From Streptomyces sp. NBC_00820 (lineage in GTDB: Bacteria; Actinomycetota; Actinomycetes; Streptomycetales; Streptomycetaceae), in NCBI RefSeq assembly GCF_036347055.1, contig NZ_CP108882.1, forward strand, positions 5,126,501-5,190,500: a stretch of 64,000 nucleotides of DNA, given 5' to 3'. The notes beneath the pieces are model-generated. The model was given only the letters and a program-made list of their open reading frames with translations. It ran no database searches and was not told the DNA's origin. Position numbers and translations under genes: made by a program. Positions 1-64,000 of the stretch are shown piece after piece. Every line of letters begins with the position of its first letter. Positions within the stretch are counted from its first letter, which is position 1.

Positions 1-705
1 CACGACGGCCGTGATGACGGAGCCCCGCTCCAACAGCGCGACGGCCTCGCCCGTCACGCGAACCTTCGCGCTGTGAGGCGGATCCACGAAGTCGACCGGC
101 CGTATCCTGACGATCCCCTCAAGGGTCACCAGCGGCGCGTCGTCCCTCGTCCCCCCGTCCGGCCCCACGCCGAACCGCTGACCGACCCGTACGACGCCGC
201 TCACGCATCGCACGACGCATGTCGCGCTCGACGTGCCCCTCTCCGCCACGGAGTGGATCTGCAACCGCGCGTCCGCCCGCGTCAGGAAGAGCCGCTCCTC
301 GTGGTCCAGGACGATGACCCGCTCGTCGCCGTCGATGATCACCAGGTCGTCCCGGCCCGGGTACCAGAGGTCGTCGAGCCGCTCGAACACGGCGCGACAG
401 GCGACCCGCGCCGCCCTGCGCTCGGCCGGCCACGCCACCCACACATCCTGTCCCGCGTCGTCGACCAGGGCGCGCAAGGCGTCTCTCAGTGCGTGCGCGT
501 CGAAGCCGGACACGTCCACAACGACCTCGGCCCGCCGGACCGAAGCGGCGAGCCTGGCCAGTGATCCGCCCAATGCGCCGACGAACGCGTCGAACGCGCC
601 CGGAGCTTCGTGCGCCGTCGGGGCGCGCAACGGATCTGCGAGCGACAGGGCGTCCCCGGCCTGGCCGACCGCGCCTACCAGGGCCGTCGGACCCCGGGTC
701 ACCAC
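1..705 (-). CDS. Hypothetical protein, partial, with EF-Tu domain 2-like barrel at the distal end
   Basis: An open frame runs from tandem GTG codons (703-705, 700-702) to the left edge without a stop. It reads as real protein: a segment near VWVAWPAERRAA, an acidic stretch (WYPGRDDLVIIDGDERVIVLDHEE) and then a beta-rich section (CVVRCVSGVVRVGQRFGVG ... VDFVDPPHSAKVRVTGEAVALLERGS). That last section resembles the domain-2 beta-barrel of translation GTPases; the GTPase domain itself is absent. The first 15 or so codons lie antisense to a transposase remnant (655-874), so the native 5' end has probably been replaced and the start is unreliable. Function unknown. The C-terminus lies outside the window. 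Confidence 0.5.
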   Translation of the reverse strand, partial: MVTRGPTALVGAVGQAGDALSLADPLRAPTAHEAPGAFDAFVGALGGSLARLAASVRRAEVVVDVSGFDAHALRDALRALVDDAGQDVWVAWPAERRAARVACRAVFERLDDLWYPGRDDLVIIDGDERVIVLDHEERLFLTRADARLQIHSVAERGTSSATCVVRCVSGVVRVGQRFGVGPDGGTRDDAPLVTLEGIVRIRPVDFVDPPHSAKVRVTGEAVALLERGSVITAVV

Positions 706-874
706 CGGCCTCGAACGACCACACGGCGGCGAACTCACCCCGACCCAGCGCACCGTCAACCACGCACTGCCCCACGCCCTGAAGTCCTGGCAGATCTTCC
801 GCAGAGCGCGCATCAGCCCCGACCGCATGACCGTCATCGTCAAGGCCGTCCTCACCCTGGAGAGTCAACACTGA
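655..874 (+). pseudogene. IS5-type DDE transposase, C-terminal remnant
   Basis: The right part (about 692-874, stop TGA) reads VTTGLERPHGGELTPTQRTV, then KSWQIFRRARISPDRMT and VLTLESQH. This is the characteristic C-terminus of IS5/Tnp_DDE transposases common in Streptomyces. The preceding block LADRAYQG (about 658-681) lies in another frame, so there is a frameshift near 682-692. The stretch normally found between the NHAL and LKSW blocks (about 14 residues around ARAPVERG) is missing. No N-terminal or catalytic portion and no inverted repeats were recognised. It is a dead fragment. Confidence 0.6.
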
Positions 875-896
875 AAAGGCTCCGCGAACGTATCAG

Positions 897-1292
897 TCAC
901 TCGATGATGGAGACCTGCTGAATCTTCTGGATGATGAGCTCCAGGTCCGACAGTGAATTCCGACAGAAGTCCGGATCGCTGACATTGATGGAGTGAACGA
1001 CATTCGAAAAAGAAGGGTCGGCGAGCCCATGGGCCTCGCGAAGAAGCCTGGTGGGCACCAGGAGCCAATTCCTCCTTGTCCGGTCAAGCGTCCATTCGAC
1101 TTGTGTGGGTAGCTTCCTGAGGATGTCGTCGATGAGTTGTGCGACTTCTTCTCGAGGGGACGTGTACCGCCACCCCATGTATGACACTTGAGGGTAGTCG
1201 TAGAAGGGGTTGTATTCCGCAGGCAGTTTGAACCAGGAAACGTTCCCGAACCTGCTGAGCGCTTGGATTGCCTGCGTGCTTTGAATCGACAT
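897..1292 (-). CDS. Hypothetical protein
   Basis: A 131-residue protein if it starts at the ATG at 1290-1292, which has AGGA five bases upstream (1298-1301). An in-frame ATG at 1373 would add 27 residues but has no clear ribosome binding site. Composition is mixed, with many Ser, Ile, Tyr and Trp residues (WFKLPAEYNPFYDYP, YMGWRYTS). Base composition is visibly less GC-rich than the neighbours, suggesting acquired DNA. No signal peptide, membrane segment or motif was recognised. It sits between the transposase remnant and the DUF4262 gene; an immunity-type role is possible but unsupported. Confidence 0.55.
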   Translation of the reverse strand: MSIQSTQAIQALSRFGNVSWFKLPAEYNPFYDYPQVSYMGWRYTSPREEVAQLIDDILRKLPTQVEWTLDRTRRNWLLVPTRLLREAHGLADPSFSNVVHSINVSDPDFCRNSLSDLELIIQKIQQVSIIE

Positions 1293-1484
1293 GGTGATCC
1301 TGTCGTGTGTCACCAAAGAGGTCCGGAGTGTCCCCTGCTCATGGTCTCCGAGTGGCATCGAAGTTGAGCTCATTGCCGGGTCATGTGCATATCGACCGTC
1401 GGTGTAGACATCGTGATGGCGGTGCCGTTCCAGTGGTTGGCCGGATTTCTCCGGAATGAAGATTTCGATATCGCCTGTCCGGCT

Positions 1485-2033
1485 TCAGAGTTCGGCGGTC
1501 CAGACTCCGGCCGGGTGCTCGTCCGGTGGTAGCCACAGCTGGGGCTGAGACTCGTGGTGTTCCTGTGTCGCGTGCTTTTCCCAGTGGAAGTGGCCCTCCG
1601 TGTCGGGCCATGCGACCTGTAGGACGGGCAGGGGAGGGCGTCGGTAGAACCCGATGGCCCGCCCGAAGTAGGTCCGGTACCAGCGCCGGTCGACGTCTCT
1701 GAGGGTGACCGGGTGACCGTCCACGACGCCTTGACGTACTTGGCCGTCCTTCAGCACGGCACCGGAGGCGGCCATGTCGCCGAGCGTGTTGAGCATGCGG
1801 TGCATGGCGCGGACGTCGAGCCCGAACATGGCGAGTTCAGGCGTGCCATGGGTGTGCGCCAGGCCGATGGTGTAGGCGAATCCCGGGCCGATCTCGTCCT
1901 CGGGAACCATGACCACGTGCCAGCCGTGCTGCCACACGTTCGCGGTGATCGTCAGATCCATCCGGTCGCTCTCTTCACGATCACCGTAGTCGTGACAGAG
2001 AACGCAGCGGCATTCGAACGGATCACCAGTCAT
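1485..2033 (-). CDS. DUF4262 domain-containing protein
   Basis: 182 residues. The N-terminus carries a Cys pair and ECRCVLCHDYGDREESDRMD, followed by the DUF4262 core: WHVVMVPEDEIGPGFAYTIG, then HGTPELAMFGLD and a C-terminal tryptophan-rich segment (HFHWEKHATQEHH). DUF4262 proteins are small soluble proteins common in actinomycetes, often near mobile or toxin loci; their biochemical role is unknown. The family call rests on the GFAYTIGL and PELAMFGL blocks. Transcribed leftwards; no operon partner is obvious. Confidence 0.8.
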   Translation of the reverse strand: MTGDPFECRCVLCHDYGDREESDRMDLTITANVWQHGWHVVMVPEDEIGPGFAYTIGLAHTHGTPELAMFGLDVRAMHRMLNTLGDMAASGAVLKDGQVRQGVVDGHPVTLRDVDRRWYRTYFGRAIGFYRRPPLPVLQVAWPDTEGHFHWEKHATQEHHESQPQLWLPPDEHPAGVWTAEL

Positions 2034-2203
2034 ACGTGGAGGCTACGAGGAAGGCCTCGGGCCGAGCGACCGAGGGCCGTGGGCGCGTGGATGCGTGGGC
2101 GCGTGTGGTGTTCGTGCGGTGTCGGGGGCACGCGAAAGCCCGTCCGGGCACGGGGCGTCCTGTTGCGGGACGCGGTGTCCGGACGGGCTTGTGCGGTCTG
2201 CCG

Positions 2204-2407
2204 TCAGAGGGCGGTGGTGGCCGCCTGCTGGACGCCGGCCACCGTGCCCAGCACGTCCGACTGGACGGAGCCGACCTGGGACAGCAGGTCGTCGGCGTCG
2301 ACGGCCACACCGGCGGCGGTGCCGGCCTGGACGGCCAGGCCGCCGGCCACGGCGTCGAGGTCGGCGTCGGAGATCTCGGCGGTCTGGATCTGGGGAGCGG
2401 AGTTCAT
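2204..2407 (-). CDS. Putative RiPP precursor-like peptide with double-glycine leader
   Basis: A 67-residue peptide starting MNSAPQIQTAEIS, with AAGGGA-type ribosome binding site sequence (aaggga) just upstream of ATG 2405-2407. An acidic leader ends in DLDAVAGG, the classic double-glycine processing site of class II lanthipeptide and bacteriocin leaders. The presumptive core after GG is about 44 residues, rich in Ala, Val, Gly and Asp, with few Ser or Thr and no Cys, so it could not form lanthionines. No modification enzyme or peptidase-containing ABC transporter is adjacent. Similar orphan peptides occur in Streptomyces; export by a distant C39-type transporter is an inference. Confidence 0.65.
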   Translation of the reverse strand: MNSAPQIQTAEISDADLDAVAGGLAVQAGTAAGVAVDADDLLSQVGSVQSDVLGTVAGVQQAATTAL

Positions 2408-2743
2408 CACGAACTTCCCTTCGCTTCGATGTACTGCTGGGGGGAGCGGCCCACCGGGGACAGGTAACGGGCCACGGCCGCAGGCCCGCGGCGTCCCCCT
2501 TCGGGGACACACATGCGACCGGCGACGCAAGGATCACATCACGCCGAACCCCCGCTTTCCGTCGACCACCCGTTATCCCCACGGGAGTTGAACAGGTCGT
2601 CCTCGTCACCCCAGGGGATGGTCACGAACCGCCGCCCGCATCTTTACAACCGTGCTCGCTCCTACAGCTCGGCGTTCTCCAGGGCGTCGAGGAAGGGAGC
2701 GAACGACCGGGCCGGGACGGCGAGGCTCGCGCAGTCCGTCAGT
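2408..2743. other. Intergenic region upstream of the GG-leader peptide
   Basis: About 335 bases without a convincing gene. It holds the promoter and ribosome binding site of the GG-leader peptide. Near 2662-2743 on the minus strand, an open frame that overlaps the next gene ends in CASLAVPARSFAPFLDAL, vaguely like the C-terminus of DUF397 proteins. It has no independent start and is probably a remnant or chance. No strong terminator was seen. Confidence 0.4.
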
Positions 2744-3256
2744 TCACAGCTTGCCGAAGACCACTCCGCGCCAGGTCCAGCCCGACTCCAGGACCGCGCT
2801 CCGCAGGGTCCTGCGCAGCTCCGAGCCGTCGTAGCGGAAGGACTCCGTCGCCTGCAGGCGGCCGTTCTCTCCGCGCTGGAGGGAGTAGTCACGGGTGACG
2901 GTCCGGTCCGGGCCGCGCGTGTACGTCGTCGAGAGCTTGATGCGCGGCGGGTTCCCGACCCAGGAAACCTCGCGCTGTTCCTCGAGGGCGCGCACCTCGT
3001 GGCCCTCCAGGTCCAGCCGCATCCGGATCCGCACCGCGCGGGTCAGCTGGGACTTGAGGAAGAAGGTCTGCCAGACGGGTTCCGCCACCCGCAGCTCGGC
3101 CACCAGGTCGGCACCCACCGCGGCACCGTTGTGGACGACCCAGGCGGCATCGTCCCGATTGAGCCCGAGCAGCGCCGCCCGCACCTCCTCGGCCGGGACC
3201 GGAGCGACATCGTCCGCGGGGTGCCGGGTTCCGGTGAGTTTGTCGAAGAGTCCCAT
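2744..3256 (-). CDS. Conserved hypothetical protein
   Basis: 170 residues starting MGLFDKLTGTRHPADD. Predicted cytosolic: no signal peptide or transmembrane segment. The body is an alpha/beta protein with charged beta strands (VRIRMRLDLEGHEVRALEEQREVSWVG split by turns; TYTRGPDRTVTRDY) and ends GWTWRGVVFGKL. It lies downstream of the ESX-substrate cassette on the same strand with a 120-base gap, so it may be co-transcribed. Function not recognised. Confidence 0.75.
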   Translation of the reverse strand: MGLFDKLTGTRHPADDVAPVPAEEVRAALLGLNRDDAAWVVHNGAAVGADLVAELRVAEPVWQTFFLKSQLTRAVRIRMRLDLEGHEVRALEEQREVSWVGNPPRIKLSTTYTRGPDRTVTRDYSLQRGENGRLQATESFRYDGSELRRTLRSAVLESGWTWRGVVFGKL

Positions 3257-3376
3257 GGAGTCAACCTATGGGGGCCCGGAGCGGCGGTACAAAATCCGGC
3301 ACAGAACGCGTACGGAGCCCCGTATGGAGCCCCGCATGGGGCCCCGAACAGAACCCCGTACGGAACCGTCCTCGTC

Positions 3377-3877
3377 CTAGGACGCCGTGTCGTCGGTGCT
3401 CGGGCGAACCGTGCGTACGAAGTCCCTGAAGTCGTCCAGCACGTCCCGGTACTGGGACGCGGTGGCGGTGAGGACCAGGCGGATCACCGCCCGCTTGTGC
3501 GGATCGGTGACGTCCAGGACGGCCATGTACACCTGGGACTGGACGAGGTCACGGCTCTCCCCGCCGACCACGGCCGGGAACGTCAGTGTCTGGGTGAGAC
3601 CCGGCGCGTCCGCCGAGCCGACCTCGCGGCGCTCGGCGACCGTGACCTGTGCGACGGCCCCGCGCAGGTGCTCCACCGACTCCTCGGCGATCTCGGGCAG
3701 CGTCGCCGCGTCCGGGCGGAATTCGCCGTCGATCGTGATGTTCGCGGTGAATCCGGCGTCCGCCGGCAGATGCACGGCGACGAACGCGGCGCCGGGCGCG
3801 CCGACTTCGTCCGGGGGCGCGGCGCGCCAGCCTTCCGGCAGGTCGAATTCGATCGGGATCGGCAGGCTCGTGGTCAT
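3377..3877 (-). CDS. DcrB/DUF1795-like protein of the ESX-substrate cassette
   Basis: 166 residues with the layout of the DcrB/LpqN-like fold: N-terminal IEFDLPEGWRAAPPDEVG, a central strand NITIDGEFRPDAATL, helix EIAEESVEHLRG and a closing helix RDVLDDFRDFVRTV. Members of this fold in actinobacteria are often encoded beside type VII secretion substrates and may act as chaperones or surface partners. No lipobox is seen, so it is probably cytosolic. It lies 43 bases downstream of the large WXG/LXG-like gene and is likely in the same operon. Confidence 0.7.
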   Translation of the reverse strand: MTTSLPIPIEFDLPEGWRAAPPDEVGAPGAAFVAVHLPADAGFTANITIDGEFRPDAATLPEIAEESVEHLRGAVAQVTVAERREVGSADAPGLTQTLTFPAVVGGESRDLVQSQVYMAVLDVTDPHKRAVIRLVLTATASQYRDVLDDFRDFVRTVRPSTDDTAS

Positions 3878-3920
3878 CGCGAGCTCTCCTTTCTACGGCA
3901 GGGGGCCGAGGAGGTGTGGA

Positions 3921-5234
3921 TCAGAAAAGGTCACCGATGGCATGGCCGATGCCGCTCACCCCGTCCCCGACGGCGTCAGCCAGATCGCCGGCGGTATGAG
4001 CGACCTTCTCCGGATCGACGGTGAATTCGAAGCCCACCTCACCCCCGAGAATGGGGGAGACACCCACCGTCGGTTTGAAGCGCCACACGCCGTTCTCGTC
4101 CTTTCCGAGGTCCAGGCTCGCCTCCGCGCCGGGGCCGGCCCAGCCTTCCGCCGAGGCACCTACCCCGATTCCGCCGATGTCCGCGCCACCGGTGATGCCG
4201 GCCTTTCCGCCCGCGAACGCGGAGCCGCCCACGCCGATGCCCTCGGTGTTGGCCTGCGCGTGCGCGTTCGCCTCGCCGCCGGCCATGGTCTCGGCCCGCG
4301 CGTAGACGCCGACCGGGCCGTAGTCGATGCGGCCCTTGGCGGACGCCTCGCCGCCCGCCATGCCGCCGCCCTCGCTCTCGAGCCCCTCCTTGGAGGCGCT
4401 GGCGCCCGCGGAGACCTTCCCGCCCGCGTAGGCCTCTGCCTCACCGGAGAGCTTCCAGTGCCCCTTCTTGAGCGAGCCCTCGGCCTTCGCGCGGCCGAGG
4501 TCGGCGTGCGCCTCGGCCTCGCCCAGCTTGCCGGATCCGGTGTCGGGGCCGCTCGAGTCGGTCCCGACGCCGGGACCGGAGGTCTCGGTCTCGCCGTCGG
4601 AGACCCAGCCGTCCGTCTTCGTCCGGGTCTCCTTGGCCTGGTACGCCTTGACGTCGCCCTTGGCCTGGCCGTTGAAGCCCGCGATGGTGCCGTCGCCGGC
4701 GTCACCGTCGACCACCACCGTCTTGAGGGCGGTCTCGACGTCGGTGTCGGCGTCGCCGGTGTCCTTGACGACCTTGTTGATGTGCGCCTGCCAGGAGGCG
4801 ACAGCCGTGCGCACGGACTGCTGGTAGTCCGGGTCGTGGTGCAGGGCGTTCCGCTCGCCGGCTTCGAGCCGCGCGGTGTCGTACGAGACCAGGCCCCCCT
4901 CGGAGACCGCCATGCCGGCCTTCACGGCGTCGGCCCGGGCCGACGCCAGCTTCTTGCGCAGCTCCACGAACCGCGTGTGCGCTTCGCGCAGCAGGGAGGC
5001 CACCGCCTTGGCCTCGACCTGGGCGTCCTGGAACTCCCTGAGGGTGACGTCGAAGCGTCCGCTCGCGGCCGAGGCGCTGATCCCCGTCCAGGCCGGCCCC
5101 ATGGCTGTGCCGTGCACATCCCGCTTGTAGGCGACCTCCTGCTTGTGGAGCTCCTTCGCCATCCCGTCCCAGCGGTCCGCCGCCGTGCTGAGCTTGGACA
5201 GGTCGGTCGTCATGATGTCGTGATACGTCGGCAT
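3921..5234 (-). CDS. Large WXG100/LXG-like secreted protein with Gly/Ala-rich repeat domain
   Basis: 437 residues. Residues 1-115 are alpha-helical with a WDGM turn near residue 23 and an AWTGISA turn near 49, the helical-hairpin architecture of type VII (ESX) substrates. A linker (about 165-225) is rich in Asp, Gly and Thr. The C-terminal half is an alternating Ala/Gly/Glu low-complexity beta-repeat (GEAEAYAGGKVSAG, GGEANAHAQANTEG, GVGASAEGW), ending in a short globular part FEFTVDPEKVAH. There is no Sec signal. It is followed by a DcrB-like gene and preceded by a second WXG-like gene. A toxin-like or structural surface role is possible; no catalytic motif is visible. Confidence 0.7.
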   Translation of the reverse strand: MPTYHDIMTTDLSKLSTAADRWDGMAKELHKQEVAYKRDVHGTAMGPAWTGISASAASGRFDVTLREFQDAQVEAKAVASLLREAHTRFVELRKKLASARADAVKAGMAVSEGGLVSYDTARLEAGERNALHHDPDYQQSVRTAVASWQAHINKVVKDTGDADTDVETALKTVVVDGDAGDGTIAGFNGQAKGDVKAYQAKETRTKTDGWVSDGETETSGPGVGTDSSGPDTGSGKLGEAEAHADLGRAKAEGSLKKGHWKLSGEAEAYAGGKVSAGASASKEGLESEGGGMAGGEASAKGRIDYGPVGVYARAETMAGGEANAHAQANTEGIGVGGSAFAGGKAGITGGADIGGIGVGASAEGWAGPGAEASLDLGKDENGVWRFKPTVGVSPILGGEVGFEFTVDPEKVAHTAGDLADAVGDGVSGIGHAIGDLF

Positions 5235-5364
5235 GGGGTCCCGTTGTCTTTGCCAGGTCAGCGCGGGGCTGGGCAGGAGGAAGGGGGAGGGGGAGAGGGG
5301 GGAACGAAAGGGGGAGAGGAGCGCGCCAGGGTTGTGCGGGGACGGATGCCTCGCGGCCCGCCGC

Positions 5365-5814
5365 TCAGTACTCGTTGAGCACGGACACCGAGCGCGCGTT
5401 CGCCCCGGTCTGCAGATCCGTGTTCTGCAGGAGGGTGTTGGTGCCCTGGAGAGCGGCCTTCTCCGACGAGAGCCGGTGCATCAGGCTCCGGACCTGATCG
5501 GCCCATGCCTCGTGCGCCTTCTTCAGCGCCCCCGAGGTGTGCCACCCGTCGCGGAACTCCGTGACGGCGGAGTTCGTCTCCGTGTCCGCCCAGTCGCCGG
5601 CCTTGCGGGTGTCGGGCTCGATGTGCTCCGCGATGGCCTTCGCCGCGGCCTTCTTCTCAGCCGGTGAGGACCTCAGATCAGGCTGCCCCCCGGCCGGCCC
5701 CGGGTAGGCGGGGGGCCCGTACCCGCCGGCGTCCGCGGGCACGTGGTTCAGCCGCGTCCCGACGGACCCCGCCGGTACGCCGTTCCCCGCCCGCGTCGGT
5801 TCCGTTCCTGCCAT
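5365..5814 (-). CDS. WXG100-family (ESX-like) helical protein
   Basis: 149 residues from ATG 5812-5814. A disordered Pro/Gly-rich N-terminus (GGYGPPAYPGPAGG) is followed by two long helices: KKAAAKAIAEHIEPDTRK, then a turn with DGWHTSGAL (W and G as in the WXG motif), and AHEAWADQVRSLMHRLSSEK. This matches ESX-type helical-hairpin proteins. The gene lies just upstream of the large LXG-like gene on the same strand. It is probably its secretion partner or heterodimer, inferred from fold and context. The same frame stays open far upstream but that part is non-coding. Confidence 0.7.
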   Translation of the reverse strand: MAGTEPTRAGNGVPAGSVGTRLNHVPADAGGYGPPAYPGPAGGQPDLRSSPAEKKAAAKAIAEHIEPDTRKAGDWADTETNSAVTEFRDGWHTSGALKKAHEAWADQVRSLMHRLSSEKAALQGTNTLLQNTDLQTGANARSVSVLNEY

Positions 5815-5900
5815 GACCCTGTTCTCTCCCCCGTGTGCCGCGATGCCGTGCGGGCATGCGCGGCGAGATCGTCTCCGTCGCCCCTCGCGGGCCGGCCCGG

Positions 5901-6254
5901 TCAGTTCTTGGGCGGGGTCGCGTGGTCGTCGGCCTCGATGGCGAAGTTGATCCGCTCGCCGTCGACGGAGGTCACCTTGACCGAGATGCCCAGGGTGCTG
6001 CCGTCCTTGGCGGTGAGCTTGCACCGGGTGGTGGTGCCGACCTTGCCCTTGAGGTCCTCGGGGCAGGTGATGTCCGGCTCCGGCAGACCCTTTGCTGCCG
6101 CGAGCTTCTTGGAGACCGTGCCGGCCAGCTTGTCCGCGGACAGCTTGGGCGTGGGCTTGCCGACCGAGACCGAGGCCGAGCAACCGACGAGCACGGCGCC
6201 GGCGGCCGCGGTCGAGAGGATCGAAAGCGCTGCGGACGGTCGGGTTCTGGGCAC
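5901..6254 (-). CDS. DUF4333 domain lipoprotein
   Basis: 117 residues. The signal peptide ends in a lipobox (GAVLVGC, Cys about residue 25). The mature part carries SADKLAGTVSKKLAAAKG, then ITCPEDLKGKVGTTTRCKLT and a beta sandwich ending INFAIEADDHA. The two spaced Cys residues (DITCPEDL, TTRCKL) and this strand order are typical of DUF4333, found in actinobacterial cell-envelope lipoproteins. It is the first gene of the minus-strand cassette encoding the WXG-like proteins, suggesting a role at the cell surface with the type VII substrates. Confidence 0.85.
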   Translation of the reverse strand: MPRTRPSAALSILSTAAAGAVLVGCSASVSVGKPTPKLSADKLAGTVSKKLAAAKGLPEPDITCPEDLKGKVGTTTRCKLTAKDGSTLGISVKVTSVDGERINFAIEADDHATPPKN

Positions 6255-6608
6255 GGTGGACTCCGGTCTGGGCGATCAGATCATAGGAATGCGGGAAGCA
6301 TACGGGGCGGCTGTTTTCCGGGAATATGAGGGGGAGCCGTGATGCGGACCGGAGCGGGGTGTACGGCGCAGGCGAGGAACCGCATGTCCGTGCAGCCGTG
6401 CCGGGTGAAGGAGTTGTGCGCGGCGGGTCTTTTCCGTGCGTCGATGTGAATCCGGCGGCCGGTGATTTTCCATTCGATCTCCGCTCGATCTGCGGACAAT
6501 CTCCACGGGGCGACGGACCCGCGCTCGGACGTGCCCCTTCCTTTCGGTCGCAGGGCGGCCCAATGGCAACGACGTGGCGTCGGCGTGGCGGACGCGTGGG
6601 CGCGACGA
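6255..6608. other. Intergenic region between lipoprotein and chitinase
   Basis: About 350 bases with no supported gene. It should contain the promoter of the leftward DUF4333/WXG cassette; the segment near 6290-6330 is locally AT-richer. No confident -10/-35 pair or operator was identified. Confidence 0.4.
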
Positions 6609-6651
6609 CGCCAGGACGCCCGGACCTCGGCAAGGTCCGGGCGTCCTGGCG
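6609..6651 (-). terminator. Perfect 19-bp hairpin terminator after chitinase
   Basis: Arms 6609-6627 (cgccaggacgcccggacct) and 6633-6651 are perfect inverted complements with a 5-base loop. The hairpin begins 14 bases after the chitinase stop. There is no U-tract, as is common for Streptomyces terminators. Confidence 0.8.
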
Positions 6652-6665
6652 CGGGGAAGCGCGCG

Positions 6666-8390
6666 CTACGGCAGCGCGTGCACGTGCGCCCCCACCGAGT
6701 TGGACCAGGCGTTGCCCGCCGACGCGTCCCAGTTGGTGGACCAGGTCATCGCGCCCCGCAGGCCGGGGTAGGTCGCTGACGGCTTGAAGGTGCCGCAGTT
6801 CGTGCCCTTGGTGAGGCAGTCGAGGGCGTTGTTCACGACGGTCGGGGAGACGTAGCCGCTGCCCGCCGCGCTGGTCGAGGCCGGGAGGCCGAGGCCCACC
6901 TGGGACGGGGAGAGGCCGCCCTGGAGCTGGATGCAGGCGAGGGCAGTGAGGAAGTCGACCGAGCCCTGGCTGTAGACCTTGCCGTCGCAGCCGAGCATGG
7001 AACCGCTGTTGTAGTACTGCATGTTGACGACCGTGAGGATGTCCTTGATGTTCAGGGCCGTCTGGAAGTAGGAGCCCGAGGTCGACTGCATGTCGATCGT
7101 CTGGGGAGCCATGGTGATGACGAGGGAGGCGCCCGCCCTGGCGGACAGGGAGCGCAGCGCCTGCGTCATGTAGGTGGCGTTGAGCCCGTTCTCCAGGTCG
7201 ATGTCGACGCCGTCGAAGCCGTACGTCTGCATCAGCGAGTAGACGGAGTTCGCGAAGTTCGCCGCCGACGTCGAGTCGCTGATCGACACCGTGCCGTTCT
7301 GGCCGCCGACCGAGATGATCACCTTCTTGCCGGCCGCGTGCTTGGCGGCGATGTCCGCCTTGAACTGGTCGACGGTGTAGCCGCCCAGGCCGGCCGAGTC
7401 GAGGGTGAAGCTCACCGCGCCCGGTGTCGTCGTCGCGTCGGCGAAGGCCACCGCGATGATGTCGTAGGAGGACGGGACGGCGGACAGTTTCTGGACCGTC
7501 GCGCCGTTGTTGAAGTTCTGCCAGTAGCCGGTCACGGCGTGCTTGGGCAGCGTGCCCCCGCCTCCGCCGCCGGTCCCGGAGGACGTCGTCCCCGTCACCG
7601 CGCCCGACTTCGCCGACTCACCGGCCGAGTTCGTCGCCGTGACCTGGAAGGAGTACGACGTCGACGCCGACAGCCCGGTCACGGTCGCGGAGGTGCCCGT
7701 CACCGCCGTCACCTTCGTGCCGCCGCGGTAGACGTTGTAGCCCATGGCGCCCGACACCGTGTTCCATGTCAGGGAGACCGAGGACGACGTCGTGCCGGCG
7801 ACCGCCAGGCCCGCCGGGGTGGCGGGGACCGTGGGGGCCGGGTCGCCGCCACCGCCGCCGTCGGGACCGAAGACCGAGATGTCGTCGGCGTAGTAGGCGG
7901 CCTGGCCGTACCAGCCGTGGGTGTAGACCGTGACGGAGGTGGTCGAGGCGCCCGTGGTGAACGTCGTCGACAGCTGCGACCAGCCCGCGGTGTCGGGGGT
8001 CCAGGTCGAGGTGTCCGTCGTTCCCGTGCCCGTGACGCCGAGGAAGGAGTAGCCGCCCTGGACCCACGCGCTGAGCGTGTACGTCGAGTTGGGCTTCACC
8101 GCGACCGGCTGGGTGCACTGGGCGTTGTCCTGGCCGGCCGGGGTCGCCTTCAGTGCGGAGGCGCCGCCGTGCACCGGGGAGGAGACGGTCGTGCCGCTGG
8201 CGGCCGTGCAGGTCCAGTTGGCGAGGCCCGACTCGAAGCCGGCGTTCTTGGCGTTGTTGACGTCCGCCGCGGAGGCGGGGGCCGCGGCGAGGCCCGCGAG
8301 CCCGAGCGCGAGGGCGAGCGTGGCGGTGGCCGCCCCTGCGCGCAGGCGGATACGGCGTCTGCGTCTGGGCATGCCTGGTACGCGGTCCAC
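6666..8390 (-). CDS. Secreted GH18 chitinase with CBM and FnIII domains
   Basis: 574 residues. The Arg-rich signal peptide (PRRRRRIRLRAGAATATLAL ... APASAAD) suits Tat or Sec export. Next comes a carbohydrate-binding beta-sandwich (about 42-175, NAGFESGLANWTCTAASGTT), a Gly/Pro linker, one fibronectin type III domain (about 190-275, PAGLAVAGTTSSSVSLTW) and a GH18 catalytic domain (about 285-574). The active-site signature DGVDIDLE is at about 393-400, with the catalytic Glu at about 400; substrate-side motifs MTWSTNWD and VNMQYYN are present. It hydrolyses beta-1,4-N-acetylglucosamine chains outside the cell. The GTG start (8388-8390) has GGAGG five bases upstream. A DasR-type operator lies 58 bases upstream. 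Confidence 0.95.
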   Translation of the reverse strand: MDRVPGMPRRRRRIRLRAGAATATLALALGLAGLAAAPASAADVNNAKNAGFESGLANWTCTAASGTTVSSPVHGGASALKATPAGQDNAQCTQPVAVKPNSTYTLSAWVQGGYSFLGVTGTGTTDTSTWTPDTAGWSQLSTTFTTGASTTSVTVYTHGWYGQAAYYADDISVFGPDGGGGGDPAPTVPATPAGLAVAGTTSSSVSLTWNTVSGAMGYNVYRGGTKVTAVTGTSATVTGLSASTSYSFQVTATNSAGESAKSGAVTGTTSSGTGGGGGGTLPKHAVTGYWQNFNNGATVQKLSAVPSSYDIIAVAFADATTTPGAVSFTLDSAGLGGYTVDQFKADIAAKHAAGKKVIISVGGQNGTVSISDSTSAANFANSVYSLMQTYGFDGVDIDLENGLNATYMTQALRSLSARAGASLVITMAPQTIDMQSTSGSYFQTALNIKDILTVVNMQYYNSGSMLGCDGKVYSQGSVDFLTALACIQLQGGLSPSQVGLGLPASTSAAGSGYVSPTVVNNALDCLTKGTNCGTFKPSATYPGLRGAMTWSTNWDASAGNAWSNSVGAHVHALP

Positions 8391-8447
8391 TGGGGCCTCC
8401 GGTGGGGGAGAGAGGGGTGAGGGACGGTGGCCACCGCTCGCTCCAAG

Positions 8448-8461
8448 TTGGTCCAGACCAA
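8448..8461. promoter_or_regulatory. DasR-responsive element (dre)-like operator
   Basis: ttggtccagaccaa has 6-base arms TTGGTC/GACCAA around a CA centre, close to the known DasR consensus (TGGTCTAGACCA core). It sits 58 bases upstream of the chitinase start. DasR is the GntR-family repressor of GlcNAc and chitin genes in Streptomyces, so chitin-inducible control is expected. Confidence 0.75.
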
Positions 8462-8685
8462 TGCGGCTGTCAAGGGGTGCGGAGTGGGGTCACCTTCGGT
8501 TGAGTGCTCAACCTGTCCTGTTTTGCCGGGAGTTGTGCCAAGAGAGTTCCACGCGAGCTACACAAACGCTGTTCTCCGGCCATTGGGGCGTGGATACAGT
8601 GCCTAGGTAGTCACGCAATGAAGTCGTCCTGGCGCATTGGAGTCACACCGGTGGGCCGGAGGGTGTGAAGAGCGGGGAGCTGCGC

Positions 8686-9786
8686 GTGCCAACTGCCGTT
8701 GCCGTGACGAGTGCCGACCTGGCGTTGCCGGCGCAGGATGAGCGGACCATGCCCGCCGTCGTCCTGCGCGACCTCGACCAGCGCCCACTGGAGCACGTCC
8801 TCACCGAAGTCGGCGCGCTGGTCGACCAGTTCGGGTATCTGGTCGTCGTGTGCTCGCGCGCGACCCCGGAACCCGTCGTGCGACGGCTGCACACCCTGCG
8901 GTCGCTGCTGGAGAGCGACCGCATCGCGCTCTTCCGGCCGGAACTGCCCCCGCTCGGGACCGCCGTCCTCGCCCGGCAGCTGCGCCAGCTCGCCTCCTGC
9001 GAACTGAGCCCGGGGGTCCTCGCCTCCGCCGGACGGCTGCTCACCCACTACATCCACGCCGGCGCCGTCCTCGGCTCGGTCGCCCGGCTGGACCGGGTGC
9101 CGGTCGGACTCAAGGCGCACGCCAAGTCCTGGGTGCCCGGCAGCCAGTTCGCCGTTCTCGCCCACCCCGAGCCGCAGCTCGTGAAGATCACCCCGGACGC
9201 CACGCTCAAGGGCCCCGAGTTCGGCACCTGGATGCTCGTCGCCAGGGGGCAGTTGCAGACCGACTGGGTCGCCGGACTCGCGAAGGCGTGGAAGGTGCAG
9301 GGGCTGCACGAGGCGCCGCTGCCCGCCGAGTCGCCCGTGTGGTGGGGGACCGGCCGCGTGGTCGAGTTCTGCAGCTATCTCGCCGACCTCTCCGTCCTCT
9401 ACCAACTGGTCACCTCCGTACGGCAGTCCAGCTGCCACTGGTGCGGCTTCGACGTCATCGGCGACCGCTGCGTCTTCTGCTCCGCCACCCCGCCCGCCTA
9501 CGAGCACCCGGCCCCGCGCGCCCTGGGGCGCAGGAACGCCGGACGGCAGGCGGGTACGGGGCGGGGGAGCGGCGGGACGCGCGGGAGCGCCGGGCCGGAG
9601 GGGAGCGCAGGGGTGCAGGGAGGTCCAGGGCCCCAGGCGATCGCGGGGCCGCAGGGAGGTCCGGGGCCGCAGGGAGGCGCAGGGGAACGACGGAACGCCC
9701 TGGAGCCGGCGCGGCGACTCGGAGCCCTCGACTCGCGAAGCGCCCCCGACCCGCGAAGAGCCCTCGAACCACGGACGCCCGCCTGA
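8686..9786 (+). CDS. Conserved hypothetical protein at head of the Tad locus, with zinc-ribbon and collagen-like tail
   Basis: 366 residues if it starts at GTG 8686, which has GGGGAG six bases upstream; GTG 8665 is in frame but its ribosome binding site is too close. The N-terminal 240 residues form an alpha/beta domain with no recognised catalytic motif (LRDLDQRPLEHVLTEVGALV, LKGPEFGTWMLV). Four cysteines in CHWCGFDVIGDRCVFC (about 250-265) make a zinc ribbon. The last 95 residues are low-complexity Gly/Pro/Gln/Arg with collagen-like GPQGGPGPQGG repeats. It precedes cpaB by 71 bases and probably belongs to the pilus operon. Function unknown. Confidence 0.75.
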   Translation: MPTAVAVTSADLALPAQDERTMPAVVLRDLDQRPLEHVLTEVGALVDQFGYLVVVCSRATPEPVVRRLHTLRSLLESDRIALFRPELPPLGTAVLARQLRQLASCELSPGVLASAGRLLTHYIHAGAVLGSVARLDRVPVGLKAHAKSWVPGSQFAVLAHPEPQLVKITPDATLKGPEFGTWMLVARGQLQTDWVAGLAKAWKVQGLHEAPLPAESPVWWGTGRVVEFCSYLADLSVLYQLVTSVRQSSCHWCGFDVIGDRCVFCSATPPAYEHPAPRALGRRNAGRQAGTGRGSGGTRGSAGPEGSAGVQGGPGPQAIAGPQGGPGPQGGAGERRNALEPARRLGALDSRSAPDPRRALEPRTPA

Positions 9787-9857
9787 CCGGCCGCAGTTGA
9801 CACCGGCCGTCGCTCACATCCCGCTCGACCGATTCCCCCAATGAGGTTGCACGGTTC

Positions 9858-10562
9858 ATGAACTCCCGTCAGCGCCGCGGCGTGATACTCCTGATCCTGT
9901 CGGTCCTGTGCGCTCTCGGCGCGTTCGCCGGCGTGCTCTCCGTCATCCACGACGTGCAGTCCAAGGTCGGCCCCGAGGTCACCGCCTACCGGGTCAGATC
10001 CGAGGTGAAGCCGTACACCGAGCTGGACACCGGACAGTTCGAGAAGATCCGGATGCCCCGCCGCTGGCTGTCCGGGAACGCCGTCACCGACCTCCGGCAG
10101 ATCCACGACAAGATCGCCGTGACCACCCTGCACCCCGGCTCCCTGCTCCAGACCGACATGGTCGTCGACCGGCCCGCCCTGCAGCCCGGCCAGCAGGAGG
10201 TCGCCATCATGATCGACGCGGCGACGGGCGTCGCCGGCAAGATCACGCCCGGCTCGCGCGTCAACGTCTACGCCACCTTCGAGGGCCGCAAGGACAGCGA
10301 CCCCGACCAGTCGAAGATCATCGTCACCAACGCCCGGGTCCTCGACGTCGGCCACATCACCGCCCTGGACCCCGACCACAACAAGGACCAGCAGCCCACC
10401 GAGGCCGTCCCCATCACCTTCGCGCTGTCCGCCCTCGACGCCCAGCGCGTCACCTACGCCGAGTCGTTCGCCCAGCGGGTCCGCCTCGCGCTGGTCGCCC
10501 CGGGCGGCGAGACCAGCGTCCCCGACCAGGACCGCACCTACGAACTCGCTACGGACAAGTGA
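9858..10562 (+). CDS. cpaB: Flp pilus assembly protein CpaB (SAF domain)
   Basis: 234 residues. One N-terminal transmembrane helix (about 9-30, GVILLILSVLCALGAFAGV) is followed by an SAF-like beta-clip region (YRVRSEVKPYTELDTGQFEKI) and a RcpC/CpaB domain (QEVAIMIDAATGVAGKITPG ... VNVYATFEG). CpaB proteins sit in the cell envelope and help assemble or gate the Tad secretion apparatus. First core gene of the Tad operon, followed 10 bases later by cpaE. Confidence 0.88.
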   Translation: MNSRQRRGVILLILSVLCALGAFAGVLSVIHDVQSKVGPEVTAYRVRSEVKPYTELDTGQFEKIRMPRRWLSGNAVTDLRQIHDKIAVTTLHPGSLLQTDMVVDRPALQPGQQEVAIMIDAATGVAGKITPGSRVNVYATFEGRKDSDPDQSKIIVTNARVLDVGHITALDPDHNKDQQPTEAVPITFALSALDAQRVTYAESFAQRVRLALVAPGGETSVPDQDRTYELATDK

Positions 10563-10572
10563 GAGGCGGCCC

Positions 10573-11823
10573 ATGCCCACCAGGATCCTCCCGGCCGGCG
10601 CGGACCCGGACGCCGTCCGCTCCCTCGTCACCCTGCTCAGCCAGCTCCCCGACGCCGAACCGGTCCCCCCGGTGACCGACTCCACCCAGCTCGTCGACAC
10701 CCTCGGCCGCCTCGCCGCCGAGTCGGTCGACGAACTGCCCGAGGTCGTCGTCGTCCACGAACGCATCGGACCCGTGCCCGCCCTGGAGCTGATCCGCGAG
10801 GTCGCCCTGCGCTTCCCGGCCGTCGGCGTCATCCTCGTCACCACCGACGCCGGCCCCGCTCTGCTCGCCGCAGCCATGGACTCCGGCGCCCGCGGCCTGG
10901 TCGCGCTGCCGCTGTCGTACGAGGAACTCGCCCACCGCGTGCAGGCCGTCGCCCAGTGGTCCACCGGCGTCCGCCGCCACCTCGGGCACGGCTCCCCCGA
11001 CGTCCTCACCGGAGCCGGCGGCAGGGTCGTGACGGTCAGTGGCGCCAAGGGCGGCGTCGGCGCCACCACGGTCGCCATCCAGCTCGCCCTCGCCGCCCAG
11101 GCCTCCGGCCGCGCCACCGCCCTGGTCGACCTCGACCTCCAGACCGGCGACATCGCCTCCTTCCTGGACGTCCAGTTCCGCCGCTCGGTGGTCGACCTGG
11201 CCGCCATCAGCGACATCTCCCCGCGCGTCCTCGCCGACGCCGTCTTCCGTCACGACACCGGTGTCGCCCTGCTCCTCGCACCCGGCGAGGGCGAACGCGG
11301 CGAGGAGGTCACCGACCGCGCCGCCCGCCAGATCGTCAGCGCCCTGCGCTCACGCTACGAGGTCGTCGTCCTCGACTGCGGCGCCCAGCTCAGCGGCGCC
11401 GGCGCGGCGGCCGTCGAGATGGCCGACACCGCGCTGCTGGTGACGACCCCGGACGTGGTCGCCGTACGCGCCGCCAAGCGGACCGTACGCATGTGGGACC
11501 GGCTCCAGATCCGCAAGGCGGAGGAGACGACCGGCGTCGTCAACCGCCTCACGCGCGCCACGGAGATCCAGCCCGCGCTCGTGCAGCGCATCACCGGCAC
11601 CGCGCTCGCCCGTACCGCCGTCCCCGCCAACTTCAAGGAGCTGCAGGGGGTCGTGGACGCCGGACGCGTCCACGAACTCGACAGCCGCAGCACCGTGAAG
11701 CAGGCGCTGTGGGCCCTCGCCGGGGAACTGGGGCTGGCGAAGGCGCCCGAGGTGTCCCATCGCGGAGGTGGCCGGCCGCGCGGCGACCGTGGGTCGGTGA
11801 GCCTGCGGCGGCGGAAGGAGTGA
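10573..11823 (+). CDS. cpaE: CpaE/TadZ-type P-loop ATPase
   Basis: 416 residues. The N-terminal third resembles a degenerate receiver domain (about 30-130). A ParA/MinD-type ATPase follows, with the deviant Walker A SGAKGGVGATT (about 156-166), LVDLDLQTGDIASFLDV (about 187-203) and VVLDCGAQLSG. CpaE/TadZ proteins localise the Tad pilus machine at the inner face of the membrane; actinobacterial relatives also influence septation. The basic C-terminal tail (RGGGRPRGDRGSVSLRRRKE) is extra. It overlaps no gene; the first pseudopilin gene starts 8 bases after the stop. Confidence 0.9.
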   Translation: MPTRILPAGADPDAVRSLVTLLSQLPDAEPVPPVTDSTQLVDTLGRLAAESVDELPEVVVVHERIGPVPALELIREVALRFPAVGVILVTTDAGPALLAAAMDSGARGLVALPLSYEELAHRVQAVAQWSTGVRRHLGHGSPDVLTGAGGRVVTVSGAKGGVGATTVAIQLALAAQASGRATALVDLDLQTGDIASFLDVQFRRSVVDLAAISDISPRVLADAVFRHDTGVALLLAPGEGERGEEVTDRAARQIVSALRSRYEVVVLDCGAQLSGAGAAAVEMADTALLVTTPDVVAVRAAKRTVRMWDRLQIRKAEETTGVVNRLTRATEIQPALVQRITGTALARTAVPANFKELQGVVDAGRVHELDSRSTVKQALWALAGELGLAKAPEVSHRGGGRPRGDRGSVSLRRRKE

Positions 11824-11830
11824 GGGGCCG

Positions 11831-12412
11831 ATGAGACGCCTGTCAGGGGAAGACCGGGGGCAGCGGCGACGCATCCGCTTCTTCGGGGCGGGAGGACGGG
11901 GGCCGTGGGGCACCTCGTTCTCCGGAGCGGGCGGGCATGGGCCGTGGGGCAGCCCGTTGTCCGGAGTGGGTGGGCATGGGCCGTGGGGCAGCCCGTTGTC
12001 CGGAGTGGGTGGACCGGAGCCGCGGCGCACCCCGTCCTTCAGGGGCGGCGACCGGGGGCAGGTCAGCATCGAGTTCCTCGGGATGACCCCGCTGATCGTG
12101 CTGACCCTGGTGCTCGTGTGGCAGGCCGTACTCGTGGGGTACACCTTCACGCTCGCCGGGAACGCCGCGGACGAGGCGGTGCGCGCGGGCACCGCCGCGG
12201 CTCCGGGCGGCGCACGCCAGGCCGCGTGCGAGGCGGCTGCACTGAAGGACCTCTCGGATGCGTGGCGCGACGGCGCGTCGGTGACCTGCAGCGCGTCCGG
12301 CTACGTCACGGCCGACGTCTCCCTCAGGGTCCCCGTCCTCTTCCCGGGCGTGGTCCCCTTCCCCGTCACGGTGACGGGCCACGCGGGCACCGTCGAGGAG
12401 GTGAAGCACTGA
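11831..12412 (+). CDS. TadE-family pseudopilin with repeat-extended N-terminus
   Basis: 193 residues. The pseudopilin part starts at RGGDRGQVSIEFLGMTPLIV: processing is expected between G and Q, leaving Glu at +5 and a hydrophobic helix. The C-terminal domain has two Cys residues. Unusually the cytosolic leader is about 75 residues long and built from 13-residue repeats (GGHGPWGSPLSGV) encoded by a 39-bp tandem repeat at 11891-12046. The ATG is at 11831, 8 bases after cpaE. An alternative is that translation starts later, but no better ATG or GTG lies between the repeats and the pseudopilin motif. Confidence 0.8.
   Translation: MRRLSGEDRGQRRRIRFFGAGGRGPWGTSFSGAGGHGPWGSPLSGVGGHGPWGSPLSGVGGPEPRRTPSFRGGDRGQVSIEFLGMTPLIVLTLVLVWQAVLVGYTFTLAGNAADEAVRAGTAAAPGGARQAACEAAALKDLSDAWRDGASVTCSASGYVTADVSLRVPVLFPGVVPFPVTVTGHAGTVEEVKH
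11891..12046 (+). repeat. 39-bp tandem repeat, four copies, in a pseudopilin gene
   Basis: Copies at 11891-11929, 11930-11968, 11969-12007 and 12008-12046. Copies 2 and 3 are nearly identical (gggcatgggccgtggggcag core); copies 1 and 4 have diverged. The period is a multiple of 3, so copy-number changes keep the frame. Confidence 0.85.
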
Positions 12413-12413
12413 G

Positions 12414-12761
12414 ATGCCGTACGAGCGTGACAGGCGCCGCGAGCGGGGCCAAGTGGCCATCGAATACCTGGGGTTCATTCCGATCCTGCTGATCGTCGCC
12501 CTGGCCGGCATCCAGATCGGGGCCGTCGCCTACGCGGCGGAACAGGCCGGTACGGCGGCCCGGGCGGGGGCGCGGGCCGCCTCGCTGCGGCAGTCCTACG
12601 CACAGGCGTGCGCGGACGCTGTCAGCGGCGGGATCACGGTGACCTGCTCGGCCGAAGAGGGGGACGACACCGTCACCGTCACCGCCGAGGTGCACATCCC
12701 CAAGGTCGTCTGGGACCTCGGCGACACCCGGAAGACCGCCACCATGCCCCTCGACCACTGA
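12414..12761 (+). CDS. TadE-family pseudopilin
   Basis: 115 residues. A short charged leader (MPYERDRRRERG) is followed by QVAIEYLGFIPILLIVALAG: prepilin-type cleavage after G, Glu at +5, then a hydrophobic stalk. The C-terminal domain contains two Cys residues and beta strands (GGITVTCSAEEGDDTVTVTAEV). It starts one base after the stop of the previous pseudopilin and is followed 19 bases later by cpaF. A minor pilin of the Tad machine. Confidence 0.88.
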   Translation: MPYERDRRRERGQVAIEYLGFIPILLIVALAGIQIGAVAYAAEQAGTAARAGARAASLRQSYAQACADAVSGGITVTCSAEEGDDTVTVTAEVHIPKVVWDLGDTRKTATMPLDH

Positions 12762-12780
12762 CCGAGGAGAAGGGGAACCC

Positions 12781-14118
12781 ATGAGCCTGCGGGCCCGCAT
12801 CAGCACCCCCGAGGAGCACGGCAGCCGGGGTGAGGACGGCCACATGGTCGCCTCCTACCGCGCCAAACTGCTGGAGGAGATCGACCTCGCGGAGATGAGC
12901 GCGCTGGCCGCCGCCGAACGCAGGGCGCGGCTGGAGCGGGTGCTCGGGCACATCATCAGCCGCGAGGGACCGGTCCTGTCGACCGCCGAACGCGCCCAGC
13001 TGATCCGCCGGGTGGTGGACGAGGCGCTGGGCCTCGGCATCCTGGAACCGCTGCTCGAAGACGCCTCCGTCACCGAGATCATGGTCAACGGCCCCGACGC
13101 GATCTTCGTCGAACGCGGCGGCCGCGTCGAGCAGTTGCCGCTCCGCTTCGCCTCCGCCGACCAGCTGATGCAGACCATCGAGCGGATCGTGTCGACGGTC
13201 AACCGCCGCGTCGACGAGTCGAATCCGATGGTCGACGCCCGCCTCCCCTCCGGCGAGCGCGTCAACGTCATCATCCCGCCGCTGTCCCTGACCGGACCCA
13301 TCCTCACCATCCGCCGCTTCCCGCGCTCCTACACCCTCCAGGAGCTGATCGGCTTCGGCTCGCTCGACGAACAGATGGTGTTCCTGCTGGCCGGCCTGGT
13401 GCAGGCGAAGTTCAACGTCATCGTCTCCGGCGCGACCGGCACCGGGAAGACCACCCTGCTCAACGCCCTGTCCGGACTGATCCCGGCCCACGAGCGGATC
13501 ATCACCATCGAGGACTCCGCCGAACTCCAGCTCCAGCAGACCCACGTGGTCCGCCTGGAGTCCCGGCCGCCGAACGTCGAGGGCAAGGGCCAGATCACCA
13601 TCCGCGACCTGGTGCGCAACTCGCTGCGCATGCGTCCCGACCGGATCGTGGTCGGCGAGGTCCGCGGCGGCGAGTCCCTCGACATGCTCCAGGCCATGTC
13701 CACCGGCCACGACGGCTCCCTGGCCACCGTGCACGCCAACAGCGCCGAGGACGCCCTCACCCGCCTGCAGACCCTCGCCTCGATGTCCGACGTCGAGGTG
13801 CCCTTCGCCGCCCTGCGCGACCAGATCAACAGCGCCGTCGACGTCCTCGTCCAGCTCACCCGGTTCGCCGACGGGGCCCGCCGCATCACCGAGATCGCCC
13901 TGCTCGACAGCCACGGCGGCGAGCCGTACCGGCTGGCGACCGCCGCCCGCTTCCACGCCCAGCCCATGACCGCCGACGGCCGGGTGTACGGCACCTTCGA
14001 GTACTTCCCGCTGCCCCGCCGCACCGCCGACCGCCTCTACATGGCGAGCCAGCCCGTCCCGCAGGCCTTCGGAGTCGCCCACTCCACGGCCCAGCTCGCC
14101 ACCCGAGAAGCCAGGTAG
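12781..14118 (+). CDS. cpaF: CpaF/TadA secretion ATPase
   Basis: 445 residues, family-typical length. The N-terminal domain contains the CpaF block LGILEPLLEDASVTEIMVNG. The ATPase core has Walker A SGATGTGKTTLLNAL (about 216-230), an Asp-box region TIEDSAELQL, Walker B RIVVGEVRGGESLDML (about 284-299) and the His box GHDGSLATVHANSAEDAL. This hexameric cytosolic ATPase powers assembly of Flp pilins through TadB/TadC. The start ATG is preceded by GAGGAGAAGGGGAAC. It leads directly into tadB (4 bases). Confidence 0.95.
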   Translation: MSLRARISTPEEHGSRGEDGHMVASYRAKLLEEIDLAEMSALAAAERRARLERVLGHIISREGPVLSTAERAQLIRRVVDEALGLGILEPLLEDASVTEIMVNGPDAIFVERGGRVEQLPLRFASADQLMQTIERIVSTVNRRVDESNPMVDARLPSGERVNVIIPPLSLTGPILTIRRFPRSYTLQELIGFGSLDEQMVFLLAGLVQAKFNVIVSGATGTGKTTLLNALSGLIPAHERIITIEDSAELQLQQTHVVRLESRPPNVEGKGQITIRDLVRNSLRMRPDRIVVGEVRGGESLDMLQAMSTGHDGSLATVHANSAEDALTRLQTLASMSDVEVPFAALRDQINSAVDVLVQLTRFADGARRITEIALLDSHGGEPYRLATAARFHAQPMTADGRVYGTFEYFPLPRRTADRLYMASQPVPQAFGVAHSTAQLATREAR

Positions 14119-14122
14119 GACC

Positions 14123-15067
14123 ATGAGACTCCACACCCTCGCCCAGCTCACCACCGGCGTCGCCCTGCTGACCTGCGTCCTGGCCGTCGTCGGCACGCAC
14201 ACCTACGCCTCGGGCCGGGCCCAGCGCGCCGCGCTCATCGACCGCCTCGCGCACAGCGGGCAGCCCCTGCCACCCGGACGCAGACGCCGCTTCCGCACCC
14301 TGGACCGCCGGCTGCGCCGTACGGCACCGGGCCGGAGACTGGAGCTGAGACTCGCGGCCACCGGCCTGGACGTCACCCCGGGCGAGTTCTTCGCGTACAT
14401 GCTCGCCACGGTCGCCGCCCTCTGGCTCGTCGGGCAGGCCGCCCTGGCCCCCTTCTTCGGGCCGCTCGCCGGCCTCCTCGGCATCGGGGCCGCCGTCCAG
14501 TTCCTCAACTGGCAGCGCCAGAAACGCATCGAGCGGTTCATCGGCCAACTCCCCGAACTGGCCCGCATCCTGGCCAACGCCACCCAGGCCGGACTCGCCC
14601 TGCGCACCGCCATCGGCATGGCGGCGGAGGAGTTGGAGGCCCCGGCCGGGGAGGAACTCGCCAAGGTCGCCGACCAGTTGGCCATCGGCCAGTCGATGGA
14701 CGAGGCGCTCGGCGAACTCGCCGAACGGCTCCCCTCCCGCGAACTCGTCGTCCTCGTCACCACCCTGGTCCTCTCCAGCCGCGCCGGCGGCCAGGTGGTG
14801 TCCGCGCTGCGCAACCTGACCGACACCCTGGAGGAGCGCAAGGAGACCCGCCGCGAGATCCGCACCCAGCTCTCCCAGGTGACCATGACGTCGTACGCCG
14901 TCCCGGTCCTCGGCGTCGGCGCCCTCTTCCTCATGAACGGCGTCAAGGACGGCGCCCTGGAGCGCATGACCGGCTCACCCGTCGGCCAGGGCTGCGTGAT
15001 CGTCGCGTTCGCGATGTACGCCGTGGGCTTCGTCCTCATCCGCCGCATGAGCCGGATCGACGTGTGA
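14123..15067 (+). CDS. tadB: TadB-type inner-membrane platform protein
   Basis: 314 residues of the type II secretion F family. A leading transmembrane helix (about 8-28), two more near 90-125 and two at the C-terminus (VPVLGVGALFLMNGV; QGCVIVAFAMYAVGFVLI) flank a cytosolic four-helix domain (LPELARILANATQAGLALRTAI ... FGELAERLP-like segment LGELAERLPSRE). Pairs with TadC to form the membrane platform driven by CpaF. Directly follows cpaF and precedes tadC by 13 bases. Confidence 0.92.
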   Translation: MRLHTLAQLTTGVALLTCVLAVVGTHTYASGRAQRAALIDRLAHSGQPLPPGRRRRFRTLDRRLRRTAPGRRLELRLAATGLDVTPGEFFAYMLATVAALWLVGQAALAPFFGPLAGLLGIGAAVQFLNWQRQKRIERFIGQLPELARILANATQAGLALRTAIGMAAEELEAPAGEELAKVADQLAIGQSMDEALGELAERLPSRELVVLVTTLVLSSRAGGQVVSALRNLTDTLEERKETRREIRTQLSQVTMTSYAVPVLGVGALFLMNGVKDGALERMTGSPVGQGCVIVAFAMYAVGFVLIRRMSRIDV

Positions 15068-15080
15068 GGGGGATGTCCTG

Positions 15081-15971
15081 ATGACCGCTGTGCTGCTCGC
15101 CCTGCTGATGGGCCTCGGCGTCTGGGGCGCCTTCGCCGGTATCCGCATGTACCGCGCGGACGCGAAACTCCCCGGCGACCTGGCCATCGCCCTGGAGGTC
15201 GGAGCCACCCGCACCGGCGCCGTCGGCTCCGTGATCGACCGCATGGGCATGCGCTACGCCCCCGCGGTCCTGCGCCTCATGGGACCCCGCCTCGTCACCA
15301 AGTACCGCCGCAGGATCGACCTGGCGGGCAACCCCGGCGGCCTCACCATCGACCGCTACGCCGCCCGCCGCGCGGTCTACGGCGCCCTGGGCGGCGTCGG
15401 CTTCCTGGTCTTCCTGCTCCGCGGCCAGTGGTTCGTGGCCCTGCTCCTGCTGCTGTTCGGGGCGTTCTGGACGGAGGTCGGCATCTGGTCGGCCATCCGG
15501 CTCCGCAAGGACGTGATCGAACGGACCCTGCCGGACTTCCTCGACGTCCTCGCGGTCGTGGTCAGCGCCGGCCTCGGCTTCCGCCAGGCCCTCGACCGGG
15601 TGGCCTCCAGGTACGAGGGCCCCTGGGCCGACGAACTCCGCATCACCCTGCGCCAGATGGACCTCGGCATGAGCCGCCGCGAGGCCTTCGCCGAGCTGCG
15701 CCGCCGCAACGACTCCGAGCAGGTCGCCATGTTCGTCACGGCCCTGCAGCAGGGAGAGGAGCTGGGCGCGCCCATCGTGGACACCCTGGTCGCCCTCGCC
15801 AAGGACATGCGCCGCACGGACGCCCAGAACGCCCGCCGCAAGGCCGCCCGCGCGGTCCCCAAGGCCACGCTGATGATCACCACGTTCATGGTCCCGGCGA
15901 CCATGCTGCTGCTCGGCGCCGGCCTGCTGCTGGGGTCCGGGGTGGACTTCGGGTCGCTCACGGGGGAGTGA
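15081..15971 (+). CDS. tadC: TadC-type inner-membrane platform protein
   Basis: 296 residues, type II secretion F family. Transmembrane helices lie near 2-20, 98-140 and 265-290 (MITTFMVPATMLLLGAGLLL). The cytosolic domain carries LPDFLDVLAVVVSAGLGFRQ and LRQMDLGMSRREAFAELR. Partner of TadB. Its TGA (15969-15971) overlaps an in-frame GTG of the histidine-kinase gene, indicating translational coupling. Confidence 0.92.
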   Translation: MTAVLLALLMGLGVWGAFAGIRMYRADAKLPGDLAIALEVGATRTGAVGSVIDRMGMRYAPAVLRLMGPRLVTKYRRRIDLAGNPGGLTIDRYAARRAVYGALGGVGFLVFLLRGQWFVALLLLLFGAFWTEVGIWSAIRLRKDVIERTLPDFLDVLAVVVSAGLGFRQALDRVASRYEGPWADELRITLRQMDLGMSRREAFAELRRRNDSEQVAMFVTALQQGEELGAPIVDTLVALAKDMRRTDAQNARRKAARAVPKATLMITTFMVPATMLLLGAGLLLGSGVDFGSLTGE

Positions 15972-15979
15972 GCGGGGGC

Positions 15980-17473
15980 ATGACGGTGTGGGTGACAGAG
16001 CGAGGCAGACGCCTGGGGCGCCGGGCGGTCGGGCGCCGGCCGGCCGGGAGCCGGTCCGTCATGCGCTGGTCCGTCGTGCGCCGGTCCGTCGGACGACTGC
16101 TCTTCGGGAGACTGCCCCTGCGGGGTCGAGCGGGGGGTCGAGCGGGGGGCCGAGCTGGGGGCCGGGCGGAGGGCAGGGCGAGCCGGGAGGTGCCCGGGGA
16201 ACCGGTGCCGCTTCCCGAACCGACCGAGAAGATCCAGATCCGGGCCCTGCAGGCGATGTGCCGGCAGGTGTTCGGCTTCCGGCTGGCGATGATCGTCCTG
16301 GCAGCCCCGGCCGCCCTGCTCAACGCCGCCCCCGGCCTGGGCGCGCGCCTGGTCGGCGCGGCCGTCGTCGTCACCTTCATGGTGTCCTACGTCCTCTTCC
16401 GCGACTGGGAACGCTTCGGCCCGCTCCTCCTGCGCCACCCCAGCCTCCTCGCCGCCGACACCCTCTTCGGCTCCCTCCTCCTCGTCTCGGCCGGTCCGGA
16501 CACCACACTTGCCTACGTCAGCGTCTGCACGCCGCTGCTGGCCGGACTGGTCTACGGCTGGCGGGGAGCGGCCTGTTTCGCCTCCCTGCAGTCGCTCATC
16601 CTGCTCCTCGTCCACGCCACCCTGGAGGCCGACCGCCACGCGGCCGTGGCCGAGTCCCTCCTCCTGCCCGGCCTGTGCGTCATCGCCGGGGCCATGGGCT
16701 CCACCCTGCGCAACCTGATGCTCCGCTTCGGCGCCGCCACCCAGGCCCTGACGACGGTCCAGGCCCGCCTGGCGGCGACGGAGGCGGTCCACGCGGAACG
16801 GGCCCGCTTGGCCCGGGAGATGCACGACTCGGTGGCCAAGACGCTGCACGGCGTGGCCCTCGCGGCCGACGCCCTCGCGACGACGACCGCGGCTCCCGAT
16901 CCCGACCCGGCCCGCATCCGGCAACAGGCGGAACTGGTGTCCCGCTCGGCACGGAGGGCGGCGGCGGAGTCCCGCGAACTCCTGACGGACCTGCGCGGGG
17001 AGCAAGGGGAACGGGAGGGAGCGTCTGCGGGGGACCTCTGGCCGGCACTGCGCGCGCGGACGGCGGACGCGGCGAGCCGGTCGGGCCTCCCCACCGTCTG
17101 CAGGCGCACCGGAGAGGCCGCTCTTCCGCCCGTCCCCCCACCCCTGGCCCGCCACCTGCTGGCCATCACCGCAGAGGCCCTGGAGAACGTGCACCGGCAC
17201 GCGGACGCGGCACGCGTGGAAGTGACGGCGGGCGTCGAGGGCAACCAGCTCCGCCTCACGGTCTACGACGACGGCAGGGGCCTGCCCGCCGGCACGACCC
17301 TCGAACACCTCCGCGACCACGGCCACTTCGGCCTCCTCGGCATGGTCGAACGGGCCGCCGAGGCGGGGGCCCGGATCCGTATCGGCCGGGGTGAGCACGA
17401 ACGCGGCACCGAGGTCAGGGTGGAACTGCCGTTGCGCGCCCTCGCCCCGGACGCCCCGGCGCAGGACACCTGA
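15980..17473 (+). CDS. Membrane sensor histidine kinase (NarX/DesK-type) in Tad operon
   Basis: 497 residues from ATG 15980; GTG 15968, overlapping the tadC stop, is an in-frame alternative. A basic N-terminus with a GRAGGRAGGRA repeat is followed by about five transmembrane helices (about 90-240), then HisKA_3 dimerisation ARLAREMHDSVAKTLHGVAL with phospho-acceptor His at about 282. The HATPase domain has ENVHRHADAARVEV, DDGRGLPAG and GHFGLLGMVERA. It should phosphorylate the response regulator encoded 37 bases downstream. Its place inside the pilus operon implies control of pilus production, or control by it; this is inference. Confidence 0.92.
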   Translation: MTVWVTERGRRLGRRAVGRRPAGSRSVMRWSVVRRSVGRLLFGRLPLRGRAGGRAGGRAGGRAEGRASREVPGEPVPLPEPTEKIQIRALQAMCRQVFGFRLAMIVLAAPAALLNAAPGLGARLVGAAVVVTFMVSYVLFRDWERFGPLLLRHPSLLAADTLFGSLLLVSAGPDTTLAYVSVCTPLLAGLVYGWRGAACFASLQSLILLLVHATLEADRHAAVAESLLLPGLCVIAGAMGSTLRNLMLRFGAATQALTTVQARLAATEAVHAERARLAREMHDSVAKTLHGVALAADALATTTAAPDPDPARIRQQAELVSRSARRAAAESRELLTDLRGEQGEREGASAGDLWPALRARTADAASRSGLPTVCRRTGEAALPPVPPPLARHLLAITAEALENVHRHADAARVEVTAGVEGNQLRLTVYDDGRGLPAGTTLEHLRDHGHFGLLGMVERAAEAGARIRIGRGEHERGTEVRVELPLRALAPDAPAQDT

Positions 17474-17510
17474 CGGCCCGATGTTCCCCATCTCCGGGAG
17501 GAGGCACCCG

Positions 17511-18266
17511 ATGCGGCACCAGAACCCCCGGCAGGGCTTCCCGTCCAGCCCCGCCACGCCCCAGCTCCGCCTCGTGATCGCCGACGACAACCCCGTCGTC
17601 CGCGCGGGCCTCACCGCCCTCCTCGCCGACCGCGAGGACACCACGGTGGTGGCGGCGGTGGCGGACGGCCGGGAGGCCTACGAGGCGACGCTGCGGCACC
17701 GCCCCGACGTCGTCCTCCTCGACGTCCGCATGCCCGGCGTCGACGGAATCTCCGCATTGCCGCACCTGGTCCGGCTGGCCCCCGTCATGATGCTGACCTA
17801 CAGCCACGAGGCGGAGACCGTGCGGGAGGCGCTGCGACTGGGTGCGGGGGGCTATCTGGTGCACGGCGAGTTCACCGCCGAGCAGTTGGTACGGGCGGTA
17901 CGGGACGTCCGGGAGGGCCGGCCCCATGTGACACCGGGGGCGGCGAAGGCGTTGCTGGGCGCCCTGATGTCGAGTGCGACTGCACACTCCGGGGCGGAAA
18001 ACCCCGTTCCCGTAGGTAAATCTTCGACTCAATCGCTTTCACAGTTGCAATCCCCTGTGGGACAGTCGTTCCGGTCGCAGTTCCAACTGAGCATCAGGGA
18101 GGCGGAGATCATGGACCTCATCGCGTCCGGCCTGACCAACCAGCAGATCGCCGCCGCCTGTTTCATCAGCGAGAAGACCGTCAAGAACCACATCAACCGC
18201 ATCTTCGCCAAGCTCCACACCACGAACAGGTCCCAGGCGGCGGCGAAGTGGCTGGGGGTGGCCTGA
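17511..18266 (+). CDS. NarL/LuxR-family response regulator
   Basis: 251 residues from ATG 17511, chosen for GGGAGGAGG at 17496-17504; an upstream ATG at 17481 is weaker. The receiver domain has LVIADDNPVVRAGL and phospho-acceptor Asp in VVLLDVRMPGVDG (about Asp71). A Ser/Gln-rich linker (about 155-185) precedes a LuxR-type HTH (about 187-250): SIREAEIMDLIASGLTNQQI and ISEKTVKNHINRIFAKL. Cognate to the preceding kinase. The following gene is the major pilin, the likely target. Confidence 0.92.
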   Translation: MRHQNPRQGFPSSPATPQLRLVIADDNPVVRAGLTALLADREDTTVVAAVADGREAYEATLRHRPDVVLLDVRMPGVDGISALPHLVRLAPVMMLTYSHEAETVREALRLGAGGYLVHGEFTAEQLVRAVRDVREGRPHVTPGAAKALLGALMSSATAHSGAENPVPVGKSSTQSLSQLQSPVGQSFRSQFQLSIREAEIMDLIASGLTNQQIAAACFISEKTVKNHINRIFAKLHTTNRSQAAAKWLGVA

Positions 18267-18373
18267 GATGCGCGGGGAGAAATGGGTCCAGGGGTGGGCC
18301 CTGGGGCCCTGTGGGGGCCGGGATGTTCCGCCGTACGTTGTGCGGATCGAAGGCGAAGCTGGAGGGGAACACC

Positions 18374-18559
18374 GTGAGCGATCGAATGCTGAAACTGGTG
18401 GTCGCCGTGCAGCGACGCGGCAACGACAAGGGGCAGACCGCCGTCGAGTATTTGGGGATCATCGCGGTGGTGGTGGCGATCGTGCTGGCGATCACGGGTA
18501 CGGATATCGGTCATGCCGTCCTCGACAAGATCAAGGCCAAGATCGCCGAGATCACCTGA
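18374..18559 (+). CDS. flp: Flp-type major pilin
   Basis: 61 residues from GTG 18374 with GGAGGGG six bases upstream. The leader ends RRGNDKG; mature pilin starts QTAVEYLGIIAVVVAIVLAI with Glu at +5, the Flp/Fap signature, and a short C-terminus (HAVLDKIKAKIAEIT). It is processed by a prepilin peptidase that is not encoded in this window. The TGA stop (18557-18559) overlaps the apparent ATT start of the next gene. Confidence 0.92.
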   Translation: MSDRMLKLVVAVQRRGNDKGQTAVEYLGIIAVVVAIVLAITGTDIGHAVLDKIKAKIAEIT

Positions 18560-19155
18560 TTCATCCGAGCGCTTTCGGCGACCGAGGGCAGGCCTTCCCC
18601 ATCTACATCACGGTGGTGGCAGGCCTGCTCTTCCTTGCGTTGGCCTACTTGGCGGTGGGGCAGGCCTCCGTGAATCGCAGCGGCGCCCAGAGCGCAGCGG
18701 ATGCGGCGGCGCTGGCGGCGGCCCAGAACCGCCGAAACCAGATCACGGGGAAGTGGCTGGAGAGCCTGACGGACCCGACCAAGTGGCAGGACATCTTGGA
18801 CGGCAAGGCGGACTTCGCTCCCTCGTGCTGGCGGGCCGAGCAACTCGCGGCGGAGAACGACGCGGAAGTGCTTGCCTGTGACAATCCCGAGCCGTTGAAG
18901 TTCGTGGTCCAGGTCAGGACGAACAAGCCGTTGGGAGACTCCGTCGTCCCTGGGGTGAGTGACATCAAGTCGACCGAGTCCGCCACGGCTGTGATCCAAC
19001 AGCTCTGCGACTTCGACCCTCCCGCCGAGGCCGCCGACACCTCACCGTTGCCCAGTCTCACGTGCGACGACGGCAGGGTCTGGAAACTGGATCCGAAGGA
19101 TGAAGCCGGCCTTCCGTCGCCCGAGGACCTGTTCGATGTCCATCTGGCTGACTGA
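18559..19155 (+). CDS. TadE/TadG-like pseudopilin with apparent ATT start
   Basis: 198 residues. The sequence begins at PSAFGDRGQAFPIYITVVAGLLFLALAYLAV, a pseudopilin-type leader (G then Q) and membrane helix, followed by SGAQSAADAAALAAAQNR, typical of TadE/TadG Putative-Flp domains, and a 130-residue exported domain with four Cys. No ATG, GTG or TTG exists between the preceding in-frame non-coding stretch and the helix. The only well-placed codon is ATT at 18559-18561, in a TGATT junction where TGATG would be expected. A CTG at 18556 is the other option. Coding character is convincing; the start is unusual. Confidence 0.75.
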   Translation: MHPSAFGDRGQAFPIYITVVAGLLFLALAYLAVGQASVNRSGAQSAADAAALAAAQNRRNQITGKWLESLTDPTKWQDILDGKADFAPSCWRAEQLAAENDAEVLACDNPEPLKFVVQVRTNKPLGDSVVPGVSDIKSTESATAVIQQLCDFDPPAEAADTSPLPSLTCDDGRVWKLDPKDEAGLPSPEDLFDVHLAD

Positions 19156-19190
19156 CAAGCGAACGACAAGTGTGAAGGGAAGCAGGGGCG

Positions 19191-19772
19191 ATGAGTAATC
19201 GGTCCGTTGCGAGGGCTCGCAGGGGAATGGTCGCGGTCTGCATCGCGATCGGCCTGACGTGTGGTGTGGCCGGTTGCGGTGGAGGGGGCGGTGACGACAA
19301 GAAGCCGGAGGCCTCCGCGACGACTTCCAAGAGCGGCGGATCCGGACCGAGCCCGCAGGAGGGTCAGTCCGCAGATCCGCTGGCCGAACTGCACGGACCG
19401 AATGGCCTGCTCCTTCAGATCATGTCCGCCGATCGCGACGCGGGCGGCTTCGTCACCGTGAATGGCAATCTGAAGAACGACAGCGGGAAGACAGCGGTGA
19501 TCCCCTCCGACCTCAGTGGCAATGAGACCGAGATCAGCAAAAACGGTAGCTCGCTCGGTGGTGCCACGCTCGTCGACTCCAAGAGCAAGAAGCGCTACTA
19601 CGTCCTGCGCGACACGGATGGTCGGCCGCTCACCACGACGGGTATGCCGACTTTGGCGGCCGGCCAGTCATTGTCGGTGTTCATGCAGTTCCCCTCTCCT
19701 CCGACCACCACTTCAGAGGTCGATTTCCAGCTGCCCACCTTCCCCACCGCCCCCATCAAAATCTCCGGTTGA
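19191..19772 (+). CDS. Secreted lipoprotein of the Tad locus
   Basis: 193 residues. The signal peptide has a lipobox VAGC (Cys about 29) followed by a Gly/Asp/Lys and Ser-rich linker. The exported domain (about 65-193) is beta-rich: NGLLLQIMSADRDAGGFVTVNG, NDSGKTAVIPSDL, KRYYVLRDTDGRPL, ending FPTAPIKISG. This resembles DUF4352-like immunoglobulin-type lipoprotein domains. It starts 35 bases after the pseudopilin and is followed 7 bases later by the OmpA-like gene, so probably same operon. Confidence 0.8.
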   Translation: MSNRSVARARRGMVAVCIAIGLTCGVAGCGGGGGDDKKPEASATTSKSGGSGPSPQEGQSADPLAELHGPNGLLLQIMSADRDAGGFVTVNGNLKNDSGKTAVIPSDLSGNETEISKNGSSLGGATLVDSKSKKRYYVLRDTDGRPLTTTGMPTLAAGQSLSVFMQFPSPPTTTSEVDFQLPTFPTAPIKISG

Positions 19773-19779
19773 GGCCGAA

Positions 19780-20415
19780 GTGACCACCACACCCCGCCTC
19801 ACCCTCACCCTCACCCTCCCCCTCACCGCCGCAGCCCTCCTCGCGGCAGCCAACCTCACGCTGGCCCACGCTGACGACACCGACCCCAGCGAGCCCCCGG
19901 GCACGGCGCCCACCGCGGCCGCGCCGGTGAAAGTGGACCCCACCGACCCCGACCTCAAGCTCCCGGAAGGCGCCACCCTCGCGGAGCCGAAGGTGCTGGA
20001 CATCAAGTCGGTCGTGGAGGACCAGAGCGGGGACGAGCGCAGGGAGGACACGAACGCGGACGTCACCTTCGCCCTTCAGGCCGAGGTCCTCTTCGGCAAG
20101 GACAGCGCGAAGCTCGGCGGAGAGGCCAAGGCCCGCATCGCGACGATCGTCGAGGAGATCAAGAAGCAGCACGCGACCCAGGTCCGCGTCTTCGGCTTCA
20201 CGGACGACCTGGGCTCCTCGGCCCACGGCGACGTCCTGTCCAAGCAGCGCGCCAACGCCGTACAGGCCGTCCTGGACCAGGACCTCAACGACCCCGGCAT
20301 CACCTTCGAGGTACGCGGCTACGGCGAGCAGTACCCGATCGCGGACAACTCCTCGGAGGCGGGCCGGAAGAAGAACCGCAGGGTGGAGGTCTCCTTCCCG
20401 CGTTCGGGAGGCTGA
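19780..20415 (+). CDS. OmpA-family exported protein
   Basis: 211 residues from GTG 19780 (GAGG upstream). Signal peptide about 1-33 (LTLTLTLPLTAAALLAAANLT ends ALA-like AHA). Asp/Pro/Thr-rich linker, then an OmpA-like peptidoglycan-binding domain (about 85-208): LQAEVLFGKDSAKLGGEAK, VRVFGFTDDLGSS, LSKQRANAVQAVL and GYGEQYPIADNSSEAGRKKN. It likely anchors the pilus-associated lipoprotein layer to the wall. The arrangement lipoprotein plus OmpA protein recalls TadD/TadG-type accessory parts; last gene of the operon. Confidence 0.9.
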   Translation: MTTTPRLTLTLTLPLTAAALLAAANLTLAHADDTDPSEPPGTAPTAAAPVKVDPTDPDLKLPEGATLAEPKVLDIKSVVEDQSGDERREDTNADVTFALQAEVLFGKDSAKLGGEAKARIATIVEEIKKQHATQVRVFGFTDDLGSSAHGDVLSKQRANAVQAVLDQDLNDPGITFEVRGYGEQYPIADNSSEAGRKKNRRVEVSFPRSGG

Positions 20416-20438
20416 GGGGGACGCATACGGTGTGAGGC

Positions 20439-20924
20439 ATGCGATTCACCGACGGGCTCGACGTCGTCACTCCGAGCGGGATCCGGGAAGTCCTGGACGA
20501 GGCCTCCCGGCGCGGGTTCGCGCTGTACGTCCTCGACACGGACGGCAGGGCGGACCGCGAGTCCTTCTTCCACGCGGTCCGGGAGACGCTGCCGCTCGAT
20601 CCGCCGCTGACGAGTTCCCGCAGCTGGGACGCGCTGGCCGACTCCCTGTGGGAGGGGCTGCGTACGGAGACCTCGGGCTCTTCGCGGGTGGTCGTCGTGT
20701 GGCGGGACGTCGTGACACCGGACGGCGCGGCGGAGGAGGACTTCCGGACCGCTCTGGAAGTCCTCGGCGACGTCGCCGGATCACTGGCCGACCCCGGCAT
20801 CACCGGCGGCGCGCCGAAGCACGTGCCCGTCCGTGTCGCCGTCGGCCCGCGACACGGATCCACGGCCACGGCCACGGCCACGGCCGAGGACACCGGCGAC
20901 CGCGTCTACCCCCGGCCCGCCTGA
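20439..20924 (+). CDS. Barstar-family protein
   Basis: 161 residues. The core resembles barstar (RNase inhibitor) proteins: GFALYVLDTDGRADRESFFHAV, SSRSWDALADSLWEGL, then VVVVWRDVVTPDG. No barnase-like RNase lies nearby, so it is an orphan inhibitor or a regulator of a distant nuclease. The C-terminus has a short ATATATA stretch encoded by a hexanucleotide repeat (acggcc). It overlaps the 3' end of the convergent DUF192 gene by 19 bases. Confidence 0.8.
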   Translation: MRFTDGLDVVTPSGIREVLDEASRRGFALYVLDTDGRADRESFFHAVRETLPLDPPLTSSRSWDALADSLWEGLRTETSGSSRVVVVWRDVVTPDGAAEEDFRTALEVLGDVAGSLADPGITGGAPKHVPVRVAVGPRHGSTATATATAEDTGDRVYPRPA

Positions 20925-21292
20925 AGGGACTCGACGGCCAGCCGCACCCCCGCTGTCACTCCCCACCGCTCCATGGCCCCCGCCTCCGCCTCCAGCACGT
21001 GCCGGGAGCGCGGCCGGGGCAGGCCCAGGCGACCCGGCACCATCGTGCGCACCGCAATGACGGTGAGGCGGCGGTCGAGGTACGCCACGTCGATGGGGAA
21101 GCGCATCCGGAACGTGTGCACGCTGCCGGCCGGGGAGAGCAGCATCGCCCCCTCGATCGCGTCACGCCCCAGCAGCCCTCTGGTACGGGCGCGGTAGGAG
21201 GCCGCGATCTCCAGCGCAACGGTGACCACAGCCCCGTCACCGCCCCGCGGGATCACCAAGTTCCCCCGCCCGTCCCGCCATTGTCCGGTCAC
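20906..21292 (-). CDS. DUF192 family protein
   Basis: 128 residues from GTG 21290-21292, with GGAGG upstream; the longer open frame upstream is Arg-rich and non-coding. DUF192 core: ARTRGLLGRDAIEGAMLL, VHTFRMRFPIDVAYLDR, LTVIAVRTMVPGRLGLPRP and VLEAEAGAMERWGV. DUF192 proteins are small beta-barrels, often associated with the membrane or type II/IV secretion loci in actinobacteria. Function unproven. Confidence 0.88.
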   Translation of the reverse strand: MTGQWRDGRGNLVIPRGGDGAVVTVALEIAASYRARTRGLLGRDAIEGAMLLSPAGSVHTFRMRFPIDVAYLDRRLTVIAVRTMVPGRLGLPRPRSRHVLEAEAGAMERWGVTAGVRLAVESLQAGRG

Positions 21293-21390
21293 GGCCCCAC
21301 CTCCGCACCGACCGTACCCACCCGCGCGGCGGAGTCGGCCGCATCGTCGTCGCCGGGGCGTTGTCAGTGGCGGGTGCCACACTGCGAAGC

Positions 21391-21918
21391 ATGACCGACC
21401 GACGTGTGACGGACGAGCCGGACGGATACGGCGAGCGAGGCGGATACGACGCGCACGGCCATGTGCGCCTGCGGGAGGTGGCCGACGACGACCTTCTTCT
21501 CTTCCTCGCCTACGAGCACGACCCCGAAGCCCTGCGGCGTTCCGGATTCACGCCCCGGCCGCGCGAGGCCTTCCTCACGCACTGGCGGCAGCGGGTGCTC
21601 GGCGATCCCGACAGCCTGGTGCGGACGGTCACCGTCGGCGGGGAGACGGCCGGGAACGTCGTGTCCTGGACACAGGACGGGCGCCGCTTCGTCGGGTACT
21701 GGCTCGGGCGGCCGTACTGGGGCCGGGGCATCGGCACCCGGGCCCTCGCCCTCTTCCTGGACCTGGAGTCCGTACGGCCCCTGTACGCCGACCCCCGCTC
21801 CGCGAACACCGCCTCCGTCCGCCTGCTGGAGAGACACGGCTTCGCACGGGTCGGCACCGATGGGCACGGGGAGGACGAACACGTCCTCCTCGCGCTCGGA
21901 CGGCCCCCCGAGAGCTGA
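21391..21918 (+). CDS. GNAT-family N-acetyltransferase
   Basis: 175 residues from ATG 21391 (TTG 21361 is a longer in-frame option). GNAT fold: VRLREVADDDLLLFLAYEHD, VGGETAGNVVSWTQDGRRFVGYWLGRPYWGRGIGTRALALFL with the acetyl-CoA loop (RGIGTRA), then ADPRSANTASVRLLERHGF. Belongs to the RimJ/RimL-like group; substrate unknown. Monocistronic-looking. Confidence 0.88.
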   Translation: MTDRRVTDEPDGYGERGGYDAHGHVRLREVADDDLLLFLAYEHDPEALRRSGFTPRPREAFLTHWRQRVLGDPDSLVRTVTVGGETAGNVVSWTQDGRRFVGYWLGRPYWGRGIGTRALALFLDLESVRPLYADPRSANTASVRLLERHGFARVGTDGHGEDEHVLLALGRPPES

Positions 21919-21954
21919 CCGTCCGCCTCCCGACCGACGTGGTGTCCGGGTGGC

Positions 21955-22482
21955 TCAGTCGGTGGACGCGGACGTGGACGTAGGCGCGGGGTGGACGCCG
22001 GTCTCGCCGTCGAGGAGTTCGCGCACGATGTCCATGTGACCGGCGTGCCGGGCCGTTTCCGTGAGCATGTGGACCACGGTCCAGCGCAGGGAGACGGAGT
22101 GGTCCCGCCACGCCGGGCGGCCCACCGCGTCCAGGGGCAGTTCGGTGATGGTGCGGTCGGCGGCGGCGCGGGCGCGGCCGTAGAAGGCGAGGATCTGTTC
22201 CGTCGTCTCGTCGGGGGCGACGGTCATGTCCTCGCTCTTGTACGGGTCGAACCAGAGCGGTTCCGCCTCCCGGCCGAACGTCTCCACCAGCCAGCCGTAC
22301 TCCACCGAGGCCAGGTGCTTCACGAGGCCGAGCAGGCTGGTCCCGGTCGGGGTCATCGGGCGCCGCAGTTGTTCGTCGTCCAGTCCGTCCAGCTTCCACA
22401 GCACGGCGTCTCGGTGGCGGTTCATGCTCGCGAGGAGGGTTTTCTTCTCGTCGGCGCCGTAGCGGGCGTCAGGAGTCGTCAT
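21955..22482 (-). CDS. DinB family protein (DUF664), putative mycothiol-dependent enzyme
   Basis: 175 residues from ATG 22480-22482. DUF664 four-helix-bundle: RHRDAVLWKLDGLDDEQLRRPM, LLGLVKHLASVEYGWL, SLRWTVVHMLTETARHAGHMDIVRELLDG. The His residues in LVKHLASVEYGW and ETARHAGHMD form the metal-binding triad typical of the family. Related proteins transfer mycothiol to electrophiles. Divergent from the methyltransferase gene (43-base gap, shared promoter region). Confidence 0.88.
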   Translation of the reverse strand: MTTPDARYGADEKKTLLASMNRHRDAVLWKLDGLDDEQLRRPMTPTGTSLLGLVKHLASVEYGWLVETFGREAEPLWFDPYKSEDMTVAPDETTEQILAFYGRARAAADRTITELPLDAVGRPAWRDHSVSLRWTVVHMLTETARHAGHMDIVRELLDGETGVHPAPTSTSASTD

Positions 22483-22525
22483 GGGCACGGAAATTAGCAG
22501 GACGGTCTGACAACGCCCTGGGACC

Positions 22526-23320
22526 ATGACGCGTATGGCGGATGATCGTTCTTTCGAGGATCTCGTGGCCGAGGGTGCGGCGGTACCCACCGAGGGATGG
22601 GACTTCTCCTGGTTCGAGGGGCGGGCCAGCGAGGCGCGGCCCTCGTGGGGGTACGCGCGGTCGGCGGGGGAGCGGCTGGCCCGGGCCGAGGGCGCGCTCG
22701 ACATCCAGACCGGTGGCGGGGAGGTGTTCGACGTCTCCCTGGCCGCGGCCGCCCCGGAGCGCCCGAGGCTCATCGCCGCCACGGAGGGCTGGCCGCCGAA
22801 CGCGGCGAAGGCCACCCGGCTGCTGCGCCCGCGCGGTGTGGTGGTCGTCGAGGCACGGGACGACGCCCCGCTGCCCTTCGCCGACGAGGCGTTCGACCTG
22901 GTGCTCAGCCGGCACCCGGTGAGCCCGCGGTGGGCGGAGATCGCCCGGGTGCTGCGGCCGGGCGGCACGTACTTCGCCCAGCACGTCGGGCCGAGCAGCG
23001 TGTTCGAACTGGTCGAGTACTTCCTCGGCCCCCTGCCGGAGGACGTGCGGGCCGGCCGGCACCCCGACCGCGAGCGGGCCGGGGCGGAGGCGGCCGGCCT
23101 GGAGGTCGTGGACCTGCGGGCGGAGCGGCTGCGGATGGAGTTCCACGACATCGCCGCCGTCGTCCACTTCCTGCGCAAGGTGGTCTGGATGGTCCCCGGC
23201 TTCACCGTCGAGGCGTACGAGTCCCGGCTCCGTGCGCTGCACGGGCGGATCGAGAAGGAGGGCCCGTTCGTGGCGCACAGCGCCCGGCAACTCTTCGACG
23301 TCCGGAAGCCGACCCCCTGA
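22526..23320 (+). CDS. Class I SAM-dependent methyltransferase
   Basis: 264 residues. Methyltransferase core from about 60: ALDIQTGGGEVFDVSLAAA (motif I, nucleotide loop TGGGE), AATEGWPPNAAKATRLLRP, DDAPLPFADEAFDLVLSRHPV and EIARVLRPGGTYFAQHVGP. The C-terminal helical part is unassigned. Substrate unknown. ATG at 22526; a second ATG three codons later is possible. Confidence 0.88.
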   Translation: MTRMADDRSFEDLVAEGAAVPTEGWDFSWFEGRASEARPSWGYARSAGERLARAEGALDIQTGGGEVFDVSLAAAAPERPRLIAATEGWPPNAAKATRLLRPRGVVVVEARDDAPLPFADEAFDLVLSRHPVSPRWAEIARVLRPGGTYFAQHVGPSSVFELVEYFLGPLPEDVRAGRHPDRERAGAEAAGLEVVDLRAERLRMEFHDIAAVVHFLRKVVWMVPGFTVEAYESRLRALHGRIEKEGPFVAHSARQLFDVRKPTP

Positions 23321-23730
23321 CGAATGGGGCGGACGGGGCCGAATCGAAGCCGGGTTCACCCGCGGTTTCCCTTTCGGTTCTCGCTTTGTCGTCCACCGCG
23401 GCTCACTTCTGCCCCACGCGCCGCACAAGTTCGGACCGGCGTAATTCGCGTGGGCAAAGAAACAGGGGTGGTGTCGCGCGGTGCGGGGGGCCGCGCGCTG
23501 CCGTGACGTCCGGGAATCCGGGAGCGGAACCGTCAAGTCACCGTTCGCCGGCGGGGTCGCCCGTCGGAGGGACGCCGGACGACTCGCCGATGGGTCACCA
23601 GGACGGCTCAAATCCTCTTGATCGCCTCGCATCTGGCCGAATCTCCTGGGATTCCGCTGTGAACCGGCCATGAAGCACCCCGGAATCCTGCGCTCCAGCC
23701 CACCGGGGCGTCGTCGGGCGACTCCGCAGA
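23321..23730. other. Long intergenic region upstream of the small RNA
   Basis: About 410 bases with no supported protein gene; open frames here look like composition artefacts. The segment 23360-23480 is less GC-biased. It may carry the promoter of the downstream small RNA, but I could not pick a reliable -10/-35 pair. Confidence 0.4.
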
Positions 23731-23836
23731 GTAGTTGTGGCGCGCCGATGCACGCACCATCCCTCACGAAGGGTTATGGTGGAAACCCCCCCTCGGGCCG
23801 GTCCGTCTCCCCCCCACGGACCGGCCCGTTTTTTTC
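23731..23836 (+). ncRNA. Candidate 6C-type small RNA
   Basis: Two hairpins and two runs of seven C. Hairpin 1 pairs 23755-23764 (caccatccct) with 23770-23781 (agggttatggtg), with a TT bulge and a 5-base loop. A single-stranded ACCCCCCC follows. Hairpin 2 is a perfect 13-bp stem (23794-23806 with 23816-23828) with a C7-containing loop, ending in seven T residues: an intrinsic terminator, rare in this genome type. This matches the actinobacterial 6C RNA description (two stem-loops with six or more C). In mycobacteria, as I recall, its homologue B11 also lies near a Tad-type locus. The 5' end is approximate. Confidence 0.6.
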
Positions 23837-24134
23837 TCCGGGAGGTCCCCGCACGTTTCCGCGGCATCGCCGGGAACCGGAAGGGGACCGGCGGGCGTCC
23901 CCACTCAGGGGCCCGAGGCCGTGCCGCCGTACGGCCGAGGCCCCCGGGCGCGACCGGGTCCGCGCCGGACCCGCACGGGTGCCGCGCCGGTCCGTGCCGG
24001 TCCCGCGCCGGACGTCCGCGCCCCCTGTCCGTACTGATCAAGCACCCAAACCCCCCGCCACGAGCGAGCCGGCTCCACCGGTAGGCTCGGCCACCGCGGG
24101 GACCGCAACCGCGGCCACATGGAGGGGCTCTCAC

Positions 24135-24908
24135 GTGAACCTGCGCGACAAGCTGCGCGGCCTGCTCGTCAGGCTCTACGCGCGCCGGGTGGAAGGTCAC
24201 CTGGACCACGCTCAGGTGCCCAAGCACATCGGCGTCATCATGGACGGCAACCGCCGCTGGGCGAAGGCCGCCGGCTCCAGCACGGTCCACGGCCACCGGG
24301 TCGGCGCCGAGAAGATCGAGGAGTTCCTCGGCTGGTGCACCGAGACCGACGTCGAGGTCGTCACCCTGTGGCTGCTGTCCACGGACAACTTCGACCGCCC
24401 GCAGGACGAGCTGGGCCCGCTCCTCGGCATCATCGAGGACGTCGTCCGCAGCCTCGCCGCCGACGGCCGCTGGCGCGTGCACCACGTCGGCACCCGCGAC
24501 CTGCTGCCGTCCGGGATGCAGCACACCCTCAAGGAGGCCGAGGAGGCCACCGCCGACGTCGGCGGGATAGTGGTCAACGTGGCCATCGGCTACGGCGGCC
24601 GCCAGGAGATCGCCGACGCCGTGCGCTCCATGCTGTACGACGCCCGGGACAGGGGCGTGCCGATGGCGGACCTCGCCGAGGCCGTCGACATCGACATGAT
24701 CGGCCGCCACCTCTACACCGGCGCCCAGCCCGACCCCGACCTGGTGATCCGCACCAGCGGCGAGCAGCGGCTGTCCGGCTTCATGCTCTGGCAGACGGCC
24801 CACTCCGAGTACTACTTCTGCGACGTCTTCTGGCCCGCCTTCCGCAAGGTCGACTTCCTGCGCGCCCTGCGCGACTACGCCGCCCGGCACCGCCGCTTCG
24901 GCGGCTGA
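24135..24908 (+). CDS. uppS: Isoprenyl transferase (cis-prenyl diphosphate synthase, UppS-like)
   Basis: 257 residues from GTG 24135 with GGAGGGG eight bases upstream; upstream in-frame sequence is non-coding. Cis-prenyltransferase motifs: IMDGNRRWAK (catalytic Asp about 37), GHRVGAEKIEEFLGWC, VVTLWLLSTDNFDRP, NVAIGYGGRQEI and DLVIRTSGEQRLSGFMLWQ followed by SEYYFCDVFWP. It condenses isopentenyl diphosphate with allylic diphosphates to make Z-prenyl carriers for wall synthesis. Streptomyces have two or more such genes; which chain length this one makes cannot be told from sequence. Confidence 0.93.
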   Translation: MNLRDKLRGLLVRLYARRVEGHLDHAQVPKHIGVIMDGNRRWAKAAGSSTVHGHRVGAEKIEEFLGWCTETDVEVVTLWLLSTDNFDRPQDELGPLLGIIEDVVRSLAADGRWRVHHVGTRDLLPSGMQHTLKEAEEATADVGGIVVNVAIGYGGRQEIADAVRSMLYDARDRGVPMADLAEAVDIDMIGRHLYTGAQPDPDLVIRTSGEQRLSGFMLWQTAHSEYYFCDVFWPAFRKVDFLRALRDYAARHRRFGG

Positions 24909-24936
24909 AGACCGCCGCACCCGCACGACGCACACC

Positions 24937-24971
24937 GAGCGCCCCGCCGGCCACCACCGCGGCGGGGCGCT
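24937..24971 (+). terminator. Hairpin terminator after uppS
   Basis: gagcgccccgc (24937-24947) pairs with gcggggcgctc (24961-24971), 11 bp with a 13-base loop, 29 bases after the uppS stop. No U-tract. Confidence 0.7.
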
Positions 24972-25013
24972 CCGTATACCCAGTCCGGGACGGAAGTAAC
25001 AAGGAGTTCACCA

Positions 25014-25061
25014 GTGCGTCCGTGGCCGCTTTTGCATGGCCGCGCGTGTTCGAGGGCATAA
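25014..25061 (+). CDS. Possible 15-codon leader peptide upstream of phoH
   Basis: AAGGAG stands six bases before a GTG at 25014, opening a 15-residue frame (starts MRPWPLLHG, ends CSRA) closed by TAA. It is followed by two hairpins (25073-25096 and about 25104-25126) and then phoH. Ribosome binding site plus short frame plus stems looks like an attenuator or leader, but the frame is short enough to arise by chance. No function assigned. Confidence 0.3.
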
Positions 25062-25072
25062 GCCAAGCAGGT

Positions 25073-25126
25073 CGACACCCGAACCACGGGTGTCGGATCT
25101 CAGCGGGCGGCAGGGGCCGTCCGCCC
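25073..25126 (+). promoter_or_regulatory. Structured leader of phoH (two hairpins)
   Basis: cgacacccg (25073 onward) pairs with cgggtgtcg across a 5-base loop. Immediately after, gggcgg pairs with ccgtccgccc. The region 24972-25275 has no other supported gene; phoH translation starts at 25276. Confidence 0.4.
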
Positions 25127-25275
25127 GGGAGGCCCTTTGCACCAGCCCGACCGTGCGGTCACTGCACGGAAGCAGCCGCGGAGGGCCGGTTCCAGGCCCG
25201 CCGCATGCGGGGGCCAGGACCGGTCCAGTTCCACTTCGTCGCTCCCCGACCTCATCCGAGGGGGTACGTCCTTCC

Positions 25276-26601
25276 GTGGTGACCAGCACAAAGCGCCACA
25301 AGCCCGACCGGCGCACCTATGTTCTCGACACCAGCGTCCTGCTGTCCGACCCGAACGCCCTGACCCGCTTCGACGAGCACGAGGTCGTGCTCCCCATCGT
25401 GGTGGTCACGGAGCTGGAGGCCAAGCGGCACCATCCCGAACTCGGCTACTTCGCCCGCCAGGCCCTGCGCCTGCTGGACGACTACCGGGTGAAGCACGGT
25501 CGCCTCGACGCCCCCATCCCCATCGGTGAACTGGGCGGGACCGTCCGCGTCGAGCTCAACCACTCGGACCCCAGCGTGTTGCCCACCGGCTACCGCCTGG
25601 GGGACAACGACTCGCGCATCCTCGCGGTGGCCCGCAACCTGCAGGCCGAGGGGTTCGACGTCACCGTCGTCTCGAAGGATCTGCCGCTCCGCATCAAGGC
25701 GTCCTCCGTCGGCCTGCTGGCCGAGGAGTACCGTGCCGAACTGGCCATCACGGACTCGTCCGGCTGGACCGGAATGTCCGAACTCACCTTGTCGGGTGAG
25801 CAGGTGGACATCCTCTTCGAGGACGGGCACACCTTTGTCCCGGAGGCCTCCGACCTCCCCGTGCACACGGGGCTGACCATCCAGTCCGAGCGCGGCAAGG
25901 CGCTCGGCCGGGTCACCGCCGACGGCAACGTCCGTCTGGTGCGCGGAGACCGGGAGGCGTTCGGCATCAAGGGCCGCAGCGCCGAGCAGCGCATCGCCCT
26001 CGATCTGCTGCTCGACCCGGACGTCGGCATCGTCTCGATGGGCGGCCGGGCCGGCACCGGCAAGTCGGCGCTCGCGCTGTGCGCGGGCCTGGAGGCGGTC
26101 CTCGAGCGCCGCCAGCACCAGAAGGTGATGGTCTTCCGGCCGCTGTACGCGGTGGGCGGGCAGGAACTGGGCTATCTGCCGGGCAGTGAGGCGGAGAAGA
26201 TGAGCCCCTGGGCGCAGGCCGTCTTCGACACCCTCTCCGCGGTCACCAGCCGCGACGTCATCGAGGAGGTCACCGCGCGCGGGATGCTGGAGGTCCTGCC
26301 GCTCACCCACATCCGCGGCCGCTCGCTGCACGACGCGTTCGTGATCGTGGACGAGGCGCAGTCACTCGAACGGAACGTCCTGCTGACCGTTCTCTCCCGT
26401 ATCGGCGCGAACTCACGGGTCGTTCTCACCCACGACGTGGCACAGCGGGACAATCTGCGCGTGGGTCGCTACGACGGCGTGGTCGCCGTGGTGGAGAAGC
26501 TCAAGGGGCACCCCCTCTTCGCCCACGTCACACTGACGCGGTCCGAGAGGTCCCAGATTGCCGCCCTTGTGACCGAAATGCTGGAGGACGGTCACATCTG
26601 A
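25276..26601 (+). CDS. phoH: PhoH-like protein with N-terminal PIN domain
   Basis: 441 residues from GTG 25276 (GTG 25279 equally possible; GAGGGGG upstream). PIN ribonuclease domain about 14-150: [44 protein letters not shown] and [12 protein letters not shown] supply the acidic cluster. The PhoH ATPase domain has Walker [14 protein letters not shown] (about 256-268), [18 protein letters not shown], and Walker [13 protein letters not shown] with [12 protein letters not shown]-PhoH fusions (PhoH2/YlaK-type) are ATP-driven RNA helicase-nucleases. Followed by a strong terminator. Confidence 0.95.
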
Positions 26602-26621
26602 CGCGGAATCGGCATTCATAG

Positions 26622-26661
26622 GCGCCGTCCGGCAAAGCCGAAGAGCTTAGCCGGGCGGCGC
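26622..26661 (+). terminator. Hairpin terminator after phoH
   Basis: gcgccgtccggc (26622-26633) pairs with gccgggcggcgc (26650-26661), 12 bp with one G-U pair and a 16-base loop, 20 bases after the phoH stop. Confidence 0.75.
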
Positions 26662-26795
26662 TTTGACGTGTGCAGGTTTCCTGAAATCCCAAGGGCCAAA
26701 CGAGATGTGACGTTTCACACCCAACACAGAATTGCCTCCCGGCGTCCGGTTGCGGCAGAGTCTCACTCCTGTCAGGCCCCGCATACGACACATCT

Positions 26796-26811
26796 GTACC
26801 CCTAGGGGTAC
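26796..26811. promoter_or_regulatory. Perfect 16-bp palindrome, possible operator
   Basis: GTACCCCTAGGGGTAC, fully self-complementary, lies about 220 bases upstream of the transglycosylase gene. It could be a dimeric regulator site or an RNA stem. No known regulator is assigned. Confidence 0.45.
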
Positions 26812-27033
26812 CTCCCACGTCCTTGAGGCGATGGGGGACGTACGGCACCACGTAGACAGCACCAACTCCATACTGCTTGTCGTATGCCGCCCGAGCTTCA
26901 CGCGGCGCTCCCCGTGCGGGAGTTGCCCACCGGGCCCGTGCCTCCCGTGACCCCGCAGTTGGGAGGCCTGTGTTCAGGGGCACGATTGCGTCCGCCAGGG
27001 TCACCGAAGCGGGCGATGCTGGAAGGAAACCGT

Positions 27034-27732
27034 GTGAGCCGGATTTCGGTCCGGGGATTCGCAGTGGCCTCCGCCACCGCGGTCACCGCCGTCGGAAGCG
27101 TCGTCGGAGTTGCCTCGGGCAGCGTCGCGCAGCCCCACAACGACGCCGAGGCGACGGCTGCCGACACCACGCTCCTCGCGGACATACCCGTGGGTGAGCA
27201 GGCCCAGGTACAGACCGCGTCCCTGACGCAGCAGGCCGACGCACAGGCCATCGCCGCGGACACGAGCGCCAAGAAGGACGCCGAAGCGGCGGCCCGCAAG
27301 GCAGCAGCCGAGACCGCGATCGCGAAGAAGGAGGCCGCCGAGAAGGCGGCCAAGCTGGAGAAGGAGCGCATCGAGGCGAAGGCCGCGGCCAGCCGCGACG
27401 ACGTCCGTGACGCCTCCAGCTTCCCCACCCAGAGCAGCTACACCGTCGCCCAGATCCAGGCGATGGCGAGGCAGATCGTCGGCGGCGGTCAGTTCCAGTG
27501 CTTCAGCAACATCGTGAACCACGAGTCCAGCTGGAACTACCACGCGGTCAACGCCTCCACCGGCGCGTACGGTCTCGGTCAGGCGCTGCCCGGCACCAAG
27601 ATGGCCTCCGCCGGCGCCGACTGGCAGACCAACCCGGCCACCCAGATCAAGTGGACCCTGAGCTACATGAACGGCCGGTACGGCAGCCCCTGTCAGGCCT
27701 GGACGTACTGGCAGGCCAACAGCTGGTACTGA
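27034..27732 (+). CDS. Secreted lytic transglycosylase-like protein
   Basis: 232 residues from GTG 27034, chosen because GGAAGG lies seven bases upstream; ATG 27016 is in frame but poorly placed. Signal region about 1-30 (VRGFAVASATAVTAVGSVVG). A long Ala/Lys/Glu coiled coil (about 70-120, KKEAAEKAAKLEKERIEAK) follows. The C-terminal SLT-like domain (about 140-232) has AQIQAMARQIVG, QCFSNIVNHESSWNYHAVN with the catalytic Glu in NHESSWN, GAYGLGQALPGTKMAS and LSYMNGRYGSPCQAW. It cleaves peptidoglycan at the cell surface during growth or germination. Confidence 0.9.
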   Translation: MSRISVRGFAVASATAVTAVGSVVGVASGSVAQPHNDAEATAADTTLLADIPVGEQAQVQTASLTQQADAQAIAADTSAKKDAEAAARKAAAETAIAKKEAAEKAAKLEKERIEAKAAASRDDVRDASSFPTQSSYTVAQIQAMARQIVGGGQFQCFSNIVNHESSWNYHAVNASTGAYGLGQALPGTKMASAGADWQTNPATQIKWTLSYMNGRYGSPCQAWTYWQANSWY

Positions 27733-27763
27733 GCCTCTCCCCAGCTCTCGCTCAACCCCGCGC

Positions 27764-27792
27764 AGCCCCTCCCCGTCCTAAGGGGAGGGGCT
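27764..27792 (+). terminator. Hairpin terminator after transglycosylase
   Basis: agcccctcccc (27764-27774) pairs with ggggaggggct (27782-27792), 11 bp perfect, 7-base loop, followed by TTT. Lies 32 bases after the stop. Confidence 0.85.
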
Positions 27793-27871
27793 TTCGCCCT
27801 GTACGGTCGTACGCGAACGTCTCCAGGGGAGCGTTGGCGAGCGCCCGAGACGCGGGAGAAGGGGACCGGAC

Positions 27872-29407
27872 ATGTCGCGAGTGCCAGGGTGGCTCCGCCG
27901 CCTCGGAGCAGGCCTGACCGAGATGAGCGAGCGTCTGGACGAGCGGCGAGTCGAGGTCGAGAACGAGACCTCCCTGCCCGATCCGCCCACCCCCGATCCA
28001 CCCCTGCGCGAACCGGCCGCTGTCCCTGAGCCCGCCGCCGTCCGCGGACCGTCCGTCCCTGAGTCGTCCGTCACCGAACCGGCGGTCCCCGAACCGGCAG
28101 TTCGCGATTCGTCCGTCCGTGAACGGTCCGCTCCCGTCCACGACGCCGACACCACCAACGCGGCCGCCGCCACCGACACCGCCGACGCCCCCGCCGATGC
28201 CGTCGTCCCCGTCGTGCCGGCCCCCGCGTCCGGCGAGGCGCCGCCCGTATCCGCCTCGCCCCCCAAGTCCCCCGCCCCGGTGGCCCCCGCGCACGCCGCG
28301 TCCCGCCCCGACCCCGCGCAGGCCGTCCCCTGGAGTGTGCGGGTCGCGGCCGAGGCGGGCTGGCGGCTGCTGGTCCTCGCCGGCACCGTGTGGGTGCTGA
28401 TGCGGATCATCAGCGCCGTCCAACTGGTGGTGTTCGCCTTCGTCATCGCCCTGCTCATCACGGCGCTGCTCCAGCCGACGGTCGCCCGGCTGCGGAACTA
28501 CGGCGTGCCGCGCGGCCTGGCCACCTCGCTCACCGCCATCTCCGGCTTCGCCGTCATCGGCCTGATGTGCTGGTTCGTGACCTGGCAGGTCATGGAGAAC
28601 ATCGACATCCTCTCCAACCAGATCCAGAGCGGCATCGACGACCTGCGCAACTGGCTGCTGAAGAGCCCCTTCCACGTCACCGACAAGCAGATCAACCAGA
28701 TCGCCAAGAACCTCCGCGAGGCCATCGGAGCCAACACCGACCAGATAACGTCGGCGGGCCTGGAGGGAGTTCAGGTCGTCGTCGAGGCCCTGACCGGCAT
28801 CCTGCTGGTGTTCTTCTCGACGCTGTTCCTGCTCTACGACGGCAAGCGCATCTGGCAGTGGTCCCTGAAGCTGGTGCCCGCCGCCGCCCGTCCGGGCGTG
28901 GCCGGGGCCGGCCCGCGCGCCTGGCGCACCCTGACGGCCTACGTCCGGGGCACGGTCCTGGTCGCCCTGATCGACGCCATCTTCATCGGACTCGGGATCT
29001 ACTTCCTGAACGTTCCGATGGCCGTCCCGCTGGCCGTCTTCATCTTCCTGTTCTCCTTCATCCCCCTCGTCGGCGCGGTCGCCTCCGGCGCGCTCGCGGT
29101 GGTGGTCGCCCTGGTGACCCAGGGCGTCTTCGCCGCGGTCATGACCCTGGCGGTCGTCCTCGCCGTCCAGCAGATCGAGGGACACGTCCTGCAGCCGTTC
29201 ATCCTGGGCCGCGCGGTCCGTGTCCACCCGCTGGCCGTGGTCCTCACGGTGGCCACCGGCGGCATGGTGGCCGGCATCGGTGGCGCCGTGGTCGCCGTGC
29301 CGCTGGTGGCGGTCACGAACACGGTGGTGGGGTACCTGCGGCAGTACTCGATGGGACAGGTCGTGCCGCAGCAGCAGAACACCGAGGGCCCCGTCCACAA
29401 GGAGTGA
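27872..29407 (+). CDS. AI-2E family transporter (PerM-like)
   Basis: 511 residues. A long Pro/Ala/Glu-rich cytosolic N-terminus (about 1-155) precedes eight predicted membrane helices: LLVLAGTVWVLMRIISAVQL, FVIALLITALLQPTVARL, AISGFAVIGLMCWFV, LTGILLVFFSTLFLLYDGKR, and a C-terminal set with PLAVFIFLFSFIPLVGAVAS and QQIEGHVLQPFILGRAVRVHPL, the family signature. It probably exports small molecules or ions; the substrate is unknown, and the family name does not imply AI-2 here. It is followed by the convergent ahpD gene. Confidence 0.9.
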   Translation: MSRVPGWLRRLGAGLTEMSERLDERRVEVENETSLPDPPTPDPPLREPAAVPEPAAVRGPSVPESSVTEPAVPEPAVRDSSVRERSAPVHDADTTNAAAATDTADAPADAVVPVVPAPASGEAPPVSASPPKSPAPVAPAHAASRPDPAQAVPWSVRVAAEAGWRLLVLAGTVWVLMRIISAVQLVVFAFVIALLITALLQPTVARLRNYGVPRGLATSLTAISGFAVIGLMCWFVTWQVMENIDILSNQIQSGIDDLRNWLLKSPFHVTDKQINQIAKNLREAIGANTDQITSAGLEGVQVVVEALTGILLVFFSTLFLLYDGKRIWQWSLKLVPAAARPGVAGAGPRAWRTLTAYVRGTVLVALIDAIFIGLGIYFLNVPMAVPLAVFIFLFSFIPLVGAVASGALAVVVALVTQGVFAAVMTLAVVLAVQQIEGHVLQPFILGRAVRVHPLAVVLTVATGGMVAGIGGAVVAVPLVAVTNTVVGYLRQYSMGQVVPQQQNTEGPVHKE

Positions 29408-29436
29408 ACGAGGCCCTCGGGTCGGGACCGGGCCGG

Positions 29437-29970
29437 TTACTCGGCCAGAACGGCCTCGGCGTCCAGCGTGACGCCGACGGCCTGAACCACGGAGGCGATC
29501 TTGAACGCCTCCTGGATCACGTCGCGTTCGACGCCGGCCTTGCGCAGCACCTGCTCGTGCGAGTCCAGGCACATGCCGCAGCCGTTGATCGCGGAGACCG
29601 CGAACGACCACAGCTCGAAGTCGACCTTGTCCACGCCCGGGTTGCCGATGACGTTCATCCGCAGGCCCGCGCGCAGGGTGCCGTACTCGTGGTCGGACAG
29701 CAGGTGGCGGGTCCGGTAGAAGACGTTGTTCATCGCCATGATGGCGGCCGCGGACTTGGCCGCGGTGTACGCCTCCGGCGTGAGGTTCGCCTTCGCCTCC
29801 GGCTCCAGCTCACGCAGCACGATCGGGGAGCGCGAGGCGATGGCGGTCGCCAGCACGGTGCCCCACAGCTGCTGCGCCGGGAGGTCGGAGTTGCCGATGA
29901 CCGAGCCCAGGTTGAGCTTCAGGTCCTTGGCGTAGTCCGGAACACGGGACTTCAGCGAGTCGAGCGACAT
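29437..29970 (-). CDS. ahpD: Alkyl hydroperoxide reductase AhpD
   Basis: 177 residues. The active site is [15 protein letters not shown] with Cys131, Cys134 and His138; Glu119 is in place (DFELWSF). AhpD is a trimeric thiol-disulfide reductase that recharges AhpC from the lipoyl/dihydrolipoamide system. It starts 3 bases after the ahpC stop and is co-transcribed with it. Expected to be under OxyR control. Confidence 0.95.
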
Positions 29971-29973
29971 GGG

Positions 29974-30525
29974 TCACTCACCAGCCAGCAGCGCGACCGG
30001 GTCCAGGGTGTCGTCGCCCTTGCTCCAGTTGCAGGGGCACAGCTCGTCGGTCTGCAGGGCGTCCAGGACCCGCAGGACCTCCTTGGGGTTACGGCCGACG
30101 GAGCCGGCGGTCACCATGGAGAACTGGATCTCGTTGTTCTGGTCGACGATGAAGACGGCGCGCTTGGCGTAGCCGTCCTCGCCCTCGATGCCGAGGTCAC
30201 GCATGAGCTCGTGCTTGGGGTCGGCCATCATCGGGAACGGCAGGTCCGTCAGGTCCGGGTGGTCCTTGCGCCAGGCGTGGTGCACGAACTCGGAGTCACC
30301 GGAGAAGCCGAGGACCTGGGCGTCACGGTCGGCGAACTCCTCGTTCAGCTTGCCGAACGCGGCGATCTCGGTGGGGCACACGAAGGTGAAGTCCTTGGGC
30401 CACGCGAAGACCACCTTCCAACCCTCGTAGGTCTTGTGGGTGATCGTCTCGAACTCCTTGCCCTTCTCCAGCGAGACGCAGGCAGCGAGTTCGAACTCGG
30501 GGAACTTGTCACCGACAGTGAGCAC
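29974..30525 (-). CDS. ahpC: Alkyl hydroperoxide reductase AhpC (2-Cys peroxiredoxin)
   Basis: 183 residues. Peroxidatic Cys50 in FTFVCPTEIAAF, catalytic Thr/Arg environment (FSGDSEFVHHAWRKDHP), and C-terminal Cys163 and Cys165 in ELCPCNW, as in actinobacterial AhpC that uses AhpD as reductant. It reduces organic peroxides and H2O2 in the cytosol. Divergently transcribed from oxyR across a 133-base promoter region. Confidence 0.96.
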   Translation of the reverse strand: MLTVGDKFPEFELAACVSLEKGKEFETITHKTYEGWKVVFAWPKDFTFVCPTEIAAFGKLNEEFADRDAQVLGFSGDSEFVHHAWRKDHPDLTDLPFPMMADPKHELMRDLGIEGEDGYAKRAVFIVDQNNEIQFSMVTAGSVGRNPKEVLRVLDALQTDELCPCNWSKGDDTLDPVALLAGE

Positions 30526-30658
30526 GTGCTCTCCTTGCAGCGAGGAAGCTTCCCTCGTGGGGAGGCTTCCCTTGGGTTGGACGCCGTCGATGCTTGCACA
30601 GGGTGCATTGATTAGGGAAATAGCTACACTAGGTCATGTTGATCGGAGGTGGCTATCA
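30526..30658. promoter_or_regulatory. Divergent ahpC-oxyR promoter region
   Basis: AT-richer spacer with TACACT (30625-30630) as a possible oxyR -10 element and a tagcta inverted repeat at 30621-30626 with flanking half-sites that could hold OxyR. This is the expected place for OxyR to activate ahpCD and regulate itself; exact operator borders are not resolvable by eye. Confidence 0.5.
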
Positions 30659-31666
30659 GTGACCGTCAGTAGCGGCAAGCGCCGCCAGCCCAGCCTCGCG
30701 CAGCTGCGGGCCTTCGCCGCCGTCGCCGAGCACCTGCACTTCCGGGACGCCGCGGCGGCCATCGGGATGAGCCAGCCCGCCCTGTCCGGCGCGGTCTCGG
30801 CGCTGGAGGAGATCCTGGGGGTGACCCTCCTCGAGCGTACGACCCGCAAGGTGCTGCTCTCGCCCGCCGGTGAGCGTCTCGCCGTGCGGGCCAAGGCGGT
30901 GCTGGACGAGGTCTCGGCGCTGCTGGAGGAGGCCGAGGCGGTCCGGGCGCCGTTCACCGGGGCCCTGCGGCTCGGGGTCATCCCGACCGTCGCGCCGTAT
31001 CTGCTGCCCACCGTGCTGCGGCTGGTGCACGAGCGGTATCCGCACCTCGACCTCCAGGTGCACGAGGAGCAGACCGCCAGCCTCGTCGACGGCCTGCACT
31101 CCGGCCGGCTCGACCTGCTGCTGCTCGCGGTGCCCCTCGGCGTGCCCGGGGTCACCGAACTCCCGCTCTTCGACGAGGACTTCGTGCTCGTCACCCCGCT
31201 GGACCATGAGCTCGGCGGCCGCGAGGGCATCCCCCGCGAGGCGCTCAGGGAGCTGAACCTGCTGCTCCTGGACGAGGGCCACTGCCTGCGCGACCAGGCG
31301 CTGGAGATCTGCCGGGAGGCCGGGCGGCAGTTCAAGGGGGCGGGGCGAGGCCCCTCGGCCGAGGGTGGTGGCGGGCGACGGGTGGGCGCCCCGGTCACCA
31401 CCACGGCCGCCGGCCTGTCCACACTGGTCCAGCTCGTGGCCGGCGGCCTCGGCTGCACGCTGCTGCCGCGCACCGCGGTGAAGGTCGAGACGACCCGCAG
31501 CAGCGAACTGCGCACCGGCTCCTTCGCCGATCCCGCACCGAGCCGCCGCATCGCCCTGGCCATGCGGGCGGGCGCCGCCCGCGGCGCCGAGTACCGGGAA
31601 CTGGCCGCCGCCCTGCGCGAGTCCATGCGCCCGCTGCCCGTGCGGGTACTCGACGACGCGTCGTGA
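30659..31666 (+). CDS. oxyR: Peroxide-sensing LysR-type regulator OxyR
   Basis: 335 residues from GTG 30659 with GGAGGT eight bases upstream. HTH about 13-72 (SLAQLRAFAAVAEHLHFRDA, GMSQPALSGAVSALE). The sensor domain has the redox pair Cys209 and Cys218 in GHCLRDQALEIC, with the same spacing as E. coli Cys199/Cys208. An unusual Gly/Arg-rich insertion of about 19 residues (about 224-243) lies between the redox helix and the APVTTTAAGLSTLVQLV segment, which usually follows directly. Controls the adjacent ahpCD operon. Confidence 0.95.
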   Translation: MTVSSGKRRQPSLAQLRAFAAVAEHLHFRDAAAAIGMSQPALSGAVSALEEILGVTLLERTTRKVLLSPAGERLAVRAKAVLDEVSALLEEAEAVRAPFTGALRLGVIPTVAPYLLPTVLRLVHERYPHLDLQVHEEQTASLVDGLHSGRLDLLLLAVPLGVPGVTELPLFDEDFVLVTPLDHELGGREGIPREALRELNLLLLDEGHCLRDQALEICREAGRQFKGAGRGPSAEGGGGRRVGAPVTTTAAGLSTLVQLVAGGLGCTLLPRTAVKVETTRSSELRTGSFADPAPSRRIALAMRAGAARGAEYRELAAALRESMRPLPVRVLDDAS

Positions 31667-31727
31667 CGGGAACGCGAGAGGGCCCCTCCCCGATGCCGGG
31701 GAGGGGCCCTGACGCCCGCCTGCTCCG

Positions 31728-34103
31728 CTACTCCGTCCGCAGCCCCTCCGGCCGCATCAGCCGCAGCAGCGGCGGAAGGCTGAGCAGGGTCACCGCGAGG
31801 ACCACCGCCGCGCCGACGCCCGTCATGGACAGCACGCTCGGCCAGTCCACGGTCACCGGGGTCGCCGTCATCCTCAGCAGGACCGCGCCGAGCACGAGGC
31901 CCACCACCGAGGCCAGCAGCAGTCCGAGTGCGATGGGCAGCGCCGTCTGCCACAGCACCGACAGGCCCAGCGTGCGGCGCCGGGTGCCGAAGGCGACCAG
32001 CGCCGACAGCAGCCTGCGCCGCTCGCGCAGCTGCTCCAGCTGGGAGACCAGCAGGCTCGCGCCGATCAGCGCCAGCACGCAGGCCGCGCCGACGAACAGG
32101 CCGGTGCGCAGGGACGTGTACCGCCCGGACTGCTCGGTCGCCGTCCAGTGCCAGGCGCTGGAGAGGGGGTCCACCCGCGCGGCCGTGTTGCGCACGTACT
32201 CCTCCGCGTCCGGCACCGACAGGTCGAGGCGGACGTAGACCTGGCCGTACCCCCCGGCCACGGCCCGTGCGGGGAGCACGGACGGGGTGACGAGCAGGCC
32301 GTCGACGCCCTGCTGGAGCGAGTCCGCGCGGACGGTCGCCGTGCGCACGCCGGCCGGCACCGTCCAGGGGATTTCGCGGCCGGGGAGGGGCTTTGTGAAG
32401 GTGGGGTCGAGGAAGTCGTGGCTGCCCGGCCGCAGGAAGGACCGCCGGGCCTGGTCGGTGCCGGGGCGGTCCACGACGAACGCGTCGCCGTCCCGGCAGG
32501 AGGGCAGCCGGGCCAGCTCGCGCAGCGCGGCACAGTCGCCGACGGTGACGCTCGCAAAGTGGCCGGGGTCGCGGCGCCTGTCGCCGATGCTCACCGTGGA
32601 CAGCGCCGCCGAGGCCCGCACCCCCTTGGTCCGCGCGAACGCGGGGCCCAAGGCCGCCGAGGGGGTCCGGTCGGACAGGTCGATCTCCATCTGCGCCCGC
32701 TCCGGATCCCGGCCGGTGTCCTTGGTGTACTGGCTCTCCACGCCCGCGAACAGCATCTGCAGGGCGATCGCCCCGGCCACCGCGACGGCGATGCCGTTGA
32801 CCATGCGGGCCGCCGTACCGCTGCTCAACTGAAGCCGCCGCACAGCCAGTTGCCAGGAGAGCGCGCCCGCCCCGAGCCGGGCCACGACCGCCTCCACGAT
32901 CCACGGCAGCAGCGCGGTGACGCCGACCAGGAGCAGCAGGACGCCGGCCACCACCAGGTACTGGTTGAAGTCGCCGTGGGAGCGCCCCTTGCCGATCATC
33001 GGGTAGAGCAGGGCGAGGCCCGCGACCGGCACCAGCAGCCGCCACCACAGGCGCCGGCGGGCCGGCCTGGCCGTACGCACCACGCCGAGCGGTTCGACGA
33101 CCACCCGGCGCATGGCGAACAGCGTGACCAGCACGGCGCACACCGGGACCGCCACCGCGACCACCGCCACGAGCACCGGGGAGGGGTCCAGATAACTGGG
33201 GAAGAGGCTCTCGCCCATCACCTCGACGGACCCCGCCGCCTGCCGTCCGGCCATGAAGAACACGGCCCCGACGACGAGTCCGAGCAGGGCGCCGACCAGC
33301 GCCTCGCCCGCGGCGATCCGCCGGGTCATCCGGCTGTCGGAGCCCACCAGACGCAGCGCGGCCAGCCTGCGGTCACGCCGCTCGCCGCCGAACCGTACGG
33401 CCGTGGCGACGAACACGGCGACCGGCATCAGCAGCGTCACGAACATGACGAGCGTCAGCAGGATCAGCACCGGGTCGGTCCGCTCGGGCCGCTGATCCGG
33501 GTCCCCGAACGCGTGCAGCCGCTGCACGCGCATGTTGGCCGGCTTCGGCACCAGGTCGTCCGCGCCCGCGTAGTAGGCCAGTTCGTGCGATCCGATCAGC
33601 CCGCTCTCCCCGATGGTCCCGGCGATCCGGTACGGGATCCGCTGCCGCAGCAGCTTCGCCCCGTCCGAGGCGAGCAGGTCCCGCAGCGAGGGGGAGACCA
33701 CCATCTCGCCCTTGCCCGGGAAGCGGCCGACGCCGGGCGGCAACGGCGCCCGCGGGCCCTCGGGTTCCAGCAGGCGGCCGCGGACGTCCTTGGCGTGCCA
33801 CCGGGTGTCGGTCGACGTGATCAGCACGGTGTCGTCGGCCTTCGGCGGCAGGACCATGGAGAACATGTGGCCCTCCTGCCGGTCCTGCTCACGCTGGTGC
33901 CGCTGGGTCAGCACGCTCGGCAGCGCGGTCGTCAGCAGCAGCAGTGCCACCCCCAGCCCGACGCCGACCGCCGTCAGCGTCAGCCGTACCCACCCCTCGC
34001 GTCCGCCGGTGAAGGCGAACCGTGCCCCCATGGCCAGGTCCCTGGACCTGTGCCAGGCCCTCGGCTCCGTCCGGGCCGGGAGCCGCCCCCCTCGCAGGTT
34101 CAT
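31728..34103 (-). CDS. ABC transporter permease (FtsX/MacB-type, two-module)
   Basis: 791 residues with about eight to ten transmembrane helices in two FtsX-like groups: an N-terminal helix (LTLTAVGVGLGVALLLLTTA), a first cluster (about 235-420, ILLTLVMFVTLLMPVAVFVA, VVAVAVPVCAVLVTLFAM) and a second (about 660-790, ALIGASLLVSQLEQL, SVLSMTGVGAAVVLAVTLLS). Extracellular domains follow helix 1 and lie at about 510-650. Its start overlaps the ATPase stop (ATGA). Together they form a MacB/LolCDE-type exporter or mechanotransmission complex, probably for antibiotics or cell-envelope stress. Confidence 0.9.
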   Translation of the reverse strand: MNLRGGRLPARTEPRAWHRSRDLAMGARFAFTGGREGWVRLTLTAVGVGLGVALLLLTTALPSVLTQRHQREQDRQEGHMFSMVLPPKADDTVLITSTDTRWHAKDVRGRLLEPEGPRAPLPPGVGRFPGKGEMVVSPSLRDLLASDGAKLLRQRIPYRIAGTIGESGLIGSHELAYYAGADDLVPKPANMRVQRLHAFGDPDQRPERTDPVLILLTLVMFVTLLMPVAVFVATAVRFGGERRDRRLAALRLVGSDSRMTRRIAAGEALVGALLGLVVGAVFFMAGRQAAGSVEVMGESLFPSYLDPSPVLVAVVAVAVPVCAVLVTLFAMRRVVVEPLGVVRTARPARRRLWWRLLVPVAGLALLYPMIGKGRSHGDFNQYLVVAGVLLLLVGVTALLPWIVEAVVARLGAGALSWQLAVRRLQLSSGTAARMVNGIAVAVAGAIALQMLFAGVESQYTKDTGRDPERAQMEIDLSDRTPSAALGPAFARTKGVRASAALSTVSIGDRRRDPGHFASVTVGDCAALRELARLPSCRDGDAFVVDRPGTDQARRSFLRPGSHDFLDPTFTKPLPGREIPWTVPAGVRTATVRADSLQQGVDGLLVTPSVLPARAVAGGYGQVYVRLDLSVPDAEEYVRNTAARVDPLSSAWHWTATEQSGRYTSLRTGLFVGAACVLALIGASLLVSQLEQLRERRRLLSALVAFGTRRRTLGLSVLWQTALPIALGLLLASVVGLVLGAVLLRMTATPVTVDWPSVLSMTGVGAAVVLAVTLLSLPPLLRLMRPEGLRTE

Positions 34104-34789
34104 GCAGTGCGCTCCATGTCCCGGGACCTGCCGTCCCGTACGACGATCTCCCGGTCGGACCAGGCGGCCACCCGCGCCTCGTGGGTGACCAGCACCACGG
34201 CCGCGTCGGTGGAGCGGGCGGCGTCGGTCAGCAGCTCCATCACGCGCTCGCCGTTGAGGGAGTCCAGCGCGCCGGTCGGCTCGTCGGCGAACAGCACCCG
34301 GGGGCCGGTGACCAGCGCCCGCGCCACCGCGACCCGCTGGCCCTGGCCGCCCGAGACCTCGCCGGGCCGCTTGCGTCCGAGGTCGTCGACCTCGAGGCGT
34401 TCCATCCAGCCGAGCGCCGCCTTCTCGGCCTCCTTGCGGGAGGTGCCGCTCAGCCGCAGCGGCAGCGCCACGTTCTCCACGCACGTCAGTTCCGGGACGA
34501 GCTGTCCGAACTGGAAGACGAAGCCGAACTCGCCGCGCCGCAGCGCGCTGCGCTGGGCGTCGGTCATGGTGGACAGCTCGCGGCCGTCGTAGCGGATCGA
34601 ACCCGAGTCGGGCGGCACGATGCCCGCGAGGCAGTGCAGCAGCGTCGACTTGCCGGAACCGGAGGGCCCCATCACGGCGACGACCTCGCCGGGGTGGATG
34701 GAGAAGTCGGCGCCGTCGAGGGCGAGCGTCGGACCGTAGGCCTTGCGCAGGTTCTCGGCGGTGAGCAGGGAGCCGGGAGGAGGAGTCAC
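34100..34789 (-). CDS. ABC transporter ATP-binding protein (LolD/MacB type)
   Basis: 229 residues. Walker A GPSGSGKSTLL (41-51), Q-loop region VFQFGQLVPELT, signature VSGGQGQRVAVARALV, Walker B RVLFADEPTGALDS and the H-loop VVLVTHEARVA. Overlaps both the upstream PadR gene and the downstream permease gene by 4 bases, so the three genes form one translationally coupled operon. Confidence 0.95.
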   Translation of the reverse strand: MTPPPGSLLTAENLRKAYGPTLALDGADFSIHPGEVVAVMGPSGSGKSTLLHCLAGIVPPDSGSIRYDGRELSTMTDAQRSALRRGEFGFVFQFGQLVPELTCVENVALPLRLSGTSRKEAEKAALGWMERLEVDDLGRKRPGEVSGGQGQRVAVARALVTGPRVLFADEPTGALDSLNGERVMELLTDAARSTDAAVVLVTHEARVAAWSDREIVVRDGRSRDMERTA

Positions 34790-35310
34790 TTCGCCACCTC
34801 CGTGCGGAGCCGCTCCAGCCGCGCGGCCGTCAGCTCCAGCCAGCGCAGGTCCGCCTCCAGGTGGAACAGGGCGTGGTCGCAGACCAGCTGGTCCGCGAGG
34901 TCGCCCTTGCGCTTGCGGTCGGTCAGGATCCGCATGCTGCGCAGGTGCTCGGAGCGCTGGGTGTCGAGGACGTCGGTGGCGTCGCGGTGGGTGAGCAGCG
35001 CGAGGACGACCTTGGTGTACAGGGTCGACTGGAGGTACTCCTCCGGCTTCTCCGGGGTGGCGAGCCAGCGCTCGACGTCGGTGACGCCGGCGTCCGTGAT
35101 GGCGTACCGCTTGCGCTCGGGGCCGCCGCCCGCCTCGATGCCGTCGACTTCCACGAGCCCGTGCTTCAGCAGCCGGGACATCGTCGAGTAGACCTGGCCG
35201 TAGTGCAGCGGCCGGTCGTGGCCGAACTTCTCGTCGAAGGCCCGCTTCAGGTCGTAGCCGTGCCGGGGGCCGGACTCCAGGAGTCCTAGAAGGGTGTGAC
35301 CGATGGACAT
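34786..35310 (-). CDS. PadR-family transcriptional regulator
   Basis: 174 residues from ATG 35308-35310 (MSIGHTLLGLLE); an in-frame start 18 bases upstream is less typical. N-terminal winged helix: LLESGPRHGYDLKRAFDEKF, LHYGQVYSTMSRLLKHGLVEVD, GPERKRYAITDAGVTDVERWL. C-terminal dimerisation helices (about 95-174). It probably represses its own operon encoding the ABC exporter and is released by the exported drug. A putative operator lies just upstream (35328-35352). Confidence 0.93.
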   Translation of the reverse strand: MSIGHTLLGLLESGPRHGYDLKRAFDEKFGHDRPLHYGQVYSTMSRLLKHGLVEVDGIEAGGGPERKRYAITDAGVTDVERWLATPEKPEEYLQSTLYTKVVLALLTHRDATDVLDTQRSEHLRSMRILTDRKRKGDLADQLVCDHALFHLEADLRWLELTAARLERLRTEVAK

Positions 35311-35327
35311 GCGGAGCACTCTACACA

Positions 35328-35352
35328 CGGTGTATACGCGCGGTGTATACGC
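35328..35352. promoter_or_regulatory. Putative PadR operator (two copies of CGGTGTATACGC)
   Basis: Direct repeats 35328-35339 and 35341-35352, 13-base period; between them they form the inverted pair TATAC-N7-GTATA. Located 18 bases upstream of the padR-like start, overlapping its likely promoter. This fits autorepression. Confidence 0.6.
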
Positions 35353-35630
35353 ACCGGTGATGCCCCATGACCAGCGGTGAGGGTGTGCAGGTGACGGGTG
35401 AATGTCACAGTTCCGAACGGCGCGCCCGCTGCCCCGGCGTCGTCCGGCAGGCGGAGAACCGGTATCGGATCGCGCCGGGAGGCAACCTGGGGGCGCTGTT
35501 GTTCGTCGGTTCCCATGGGGCAGGTGCTCATTCTCACGTCCGTAAAAGGGCGGATCAGACGCCCTTTGTCATATAGGGGGGTGTTAGCTTTCGGAGCTGA
35601 CCCCGAGACGGAAGCGGAGCGAAGGGACCC
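35353..35630. other. Intergenic region upstream of penicillin-binding protein
   Basis: About 280 bases without a supported gene. It contains a hairpin aaagggcg/cgcccttt (35545-35552 with 35560-35567, 7-base loop) followed by an AT-rich segment (gtcatata). This could be a promoter-proximal structure or a short terminator. GGAGCGAAGGG lies just before the ATG at 35631. Confidence 0.4.
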
Positions 35631-38003
35631 ATGGGACGAGCGGAAGAGAGACGAGCGCGTCAGCGTGGTGGCCGCCGCGCGGCGCCCAGCCACCACTCGC
35701 AGTCCCCGGCGACCGCGTCACCCGCCGCCGGCAGCGGCCGGGCGGCCGGCGGCAGGGCGGGCAAGCCCGCCAAGGGCCGAATACGCCGGCTCTTCACCTG
35801 GAAGACGATGCTCGGCACGTTCTTCGGACTGTGCCTGCTCGCCATCGGCGGTTTCACCGCGTTGTACATGTCGGTCGACGTCCCCGAGGGCAACGAACTG
35901 GCCAAGCTCCAGAGCAACGTCTACAAGTACAACGACGGTACGGTCCTGGCCCGCGCCGGCAAGGTGAACCGGGAGAACGTCGACCTGTCGAAGGTCCCCC
36001 GGAAGGTCCAGCTGGCCTTCGTCGCGGCCGAGAACAAGTCCTTCTACACCGACCCCGGCGTCGACATCAAGGGCACCACCCGAGCCCTGCTCAACACGCT
36101 GGCCGGCAAGGGCAAGCAGGGTGGTTCGACGATCACCCAGCAGTACGTCAAGAACTACTACCTCGACCAGCAGCAGACCGCCTCGCGCAAGCTGAAGGAA
36201 CTGGTCATCTCGCTCAAGGTGGAGCGCGAGAAGTCCAAGGACGACATCCTCGCCGGCTACATCAACAGCAACTTCTACGCCCGTAACGCCTACGGCATCC
36301 AGGCCGCGGCGCAGGCCTACTACCGCGTGGACGCCGAGGACCTCACGGTCGAGCAGGGCGCCTACCTGGCCGCGCTGCTCCAGGCGCCCAGCCAGTACGA
36401 CTGGTCGACCGCGACCCCCACCAGCAGGCGGCTGGTCAAGAACCGCTGGAACTACGTCCTGGACAACATGGTCGAGGAGCACTGGCTCGACAAGTCCAAG
36501 CGTGAGGCCATGAAGTTCCCCGTGCCCAAGGAGCCGAAGGGCGCCCCGGGCATGGAGGGGCAGACGGGCTACCTGGTCTCCCTCGCCAACGCCGAGGTGG
36601 CGGACCAGCTGATGAAGGAAGAGGGGCTGTCCAGGGCCGAGGCCTCCGCCAAGGTCGAGGGACAGGGCTGGACCATCACCCTGAACGTCAACCGCAAGAA
36701 GCAGGCCGCGCTGGAGAAGGCGGTCAAGACGCAGCTGAACGACCACCTCGACCCCAAGAAGCGCAAGGTCGACGCCGACGTCCAGGCCGGCGCGGTCTCG
36801 GTCGACCCCAAGACCGGCAAGATCGTCGCCCTGTACGGCGGCCAGGACTACTTCTCGCACTGGACCGACAACGCCACGCGCCGGGACTACCAGCCCGCCT
36901 CGACGTTCAAGCCGATCATCCTCGCCGCCGCGCTGGAGCAGAACGCCACCACGCAGGACGGCAAGCCCATCGACGCCAACACGGTCTACGACGGCACCAG
37001 CGGCCGCCAGGCCGTCAGCCACGGCGTCAACGTCGGCTTCGGCCCGCCCAACGAGGACGACGCCGACTACGGCAACATCCCCGTCCAGGAGGCCATGGAC
37101 AAGTCCGTCAACTCCGTCTTCGCGCAGATGGGCGTGGACGTGGGCATGGACCAGGTCATGGCCACCGCCAAGCAGCTCGGCATGGACACCGAGGGCATGC
37201 AGGCCGTGCCCGCGCAGACGCTGGGCTCGATGGGCGCCAGCCCGCTGGAGATGGCCGGCATCTACGCCACCCTCGACAACCACGGCGAGAAGGTCACCCC
37301 CAGCATCGTCAAGACGGCCGAGCAGACGGATCGTTCGGTCAAGATGCCGAACCCGATCGGCGGCTCGGTGATCAGCCGGACGGCCGCCGACACGGTGACC
37401 TCCGTGCTCACCGGCGTGGTCGACGACGGTACGGCCCGCCAGTCGGTGGCGAACAACCCGCTGCGCAACGGCCAGCAGGTGGCCGGCAAGACCGGTACGT
37501 CCGACTGCAACCGCTCCGCCTGGTTCACCGGCTACACGCCGGACCTGGTCACCTCCGTCGGACTGTTCGGCGAGGCGGCCAAGGCCGGCGGCACGGGCTG
37601 CGACGACGAGCCGATCAAGCAGTACGCGCACGTCTCCCTGAAGGGCGCGATGGGCGGCGGCCGCGTCAACGGCGGCGGTCCGCCCGCGCAGATCTGGGCC
37701 GCGTACACCTTCGGTGTCACGGACAAGGCCACGTTCGACCTGAACACCACCCAGGGCGCCGCGGTCGCGACCCAGACGCCGACCGTCAGCGAGACTCCGT
37801 CCGAGACCCCCTCCGAGACGGCGACCAGCGAACCGCCGACGTCCGCGCCGCCGACCGAGACGACGAGCGCGCCGCCCACGAGCGCGCCGCCGACCCAGAC
37901 GCCGACCACGCCGACCACGCCGCCGGCCACGACGACCGGGCCGCCGACCGGGGGCCCCACGATCAGGAACCCGTTCGACCCGAAGGCCCAGAAGGCACAG
38001 TAA
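35631..38003 (+). CDS. Class A penicillin-binding protein (transglycosylase/transpeptidase)
   Basis: 790 residues. Basic cytosolic N-terminus, one membrane helix (about 64-85, TFFGLCLLAIGGFTALYMSV), GT51 transglycosylase with AAENKSFYTDPGVD and QGGSTITQQYVKNY, then a transpeptidase with STFK (424-427), SVN (492-494) and KTG (620-622). The C-terminal 80 residues are a Thr/Pro/Ser-rich wall-spanning tail (PTVSETPSETPSETA, TSAPPTQTPTTPTT). It polymerises and cross-links peptidoglycan outside the membrane. Length and motifs are complete. Confidence 0.96.
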   Translation: MGRAEERRARQRGGRRAAPSHHSQSPATASPAAGSGRAAGGRAGKPAKGRIRRLFTWKTMLGTFFGLCLLAIGGFTALYMSVDVPEGNELAKLQSNVYKYNDGTVLARAGKVNRENVDLSKVPRKVQLAFVAAENKSFYTDPGVDIKGTTRALLNTLAGKGKQGGSTITQQYVKNYYLDQQQTASRKLKELVISLKVEREKSKDDILAGYINSNFYARNAYGIQAAAQAYYRVDAEDLTVEQGAYLAALLQAPSQYDWSTATPTSRRLVKNRWNYVLDNMVEEHWLDKSKREAMKFPVPKEPKGAPGMEGQTGYLVSLANAEVADQLMKEEGLSRAEASAKVEGQGWTITLNVNRKKQAALEKAVKTQLNDHLDPKKRKVDADVQAGAVSVDPKTGKIVALYGGQDYFSHWTDNATRRDYQPASTFKPIILAAALEQNATTQDGKPIDANTVYDGTSGRQAVSHGVNVGFGPPNEDDADYGNIPVQEAMDKSVNSVFAQMGVDVGMDQVMATAKQLGMDTEGMQAVPAQTLGSMGASPLEMAGIYATLDNHGEKVTPSIVKTAEQTDRSVKMPNPIGGSVISRTAADTVTSVLTGVVDDGTARQSVANNPLRNGQQVAGKTGTSDCNRSAWFTGYTPDLVTSVGLFGEAAKAGGTGCDDEPIKQYAHVSLKGAMGGGRVNGGGPPAQIWAAYTFGVTDKATFDLNTTQGAAVATQTPTVSETPSETPSETATSEPPTSAPPTETTSAPPTSAPPTQTPTTPTTPPATTTGPPTGGPTIRNPFDPKAQKAQ

Positions 38004-38012
38004 CCGCGCACA

Positions 38013-38047
38013 CGAAGGGCGCCCGGCAGCACGCCGGGCGCCCTTCG
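38013..38047. terminator. Bidirectional hairpin terminator
   Basis: cgaagggcgcccggc (38013-38027) pairs perfectly with 38033-38047, 15 bp and a 5-base loop. It lies between the convergent penicillin-binding protein and SpoIIE-type genes and can serve both. Confidence 0.88.
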
Positions 38048-38073
38048 CGTGTCCGCCACCGGAGAACCGGGGC

Positions 38074-40230
38074 TCAGCTCCGGTTCAGCTCGAACCAGAC
38101 CACCTTGCCGGTGCTCAGCCGGGTCGCGCCCCAGCGCCGGGCCATCTTGTTGACCAGGTACAGGCCCCGCCCGCCCTCGTCCGTGGCCCGCGCCTGCCGC
38201 AGCCGCGGCAGCTGCGGCACGTCGTCGCCGACCTCGCAGCGCAGCACGTCCGTGCGCAGCAGACGCAGGGTCACCGGGCGCGAGGCATAACGCACCGCGT
38301 TCGTGACCACCTCGCTGACCAGCAGCTCCACCGAGTCCGTCAGGTCCTCCATGCCCCACCGCGACAGCGCGCGCCGGGCCAGCCGGCGGGCCCGGCCGGG
38401 GGCCGCGTCCTCCGGATCCAGCGACCAGTACGCCACATCGCTCGGCGCGATCCCGTCGAAGCGGGCCGCGAGCAGCGCGATGTCGTCGTCCCGGTCGCCC
38501 GGGCCGAGCATGTCCAGCACCTCGTCGCAGAGGGCCTCCAGCGGCGGCGGATGGTCCGGGCCGGTCAGCTGCGCGGTCGCGGCGAGCTTCTCGCGCAGCT
38601 GCTCTATCCCGGTCCACACGTCCCGCAGCCGGGACTCCACCAGACCGTCCGTGTACAGCAGCAGCGTGGCCCCGGCCGGCGCGTCCAGCTCGACCGCCTC
38701 GAAGTCGACGCCGCCCACGCCGATGGGCGCGCCCGGCGGCACCCGCAGCACCTCGGCCCGCCCGCCCAGGTGCAGCAGCACCGGCGGCGGATGGCCCGCG
38801 TTGGCGATGGTGATGCGGTGCGTGACCGGGTCGTAGACGGCGTACAGACAGGTCGCCATGCGGTCCGTGCCGAGGCGCTGCGCCTGCTCGTCGAGGTGGT
38901 GCAGCACCTCCTGCGGGGGCAGGTCGAGCCCGGCCAGGGTCTGGGCCGTCGTCCGCAGCTGGCCCATGATCGCCGCCGAGGTCATGGAGTGCCCCATGAC
39001 GTCACCGACCACCAGCGCCACCCTGCTGCCCGGCAGCGGGATCGCGTCGTACCAGTCGCCGCCCACCCGCGCCGTCTCCGCGGCCGGCAGATAGCGCGAG
39101 GCCAGCCGCACCCCCGTCGGATGCGGCAGCGTCTCCGGCAGCATGGTGCGCTGCAGCTCGTCGGCGATGTACGCCTCACGGCCGTACAGCACCGCCTTGT
39201 CGATGCCGAGGGCGCTGTGCGTGGCGAGCTGCGCCGCCACCAGCAGATCGTCCACCTCGAACGGCGCGCGCTCCGGCCGGCGCAGGAACACCGCCGCGCC
39301 GATCACCCGCCGCCGGCCGCGCAGCGGCGCGAGGATCGCGTGCTGGCCCTCCGGTACGACCGCCTCGCCGCCCTCGCCGAGCAGCTCGGGCAGCGCGGCA
39401 CGGGCGGCGGGGGTGTCCGCGAACACCGGCCGCACCCCGCGCAGCACCTCGTTCAGCGCGCCTCCGGGCCGCACCTCGCACAGCTCGGCGGTCAGCGCCG
39501 CGGGACCCGACAATCCCGAGAACACGGCCAGACCCGACGGGTCCGGTTCCGGCTCCGGGAAGGGCGGGGGCAGCAGGCCCTCGGTGCCGCGCTCGTCGGG
39601 TATCCGGTCGGAGCGGCGCAGCCGCAGCACGACCGGCCCGGTGGGCCGCTCGTCGCCGACCGGCAGCGGGTCGCGCAGATAGACCAGGATCGCGTCCGAG
39701 AACGTCGGCACGGTGGCCCGGCACAGGCCCATCACGATCTCGTCCAGGTCGAGACCGCGGGCGATCCGCCGCGTCGCGGCGCCCACGAACCTCAGCCGGT
39801 CGCCGTCACGCCGCATCGGCATCGGCCGCCCGGGCGGCAGGCCCCGCCCGGTACGGCGTTCCTGGCCGCTCGGCGTGCGCTCCTGCTCGGCGCCGGGCTG
39901 CGGCGGAATGCCCTCCGGCGCGGGACGCGGACGGTGGTCTCCCACGCTCGACTGCGCACGCGCGGGAGATGACCCCGCCGGCTCGTCGGTGGCCGGCTGG
40001 GAGTGCTCGGGGCCGTTGACTGGGGGCTCCTTCTCCTTGTTGCCCTTGCCGTGGGGCACGGTCGTGCCCGGGCCGGACGGTGTTCCGTCGGCCCGTGCCT
40101 GTGCGGGTAAGCCCGAGGCGCCGAGCGGGTTCGGGGTACGCAGGAGCGCCCCGCGGCTCTCCGCGGGGTCGGCGCCCGGCTGCGGGCGTCCGTAGGACGT
40201 GGGCTGCTCCGTCACGCGTGTCGAATCCAT
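38074..40230 (-). CDS. SpoIIE-family serine phosphatase with GAF and anti-sigma-like kinase domain
   Basis: 718 residues. A disordered Pro/Gly-rich N-terminus (1-145) is followed by a GAF-like sensor (about 150-345), a PP2C/SpoIIE phosphatase (about 365-565; RVGGDWYDAIPLPGSRVALVVGDVMGHS and DRDDDIALLAARFDG supply the metal Asp residues) and a C-terminal HATPase_c_2 domain (about 590-718; ELLVSEVVTNAVRYAS, GGRGLYLVNKMARRWG). Such fusions act in partner-switching control of sigma factors, combining phosphatase and RsbW-like kinase folds. The exact start is uncertain because the N-terminus is low-complexity. Confidence 0.93.
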   Translation of the reverse strand: MDSTRVTEQPTSYGRPQPGADPAESRGALLRTPNPLGASGLPAQARADGTPSGPGTTVPHGKGNKEKEPPVNGPEHSQPATDEPAGSSPARAQSSVGDHRPRPAPEGIPPQPGAEQERTPSGQERRTGRGLPPGRPMPMRRDGDRLRFVGAATRRIARGLDLDEIVMGLCRATVPTFSDAILVYLRDPLPVGDERPTGPVVLRLRRSDRIPDERGTEGLLPPPFPEPEPDPSGLAVFSGLSGPAALTAELCEVRPGGALNEVLRGVRPVFADTPAARAALPELLGEGGEAVVPEGQHAILAPLRGRRRVIGAAVFLRRPERAPFEVDDLLVAAQLATHSALGIDKAVLYGREAYIADELQRTMLPETLPHPTGVRLASRYLPAAETARVGGDWYDAIPLPGSRVALVVGDVMGHSMTSAAIMGQLRTTAQTLAGLDLPPQEVLHHLDEQAQRLGTDRMATCLYAVYDPVTHRITIANAGHPPPVLLHLGGRAEVLRVPPGAPIGVGGVDFEAVELDAPAGATLLLYTDGLVESRLRDVWTGIEQLREKLAATAQLTGPDHPPPLEALCDEVLDMLGPGDRDDDIALLAARFDGIAPSDVAYWSLDPEDAAPGRARRLARRALSRWGMEDLTDSVELLVSEVVTNAVRYASRPVTLRLLRTDVLRCEVGDDVPQLPRLRQARATDEGGRGLYLVNKMARRWGATRLSTGKVVWFELNRS

Positions 40231-40509
40231 CCGTCCGGGGCTGCGCGCCGGGCGCGCAGATGGTCCCGCCGAAATCCCGATACCCGGAATACGTGCCCCA
40301 GGAACGGAATTCCCGCGTGGTCACAGGTTGTTCCCGCGCCGCCGGCGAACCCGGCAGGGCCCGCGGTGGTGTTGCCCTCGTACCCCTCGATCACGTCCTG
40401 CCGCCCCTCGGTGACATAAGGTCAAGCCCGGCACATGCTCCGGGAGTTACAACTCGGCGCCTTGCGGAGGACGATCCTACGGTTGTGGTCCGGGGGCGCA
40501 TCAAGGGTC
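40231..40509. other. Intergenic region upstream of SpoIIE-type gene
   Basis: About 280 bases. It should carry the leftward promoter of the phosphatase gene and the 3' end of the DUF402 transcript. Nothing else recognised. Confidence 0.35.
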
Positions 40510-41199
40510 TCATGAGGACATGCGCGCGGGTGTGCGGTCCCAGTCCCCCGGTAGCGACGGTACCGCCCAGGACGGGTCCGGGCGCCAGTGCTGCCAGCCG
40601 TCCGCGAACGGCCGCCCCCAGGCACGGATCGTCTCCACCGCGGCCAGCCCGGCCGCCCGCACCCGCCCGGCGGTCTCCTCGTCCATCAACCCGTCCCGCT
40701 GCGCCTGCGCGAACTCGTCCTCGTCCCGCCAGTCCCAACTGCGGTCCGGGTTCACGGTGATGTCCAGGAAGTGGTCCTCGGAGTCCACACCGCCCGCCCA
40801 ACGGGCCAGCGGCTGCTCAAGGTTGACGTACCAGTTCTTGAACTGCCAGCCCTGGTCCCAGAACAGCCACACCGACCAGGGCTCGCCGGGCCGCGCCAGC
40901 TTCAGCACACCCGTGCCGAACCAGCGGTCCCGCTGCACCGTGCGCGGCTTGGTGTAACGGGACTCCAGCGGCTCCAGGTGCAGGGGTTTGCCGTCGGCCA
41001 GCACGGGCTTCACGCACTCGGTGCCGGGCGCCATCCAGACCGCGAGCACGTCCGCGTCGTCCCGTACGACGGTGACCGGCCGCACGATGTGAAAGCGCTC
41101 ACCGGCGTTCTCCCGGTACCGCCACAGGATCGGCGTCCCGGGCGCCCAGTACGTGGCAGGGACCGCTTCCACTCGTCTCACCGCTCCGTCGTCCGTCAT
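40510..41199 (-). CDS. DUF402 domain-containing protein
   Basis: 229 residues. DUF402 fold: YWAPGTPILWRYRENAGERFHIVRPVTVV, VLAVWMAPGTECVKPV, VWLFWDQGWQFKNWYVNLEQPL and DHFLDITVNPDRSWDWRDEDEF with the acidic metal-binding residues. The fold covers nucleoside di/triphosphatases (Ntdp/YtqA-like, SA1684-type). Here it probably hydrolyses nucleotides or alkylphosphates; the substrate is unknown. It precedes fumC by 84 bases in the same direction (fumC lies upstream). Confidence 0.9.
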   Translation of the reverse strand: MTDDGAVRRVEAVPATYWAPGTPILWRYRENAGERFHIVRPVTVVRDDADVLAVWMAPGTECVKPVLADGKPLHLEPLESRYTKPRTVQRDRWFGTGVLKLARPGEPWSVWLFWDQGWQFKNWYVNLEQPLARWAGGVDSEDHFLDITVNPDRSWDWRDEDEFAQAQRDGLMDEETAGRVRAAGLAAVETIRAWGRPFADGWQHWRPDPSWAVPSLPGDWDRTPARMSS

Positions 41200-41283
41200 G
41201 GACAGATATTAGGTGCCTCCGGCACACGACGCTGCGGTACCCCTCGTGGTTCCCGGCGGCGGGCCGGAAAGGTTCGCCCGGTG

Positions 41284-42696
41284 TCACGGGCGCGTCATCC
41301 GCAGGACATCCAGCGCCTCGTCGAGCTGCTCCAGGGTGAGGTCACCACGCTCCACGTAGCCGCTCTCCAGGACGACCTCCCGGATGGTCCTGCGTTCCGC
41401 GAGGGACTTCTTGACGACCTTCGCGGCCTCCTCGTACCCGATGTACTTGTTCAGCGGGGTCACCACGGAGGGCGAGGACTCGGCGTACTCGCGGGCCCGT
41501 TCGCGGTCGGCGGTGATGCCGTCGACCGTCCGGTCGGCCAGCAGCCGGGAGACGTTGGCCAGCAGCCGGACCGACTCCAGCACGTTCCTGGCGATGACGG
41601 GCAGCATCACGTTCAGCTCGAAGTTCCCCGAGGCGCCGGCGGTGGCGATCGTCGCGTCGTTGCCGATCACCTGGGCCGCGACCATCAGCACGGCCTCCGG
41701 GACGACCGGGTTGACCTTGCCCGGCATGATCGAGGAGCCGGGCTGGAGGTCGGGCAGCCGGATCTCGGCGAGTCCGGTGCGCGGCCCCGACGCCATCCAG
41801 CGCAGATCGTTGGCGATCTTCGTCAGCCCGACCGCGATCGTCCGCAGCTGCCCACTGGTCTCCACGATCCCGTCCCGGGCGCCCTGCGCCTCGAAGTGGT
41901 CGCGGGCCTCGGTCAGCGGCAGCCCGGTGGCCCGCGCGACCTCCTCGATCACCGCCGCGGAGAACCCCGGCGGTGTGTTGATCCCGGTCCCCACCGCGGT
42001 CCCGCCCAGCGGCAGCTCGGCCAGCCTCGGCAGCGAGGAGCGCAGCCGCTCGACGCCGTAGCGCACCTGGGCGGCATAGCCGCCGAACTCCTGCCCCAGC
42101 GTCACCGGCGTCGCGTCCATCAGGTGCGTGCGCCCCGACTTCACCACGTCCGCGAACTCCACGGACTTGCGGGTGAGCGCGGCGGCGAGGTGCTCCAGCG
42201 CCGGGATCAGGTCCCGGGTGACCGCGGCGGTGGCGGCGATGTGGACCGACGAGGGGAACACGTCGTTGGACGACTGCGAGGCGTTGACGTGGTCGTTGGG
42301 GTGCACCTGGCGGCCGAGCCGCTCGCTCGCCAGCGTGGCGACGACCTCGTTGGCGTTCATGTTGGACGACGTCCCGGACCCGGTCTGGAACACGTCCACC
42401 GGGAAGTGCTCGTCCCACTTCCCCTCGGCGACCTCCCCGGCCGCCTCCTCGATCGCCGCCGCGACGTCCTCGTCCAGGACCCCCAGACGGGCGTTCACCT
42501 TCGCCGCGGCCCCCTTGATCCGGGCCAGCGCCTCGATGTGCGCGCGCTCCAGCCGCTGCCCGGACACGGGGAAGTTCTCGACGGCACGCTGCGTCTGCGC
42601 CCGCCACTTGGCGTGGGCGGGCACCCGGACCTCGCCCATGGAGTCGTGCTCGGTGCGGTAGTCCTGTCCGCCGTCCGCTGCACCCGTCGTCGTCAT
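41284..42696 (-). CDS. fumC: Fumarate hydratase class II
   Basis: 470 residues of the aspartase/fumarase superfamily. Motifs: [43 protein letters not shown] and the signature [11 protein letters not shown] (about 319-329) with the catalytic Ser loop. It interconverts fumarate and malate without iron. AGGAGGT lies seven bases before the ATG, and a perfect 19-bp inverted repeat immediately upstream ends inside that site. A class I fumarase gene lies 3 kb away. Confidence 0.96.
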
Positions 42697-42709
42697 CGTC
42701 GTCGTACCT

Positions 42710-42763
42710 CCTGGAACGGGAGCACGGGGGAAACGGGCACTATTCCCGTGCTCCCGTTCCAGG
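42710..42763 (-). promoter_or_regulatory. 19-bp perfect inverted repeat abutting the fumC ribosome binding site
   Basis: cctggaacgggagcacggg (42710-42728) is the exact reverse complement of 42745-42763, with a 16-base loop. In the fumC mRNA the 3' arm ends in CCAGG followed directly by AGGT of the Shine-Dalgarno sequence. The hairpin could therefore occlude translation initiation or act as a transcription attenuator. A terminal repeat of a mobile remnant is the alternative. Confidence 0.65.
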
Positions 42764-42822
42764 ATCGGACGCGCGGCCGCCGCTGTCGCGGCGACCCGGC
42801 CCCGGTTCCCGGCGGGCCCCGC

Positions 42823-42935
42823 TCAGCAGCTGCTGACGAGGGACATGCGCGCGATGTCGTCGTACCAGCCGGGGTCGAAGGTGCCCTTGGCCGTCCACAC
42901 GTACCGCTGGGTGTGAAGGACTTCCAGGCCGGCGC
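42823..42935 (-). pseudogene. C-terminal fragment of an unidentified protein
   Basis: The minus-strand frame ending at 42823 reads like real protein only from about LEVLHTQRYVWTAKGTF to YDDIARMSLVSSC, about 35 residues. Upstream the frame becomes antisense to the LuxR-type remnant. A gene tail left after deletion is the simplest reading. Family not recognised. Confidence 0.4.
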
Positions 42936-42937
42936 TG

Positions 42938-43850
42938 TGGAAGGACGGACACCTGGACCGGGTGGAGGTACGGCCGCTGTCCCCACCCCAGACCGCCGCC
43001 GTACTCGAAGCGGTCCTTGGCGGCCCCGTGGACCGCACCGCCGTCGCCCGGCTGTGGAGACTGACCCGCGGCAACGCCCTGATCCTGCGGCACGTGGTCG
43101 AGACCGAGCTGGGAGTGCGCCACCTGCGCCGCGTGCGCGGGATCTGGCGGGGGTCCGGGCCGCCGGCCGTCTCGCCGGTGCTCGCGGACCTCGTCGCGGC
43201 GCGCATGGGCGAACTCTCCGGCCCCGTACGGGACGTGGTGGATCTGCTCGCGCTCGGCGAGCCGTTCGACGTGGCGTTCCTCGCCCGGCTCGCGGACCCG
43301 GCCGCGATCGAGGAGGCCGAGGCGCGCGGGCTGGTGACGGTGGAACAGGCGGGCGACACCCTGTGGGCCGCGCTCGCCCACCCCCTGTACGGCGAGGCGC
43401 GCCGCGCGGCCCTCAGCACCCTGCGCGCCCGCCGCCCACGCCGCCGCGCCGAGTGCCCGGGACGGCGAGGGGCTGCGCGCCGCCTCGGCCCAATGGGAGG
43501 CGACGGGTGACCTGTTGGCGGCCGCGGACGCCGCCGCCCAGTGCGCGAGCGCCTGTCTGCGCCACGGGGAGCGGGCCCTGGCCCATGCCGCGGCCGCCCG
43601 CGCCCACCGGCTCGCCCAGGCCTGCCAGGGGGCTCGCACCCCCGCACTGCTGGAGGCGGCCCGTCCCGTGCCGCTGACGAGGCGGGAACGCGAGATAGCG
43701 GTCCTCGCGGCCCGCGGGCTGACCAACCAGCAGATCGCCGACCGGCTGACCGTCTCCGTACGCACGGTGGAGGGCCACCTCTACCGCATAGGCGGCAAAC
43801 TCGGCATCACCAACAGAAGGGAACTGGCCGCACTCCTTCTGGACGAGTGA
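42938..43850 (+). pseudogene. LuxR-family (LAL/MalT-like) regulator, heavily deleted and frameshifted
   Basis: Segment 1 (about 42938-43430) matches the middle of large LAL regulators: DGHLDRVEVRPLSPPQTA, LWRLTRGNALILRHVVETEL, ARMGELSGPVRDVVDLLAL, ALAHPLYGEARRAALSTL. Segment 2 (about 43440-43850), in a different frame, matches the C-terminus: AQWEATGDLLAAADAAAQ, ARTPALLEAARPVPLTRRE and a complete HTH (AARGLTNQQIADRLTVSVRT). The N-terminal P-loop ATPase part and several hundred central residues are missing. Not expected to work, although ATG/GTG starts could still express the isolated DNA-binding end. Confidence 0.75.
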
Positions 43851-44034
43851 ACGCCCGGCCTCCGCTCACACCGGCCCGTACCGGACCGGCACCGGCCGGC
43901 CGAGGCCCGTTTCGCTGCCGTCCCGGGCTGAGCGGTGGAAGTGGTTCCGCGAAAGGAACGGGCGCCAATCGCCTCTTTTGAGGAGAATTCCAATACCGCC
44001 ACTCAGGTGGGGCGAGTGGGCACAATTATCACCG

Positions 44035-44063
44035 TTGACCTTGATCAGGGTGGCCGGTAGTGT
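44035..44063 (+). promoter_or_regulatory. HrdB-type promoter of the I36-like inhibitor gene
   Basis: TTGACC (44035-44040), 17-base spacer, TAGTGT (44058-44063), placing transcription start near 44070 and leaving a leader of about 38 bases before GTG 44108. Sits in an AT-richer region. Confidence 0.65.
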
Positions 44064-44107
44064 GCGCTTTCGCAAGCGGAGAATATGCGCAGACAACGGA
44101 GATATTC

Positions 44108-44548
44108 GTGAAGTCAAAGCGGTTTGTTGTCGCCGGTGCCGCAATTCTGGCGACTCTCATGGGAATGGCGCAGGGGACTGCGTCCGCCGACACCCGCAAC
44201 ATCACGGACCACACGGGGAGCACCGGCCGGTGCGCCTCCAGCCACGTGTGCCTGTACTACAACTCGGGTGAGAGCGGCGCCAAGTTCAGCGTCTACTACG
44301 ACAACAACAACGTCAACGTGACGGCGGCCATACCGGACCTCGCCGGTTACCACTTCGACTCCTCCGGCAGCGGTTCGGGACAGTCGGTGAAGAACAACGC
44401 CGCCTCGGCCGAGGTCCCCGACATCTGCTCCATGTGGATCTACTACAACAGCAACTACGGCGGCAACGTCGACTACCTGGGCGGCGGTTATGGCCAGCTC
44501 TGGTACACGTACAACGAGAACGCCTCGCTGAAGGCGGGCTGCCCGTAA
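44108..44548 (+). CDS. Secreted peptidase inhibitor family I36-like protein
   Basis: 146 residues from GTG 44108 with GGAG six bases upstream. Signal peptide about 1-28 (RFVVAGAAILATLMGMAQGTASA). The mature part is a small Cys-containing beta/gamma-crystallin-like domain: SHVCLYYNSGESGAKFSVYYDNN, DLAGYHFDSSGSGSGQSVKNNAAS, MWIYYNSNYGGNVDYLGGG. This matches the I36 (SMI-type metalloproteinase inhibitor) pattern. It may inhibit secreted metalloproteases or simply bind calcium. Cys residues near 39, 100 and 145. Confidence 0.85.
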   Translation: MKSKRFVVAGAAILATLMGMAQGTASADTRNITDHTGSTGRCASSHVCLYYNSGESGAKFSVYYDNNNVNVTAAIPDLAGYHFDSSGSGSGQSVKNNAASAEVPDICSMWIYYNSNYGGNVDYLGGGYGQLWYTYNENASLKAGCP

Positions 44549-44558
44549 TTCACGCCCC

Positions 44559-44587
44559 GGCCCCGACCGATTTCCGCGGTCGGGGCC
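44559..44587 (+). terminator. Hairpin terminator after the I36-like gene
   Basis: ggccccgacc (44559-44568) pairs with ggtcggggcc (44578-44587), 10 bp, 9-base loop, starting 11 bases after the stop. Confidence 0.75.
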
Positions 44588-44661
44588 GCAAGGCTTTACG
44601 CGCTTTGTGTGCAGCCCACGGATCGCCATAAACCGTCGGGCGACCGAAGAATCGATGGAGC

Positions 44662-45573
44662 ATGCGACACGTCAGGAACACCCTCACCGCGATATGCGCC
44701 GCAGGCGCTCTGCTGGCTCTCTCCGCCTGCGCCGGCTCCGCGGACCGTACCGGCCGTTCCTCCGGGGGAGCGCCGTCCGCGGGGCAGGCGCAGCGGCCGT
44801 CATCCGACGGGCACGCGCGGCCGCCCGTCGAGGGCGATGCCAATCCGCTCCCGCTGCCGGTGCAGAAATACCTCGTCGCACCGAACAAGACGCGGGGGGT
44901 CAGGACCGCGACCTTCATCCTGGTCGACGAATGCCTGCGGCAGCGGAACATCCCGGCCATCGCGGTTCCCGCGGACGGGACGGACCGGCAGGGCTACCCC
45001 GACCCCTATCAGGTCGGGCGGCGCTACGGGCCGATCGTCAAGGCCGACATGACGACCTACGGCTATCACCTCTCGCCCGCCGAGTTCGGCGGCGGCGCGA
45101 GTGCGGCGGCTCCGAGGATCTCGGACCGGCAGCAAGCCGCCATGAGCGGACCGTCGGGATGCCTCGCGGCGGCCCAGCGCAAGCTCATGGGCAAAGAAGC
45201 GCTGGACTCCCCGGTCGCCCGGGAGATCAGCAGCCGGAGCTTCGTGGAGTCCATGAAGGACTCCGGGGTCAAGGCGGTCGTCGCGAAGTGGTCGGCCTGC
45301 ATGGCCAAGAAGGGCTATTCCTTCGCCGGCCCCCTGCAGGCGCTCACCGCGGCCGACCTGAAGCCGCCGAAGCCGAGCGCCGCGGAACTGCGCACCGCGG
45401 CCGCCGACTACGCCTGCAAGGAATCCACCGGGCTGGTCTCCACGTGGCAGAAGGCCGAGAGCGAGATCCAGGACAGGGAAATAGCGAAGCACCGGCCGGC
45501 CCTGGAGAAGGCGAACGCGCGCCTGGCCGGGATCGTGGCGAAAGCGGCCGGGATCATCGACCGCAACGGCTGA
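44662..45573 (+). CDS. Hypothetical secreted lipoprotein
   Basis: 303 residues. The signal peptide ends with lipobox LSAC (Cys about 23), followed by a Ser/Gly-rich linker. The exported domain has paired cysteines (VDECLRQR, SGCLAAAQRKL, KWSACMAKKG, DYACKEST) and a helical C-terminus (QKAESEIQDREIAKHRPALEKA). The repeated W-x-x-C-M-x-x-K-G-Y (WSACMAKKGYSF) block is typical of a widespread actinobacterial lipoprotein family of unknown function. Monocistronic. Confidence 0.85.
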   Translation: MRHVRNTLTAICAAGALLALSACAGSADRTGRSSGGAPSAGQAQRPSSDGHARPPVEGDANPLPLPVQKYLVAPNKTRGVRTATFILVDECLRQRNIPAIAVPADGTDRQGYPDPYQVGRRYGPIVKADMTTYGYHLSPAEFGGGASAAAPRISDRQQAAMSGPSGCLAAAQRKLMGKEALDSPVAREISSRSFVESMKDSGVKAVVAKWSACMAKKGYSFAGPLQALTAADLKPPKPSAAELRTAAADYACKESTGLVSTWQKAESEIQDREIAKHRPALEKANARLAGIVAKAAGIIDRNG

Positions 45574-45733
45574 GTCCGTCGCCCGACCGGTTCGCGCGAC
45601 GGCACCGTTCAGCCCGTCCGGCGTCTGAGGGCGAGGCCCGTTCAGGGCCGACGGGGGTCAAGGGGCGGAGCCCCTGGGGGCGGGACGGGCAGGGGCGGCG
45701 GGGGCGAGAGCACCCCACGCCGCCCCGACGGCA

Positions 45734-47407
45734 CTACGCGAGCCCAGGCCCCCGCACCGGAATCGACGTGAACGTCGGCGCCGGCGCCGGATCCTGGAAG
45801 AAGTCGTTCCCCTTGTCGTCCACGACGATGAACGCCGGGAAGTCCTCGACCTCGATCTTCCAGACCGCCTCCATGCCCAGCTCCTCGTACTCGAGAACCT
45901 CGACCTTCTTGATGCAGTCCTGCGCGAGCCGCGCGGCCGGCCCGCCGATGGACCCGAGGTAGAAGCCGCCGTGCGCGTCGCACGCGTCGGTGACCTGCTT
46001 GCTGCGGTTGCCCTTGGCGAGCATCACCTTGGAGCCGCCCGCCGCCTGGAACTGCTCCACGTAGGAGTCCATGCGGCCGGCCGTCGTCGGACCGAAGGAA
46101 CCGGAGGCGTACCCCTCGGGGGTCTTGGCCGGACCGGCGTAGTACACCGGGTGGTCCTTCAGGTACTGCGGCATCTCCTCGCCCGCGTCCAGCCGCTCCT
46201 TGATCTTGGCGTGCGCGATGTCGCGGGCCACGACCAGGGGACCGGTCAGCGACAGCCGCGTCTTCACCGGGTACCTGGTCAGCTCGGCGAGGATCGTGTC
46301 CATCGGCTGGTTGAGGTCGATCTCGACGACGTCGCCGCCGGAGGAGTCCAGGTGCTCGTCCGTCGTCTCCGGCAGGAACCGCGCCGGGTCCGTCTCCAGC
46401 TGCTCCAGGAAGACACCCTCGGCGGTGATCTTCGCGACGGCCTGGCGGTCGGCCGAGCAGGACACGGCGATGGCGACCGGGAGGGACGCCCCGTGCCGGG
46501 GCAGCCGCACCACACGCACGTCGTGGCAGAAGTACTTGCCGCCGAACTGCGCGCCGATGCCGATCTTCTGCGTCAGCTCGAAGACCTTCTCCTCCAGCTC
46601 CTTGTCCCGGAAGCCGTGACCGAGCGCGGAGCCCTCGGCCGGCAGCTCGTCCAGGTAGTGCGCGGAGGCGTACTTGGCGGTCTTCAGCGCGAACTCGGCG
46701 CTGGTTCCGCCGACGACGATCGCCAGGTGGTACGGCGGGCAGGCGGCCGTGCCCAGCGAACGGATCTTCTCCTCCAGGAACTTCATCATGGAGGCCTCGT
46801 TCAGGACGGCCTTCGTCTCCTGGTAGAGGAAGGACTTGTTGGCGGAGCCGCCGCCCTTCGCCATGAACAGGAACTTGTAGGCGCCGCCGTCGGTGGCGTA
46901 CAGCTCGATCTGCGCCGGCAGGTTGGAGCCGGTGTTCTTCTCCTCCCACATGGTGAGCGGAGCCATCTGCGAGTAGCGCAGGTTGAGCCTGGTGTAGGCG
47001 TCGTAGATGCCGTGCGAGAGGTGCTTCTCGTCCGTGCCCTCGGTCAGCACGTTCTGGCCACGCTTGCCCATGACGATCGCCGTGCCGGTGTCCTGGCACA
47101 TGGGCAGCACGCCCGCCGCCGCGATGTTCGCGTTCTTCAGCAGGTCCAGCGCGACGAACTTGTCGTTGGCCGACGCCTCGGGGTCGTCGATGATGCGGCG
47201 CAGCTGGGCGAGGTGGGCCGGGCGCAGGTAGTGCTGGATGTCGTGGACGGCCTCCTCGGCCAGTGTGCGCAGCGCCTCCGGCTCCACCTTGAGGAACGTG
47301 CGCCCGTCCGGACCCTCGACGGTGGACACACCCTCCGAGGTCACCAGCCGGTACGGGGTGGTGTCCTCGCCCTGGGGGAGCAGATCGGTGTACGCGAACT
47401 CAGGCAT
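45734..47407 (-). CDS. fumA: Fumarate hydratase class I (iron-sulfur)
   Basis: 557 residues. Three cluster-ligand cysteines at Cys104 (LPMCQDTG), Cys223 ([11 protein letters not shown]) and Cys317 (AVSCSADRQ), and beta-domain motifs [15 protein letters not shown] and [12 protein letters not shown]. It uses a [4Fe-4S] cluster to hydrate fumarate and is oxygen-sensitive. Streptomyces commonly carry this next to the class II enzyme, allowing the TCA cycle to continue under iron limitation or oxidative stress. Divergent from the DUF1707 gene. Confidence 0.95.
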
Positions 47408-47573
47408 CTCAGCCCATTCCTCACTCTACGGACGGCGGCCCGCCGACGCTGGCGAGCCTCACCAGCGTAGAACCTGCCACCGGGACGGATCCTGTGAGGT
47501 AAGGCTCAGTAGTCGACACGCGGTCGCCGTCGCCCCCTAGTCGCGATCTATCGCGTTTCGGTACGCTGCTGCC

Positions 47574-48317
47574 GTGGACCTTCAGAAGCACGCTCAGCCC
47601 GCTCAGCCCGAGGACAGCGCGCCGCGCGTGTCCGACCTGCGCGACCTGCGCGCCTCGGACGCCGACCGTGACCGCGTCGCCGACATCCTCCGCGAGGCCC
47701 TGGCCGAGGGCCGGCTGACCGCCGAGGAGCACGCCGAGCGCGTGGAGGGGGTGCTGCACACCAAGACGGTCGGCGAACTGGACACCTACATCCGCGACCT
47801 GCCGGGCGCCCACCAGCAGCGGACCACCCCGGCCTACGGGGCCGCGCCCGCCCGCCCCGAGCCCGGAGCGGTCCCGGCGGAGGCCGACGCCAGCGTGGTG
47901 GCCGTCTTCAGCAGCGCCATGCGCCGGGGCCGCTGGCGCGCCGGGCGCCGCCTGCACGCGTACGCGGTCTTCGGCAGCGTCGAGATCGACCTCAGCGAGG
48001 CGATCTTCGAGTACCAGCAGGTCGTGATCAAGGCGGTCTCGGTCTTCGGCGACGTCCAGATCCGCGTCCCGGAGAACGTGTCACTGCGCGGCACCGGCGG
48101 TGGTGTCCTCGGCAACTTCGAGGTCGACACCCTGGACTCGGTCGAGACCGGCGCGCCTGTGGTCTACGTCGACGGGTGGGCCGTACTCGGCAACGTCGAG
48201 GCCCGCCCCAAGCGCGGCAAACTCGTGTCGGACATCCTGGAACGGGTCCACGAGCGCGTCCAGGAACGCGTCCAGGCCAAGCTCGACCGGAAGCTGCGCA
48301 AACACCTGGACCGTTGA
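47574..48317 (+). CDS. DUF1707 and LiaF-like (DUF2154) domain protein
   Basis: 247 residues. DUF1707 block: LRASDADRDRVADILREALAEGRLT and EEHAERVEGVLHTKTVGELDTYIRDLPG (about 23-80). The C-terminal half is a LiaF/cell-wall-active antibiotic response beta-solenoid: HAYAVFGSVEIDLSEAIFEYQ, KAVSVFGDVQIRVPENVSL, VYVDGWAVLGNVEARP. A basic coiled tail ends the protein. Soluble; may sense envelope stress. The exact start (GTG 47574) follows aligned length only. Confidence 0.88.
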   Translation: MDLQKHAQPAQPEDSAPRVSDLRDLRASDADRDRVADILREALAEGRLTAEEHAERVEGVLHTKTVGELDTYIRDLPGAHQQRTTPAYGAAPARPEPGAVPAEADASVVAVFSSAMRRGRWRAGRRLHAYAVFGSVEIDLSEAIFEYQQVVIKAVSVFGDVQIRVPENVSLRGTGGGVLGNFEVDTLDSVETGAPVVYVDGWAVLGNVEARPKRGKLVSDILERVHERVQERVQAKLDRKLRKHLDR

Positions 48318-48494
48318 CGGTCGCGAATCCGGTGACGGCCGCGGAACGATCCGGTCCGCCCCGGGGAAGGCTTCGAAGGGGCGTGAACAAGCCGTCGCGC
48401 GCCTGCGGTCGGGAACGCTGTGCATAGGCGCGCGCACAGCGGGTAGGGCTGCTGCATCGTCTCTCGCTCGCGAAGCCGTCGTCAGGAGTAGACC

Positions 48495-48887
48495 GTGCCG
48501 CAACCGCCGCATTCGTCTCTACAGGTAGCTGCCGTTCCGGCCCAGCGGGTGCCGACGCGAGACAGGGACAAGGGCAGGGACAGGGACCAGGACGCGCCCT
48601 GGCACACCGAGGCGGTGTGCCGGCGCGACGAGGCCGGCCTGTTCTTCGCCCCGTCGAAGGAGCCGACCGCCGCCCGGCTGTCCCGGGAGGAGGCGGCCAA
48701 GCGCGTGTGCGCCCGCTGTCCGGTCATGGTCGAGTGCCGCGAACACGCCCTCCTCCAGCCCGAGCCCTACGGCGTCTGGGGCGGCCTGACCGCTGCGGAG
48801 CGCCGTGTGGTCCTGGCGAGGCGCCGCAGGCGCGAGATGGAGCTGAAGACGGCGACGAGGGCGACGGCGAACCGCATAGCCGGCTGA
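48495..48887 (+). CDS. wblI: WhiB-like iron-sulfur regulator
   Basis: 130 residues. Four conserved cysteines Cys42, Cys72, Cys75 and Cys81 (AVCRRDEAGLFF; RVCARCPVMVECREHA) hold a [4Fe-4S] cluster. The GVWGGLTAAERR turn (about 93-104) and a basic C-terminal tail (RRRRREMELK) bind RNA polymerase sigma and DNA. WhiB proteins control differentiation and redox response. Assignment to WblI is from position next to glpX and fumarase genes, as I recall it in S. coelicolor; the Wbl family call itself is firm. Confidence 0.92.
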   Translation: MPQPPHSSLQVAAVPAQRVPTRDRDKGRDRDQDAPWHTEAVCRRDEAGLFFAPSKEPTAARLSREEAAKRVCARCPVMVECREHALLQPEPYGVWGGLTAAERRVVLARRRRREMELKTATRATANRIAG

Positions 48888-48893
48888 GCACGG

Positions 48894-48931
48894 ACGGGCG
48901 GCGCCCCCTCCGCACAGGGGGTGCCGCCCGT
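48894..48931 (+). terminator. Hairpin terminator after wblI
   Basis: acgggcggcgccccct (48894-48909) pairs with 48916-48931, 16 bp with one G-U pair and a 6-base loop, starting 6 bases after the stop. Confidence 0.85.
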
Positions 48932-49014
48932 CCATTCGTCCGCCTGCCGTGGCGCGAGGCCGTGTTCGCCGCGCGCCGCCTGGCTCGCGTGGGGCGCGCC
49001 GGGTCGCGAGGGCC

Positions 49015-49106
49015 CGTACGCGCCGCGAGCGTCTCGACGTACGCGCTGTGAGTACGACATGCGCGCCGCGAGTACGACGTACGCGCCGTGAGCGACCCGT
49101 ACGCGG
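49015..49106. repeat. 20-bp tandem repeat between wblI and glpX
   Basis: About four and a half imperfect copies of cgtacgcgccgtgagtacga at 49015, 49038, 49058, 49078 and a partial at 49098. Located in the short convergent gap after the wblI terminator and before the glpX stop. Confidence 0.75.
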
Positions 49107-49136
49107 CGGCGATCCGCACTCGCCGCCGCGGAGGTG

Positions 49137-50171
49137 CTACTTCGCCCGGTCGAAGTCGATCGCGCTGTAGGCCCGCAGCTTGCTCAGCCGGTGCTCGGAG
49201 TCGATCCGCCGCACAGTGCCGGACTTCGACCGCATCACGATGGAGTCGGTGGTCGCGGTCTCCGACCGGTACCGCACGCCGCGCATCAGCTCGCCGTCGG
49301 TGATACCGGTGGCGACGAAGAACACGTTCTCGCCCCGCACCAGGTCCTCGGTGGTCAGCACCCGGTCGAGGTCGTGACCGGCGTCGATGGCCCGGGCCCG
49401 CTCCTCGTCGTCCTTCGGCCACAGCTTGCCCTGGATGGTGCCGCCCAGGCACTTCACGGCGCAGGCCGAGATGATGCCCTCGGGGGTGCCGCCGATGCCG
49501 AGCAGCAGGTCGATGCCGGTGCCCTCGCGCAGCGCCAGGATCGAGCCGGCGACGTCGCCGTCGGAGATCAGCTTGATGCGCGCGCCGGCCTCCCGGACCT
49601 CCTTGATGATGCCTTCGTGCCGGGGCCGGTCCAGGATGACGACGGTGACGTCCTCCGGCGCGGACCGCTTGGCCTTGGCGATCCGCCGGATGTTCACGGC
49701 CACGGGCGCGTCGATGTCGACGAAGTCCGCGGCTTCGGGGCCGGTGACCAGCTTGTCCATGTAGAACACGGCGGAGGGGTCGAACATGGCGCCGCGTTCG
49801 GCGGCGGCCAGGACGGCGATCGCGTTCGGCATGCCCTTGGCCGTCAGCGTGGTGCCGTCGATGGGGTCGACGGCGATGTCGACCTCCGGGCCGGTTCCGT
49901 CGCCGACGCGCTCCCCGTTGAACAGCATCGGGGCTTCGTCCTTCTCGCCCTCGCCGATGACGACGACGCCGTTCATCGACACGGTGGAGACGAGGGTTCG
50001 CATGGCGCGCACGGCGGCGCCGTCGGCGCCGTTCTTGTCACCGCGGCCGACCCAGCGGCCCGCGGCCATGGCGGCGGCCTCCGTCACCCGGACGAGCTCC
50101 AGGGCGAGGTTGCGGTCTGGCGCCTCGGAGGGGACATCGAGTTCGGACGGCAGGTGATGATGTTCGGTCAT
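49137..50171 (-). CDS. glpX: Class II fructose-1,6-bisphosphatase
   Basis: 344 residues from ATG 50169-50171 with AAAGGTG upstream. GlpX motifs: [34 protein letters not shown], the metal site [12 protein letters not shown], and [20 protein letters not shown]. It removes the 1-phosphate from fructose-1,6-bisphosphate in gluconeogenesis. Divergent from the DUF4245 gene. Confidence 0.95.
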
Positions 50172-50296
50172 CGGAGCGCACCTTTCTGATACGACGACGG
50201 CCGGATGAGGGTGTTCCCCGACTCTATCGTTAGGCTGACAAAATGAGCAGGGGGCCCCACGGATGAGCGCACTGGACACCTGCGACGATAGAGGGC

Positions 50297-50821
50297 GTGG
50301 CAGGTTCGAACGGTAAGCAGAAGACGGCCCGGGACATGATCCTCTCCCTGGCCCTGATCGGTATCGCGGCGGCGGTGGTCTACCTCTTCGTCCCGCACGA
50401 CGACCACGCTCCCGACATCAAGCGGGTCGACTACCGCGTCGAGCTGCTCACGGCACGCCGTGCGGCGAGCTATCCGGTGGAGGCCCCCGCGGGACTGCCG
50501 GATGCCTGGAAGGCGACCTCCGTGCGCTTCCAGGGCGAGAACTCCGACCGCTGGCACCTCGGCTTCCAGGCGCCGGGCGGCCAGTACGTGCAGGTCGAGC
50601 AGTCCGCCGGCAAGCGCTCCGACGTCATCGACCAGGCCAGCCAGGGTGCCTCGGCGACCAAGCGGACGCAGGAGATCGACGGCCGCACCTGGACCCGCTA
50701 CAGCGGCGGTCGCTACGACGCCCTCGTCCTGGAGGACACCCCCGGCTCCACCACGGTGGTGGCCGGCACCGCGTCCTTCGACCAGCTGACGACGGTGGCC
50801 GCGGCGCTGAAGTCGAAGTGA
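50297..50821 (+). CDS. DUF4245 membrane-anchored protein
   Basis: 174 residues. A single N-terminal transmembrane helix (about 13-33, [19 protein letters not shown]) is preceded by a positive leader (GKQKTARD). The exterior DUF4245 domain holds [40 protein letters not shown] and [19 protein letters not shown]. Family function unknown; usually adjacent to glpX or fumarase genes in actinomycetes, as here. Confidence 0.9.
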
Positions 50822-50848
50822 GCGCGGCGCACCGAAGGTGAAGCGCGC

Positions 50849-50889
50849 ACGAGACAGGCCCCCGGTTCGCGACCGGGGGCCTGTCTCGT
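50849..50889. terminator. Perfect 18-bp hairpin terminator
   Basis: acgagacaggcccccggt (50849-50866) pairs with 50872-50889, 18 bp with a 5-base loop, between the convergent DUF4245 and nitroreductase genes. Confidence 0.88.
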
Positions 50890-50910
50890 GTCTCACGTGT
50901 GCGAAGCGGC

Positions 50911-51501
50911 TCAGACGGTCGTGACGACGTCGTCGTAGGCCAGGCGCGGCGAGCGCGGGTACCAGGCGTCGGCGCCGGGCTTGCCGATGTTGACGACCAT
51001 CAGCGGGGTGTGGTCGCCGTCCAGGAACTCCTTGCGCAGGCCCTCGAAGTCGACGCCGGTCATCGGGCCGGCGGCCAGGCCGGCGGCGCGGACGCCGATG
51101 ATGAAGTAGGCGGCCTGCAGGGCGGCGTTCATCGCGGCGGAGCCCTCGCGGGCCGGGCGCTCGGCGAAGAAGACGTCCTTGGCCTGCGGGAAGGCCGGGA
51201 ACAGGGCCGGCAGCTCCTCGTGGAACTCGTTGTCCGCGGAGAGGATCGCGACCAGCGGGGCGACGGCCGTCTTGGCCCGGTTGCCCTCGGCCATGTGCTT
51301 CAGCAGACGCTCGCGGCCCTCGGCGGAGCGGACCAGGGTGATGCGCAGCGGGGTCTGGTTGAAGGCCGTCGGGCCGTACTTGACCAGGTCGTAGATCGCC
51401 TGGACCTGCTCGTCGGTCACCGGCTCGTCGGTGAAGGTGTTCGCGGTGCGGGCCTCGCGGAACAGCAGGTCCTGGGCGGCGGGGTCGAGTACGAGAGACA
51501 T
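50911..51501 (-). CDS. Nitroreductase family protein (RutE-like)
   Basis: 196 residues from ATG 51499-51501. FMN-binding fold: FREARTANTFTDEPVTDEQVQAIYDLVKYGPTAFNQTP (phosphate/ribityl contacts), LLKHMAEGNRAKTAVAPLVAIL, NAALQAAYFIIGVRAAGLAAGPMTG. It resembles malonic semialdehyde reductase RutE. The rest of the Rut pathway is not nearby, so substrate is uncertain; a broad NAD(P)H reductase is likely. Confidence 0.9.
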   Translation of the reverse strand: MSLVLDPAAQDLLFREARTANTFTDEPVTDEQVQAIYDLVKYGPTAFNQTPLRITLVRSAEGRERLLKHMAEGNRAKTAVAPLVAILSADNEFHEELPALFPAFPQAKDVFFAERPAREGSAAMNAALQAAYFIIGVRAAGLAAGPMTGVDFEGLRKEFLDGDHTPLMVVNIGKPGADAWYPRSPRLAYDDVVTTV

Positions 51502-51643
51502 CCGTGACTTCCTCGAGTGCGCGTCCGGCCCGGGGCTGCCGGACCGGCTGACGGGCAGGATCTTACGCACGGTATGTTCAACTTTCAACAAAAGTCGGGG
51601 TGCGGTGACCCGTTTCACACCCCTAGCGCCACTCCGGGACGCG

Positions 51644-51886
51644 CTACTCGCCCGCCGCCCCGGCCCCTCCGGCCTCCTCCGCGGCCTCCTCGGCCAGCGC
51701 CGCGTCCAGCCGGGCCCGAGCGCCTTCCAGCCAGCGCCGGCAGACCTTGGCCAGCTCCTCACCGCGCTCCCACAGCGCCAGGGACTCCTCCAGCGTCGTA
51801 CCGCCCGTCTCCAGGCGCCGTACGACCTCGATCAACTCGTCCCGCGCCTGCTCGTACGAGAGCGCCTCATCCGTCTTGCCGGTCAT
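51644..51886 (-). CDS. xseB: Exodeoxyribonuclease VII small subunit
   Basis: 80 residues. XseB helical pattern: [52 protein letters not shown] (spread over about 9-62), with an acidic Glu/Ala tail. Forms the multi-copy small subunit on XseA for single-strand exonuclease activity. Normally overlaps or abuts xseA; here a 216-base minisatellite separates them. Confidence 0.93.
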
Positions 51887-51899
51887 TCATCCACCCTAG

Positions 51900-52102
51900 A
51901 CATCGCTTGAACTGACATCGCTTGAACTGACATCGCCCGAACTGGCATCGCACGAACCGGCGTCGCCCGAGCCGACACCGTTCGAACCCGTACCGGCCGA
52001 ACCGGCACCGGCCGAACCGGCACCGGCCGAACCGACACCGGCCGAATCCACACCGCCCGAACCGGCCCCGCCCGTACCGACACCGCTTGAGGCGGCATCG
52101 CC
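51900..52102. repeat. 15-bp minisatellite between xseB and xseA
   Basis: Thirteen head-to-tail imperfect copies plus a partial. Units grade from acatcgcttgaactg (two identical copies at 51900-51929) to gcaccggccgaaccg (near-identical trio at about 51990-52034). The last partial unit runs into the xseA stop codon. In several frames it would encode a pentapeptide repeat, but no start codon or ribosome binding site supports translation. Confidence 0.9.
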
Positions 52103-53329
52103 CTATTCCTGACCCTCGACCTCAACCTCGACCCGCACCATGAACTCGCCCTCGGCGACCCGCGCCCGCAGCGCGTCGTCCGGGGCGACCTCGTCCGGAT
52201 CGCGCACCACGTGCCCGTCCGCCCGCTGCAGCACCGCGTACCCGCGCTTGAGCGTGGCCGCGGGGGAGAGGGCGACCACGCGCGCGTGCGTGTGCGTCAG
52301 CTCCGAGTCGGCGCGGTCCAGGAGGTGGCCGAGCGTGCGCCGGCCACGGCCCAGCAGGGCGTCGACCTGGTCGGCGCGCTCGTCGACCATCCGGTGCGGA
52401 CGCTCCATCGCCGGCCGCGCCAGAGCGTGCGCCAGCCCCCGCCCCTCCCGCTCCACGAGCGCGGTCACGCACCGCCGGGCCCGGTCCCGCAGCATCCGCA
52501 CCCGCTCGGCCTCCTCGCCCACGTCCGGTACGACCTTCTTGGCCGCGTCGGTCGGAGTGGAGGCGCGCAGGTCGGCGACGAGGTCCAGCAGCGGGTTGTC
52601 CGGCTCGTGCCCGATGGCCGAGACGACGGGCGTACGGCACTGCGACACCGCCCGCACCAGCTGCTCGTCGGAGAACGGCAGCAGGTCCTCCACGCTGCCG
52701 CCGCCCCGGGCCACGACGATGACGTCCACCTCGTCCATCGCGTCCAGCTCCTTGACGGCCTGCACCACCTGCGGCACCGCGTGGACACCCTGCACGGGCA
52801 CGTTGCGCACCTCGAAGCGGACGGCGGGCCAGCGGTGCCGGGCGTTCTCCAGGACGTCCCGCTCCGCCGCGGAGGCGCGGCCGCAGACCAGCCCGATCAG
52901 CTGCGGCAGGAACGGCAGCGGCTTCTTGCGCTCCGGCGCGAACAGCCCCTCGGCCGCGAGTGTCTTCTTCAGCTGCTCCAGCCGGGCCAGCAGCTCGCCC
53001 ACGCCCACGGGCCGTATCTCCGCGGCCCGCAGCGAGAGCTGTCCGCGTGGGGCGTACCACTCCGGCTTGGCGAGCACCACGACCCGGGCGCCCTCGCCGA
53101 CCACGTCGGCCACCGCGTCGAACACCTGCCGGTAGCAGGTGACGCCGACCGAGATGTCGTGCGACGGGTCACGCAGCGTCAGGAAGACGACCCCGGCACC
53201 CGGCCGCCGCGACAGCTGCGTGATCTGCCCCTCGACCCACACCGCGCCGAGCCGGTCGATCCAGCTCCCGATGAGCCGGGAGACCTCACCGACCGGGAGC
53301 GGGGCTTCGGGAGACGTGTTCACAGCCAT
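52103..53329 (-). CDS. xseA: Exodeoxyribonuclease VII large subunit
   Basis: 408 residues from ATG 53327-53329; the longer frame upstream is non-coding. N-terminal OB-fold ([40 protein letters not shown]), catalytic domain with [44 protein letters not shown] and [27 protein letters not shown], then a coiled coil and a C-terminal [13 protein letters not shown]. Processive single-strand DNA exonuclease with XseB. Divergent from ispH. Confidence 0.95.
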
Positions 53330-53426
53330 GCCGCGAGAGTAACGGCCGGTACCGACAAAGGCGGTGTCCCCAGACACTCCTGAGGGGGATCTCCCGGCCG
53401 CCGTACCCGGCCTTACGATGGGTCCC

Positions 53427-54434
53427 ATGACCGCTTCGCCTGGCCGCCGTGTCCTGCTCGCCGCCCCCCGGGGCTACTGCGCCGGTGTGGACCGCGCCGT
53501 GATCGCCGTCGAGAAGGCCCTCGAACAGTACGGTGCCCCGATCTACGTCCGGCACGAGATCGTCCACAACAAGTACGTCGTCCAGACCCTGGAGAAGAAG
53601 GGCGCAGTCTTCGTCGAGCAGACGGAGGAGGTGCCGCCGGGCAACATCGTGATGTTCTCCGCCCACGGCGTCGCCCCGACCGTGCACGAGGAGGCGAAGC
53701 GCGGACAGCTGGCCACCATCGACGCGACCTGCCCGCTGGTGACCAAGGTCCACAAGGAAGCCGTCCGCTTCGCCGACGAGGACTACGACATCCTCCTGAT
53801 CGGGCACGAGGGCCACGAGGAGGTCATCGGCACCTCCGGCGAGGCCCCCGACCACATCCAGCTCGTCGACGGCCCCGAGGACGTCGCCAAGGTCGAGGTC
53901 CGCGACCCGTCGAAGATCGTCTGGCTGTCCCAGACCACCCTCTCCGTGGACGAGACCATGGAGACCGTCGACGCCCTGAAGGCGAAGTTCCCCGGACTCG
54001 TCTCCCCGCCCAGCGACGACATCTGCTACGCCACCCAGAACCGCCAGCTCGCCGTGAAGCAGATGGGCGCCGAGGCCGAGCTGGTCATCGTGGTCGGCTC
54101 GCGCAACTCCTCCAACTCCGTGCGGCTCGTCGAGGTCGCCAAGCTCGCCGGCTCCCGCGAGGCCTACCTGGTGGACTTCGCCTCCGAGATCGACGAGGCC
54201 TGGCTGGAGGGCGTCACCACGGTCGGCGTCACCTCCGGCGCCTCCGTCCCGGAGGTCCTGGTCGAGCAGGTCCTGGACTTCCTCGCCGAGCGCGGCTACG
54301 GCGACGTCGAACTGGTCAAGGCGGCCGAGGAGTCCATCACCTTCTCGCTGCCCAAGGAGCTCCGCCGCGACCTGCGCGACGAGGCGGCGGCCCTGGTCGC
54401 CGAGCGCGGCGGGTCCGGTACGTCGGACGCGTGA
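53427..54434 (+). CDS. ispH: 4-hydroxy-3-methylbut-2-enyl diphosphate reductase
   Basis: 335 residues from ATG 53427; an in-frame ATG at 53418 is also possible. Three [4Fe-4S] ligands: Cys18 (GYCAGV), Cys102 ([10 protein letters not shown]), Cys200 ([10 protein letters not shown]). Substrate-binding His in [20 protein letters not shown] and [11 protein letters not shown]. Last step of the MEP isoprenoid pathway, giving IPP and DMAPP for carriers such as those made by the isoprenyl transferase in this window. Confidence 0.96.
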
Positions 54435-54487
54435 CCGATCCTGCGCCCCGTGGCGTGACCGTCAGTGGCCCGTCGTAACGTGGAGCC

Positions 54488-55279
54488 ATGCAGATCTTCG
54501 GCGTGGACATCGGCGGATCCGGGATCAAGGGCGCTCCCGTGGACCTGGACAAGGGCGACCTGGCCCAGGAGCGCTGCAAGGTGCTCACCCCGCACCCGGC
54601 GACGCCCGACGGGGTGGCCGACGGTGTGAAGCAGGTGATCGACCACTTCGGCTGGACCGGCCCCGTGGGCCTGACCTTCCCCGGAGTGGTCACCGGCGGC
54701 GCCGTCGTGCGTACGGCGGCGAACGTCGACCCCAGCTGGATCGACATGGACGCGCGCGCCCTGTTCAGCGAGCGGCTGGGCGGCCTTCCGGTGACGGTGG
54801 TCAACGACGCGGACGCGGCGGGCGTCGCCGAGATGCAGTTCGGCGCCGGCCGGGGCCACGGGGGCACGGTCATCCTGCTCACCTTCGGCACCGGCATCGG
54901 CAGCGCCGTCTTCACCGACGGCGTCCTCGCCCCCAACACCGAGCTGGGCCACCTGGAGCTGAACGGCCACGAGGCCGAGAAGCGCGCGTCCAGCAAGGCC
55001 AAGGAGGACGAGGACCTCAGCTGGGAGCACTGGGCGCGCCGGGTGCAGAAGTACCTGGCCCACGTCGAGATGCTCTTCTCGCCCGACCTGTTCATCATCG
55101 GCGGCGGGGTCAGCCGCAAGGCCGACAAGTTCCTGCCCCACATCAAGGGCATCAAGGCCGAGATCGTGCCGGCCCAGCTCCAGAACAACGCGGGGATCGT
55201 GGGGGCGGCCATGCGCGCGGCCCAGACGGAGACGGCCGCGCAGGGCACCCCGGGGGAGCGGCTGACCCAGGAGGGGTAG
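54488..55279 (+). CDS. ppgK: Polyphosphate glucokinase
   Basis: 263 residues, ROK family. Phosphate loops GVDIGGSGIKG (5-15) and LTFGTGIGSAVFTDG, glucose site VNDADAAGVAEM, LNTELGHLELNG-like segment NTELGHLELNG and the polyphosphate-type C-terminus SRKADKFLPHIK. It phosphorylates glucose with polyphosphate or ATP. Follows ispH by 53 bases. Confidence 0.93.
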   Translation: MQIFGVDIGGSGIKGAPVDLDKGDLAQERCKVLTPHPATPDGVADGVKQVIDHFGWTGPVGLTFPGVVTGGAVVRTAANVDPSWIDMDARALFSERLGGLPVTVVNDADAAGVAEMQFGAGRGHGGTVILLTFGTGIGSAVFTDGVLAPNTELGHLELNGHEAEKRASSKAKEDEDLSWEHWARRVQKYLAHVEMLFSPDLFIIGGGVSRKADKFLPHIKGIKAEIVPAQLQNNAGIVGAAMRAAQTETAAQGTPGERLTQEG

Positions 55280-55369
55280 CGACTCGACCGCGCGGCACCG
55301 GGCGGGGAGACTCGCGGCGGTCGGTAGGTAGCCGGGCCGTAGCCAGCAGCCCGCCCGGCGGTGCGCCGG

Positions 55370-55939
55370 TCAGTCCCGGCGCCGCCTGCTCCGTACCCAC
55401 CGCACCCGGCGGACGAGCACGATCACCGCGGCGATCAGGGTCCCCCCGTACAGCCAGCCCGCCTGCGTGGCGAGCCCGGTGACCAGGCCCATCAGCCGGC
55501 CGAGCAGCCCGGCTCGGCCGTCGGCCACCGGGAAGAGGCCCACGGCGAAGGCGATGGGCAGGGACACGGGGGCGGTCAGCAGGTCGTTGCCGCGCACCCA
55601 CAGGGCGGTCAGTACGCAGACCGGCAGGAACAGCACGCCGTACACGGTCAGGGACGCGCCGAACAGCAGGTCGTCCAGGAAGCCGGACAGGGCCATGGCC
55701 GCCGCGCAGAACAGGCCCGCTCCGAGCCCGGTGAGCCGGGGGCCCGGCAGTCGGGGGCCGGGCGGCACGGGCGGTGCCGGCGGCCGGCCGTCCCGGACCC
55801 GCCGGGCGGCCTGTTCCGCCTCCGGCACGGGCCTGTGTACGTCGGCCGGGCCGCGCCGCGCCTGGGGCGGCAGGTGCGCGGACCGCGGCCCGCCGCGTCG
55901 CGGTCCGTCGTTCGGGGGTCGCGTCCTGGGTTGCTCCAC
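55370..55939 (-). CDS. DUF6542 membrane protein
   Basis: 189 residues. A Pro/Arg-rich cytosolic N-terminus (about 1-70) is followed by four to five hydrophobic helices: LTGLGAGLFCAAAMALSGFLDDL, SLTVYGVLFLPVCVLTAL, PVSLPIAFAVGLFPVADG, GLATQAGWLYGGTLIAAVIVLV, and a basic tail. This is the DUF6542 layout seen beside ychF in Streptomyces. Function unknown. Convergent with ppgK, divergent from ychF. Confidence 0.88.
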   Translation of the reverse strand: MEQPRTRPPNDGPRRGGPRSAHLPPQARRGPADVHRPVPEAEQAARRVRDGRPPAPPVPPGPRLPGPRLTGLGAGLFCAAAMALSGFLDDLLFGASLTVYGVLFLPVCVLTALWVRGNDLLTAPVSLPIAFAVGLFPVADGRAGLLGRLMGLVTGLATQAGWLYGGTLIAAVIVLVRRVRWVRSRRRRD

Positions 55940-56137
55940 TGGACCAACTTAGGTCGGTTTATGTGTCGAATCATCGACCAGACACGCCGATGAGCAGAGC
56001 TTGGCCGGGCGTGCGGGGGCGCTCGGCGCTCCCGCGAGCCCGTCGTCGCGGACGCCGTAGACTGGTGGATCGGCCAGTGTCTGCAGTGTCTCCTGGCCCC
56101 TGAGCCCCTGGCCCTCTCATCTACGGGAAGTCGCAAC

Positions 56138-57226
<1,089 letters not shown>

Positions 57227-57275
57227 TTGAAAGCTAAACCACTTTCTGAGGTTTTTGGAAAGTGCAGGTCAGAAG

Positions 57276-57303
57276 GGGTCCACCTTTTAGGGTGGGCCCT
57301 TTT
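57276..57303 (+). terminator. Terminator after ychF with short T-tract
   Basis: gggtccacc (57276-57284) pairs with ggtgggccc (57291-57299), 9 bp with one G-U pair, followed by TTTT. Lies 49 bases after the stop. Confidence 0.8.
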
Positions 57304-57636
57304 CTGATGGTCTGGGTTAACTGGAGATGGGCTCGAGCCGCCAGTGCTGAGTTGAGGGTGTGACCGTGGCCATCTGTGGGCACCTGTCGGCATCCCTGAG
57401 ATTCCGTACCGTGCTGACTTTCGGGCTGTATTGCGAGCCGCGGTCATGTCGTTCTGGGGTATGGGACTTCGGGGCAGTGCAGAGCTGCTCCAACTTGCTG
57501 ACGAAGATGAACTGGAACCCGGCTAGGTTCGCCGAACGACTACCGGTCACCGCGCGTCCACGACGGTCGGCTCCGAACGGAATCGCTGGGCTAGTTCACC
57601 CCTTTACCTGAGCGAGGTCAGTGCCTACGGCGTTCC
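57304..57636. other. Non-coding gap before mobile-element remnants
   Basis: About 330 bases of lower GC bias than the chromosome core. No supported gene, tRNA or obvious att core was recognised, although this is where an integration boundary would be expected. Confidence 0.4.
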
Positions 57637-57696
57637 GTTTACGAGGTCACACGCTGGCTCGGCCATCACTCGGTCAAGATCCCGATCGACATTTAC
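57637..57696 (+). pseudogene. Tyrosine recombinase C-terminal remnant
   Basis: The frame reads VYEVTRWLGHHSVKIP then IDIY, matching the end of Streptomyces integrative-element integrases (…V(S/T)RWLGHSSVKIT(M)DIYGHL…), including the GH(H/S)S motif and catalytic Tyr. Nothing integrase-like precedes it. It lies upstream of the N-terminal integrase fragment (58760-59506), so the two are not one simply split gene. Confidence 0.6.
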
Positions 57697-57855
57697 AGAT
57701 TCTCGGGAATTATGGCTGTTGCCACAGTGGGCTGCGCCCGCTGCCGGGAGGTCTTGACGCTGCCTGTCCACCTTTACGCGATCAGGTGGCCGTGCCTATC
57801 TCCACACCTGCGACAGCTGGGACCGCAGGGGCTCGTCATTGGAGGTCATCGATGG

Positions 57856-58248
57856 TCAGACGGTGCGGATGACAGGGGCGGGTTTGATGTCCTGGGCGTC
57901 GATGAGGGTGCGGATGTCGTTCGGGTCCGAGGTCCAGATGATGGCGCCGAGGCTGGCTGCGATGGTCACGACGGTGGCGTCGACGATGTCGGAGGTGCCG
58001 GCCTTGCCGCAGAGGATGCCTGCGGCTTTGGCGGTTTCGAGGCCGACGGGTACGACGTGGCACCCGGCGAGGAACTTGCCGAGTCTGACCTGGCGGCGGG
58101 AGTCCCGCCATGCCTGGCTGACGACGACGGATGGGACGTGGATGTCCCGGCCGTCTTCGAGGGCCAGGCTGTGGCGGGCCCACATGCGTCGGTCGTCGTT
58201 GTTGATGGCGATGAGTACCCCGGCGTCGTACAGATAGGGGATGTTCAC
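57856..58248 (-). CDS. PIN-domain toxin (VapC-like)
   Basis: 130 residues from GTG 58246-58248. PIN acidic cluster: YLYDAGVLIAINNDDR (first Asp), an acidic patch around LEDGRD, GTSDIVDATVVTIAASLG and IWTSDPNDIRTLI. Predicted Mg-dependent endoribonuclease. The start overlaps the antitoxin stop by 4 bases (GTGA), the usual VapBC coupling. Catalytic residues look complete. Confidence 0.88.
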   Translation of the reverse strand: MNIPYLYDAGVLIAINNDDRRMWARHSLALEDGRDIHVPSVVVSQAWRDSRRQVRLGKFLAGCHVVPVGLETAKAAGILCGKAGTSDIVDATVVTIAASLGAIIWTSDPNDIRTLIDAQDIKPAPVIRTV

Positions 58249-58511
58249 GCGGCCGAGGCTCCCGAGCTGCTGAGGTACTCGGCGTCGGCGGCGGCCAGGT
58301 CCGCTCGGGCGGCGGCGAGCTCTTCGGGAGTGAAGGCGCCGTGTTCTGCCTGCCACTCCTGGATGACGGCCCGGCCGGCACGCAGGCGCAGCTCGCGTTC
58401 GGCTGCTCCGGCGACGAGGCGGGAGAGTGGGATGCCTTCTTCTTCGGCGGCTCCGGCCAGGGCTTCGACCAGGGATTCGTCGAGAGTGATAGTCACCTTC
58501 TTGGTAGCCAT
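58245..58511 (-). CDS. Ribbon-helix-helix antitoxin (VapB-like)
   Basis: 88 residues. N-terminal RHH DNA-binding segment MATKKVTITLDESLVEAL followed by helices (AAEEEGIPLSRLVAGAAERELR) and a C-terminal toxin-binding tail (FTPEELAAARADLAAADAEYL). It neutralises the downstream PIN toxin and represses the operon. Sits between the two integrase fragments, suggesting addiction-module cargo of the lost element. Confidence 0.88.
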   Translation of the reverse strand: MATKKVTITLDESLVEALAGAAEEEGIPLSRLVAGAAERELRLRAGRAVIQEWQAEHGAFTPEELAAARADLAAADAEYLSSSGASAA

Positions 58512-58759
58512 ACATCAACCATAGCGTGGTATGGCCTTCGGGTGTTGATGCAGGGATCGCGTGGCGGTGAGCGCGGAGGGCGTGAGTGCATCCAGCGAGG
58601 AGGGCCTCGCCGATTCGATAGACCGCGAGGCCGCGGGGCTGCGGGGGAGGCTGGGACCACATTCGCCGGAAAGAGTTGATTGGTGATGAATGTCTTGCTC
58701 GGCTGCGAGGCGGCGGTGCACGGTTTCGAGCACGGGCCAGGCGAAGGATCGGGGCTTGG

Positions 58760-59506
58760 GTGGCGAGCGTTTTTCAGAGGTGCAAGAGGGATGTCCGGGA
58801 CCGGAACTTTCCCTGTGATCGTCCGCGGTGTCGGCATGGGTGGACGGTCCGGTACCGGGAACCGGGCGGTAGGCGCGGGCGCCAGCGAGAGAGGTCGTTT
58901 CCTCGTCGGGTGGGCTCGGATGGTGCGGACGCTTTCGCCGACAAGGTCGAGAACGACCTGAAGGCCGGCATTCGCTTCGATCCTGCGCGAGGGCTTGTGC
59001 CGTTGCGGGCCTGGGCTCAGGAGTGGCTGGAGCGACGGGTCATCGGTGAGTCGACGCGCCGCAACTACGAAGGGTTCATCCGTAACCATCTCGTGCCGCG
59101 CCTGGGCCGGAAGATGCTGGCCGGGCTGGCGCGGCGCGACTTCGAGGAGTTCGCCAAGAACGTGCACGCCTCTGGTGCAGGGCTGGCGGTCTCCACAGTC
59201 AATGACCGGATGGTGATGGTGGCCGCCATGCTGGGGGCAGCCGTCGTTGACAAACGCATCCCGGACAATCCCGCGCGCGGCGTCCGGATATCCCGGGCGG
59301 ACCCCTGCGTAGTGGACGAGGACGAGATTCCCACGCTGGGCGAGGTCGATCTGATCGCGGAGCACATCGCCCCGCAGTACCGGCTCGCGGTCTACCTTCA
59401 GTCGGGTACCGGCCAGCGCCCCAGCGAGGCCCTGGCCTTCTCCACCGAGTGCCGACGCTCTGGTTTCGTCAGGATCCGTAAGCCCGTAAGGCTCTCTTTC
59501 CGCTGA
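58760..59506 (+). pseudogene. Tyrosine integrase, C-terminally truncated
   Basis: From GTG 58760: ASVFQRCKRDVRDRNF with CDRPRCRHGWTVRYREPGGR, the zinc-binding N-terminal block typical of actinobacterial element integrases. Next LRAWAQEWLERRVIGESTRR with core-binding helices (EGFIRNHLVPRLGRKML), and the catalytic domain start YRLAVYLQSGTGQRPSEALAF containing the first Arg. After about 59450 the sequence departs ([14 protein letters not shown] then TGA) and the R-H-R-Y box is missing. The frame stop overlaps the damaged antitoxin frame. Confidence 0.75.
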
Positions 59507-59742
59507 TCAAGAAGGTCAACGACGATCACGAGGCCATCGAGATCGTCTCCAAGCACGGCAACGCCGTTCTCGTCTCGGCCGAGGACTACGCGGCCCTGCG
59601 CGAGGGCTCCTACCTGCTGCGCTCGCCCGTGAACGCACGACGACTCCTCAAGGCGTACGAGAACGCCCTCAGCAACATCAACGTGTCGGAGCGCGAGCTG
59701 ATCGATCCGGATGCGGCGGACGCTGGTGCGGGTGCCGAGTGA
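59482..59742 (+). pseudogene. YefM/Phd-type antitoxin lacking its start
   Basis: The frame begins right after a TAA with [20 protein letters not shown] and continues [55 protein letters not shown], stop TGA 59740-59742. In relatives the first residues are M-S-I-T-A-S-E; these seven codons have been replaced by integrase-derived sequence. There is no in-frame ATG, GTG or TTG upstream of the conserved core; CTG 59503 at the truncated integrase stop (CTGA overlap) is the only coupling candidate. It overlaps the toxin start (GTGA). Confidence 0.75.
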
Positions 59743-59993
59743 GGCTTGTCTTCGAGGGTCAGGGCTGGGAGGACTACACGTCCTGGCTCAAGAACGACCG
59801 TAAGACGCTCGCTCGGATCAACAGGCTCATCGAGGACGTCAAGCGTGACCCCTTCACGGGGATCGGCAAGCCTGAACCGCTCAATTACCACTTGCCCGGG
59901 GCGTGGTCGAGGCGGATCGACGATGAGCACCGCCTTGTCTACCTGGTCATGGACAAGGAGATCGTCGTCCTCGCGGCGCGCTATCGCTACTGA
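59739..59993 (+). CDS. Txe/YoeB-family toxin, catalytic His replaced
   Basis: 84 residues from GTG 59739. YoeB pattern: [41 protein letters not shown] (with the Glu of KPEPL) and [15 protein letters not shown]. The family normally ends in C-R-Y-H-Y, where the His is the catalytic general acid/base (His83 in E. coli YoeB). Here the end reads ARYRY, so the His is Arg. The protein is full-length but probably inactive as a ribosome-dependent mRNA interferase. Confidence 0.85.
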
Positions 59994-60058
59994 CCGCCGG
60001 GCTGTCCGTGCCGGGGTGCCATGAGCCGGGTGTCTCGTCCAGGGCGCGCTCGGGGACC

Positions 60059-61228
60059 CTACGGCGCAACCCGCCTGAACATCGGGTCGAATTCGGAGTC
60101 CTCCTCGTCGACGAGGTGCGGGAGGAAGCCGTCGGGGGTGGTGCGCGGGGCGGTGGTGAGGAGGCGGGTCAGGACGTCCTGGTCGGTGGCCGGGGGGAGG
60201 CGGAGGGCGGCGAGCAGGCGGTCGCGGACGGCGGGGTGGTCCGGGTGGTCCTGGAGGTAGTCGGAGTTCAGGGCCGGCGGGCGGAAGCCGGCCAGGGCGT
60301 CGTGCCAGGACGGAAGGACGATCGCGAGGGTCAGCGCTTCGGCGAGGGACTCGGCGATCAGGGAGGCCCGGCCCTCGGAGTCGGTATAGAGGACGGGGCG
60401 GGGGACGCCGGGGACGGCCGGACCGCAGAGGTAGTGCGTGCCGCCCGCGTTGCAGCCGGCGACCGGCTCCACCGGAAGGCCGTTGGGCAGGGCGATCGGC
60501 TCGATCGGGTCGGTGCGGGCGATGTCGAACTCACCGTCGCCGGCCAGGTAGGCGGCGACCTCGGGATGCGCGGCGATCCTGTGGAGCAGGACGCTCTCCG
60601 AGAGGATGTTCGGGTTGAGGGCCGTGACGACCGCGGGGGTGAGGGCGTGCCCGGCCAGGACGTGACGCACGGCGTCGAGGGGGACCGGGCGCTCGTAGTC
60701 CTCCTCGAAGTGGTCCTGCACCGCCTCCGCGGAACGGTCGGTGAGGAGGCCGAAGAGGAAGTCGGAGCCGTCCGGGTCCGCATTGTCCGAGGGGAAGTCG
60801 ATGGCCGAGCCGGTGCGCCAGGCGGTGTCGCCGGTCTCCCGCCACAGGCACGCGGTGACGCGGGTGAGGCCGAGGCCCTCGTCACGGAAGGCGGGCTGCT
60901 CCAGGAGCGGGCGCAGCACGGCGGGCACTTCGTCGACGACGCCCGGCCAGGTCTGTCCGTCGTCCGTACCGTAGGGGCTCATCCGTGACTCGTGGTCGAA
61001 ACCGCGTATGAGCACGCCGGCCGGGGAGAAGAGGACCGAGAACTCGTCCCCCGAGCCGTTCTCCATCAGGGCCGCCTCCACGCCGGGACCCCAGGCGGGG
61101 TCGAACGTGTAGGAGGCGGAGCGCGGATCGCCGCAGATCGTGCCCTCCAGGACGGCCAGCGCGCGCAGATGGGCGCGGAGTTCGGCGGGTTCGGGGAGGA
61201 GGGCGGCGATCTCGTGCACAGTGGTCAT
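60059..61228 (-). CDS. Hypothetical protein
   Basis: 389 residues from ATG 61226-61228 (MTTVHEIAALLPEP); the frame extends 16 codons upstream without a better start. Predicted cytosolic alpha-rich protein with acidic segments (SDNADPDGSDFLFGLLTDR) and repeated helical leucine patterns (HPDHPAVRDRLLAALRLPPATDQDVLTRLLTTAP) that resemble HEAT-like repeats. No catalytic motif recognised. It lies 159 bases downstream of the peptidase gene on the same strand and could belong to that locus. Confidence 0.75.
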   Translation of the reverse strand: MTTVHEIAALLPEPAELRAHLRALAVLEGTICGDPRSASYTFDPAWGPGVEAALMENGSGDEFSVLFSPAGVLIRGFDHESRMSPYGTDDGQTWPGVVDEVPAVLRPLLEQPAFRDEGLGLTRVTACLWRETGDTAWRTGSAIDFPSDNADPDGSDFLFGLLTDRSAEAVQDHFEEDYERPVPLDAVRHVLAGHALTPAVVTALNPNILSESVLLHRIAAHPEVAAYLAGDGEFDIARTDPIEPIALPNGLPVEPVAGCNAGGTHYLCGPAVPGVPRPVLYTDSEGRASLIAESLAEALTLAIVLPSWHDALAGFRPPALNSDYLQDHPDHPAVRDRLLAALRLPPATDQDVLTRLLTTAPRTTPDGFLPHLVDEEDSEFDPMFRRVAP

Positions 61229-61387
61229 GGCTGTATGGAAGCAGTCCGCACTGACAGTCCCCCCCGGGAGGTCCACGTGGTCCGGACCGGACGGCGGGAC
61301 GCTGCCGGCAACGGATTGCGGCGGCTTGCGACAGACCGCGCGTTTCCGCCGGGCCTGCTCAGCCGCCGCGTGTCCCCGATTCCCCGC

Positions 61388-62788
61388 TCACCGCAGGGAC
61401 TTCAGCGCGCTCTCCGCGGCTGCCGTGACCGTGCGTCTCTGGTGTTCCACCTGATCGCGCACGGGTACCCAGCGCACCCGCAGAGCCTTCTCGAAATCCG
61501 TGCACCCCGCGGTGAAGAGTTCGTCCAGCTCGCGGTGGAGCGCGGGGGCGGCGGGGTCGTCCGCCGACTTCAGCAGGCGGAGCAGGAGGCCCGCCGCGCG
61601 GAGCGGCTGCCGGCGGGCCACGATGTCCAGGGCCGCTACCTGGGCGGTCGTCAACCGGCGCGGATCACCGGCGTGTGACGCGGCGGCCGCCTGCCGGGCG
61701 AGTGGTTCCCAGGAAGCGGCGACGATGTCGTAGAGGCCGTCGGCCATCCACTCCACCACGCGTCTGAGCGGGTCGTCCTGGGCCGGCGGCAGGAATCCGC
61801 GCGCCTTGTCGAGGACGGCGGTCACCTGCCGTCCGCCGTCCAGCACCAGCCCGGCCAGGTCGCGCAGCGCGTGGTCGGCCCGCGGGTGCGGGGACAGGTC
61901 CTCGGCCATGTCGGTGGCCCACATGGGCACTTCGACGATCGCCGTGACGCCGCCGTACCGCAGAGGCGCGCACCAGGTGGACAGCCCTATGTTCTCCGAC
62001 CCGGCCGCCAGGCGGTCGGTGCTGTCCGGCGGAGGCAGGACGTGGACCGCGGGGCTGGGGTTCTCCCAGCCCAGGGCGTCGTACGTGCCGTGCTGGAGAG
62101 GAATTCCGAGCTCGGCCGCCGACGCGCGGAAGGGGGCGCCCAGTTCGGGGAGGTCGCGGGTCAACTGCACCCAGCTGCCGCCCACATCGGTGCTGTGCAG
62201 GGAGCACTGGAGGACCGGCCGCGATTCGTCGATCACCTCGAACAGCGTCCGCGTCTCCGGGAGCGGCCGCGCGGCGATCGGCGCCCACTCCGGCTGTTCC
62301 GCGGCGATCGGGCGGTAGGCGGTGCGGTAGTAGTGGCTCAGGGTGGGGGCGGCCGTCGGTTCGTCGGCCGTGGGGGGCGTTCCTTCGGCGGTGGCCAAGC
62401 TGGGTGCGTCGCCCAGGCTGGGTGCCGTGCCCTCGCTCGGCGCCGTGCCCTCACTGAGTGCGCCGCACTCGCTCAGCGCCGCGCCGTCCGGGTCGAGGCA
62501 CAGGATGATGTCCCAGGTGACAGCGGCGGGGTCGGTCGCCGGGGACCGCCGGTCGCCGCGTGCCACCCGCTCCGCCAGCGCCAGCGCGGTCGCGCCGCCG
62601 ACCGGCTCGTCGGGGTGCGGTCCGGCGACCACCAGGATGTGGCGCGGCCCGTGCCCCACGGACAGCATCAGGATCGGACGTCCCGCGCGGGACGTCCCGA
62701 CCCGGCGCAGCCGGCCGGTTCCGGGGAACCGGGAGACCAGCCGCCGCGCCGACTCGGTGACCTCCGCGACCGTGGGGTAGCGGTCCAT
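61388..62788 (-). CDS. M14-family zinc carboxypeptidase
   Basis: 466 residues from ATG 62786-62788; GTG 62819-62821, overlapping the peptide gene, is a longer option. Zinc ligands His58 and Glu61 (AGPHPDEPVGG) with the third His190 (CSLHSTDVGGS), and the catalytic Glu278 (IVEVPMWATD). An Ala/Ser/Glu/Thr-rich imperfect repeat inserts at about 108-145. The C-terminal 150 residues are helical. No signal peptide, so it acts in the cytosol. It follows the 25-residue peptide gene by 13 bases; processing of that peptide's C-terminus is the attractive inference. Confidence 0.85.
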   Translation of the reverse strand: MDRYPTVAEVTESARRLVSRFPGTGRLRRVGTSRAGRPILMLSVGHGPRHILVVAGPHPDEPVGGATALALAERVARGDRRSPATDPAAVTWDIILCLDPDGAALSECGALSEGTAPSEGTAPSLGDAPSLATAEGTPPTADEPTAAPTLSHYYRTAYRPIAAEQPEWAPIAARPLPETRTLFEVIDESRPVLQCSLHSTDVGGSWVQLTRDLPELGAPFRASAAELGIPLQHGTYDALGWENPSPAVHVLPPPDSTDRLAAGSENIGLSTWCAPLRYGGVTAIVEVPMWATDMAEDLSPHPRADHALRDLAGLVLDGGRQVTAVLDKARGFLPPAQDDPLRRVVEWMADGLYDIVAASWEPLARQAAAASHAGDPRRLTTAQVAALDIVARRQPLRAAGLLLRLLKSADDPAAPALHRELDELFTAGCTDFEKALRVRWVPVRDQVEHQRRTVTAAAESALKSLR

Positions 62789-62801
62789 CGGGCGGGTCAG
62801 G

Positions 62802-62879
62802 TCAGGAACCGCCGTTGCCACCGCTGTCGCCGGTGGTCTCCTTCTTGTCCAGCGGACGGATCTCGATCTTGTTCGGCAT
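62802..62879 (-). CDS. 25-residue candidate precursor or carrier peptide
   Basis: A short gene: ATG 62877-62879 with a strong GGAAGGG seven bases upstream, stop TGA 62802-62804. The peptide starts MPNKIEIRPLDKK, continues ETTGD and ends SGGNGGS. A charged N-terminal half looks like a leader or recognition segment; the Gly-rich C-terminus ending G-G-S is unusual for its size. It is directly upstream of the M14 peptidase gene and divergent from an E1/ThiF-like enzyme gene. No homologue is known to me. Confidence 0.6.
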   Translation of the reverse strand: MPNKIEIRPLDKKETTGDSGGNGGS

Positions 62880-63010
62880 GTCGTGTCCCTTCCGGTGGTG
62901 GCCGTGCCGTGCCGTGCAGGAGATTGATGTGCTCTTGCCAGGCTTCGCGTCGGGGGTGACTGTTGTCAACGACCGGTGCCGCCGGAGGAGCCGGTGCTGA
63001 CGAGATTGGC
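62880..63010. promoter_or_regulatory. Divergent promoter region of the peptide/ThiF locus
   Basis: 131 bases between the peptide gene and the ThiF-like gene, containing the peptide ribosome binding site on one side. GGAGG-like sequence at 62983-62988 is rather far from the rightward start. No known operator was recognised. Confidence 0.4.
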
Positions 63011-64000
63011 GTGAAGATGACGCTGCGAGCGATGCGACGGCCTCGGATCAAGCCCGAGCACCGGGCCTACCGGACGGTGGACGGCCACGTAAGGATCGGG
63101 AGCGTCGTCCACGGCATCGGGTCCGAGGTCAAGGACCCCGACGGCTGGGTGTGGACGCTGGTCGAGGTCATGGACGGCACGCGGGACGCCGAGGACATCG
63201 TCGCCGAGGTGTCCCGTCGCCATCCGGGACTGCGGTTACCGGCCCCGGACATCGTCCGGGCGATGACGGACCTGACCACGGCCGGGTTCGTGGAGGACGC
63301 CGGTGCCGCGCCGCCGGCGGAGCTGTCCGAGCGGGAACGGGAGCGGTACGGCCGGGGCATGACGCTGCTGCGCTGGATGGATCTGCGGCCGCGGGAGAGT
63401 GCCTGGGAGCCGCAGGTGCGGCTGCGCCGGGCCCGGGTCCTGCTGGTCGGTGTCGGCGGTACCGGCGGAGCGGCCGCCCGGGACCTGGTGGCCTCCGGGG
63501 TGGGGCGGCTGCACTGCGTCGACCCGGACGTCGTCGAGCTGTCCAACCTCAACCGGCAGACGCTCTTCCGTGAGGACGACCTCGGTACGGCCAAGGTCGA
63601 CGCGGCGCTGACGGCGTTGCGCGCGCTGAACTCGGACACGGAGGTCACGGGTGAGCGCCGGGAGGTACGCGGACCGGCGGACCTCGAAGCCCTGCTGACC
63701 GGTGCCCCCGGCGGTTCCGGCGACCCCCGCGGCTCCCGTGCCCTCGGCGGCAGACCGGCGTGCAGCAGACCGGCGTACGACGTGCTGCTGCTGGCCGCCG
63801 ACCGCCCCGCCGTCATCCGCAGATGGGCCAACCAGGTCTGTCTGGCATCCGGCACCCCGTGGGCCGAAGCCGGTTACCGCGGCCCGCTGGTGAGTGTCGG
63901 GGTCTTCACGCCCGGCCGGGGCGCGTGCTGGGAGTGCCTGCGCATCGCCGAGGCCGAGCGGCGCGATCTGCGGCTCGCGCCCGGACAGGACGAGGACGTC
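63011..64000 (+). CDS. E1/ThiF-family adenylyltransferase with N-terminal peptide-binding-like domain, partial
   Basis: At least 330 residues; runs off the right edge. Start GTG 63011 or ATG 63017. Residues about 10-100 form a winged-helix-like domain (PEHRAYRTVDGHVRIGSVVHG, GWVWTLVEVMDGTRDAEDIV, IVRAMTDLTTAGFVED) similar to PqqD-type RiPP recognition elements fused to TOMM enzymes. The E1 core has nucleotide loop VGVGGTGGAAARDL (about 143-156), VDPDVVELSNLNRQTLF and the ATP-contact Arg, DDLGTAKVDAAL, and zinc Cys304/Cys307 (GACWECLR). It should adenylate a carboxylate, most likely of a small peptide or carrier. Confidence 0.85.
   Translation, partial: MKMTLRAMRRPRIKPEHRAYRTVDGHVRIGSVVHGIGSEVKDPDGWVWTLVEVMDGTRDAEDIVAEVSRRHPGLRLPAPDIVRAMTDLTTAGFVEDAGAAPPAELSERERERYGRGMTLLRWMDLRPRESAWEPQVRLRRARVLLVGVGGTGGAAARDLVASGVGRLHCVDPDVVELSNLNRQTLFREDDLGTAKVDAALTALRALNSDTEVTGERREVRGPADLEALLTGAPGGSGDPRGSRALGGRPACSRPAYDVLLLAADRPAVIRRWANQVCLASGTPWAEAGYRGPLVSVGVFTPGRGACWECLRIAEAERRDLRLAPGQDEDV

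Follow-up and report, generated by a model that had tools for sequence, protein, structure and literature searches.

Gene organization of the locus

The window, i.e., the whole stretch of 64,000 nucleotides of Streptomyces sp. NBC_00820 analyzed here, carries a precursor peptide gene, an M14 zinc carboxypeptidase gene, and a divergent gene for an E1 (ThiF-like) enzyme. The precursor gene (MPNKIEIRPLDKKETTGDSGGNGGS; 62802..62879, minus strand) consists of 25 codons, with its ATG at 62879 and its stop codon at 62804–62802. A ribosome-binding site, GGAAGGG (62887..62893, minus strand), is located 7 nt before the ATG. The frame is open further upstream, to a TTG at 62969 (55 aa); the ATG at 62879 was taken as the start because of the ribosome site and a similar start in relatives. 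Residues 1–18 (62826..62879, minus strand) contain the motif IEIRPLDKKET, whose conservation across loci suggests a leader. Residues 19–25 (S-GGNGGS; 62805..62825, minus strand) are the presumed core, as judged from the tail pattern described below, and S19 is the proposed nucleophile.

With the 13-residue precursor profile, the peptide scored 46.0 among the 585 short ORFs of the window, the runner-up reaching 6.2, and its pN/pS is 0.23 (first 19 codons, 13 unique sequences). These values, together with its conservation, confirm that the 25-aa ORF is a real gene and not a product of chance. Such precursors are often too short for gene calling, and a 25-residue gene is overlooked by ordinary length cut-offs.

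The M14 gene (61388..62788, minus strand) encodes 466 aa from an ATG at 62788, the first in the frame, 13 nt past the precursor stop. Its product matches Pfam Peptidase_M14 with 36.8 bits (cut-off 21.6), and an alignment of 13 members shows no variation at H63xxE66, H203, and E291. On the other side, a divergent intergenic region (62880..63016), which presumably holds both promoters, separates the precursor from the E1 gene. This gene starts at about 63017 on the plus strand, occupies 63017..64000 of the window, and ends at 64246 beyond the edge (409 aa; locus L003). Thus, the arrangement proposed in a preliminary description made from the sequence alone, a 25-codon gene with a ribosome site beside an M14 gene and divergent from E1, was recovered in each of its elements. 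Past the edge, outside the view of that description, E1 is followed by an M50-type membrane protease gene (64243–65505), whose GTG start overlaps the E1 stop. The N-terminal domain of the M50 protease adopts a PqqD/RRE fold.

E1 combines two regions. The ThiF domain (PF00899) was found in 14/14 E1 sequences, in which G144, G146, G147, D170, N176, R179, Q180, K192, and D261 are invariant; some of these we take to be ATP-binding residues. The N-terminal region (about residues 7–95 of the modelled stretch; 63038..63304, plus strand) resembles an RRE-like peptide clamp. Its match to PaaA-like_N is below the Pfam cut-off (E 4e-4, 20.3 bits, cut-off 27), and among the relatives PaaA-like_N (5/14) and PqqD (2/14) matches are all weak. 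The closest solved structures to the E1 model are MccB, in first place, and PaaA, in second, both over the whole length. The structural alignment begins at residue 6 with MccB and at residue 11 with PaaA, the N-terminal domain having been modelled as part of the longer stretch. At the sequence level, E1 could be aligned to MccB, and its match to PaaA takes in the RRE. The weak profile matches and the structural alignment together bear out the PqqD/RRE-like N-terminal domain anticipated for this enzyme.

Other genes around the locus are rarely kept. At 1e-20, a flotillin-like gene and the gene at 60059–61276, upstream of M14, are each matched in 3/114 loci, the window's own counted, and the ORF after the flotillin-like gene (L003 8193) in 1/114; a wider conserved cluster was therefore dropped. 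Inspection by eye also showed a VapBC-like pair at 57856–58511 (minus strand), consisting of a PIN-domain-like protein and a small antitoxin-like protein (58245–58511), and, at 59629–59993 (plus strand), a YoeB/Txe-like toxin frame (59739–59993) with a short partner ahead (59629–59742). Beside these toxin–antitoxin-like genes, a frame at 58676–59506 (plus strand) resembles part of a phage-type integrase, by eye, and perhaps marks an old mobile-element site.

Distribution of the precursor and E1

Among the 391 genomes of the window's order, 39 contain an E1 match at E 1e-30, and inspection by eye showed a short ORF bearing the motif in all 30 E1 loci retrieved in this survey, the window's own included. 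A wider genome scan yielded at least 80 more E1 loci, and several further actinobacterial groups are represented among the matches listed. In 66 of the 80 loci among the matches listed, a peptide scoring above 12 lies within 4.5 kb of E1, the 13-residue profile having been trained on E1-near peptides from those same 80 loci; the 5977 short ORFs located more than 5 kb from E1 in these loci reach a top score of 7.5 against the threshold of 12. Pooling the window's locus, these 80, and 40 further stretches gave 121 loci, i.e., 114 non-redundant loci after removal of seven duplicates. At least one precursor is present in 99 of the 114, including seven loci with two and four with three. The short ORF is thus conserved alongside this family of enzymes, which supports the preliminary description.

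The motif shared by the precursors of these 99 loci is I-x-I/V-R-x-L-D-x-x-E-T. Of the K-I-E-I-R-P-L and Gly-rich end expected to be conserved, the former recurs as I-x-I/V-R-x-L, whereas a conserved C-terminal Gly-Gly was not found among the relatives. This result, with a peptide of 25 residues that ends in GGS, speaks against the minimal sulfur carrier that had also been considered. In contrast, the suggested RiPP reading fits the fusion of an RRE with E1 and the conserved leader followed by a variable tail.

Fifteen of the 114 loci have no scored precursor. Fourteen of them were checked by eye, L067 being omitted since it starts at a contig end, and eight contain a short ORF of a different motif directly before E1 (L089, L090, L097, L103, L104, L112, L117, and L125), as exemplified by M-I-E-F-I-E-V-...-E-T-T-F-S-S-P-T-Q-Q-S. 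These eight come from records named Amycolatopsis, Saccharothrix, Crossiella, Actinokineospora, and Pseudonocardiaceae, and their ORFs probably represent a sister precursor family. A protein database search with the precursor returned 109 relatives with E values of up to 1; wherever a source name is given, the entry is annotated as hypothetical or uncharacterised, and no Pfam domain was found among the 109. E1 relatives also occur in MAGs named Thermoplasmata archaeon (L128) and bacterium (L130), the latter together with a precursor and M50, so that the family may extend beyond Actinomycetota.

The other partners, counted by profile search, are less constant. The RRE-M50 protease is present in 66 of the 99 precursor-bearing loci, and M50 proteases work in other RiPP pathways, as described in PMC10885120. 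A DUF6879 gene lies just downstream of E1 or M50 in 22/99 loci, e.g., L071, L074, L091, and L109. In L069, L070, L075, L076, L077, and L079, two M14 genes flank E1 and no M50 was detected, as if the second M14 replaced M50. No transporter gene recurring beside E1 was found in the Streptomyces loci, where the weak gene caller used for neighbour clustering may have missed some. This result, along with the polar, Ser/Gly/Asn-rich tails, would suit a peptide that acts inside the cell, e.g., as a scaffold or regulator recognised by the two RRE proteins, without a secreted product. We hold such a role to be extremely unlikely, since two-thirds of the precursor-bearing loci encode a membrane M50 carrying an RRE and 11 loci have tandem precursors whose tails are diverse, both of which fit the export of a varied product.

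M14 is the least certain part of the cassette. According to the preliminary description, M14 trims the G-G-S tail to expose Gly-Gly or Asn, and E1 then activates the new C-terminus, in either a sulfur-carrier-like or a RiPP system. M14 adjoins the precursor in the window and occurs in 43/99 precursor-bearing loci. Moreover, Gly precedes the last residue in 50/51 precursors of M14 loci vs. 23/63 of the others, which would suit the removal of one residue, and Asn is the last residue in 2/51 vs. 28/63. These counts seemed decisive but are not significant on the tree, where M14 presence changes about five times: a sign test for Gly, scored on the second-last or last residue over all precursors of a locus, gave four pairs, two with the association and none against it. 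In addition, 56/99 loci show no M14 within the flank retrieved, 209 of the 391 genomes of the order contain an M14 homologue at E 1e-20, and both a GGNGGS and an NANGT tail occur in L160, which has no neighbouring M14. Close copies of M14 also occur apart from E1: nine loci with a close M14 (66–77% identity) show no E1 or M50 within the 11 kb fetched, and two of their genomes have E1 elsewhere and seven have none at 1e-30. Six of these nine loci lack a precursor, two contain one with an altered motif (L179 and L181), read as decay, and one retains it intact (L178). The precursor therefore tends to accompany E1, whereas M14 can persist without both. Trimming to Gly-Gly or Asn ahead of activation is thus weakened and appears very unlikely. 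L178, L179, and L181 offer a natural experiment on E1 loss.

Tail pattern and proposed ring formation

The tails after E-T differ, yet they keep a nucleophile. Ser, Cys, or Lys occupies position Glu+5, counted from the Glu of E-T, in 65/82 loci under 90% identity (shuffle mean 21.5, max 35), 31/43 under 70% (mean 11.6, max 22), and 16/24 under 60% (mean 6.2, max 14), with one precursor per locus; under 50% identity, 4/8 (mean 1.5, max 6) is not significant. Several of the longer tails instead have their Ser or Cys six residues from the end. Counted from the C-terminus, Ser and Cys are most often at the sixth residue and Lys at the fifth. The Lys tails belong to a single clade, comprising 11 loci and supported at 100 in a quick tree, in which Lys is followed by exactly four residues.

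A ring between this side chain and the C-terminal carboxylate would have the same size in both cases: Ser-x5 or Cys-x5 gives 19 atoms (5 × 3 + 4), and so does Lys-x4 (4 × 3 + 7). This rule was noticed in the first set, where Ser/Cys at −6 or Lys at −5 is present in 47 of 68 distinct tails, and was then tried on database tails, of which 67 were distinct, 20 already seen, and 47 new. The rule holds for 42 of the 47 new tails (shuffle mean 13.3, max 25), which are mutually non-independent and include 20 of the Lys type. Over the resulting 115 distinct tails, the predicted ring has 19 atoms in 88, 22 in 13, and other sizes in five, and nine give none. The window's S-GGNGGS tail is of the 22-atom type and would give 19 atoms if one residue were trimmed first.

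The conserved precursor, the RRE-E1 with an MccB/PaaA fold, and the known ThiF-like RiPP enzymes suggest the following scheme. The charged N-terminal half, I-x-I-R-x-L-D-K-x-E-T, would be the leader bound by the RRE of E1, a role proposed from homology. E1 would adenylate a carboxylate of the precursor, most likely the C-terminal one by analogy with IndF, EnfB, and MccB. The side chain usually at Glu+5 (Ser, less often Cys, and Lys in one clade) would then attack, and the product would be a macrolactone, thiolactone, or macrolactam, mostly of 19 atoms as the tail pattern predicts. The M50 protease may also bind the leader through its own RRE, remove it, and perhaps help release the product; with such an RRE, an intramembrane protease would couple leader recognition to release. 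Where present, M14 might trim the C-terminus or clear uncyclised peptide.

Some features of the precursors would suit other uses of the adenylate. Their C-terminal residue varies among S, A, T, N, G, E, D, and R, and Asn ends 30/114, as in MccA. Since MccB is also the closest solved structure to E1, and EnfB is described as turning its acyl-adenylate into an imide or amide (PMC12250964), the product might be microcin C-like or otherwise modified at the C-terminus without a side-chain ring. The activated C-terminus would then be linked to a nucleotide through an N-P bond, to an amine, or to a backbone amide (EnfB-like imide), with Ser, Cys, or Lys serving for binding or cleavage. However, 84/114 precursors, including that of the window, do not end in Asn, and the exchange among Ser, Cys, and Lys and the Lys tails shorter by one residue would be left unexplained; we consider such a product unlikely.

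Within the leader, E-T shows strong conservation at both its Glu and its Thr. Coupled with the second-ranked structural match, PaaA, which modifies Glu residues as described in PMC12250964, this conservation could indicate pantocin-like internal activation, in which E1 activates the conserved Glu (or Asp) side chain in L-D-K-x-E-T for attack by a neighbouring Lys or Thr. Yet Glu is replaced by Gln in L078 and L081 and by Gly in L094 and L099, which sets this reaction back, and no Glu-Glu pair exists among the 68 distinct tails. Conservation of the L-D-K-x-E-T stretch is also expected of an RRE-bound leader. Internal activation is accordingly judged improbable.

Collectively, there is high confidence that the locus is an actinobacterial RiPP cassette of the ThiF-like kind. 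Our confidence in the predicted ring chemistry, joining a side chain to the C-terminus as read from the precursor sequences, is moderate. The whole scheme, in which a leader-bound RRE-E1 closes a C-terminal ring, usually of 19 atoms, and M50 removes the leader, has in our estimation slightly better than an even chance of being correct. It predicts a loss of 18 Da and a ring usually of 19 members, closed by an ester bond in clades with Ser and by an amide bond in the clade with Lys.

Comparison with known ThiF-like RiPP systems

ThiF-like RiPP enzymes with known products are few in the literature surveyed (microcin C, pantocin A, GRC, enterofaecin, and ind), and none of these is actinobacterial. 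The precursor motif strings had no match in the open-licence literature, in which, judged mostly by title and abstract start, no description of this family was recognised; Figure S1 of PMC12150305, which holds further RRE-ThiF clusters, or other supplements may include it. The cassette possesses each ThiF-like RiPP feature examined, namely, an E1 domain, an RRE, and a short precursor.

The ind cluster of Streptococcus, which yields an indolylamide RiPP, likewise contains an RRE-ThiF fusion (IndF), a short precursor, and a metalloprotease, and IndF links the C-terminal carboxylate with the side chain of a Trp, as described in PMC12150305. It differs in its Trp nucleophile, M16 protease, and Firmicutes host, whereas the present cassette has the Ser/Cys/Lys pattern, RRE-M50, often M14, and an occurrence in Actinomycetota. 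GrcB of the GRC-type thiolactone RiPPs is also an RRE-ThiF enzyme that closes a ring through a side-chain nucleophile, as proposed here, but it links a Cys close to the C-terminus with the side chain of a Glu, and its gene is adjacent to those of radical SAM enzymes (PMC12250964). EnfB of enterofaecin is an RRE-E1 that activates the C-terminus, and its leader motif (V/I)R-K-A is akin to I/V-R-x-L; it forms a backbone-amide imide at a Trp/Ile-rich end (PMC12250964), in contrast to the polar tails here. PaaA of pantocin A resembles the E1 described here in its RRE-E1 fusion, a precursor of similar size, and, for PaaA, the need for a leader (PMC12250964), but the present precursors lack a Glu-Glu core, their Glu is not invariant, and the partner genes are different. 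MccB of microcin C, although the closest structure over the whole length, acts on a heptapeptide, unlike the leader-plus-tail precursor found here, in which a C-terminal Asn is not conserved. The cassette departs from both the C-terminal Asn that defines microcin C and the Glu-Glu pair that defines pantocin A.

In Firmicutes, the autoinducing peptides (AgrD) contain a small lactone or thiolactone closed onto the C-terminus, in which Cys and Ser alternate; their ring has 16 atoms and is formed with the protease AgrB. The ring predicted here is a similarly small C-terminal (thio)lactone, but it would arise via an acyl-adenylate and contain 19 atoms. It is tentatively proposed, with somewhat less than an even chance, that the cassette defines a new RiPP class, widespread among Actinomycetota, in which an MccB/PaaA-type E1 would make C-terminal macrolactones, thiolactones, or, in the Lys clade, macrolactams, keeping 19 atoms across the Ser-to-Lys switch, and an RRE-M50 protease would provide intramembrane release. 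Such a class would be the E1-based counterpart of the Firmicutes autoinducing peptides.
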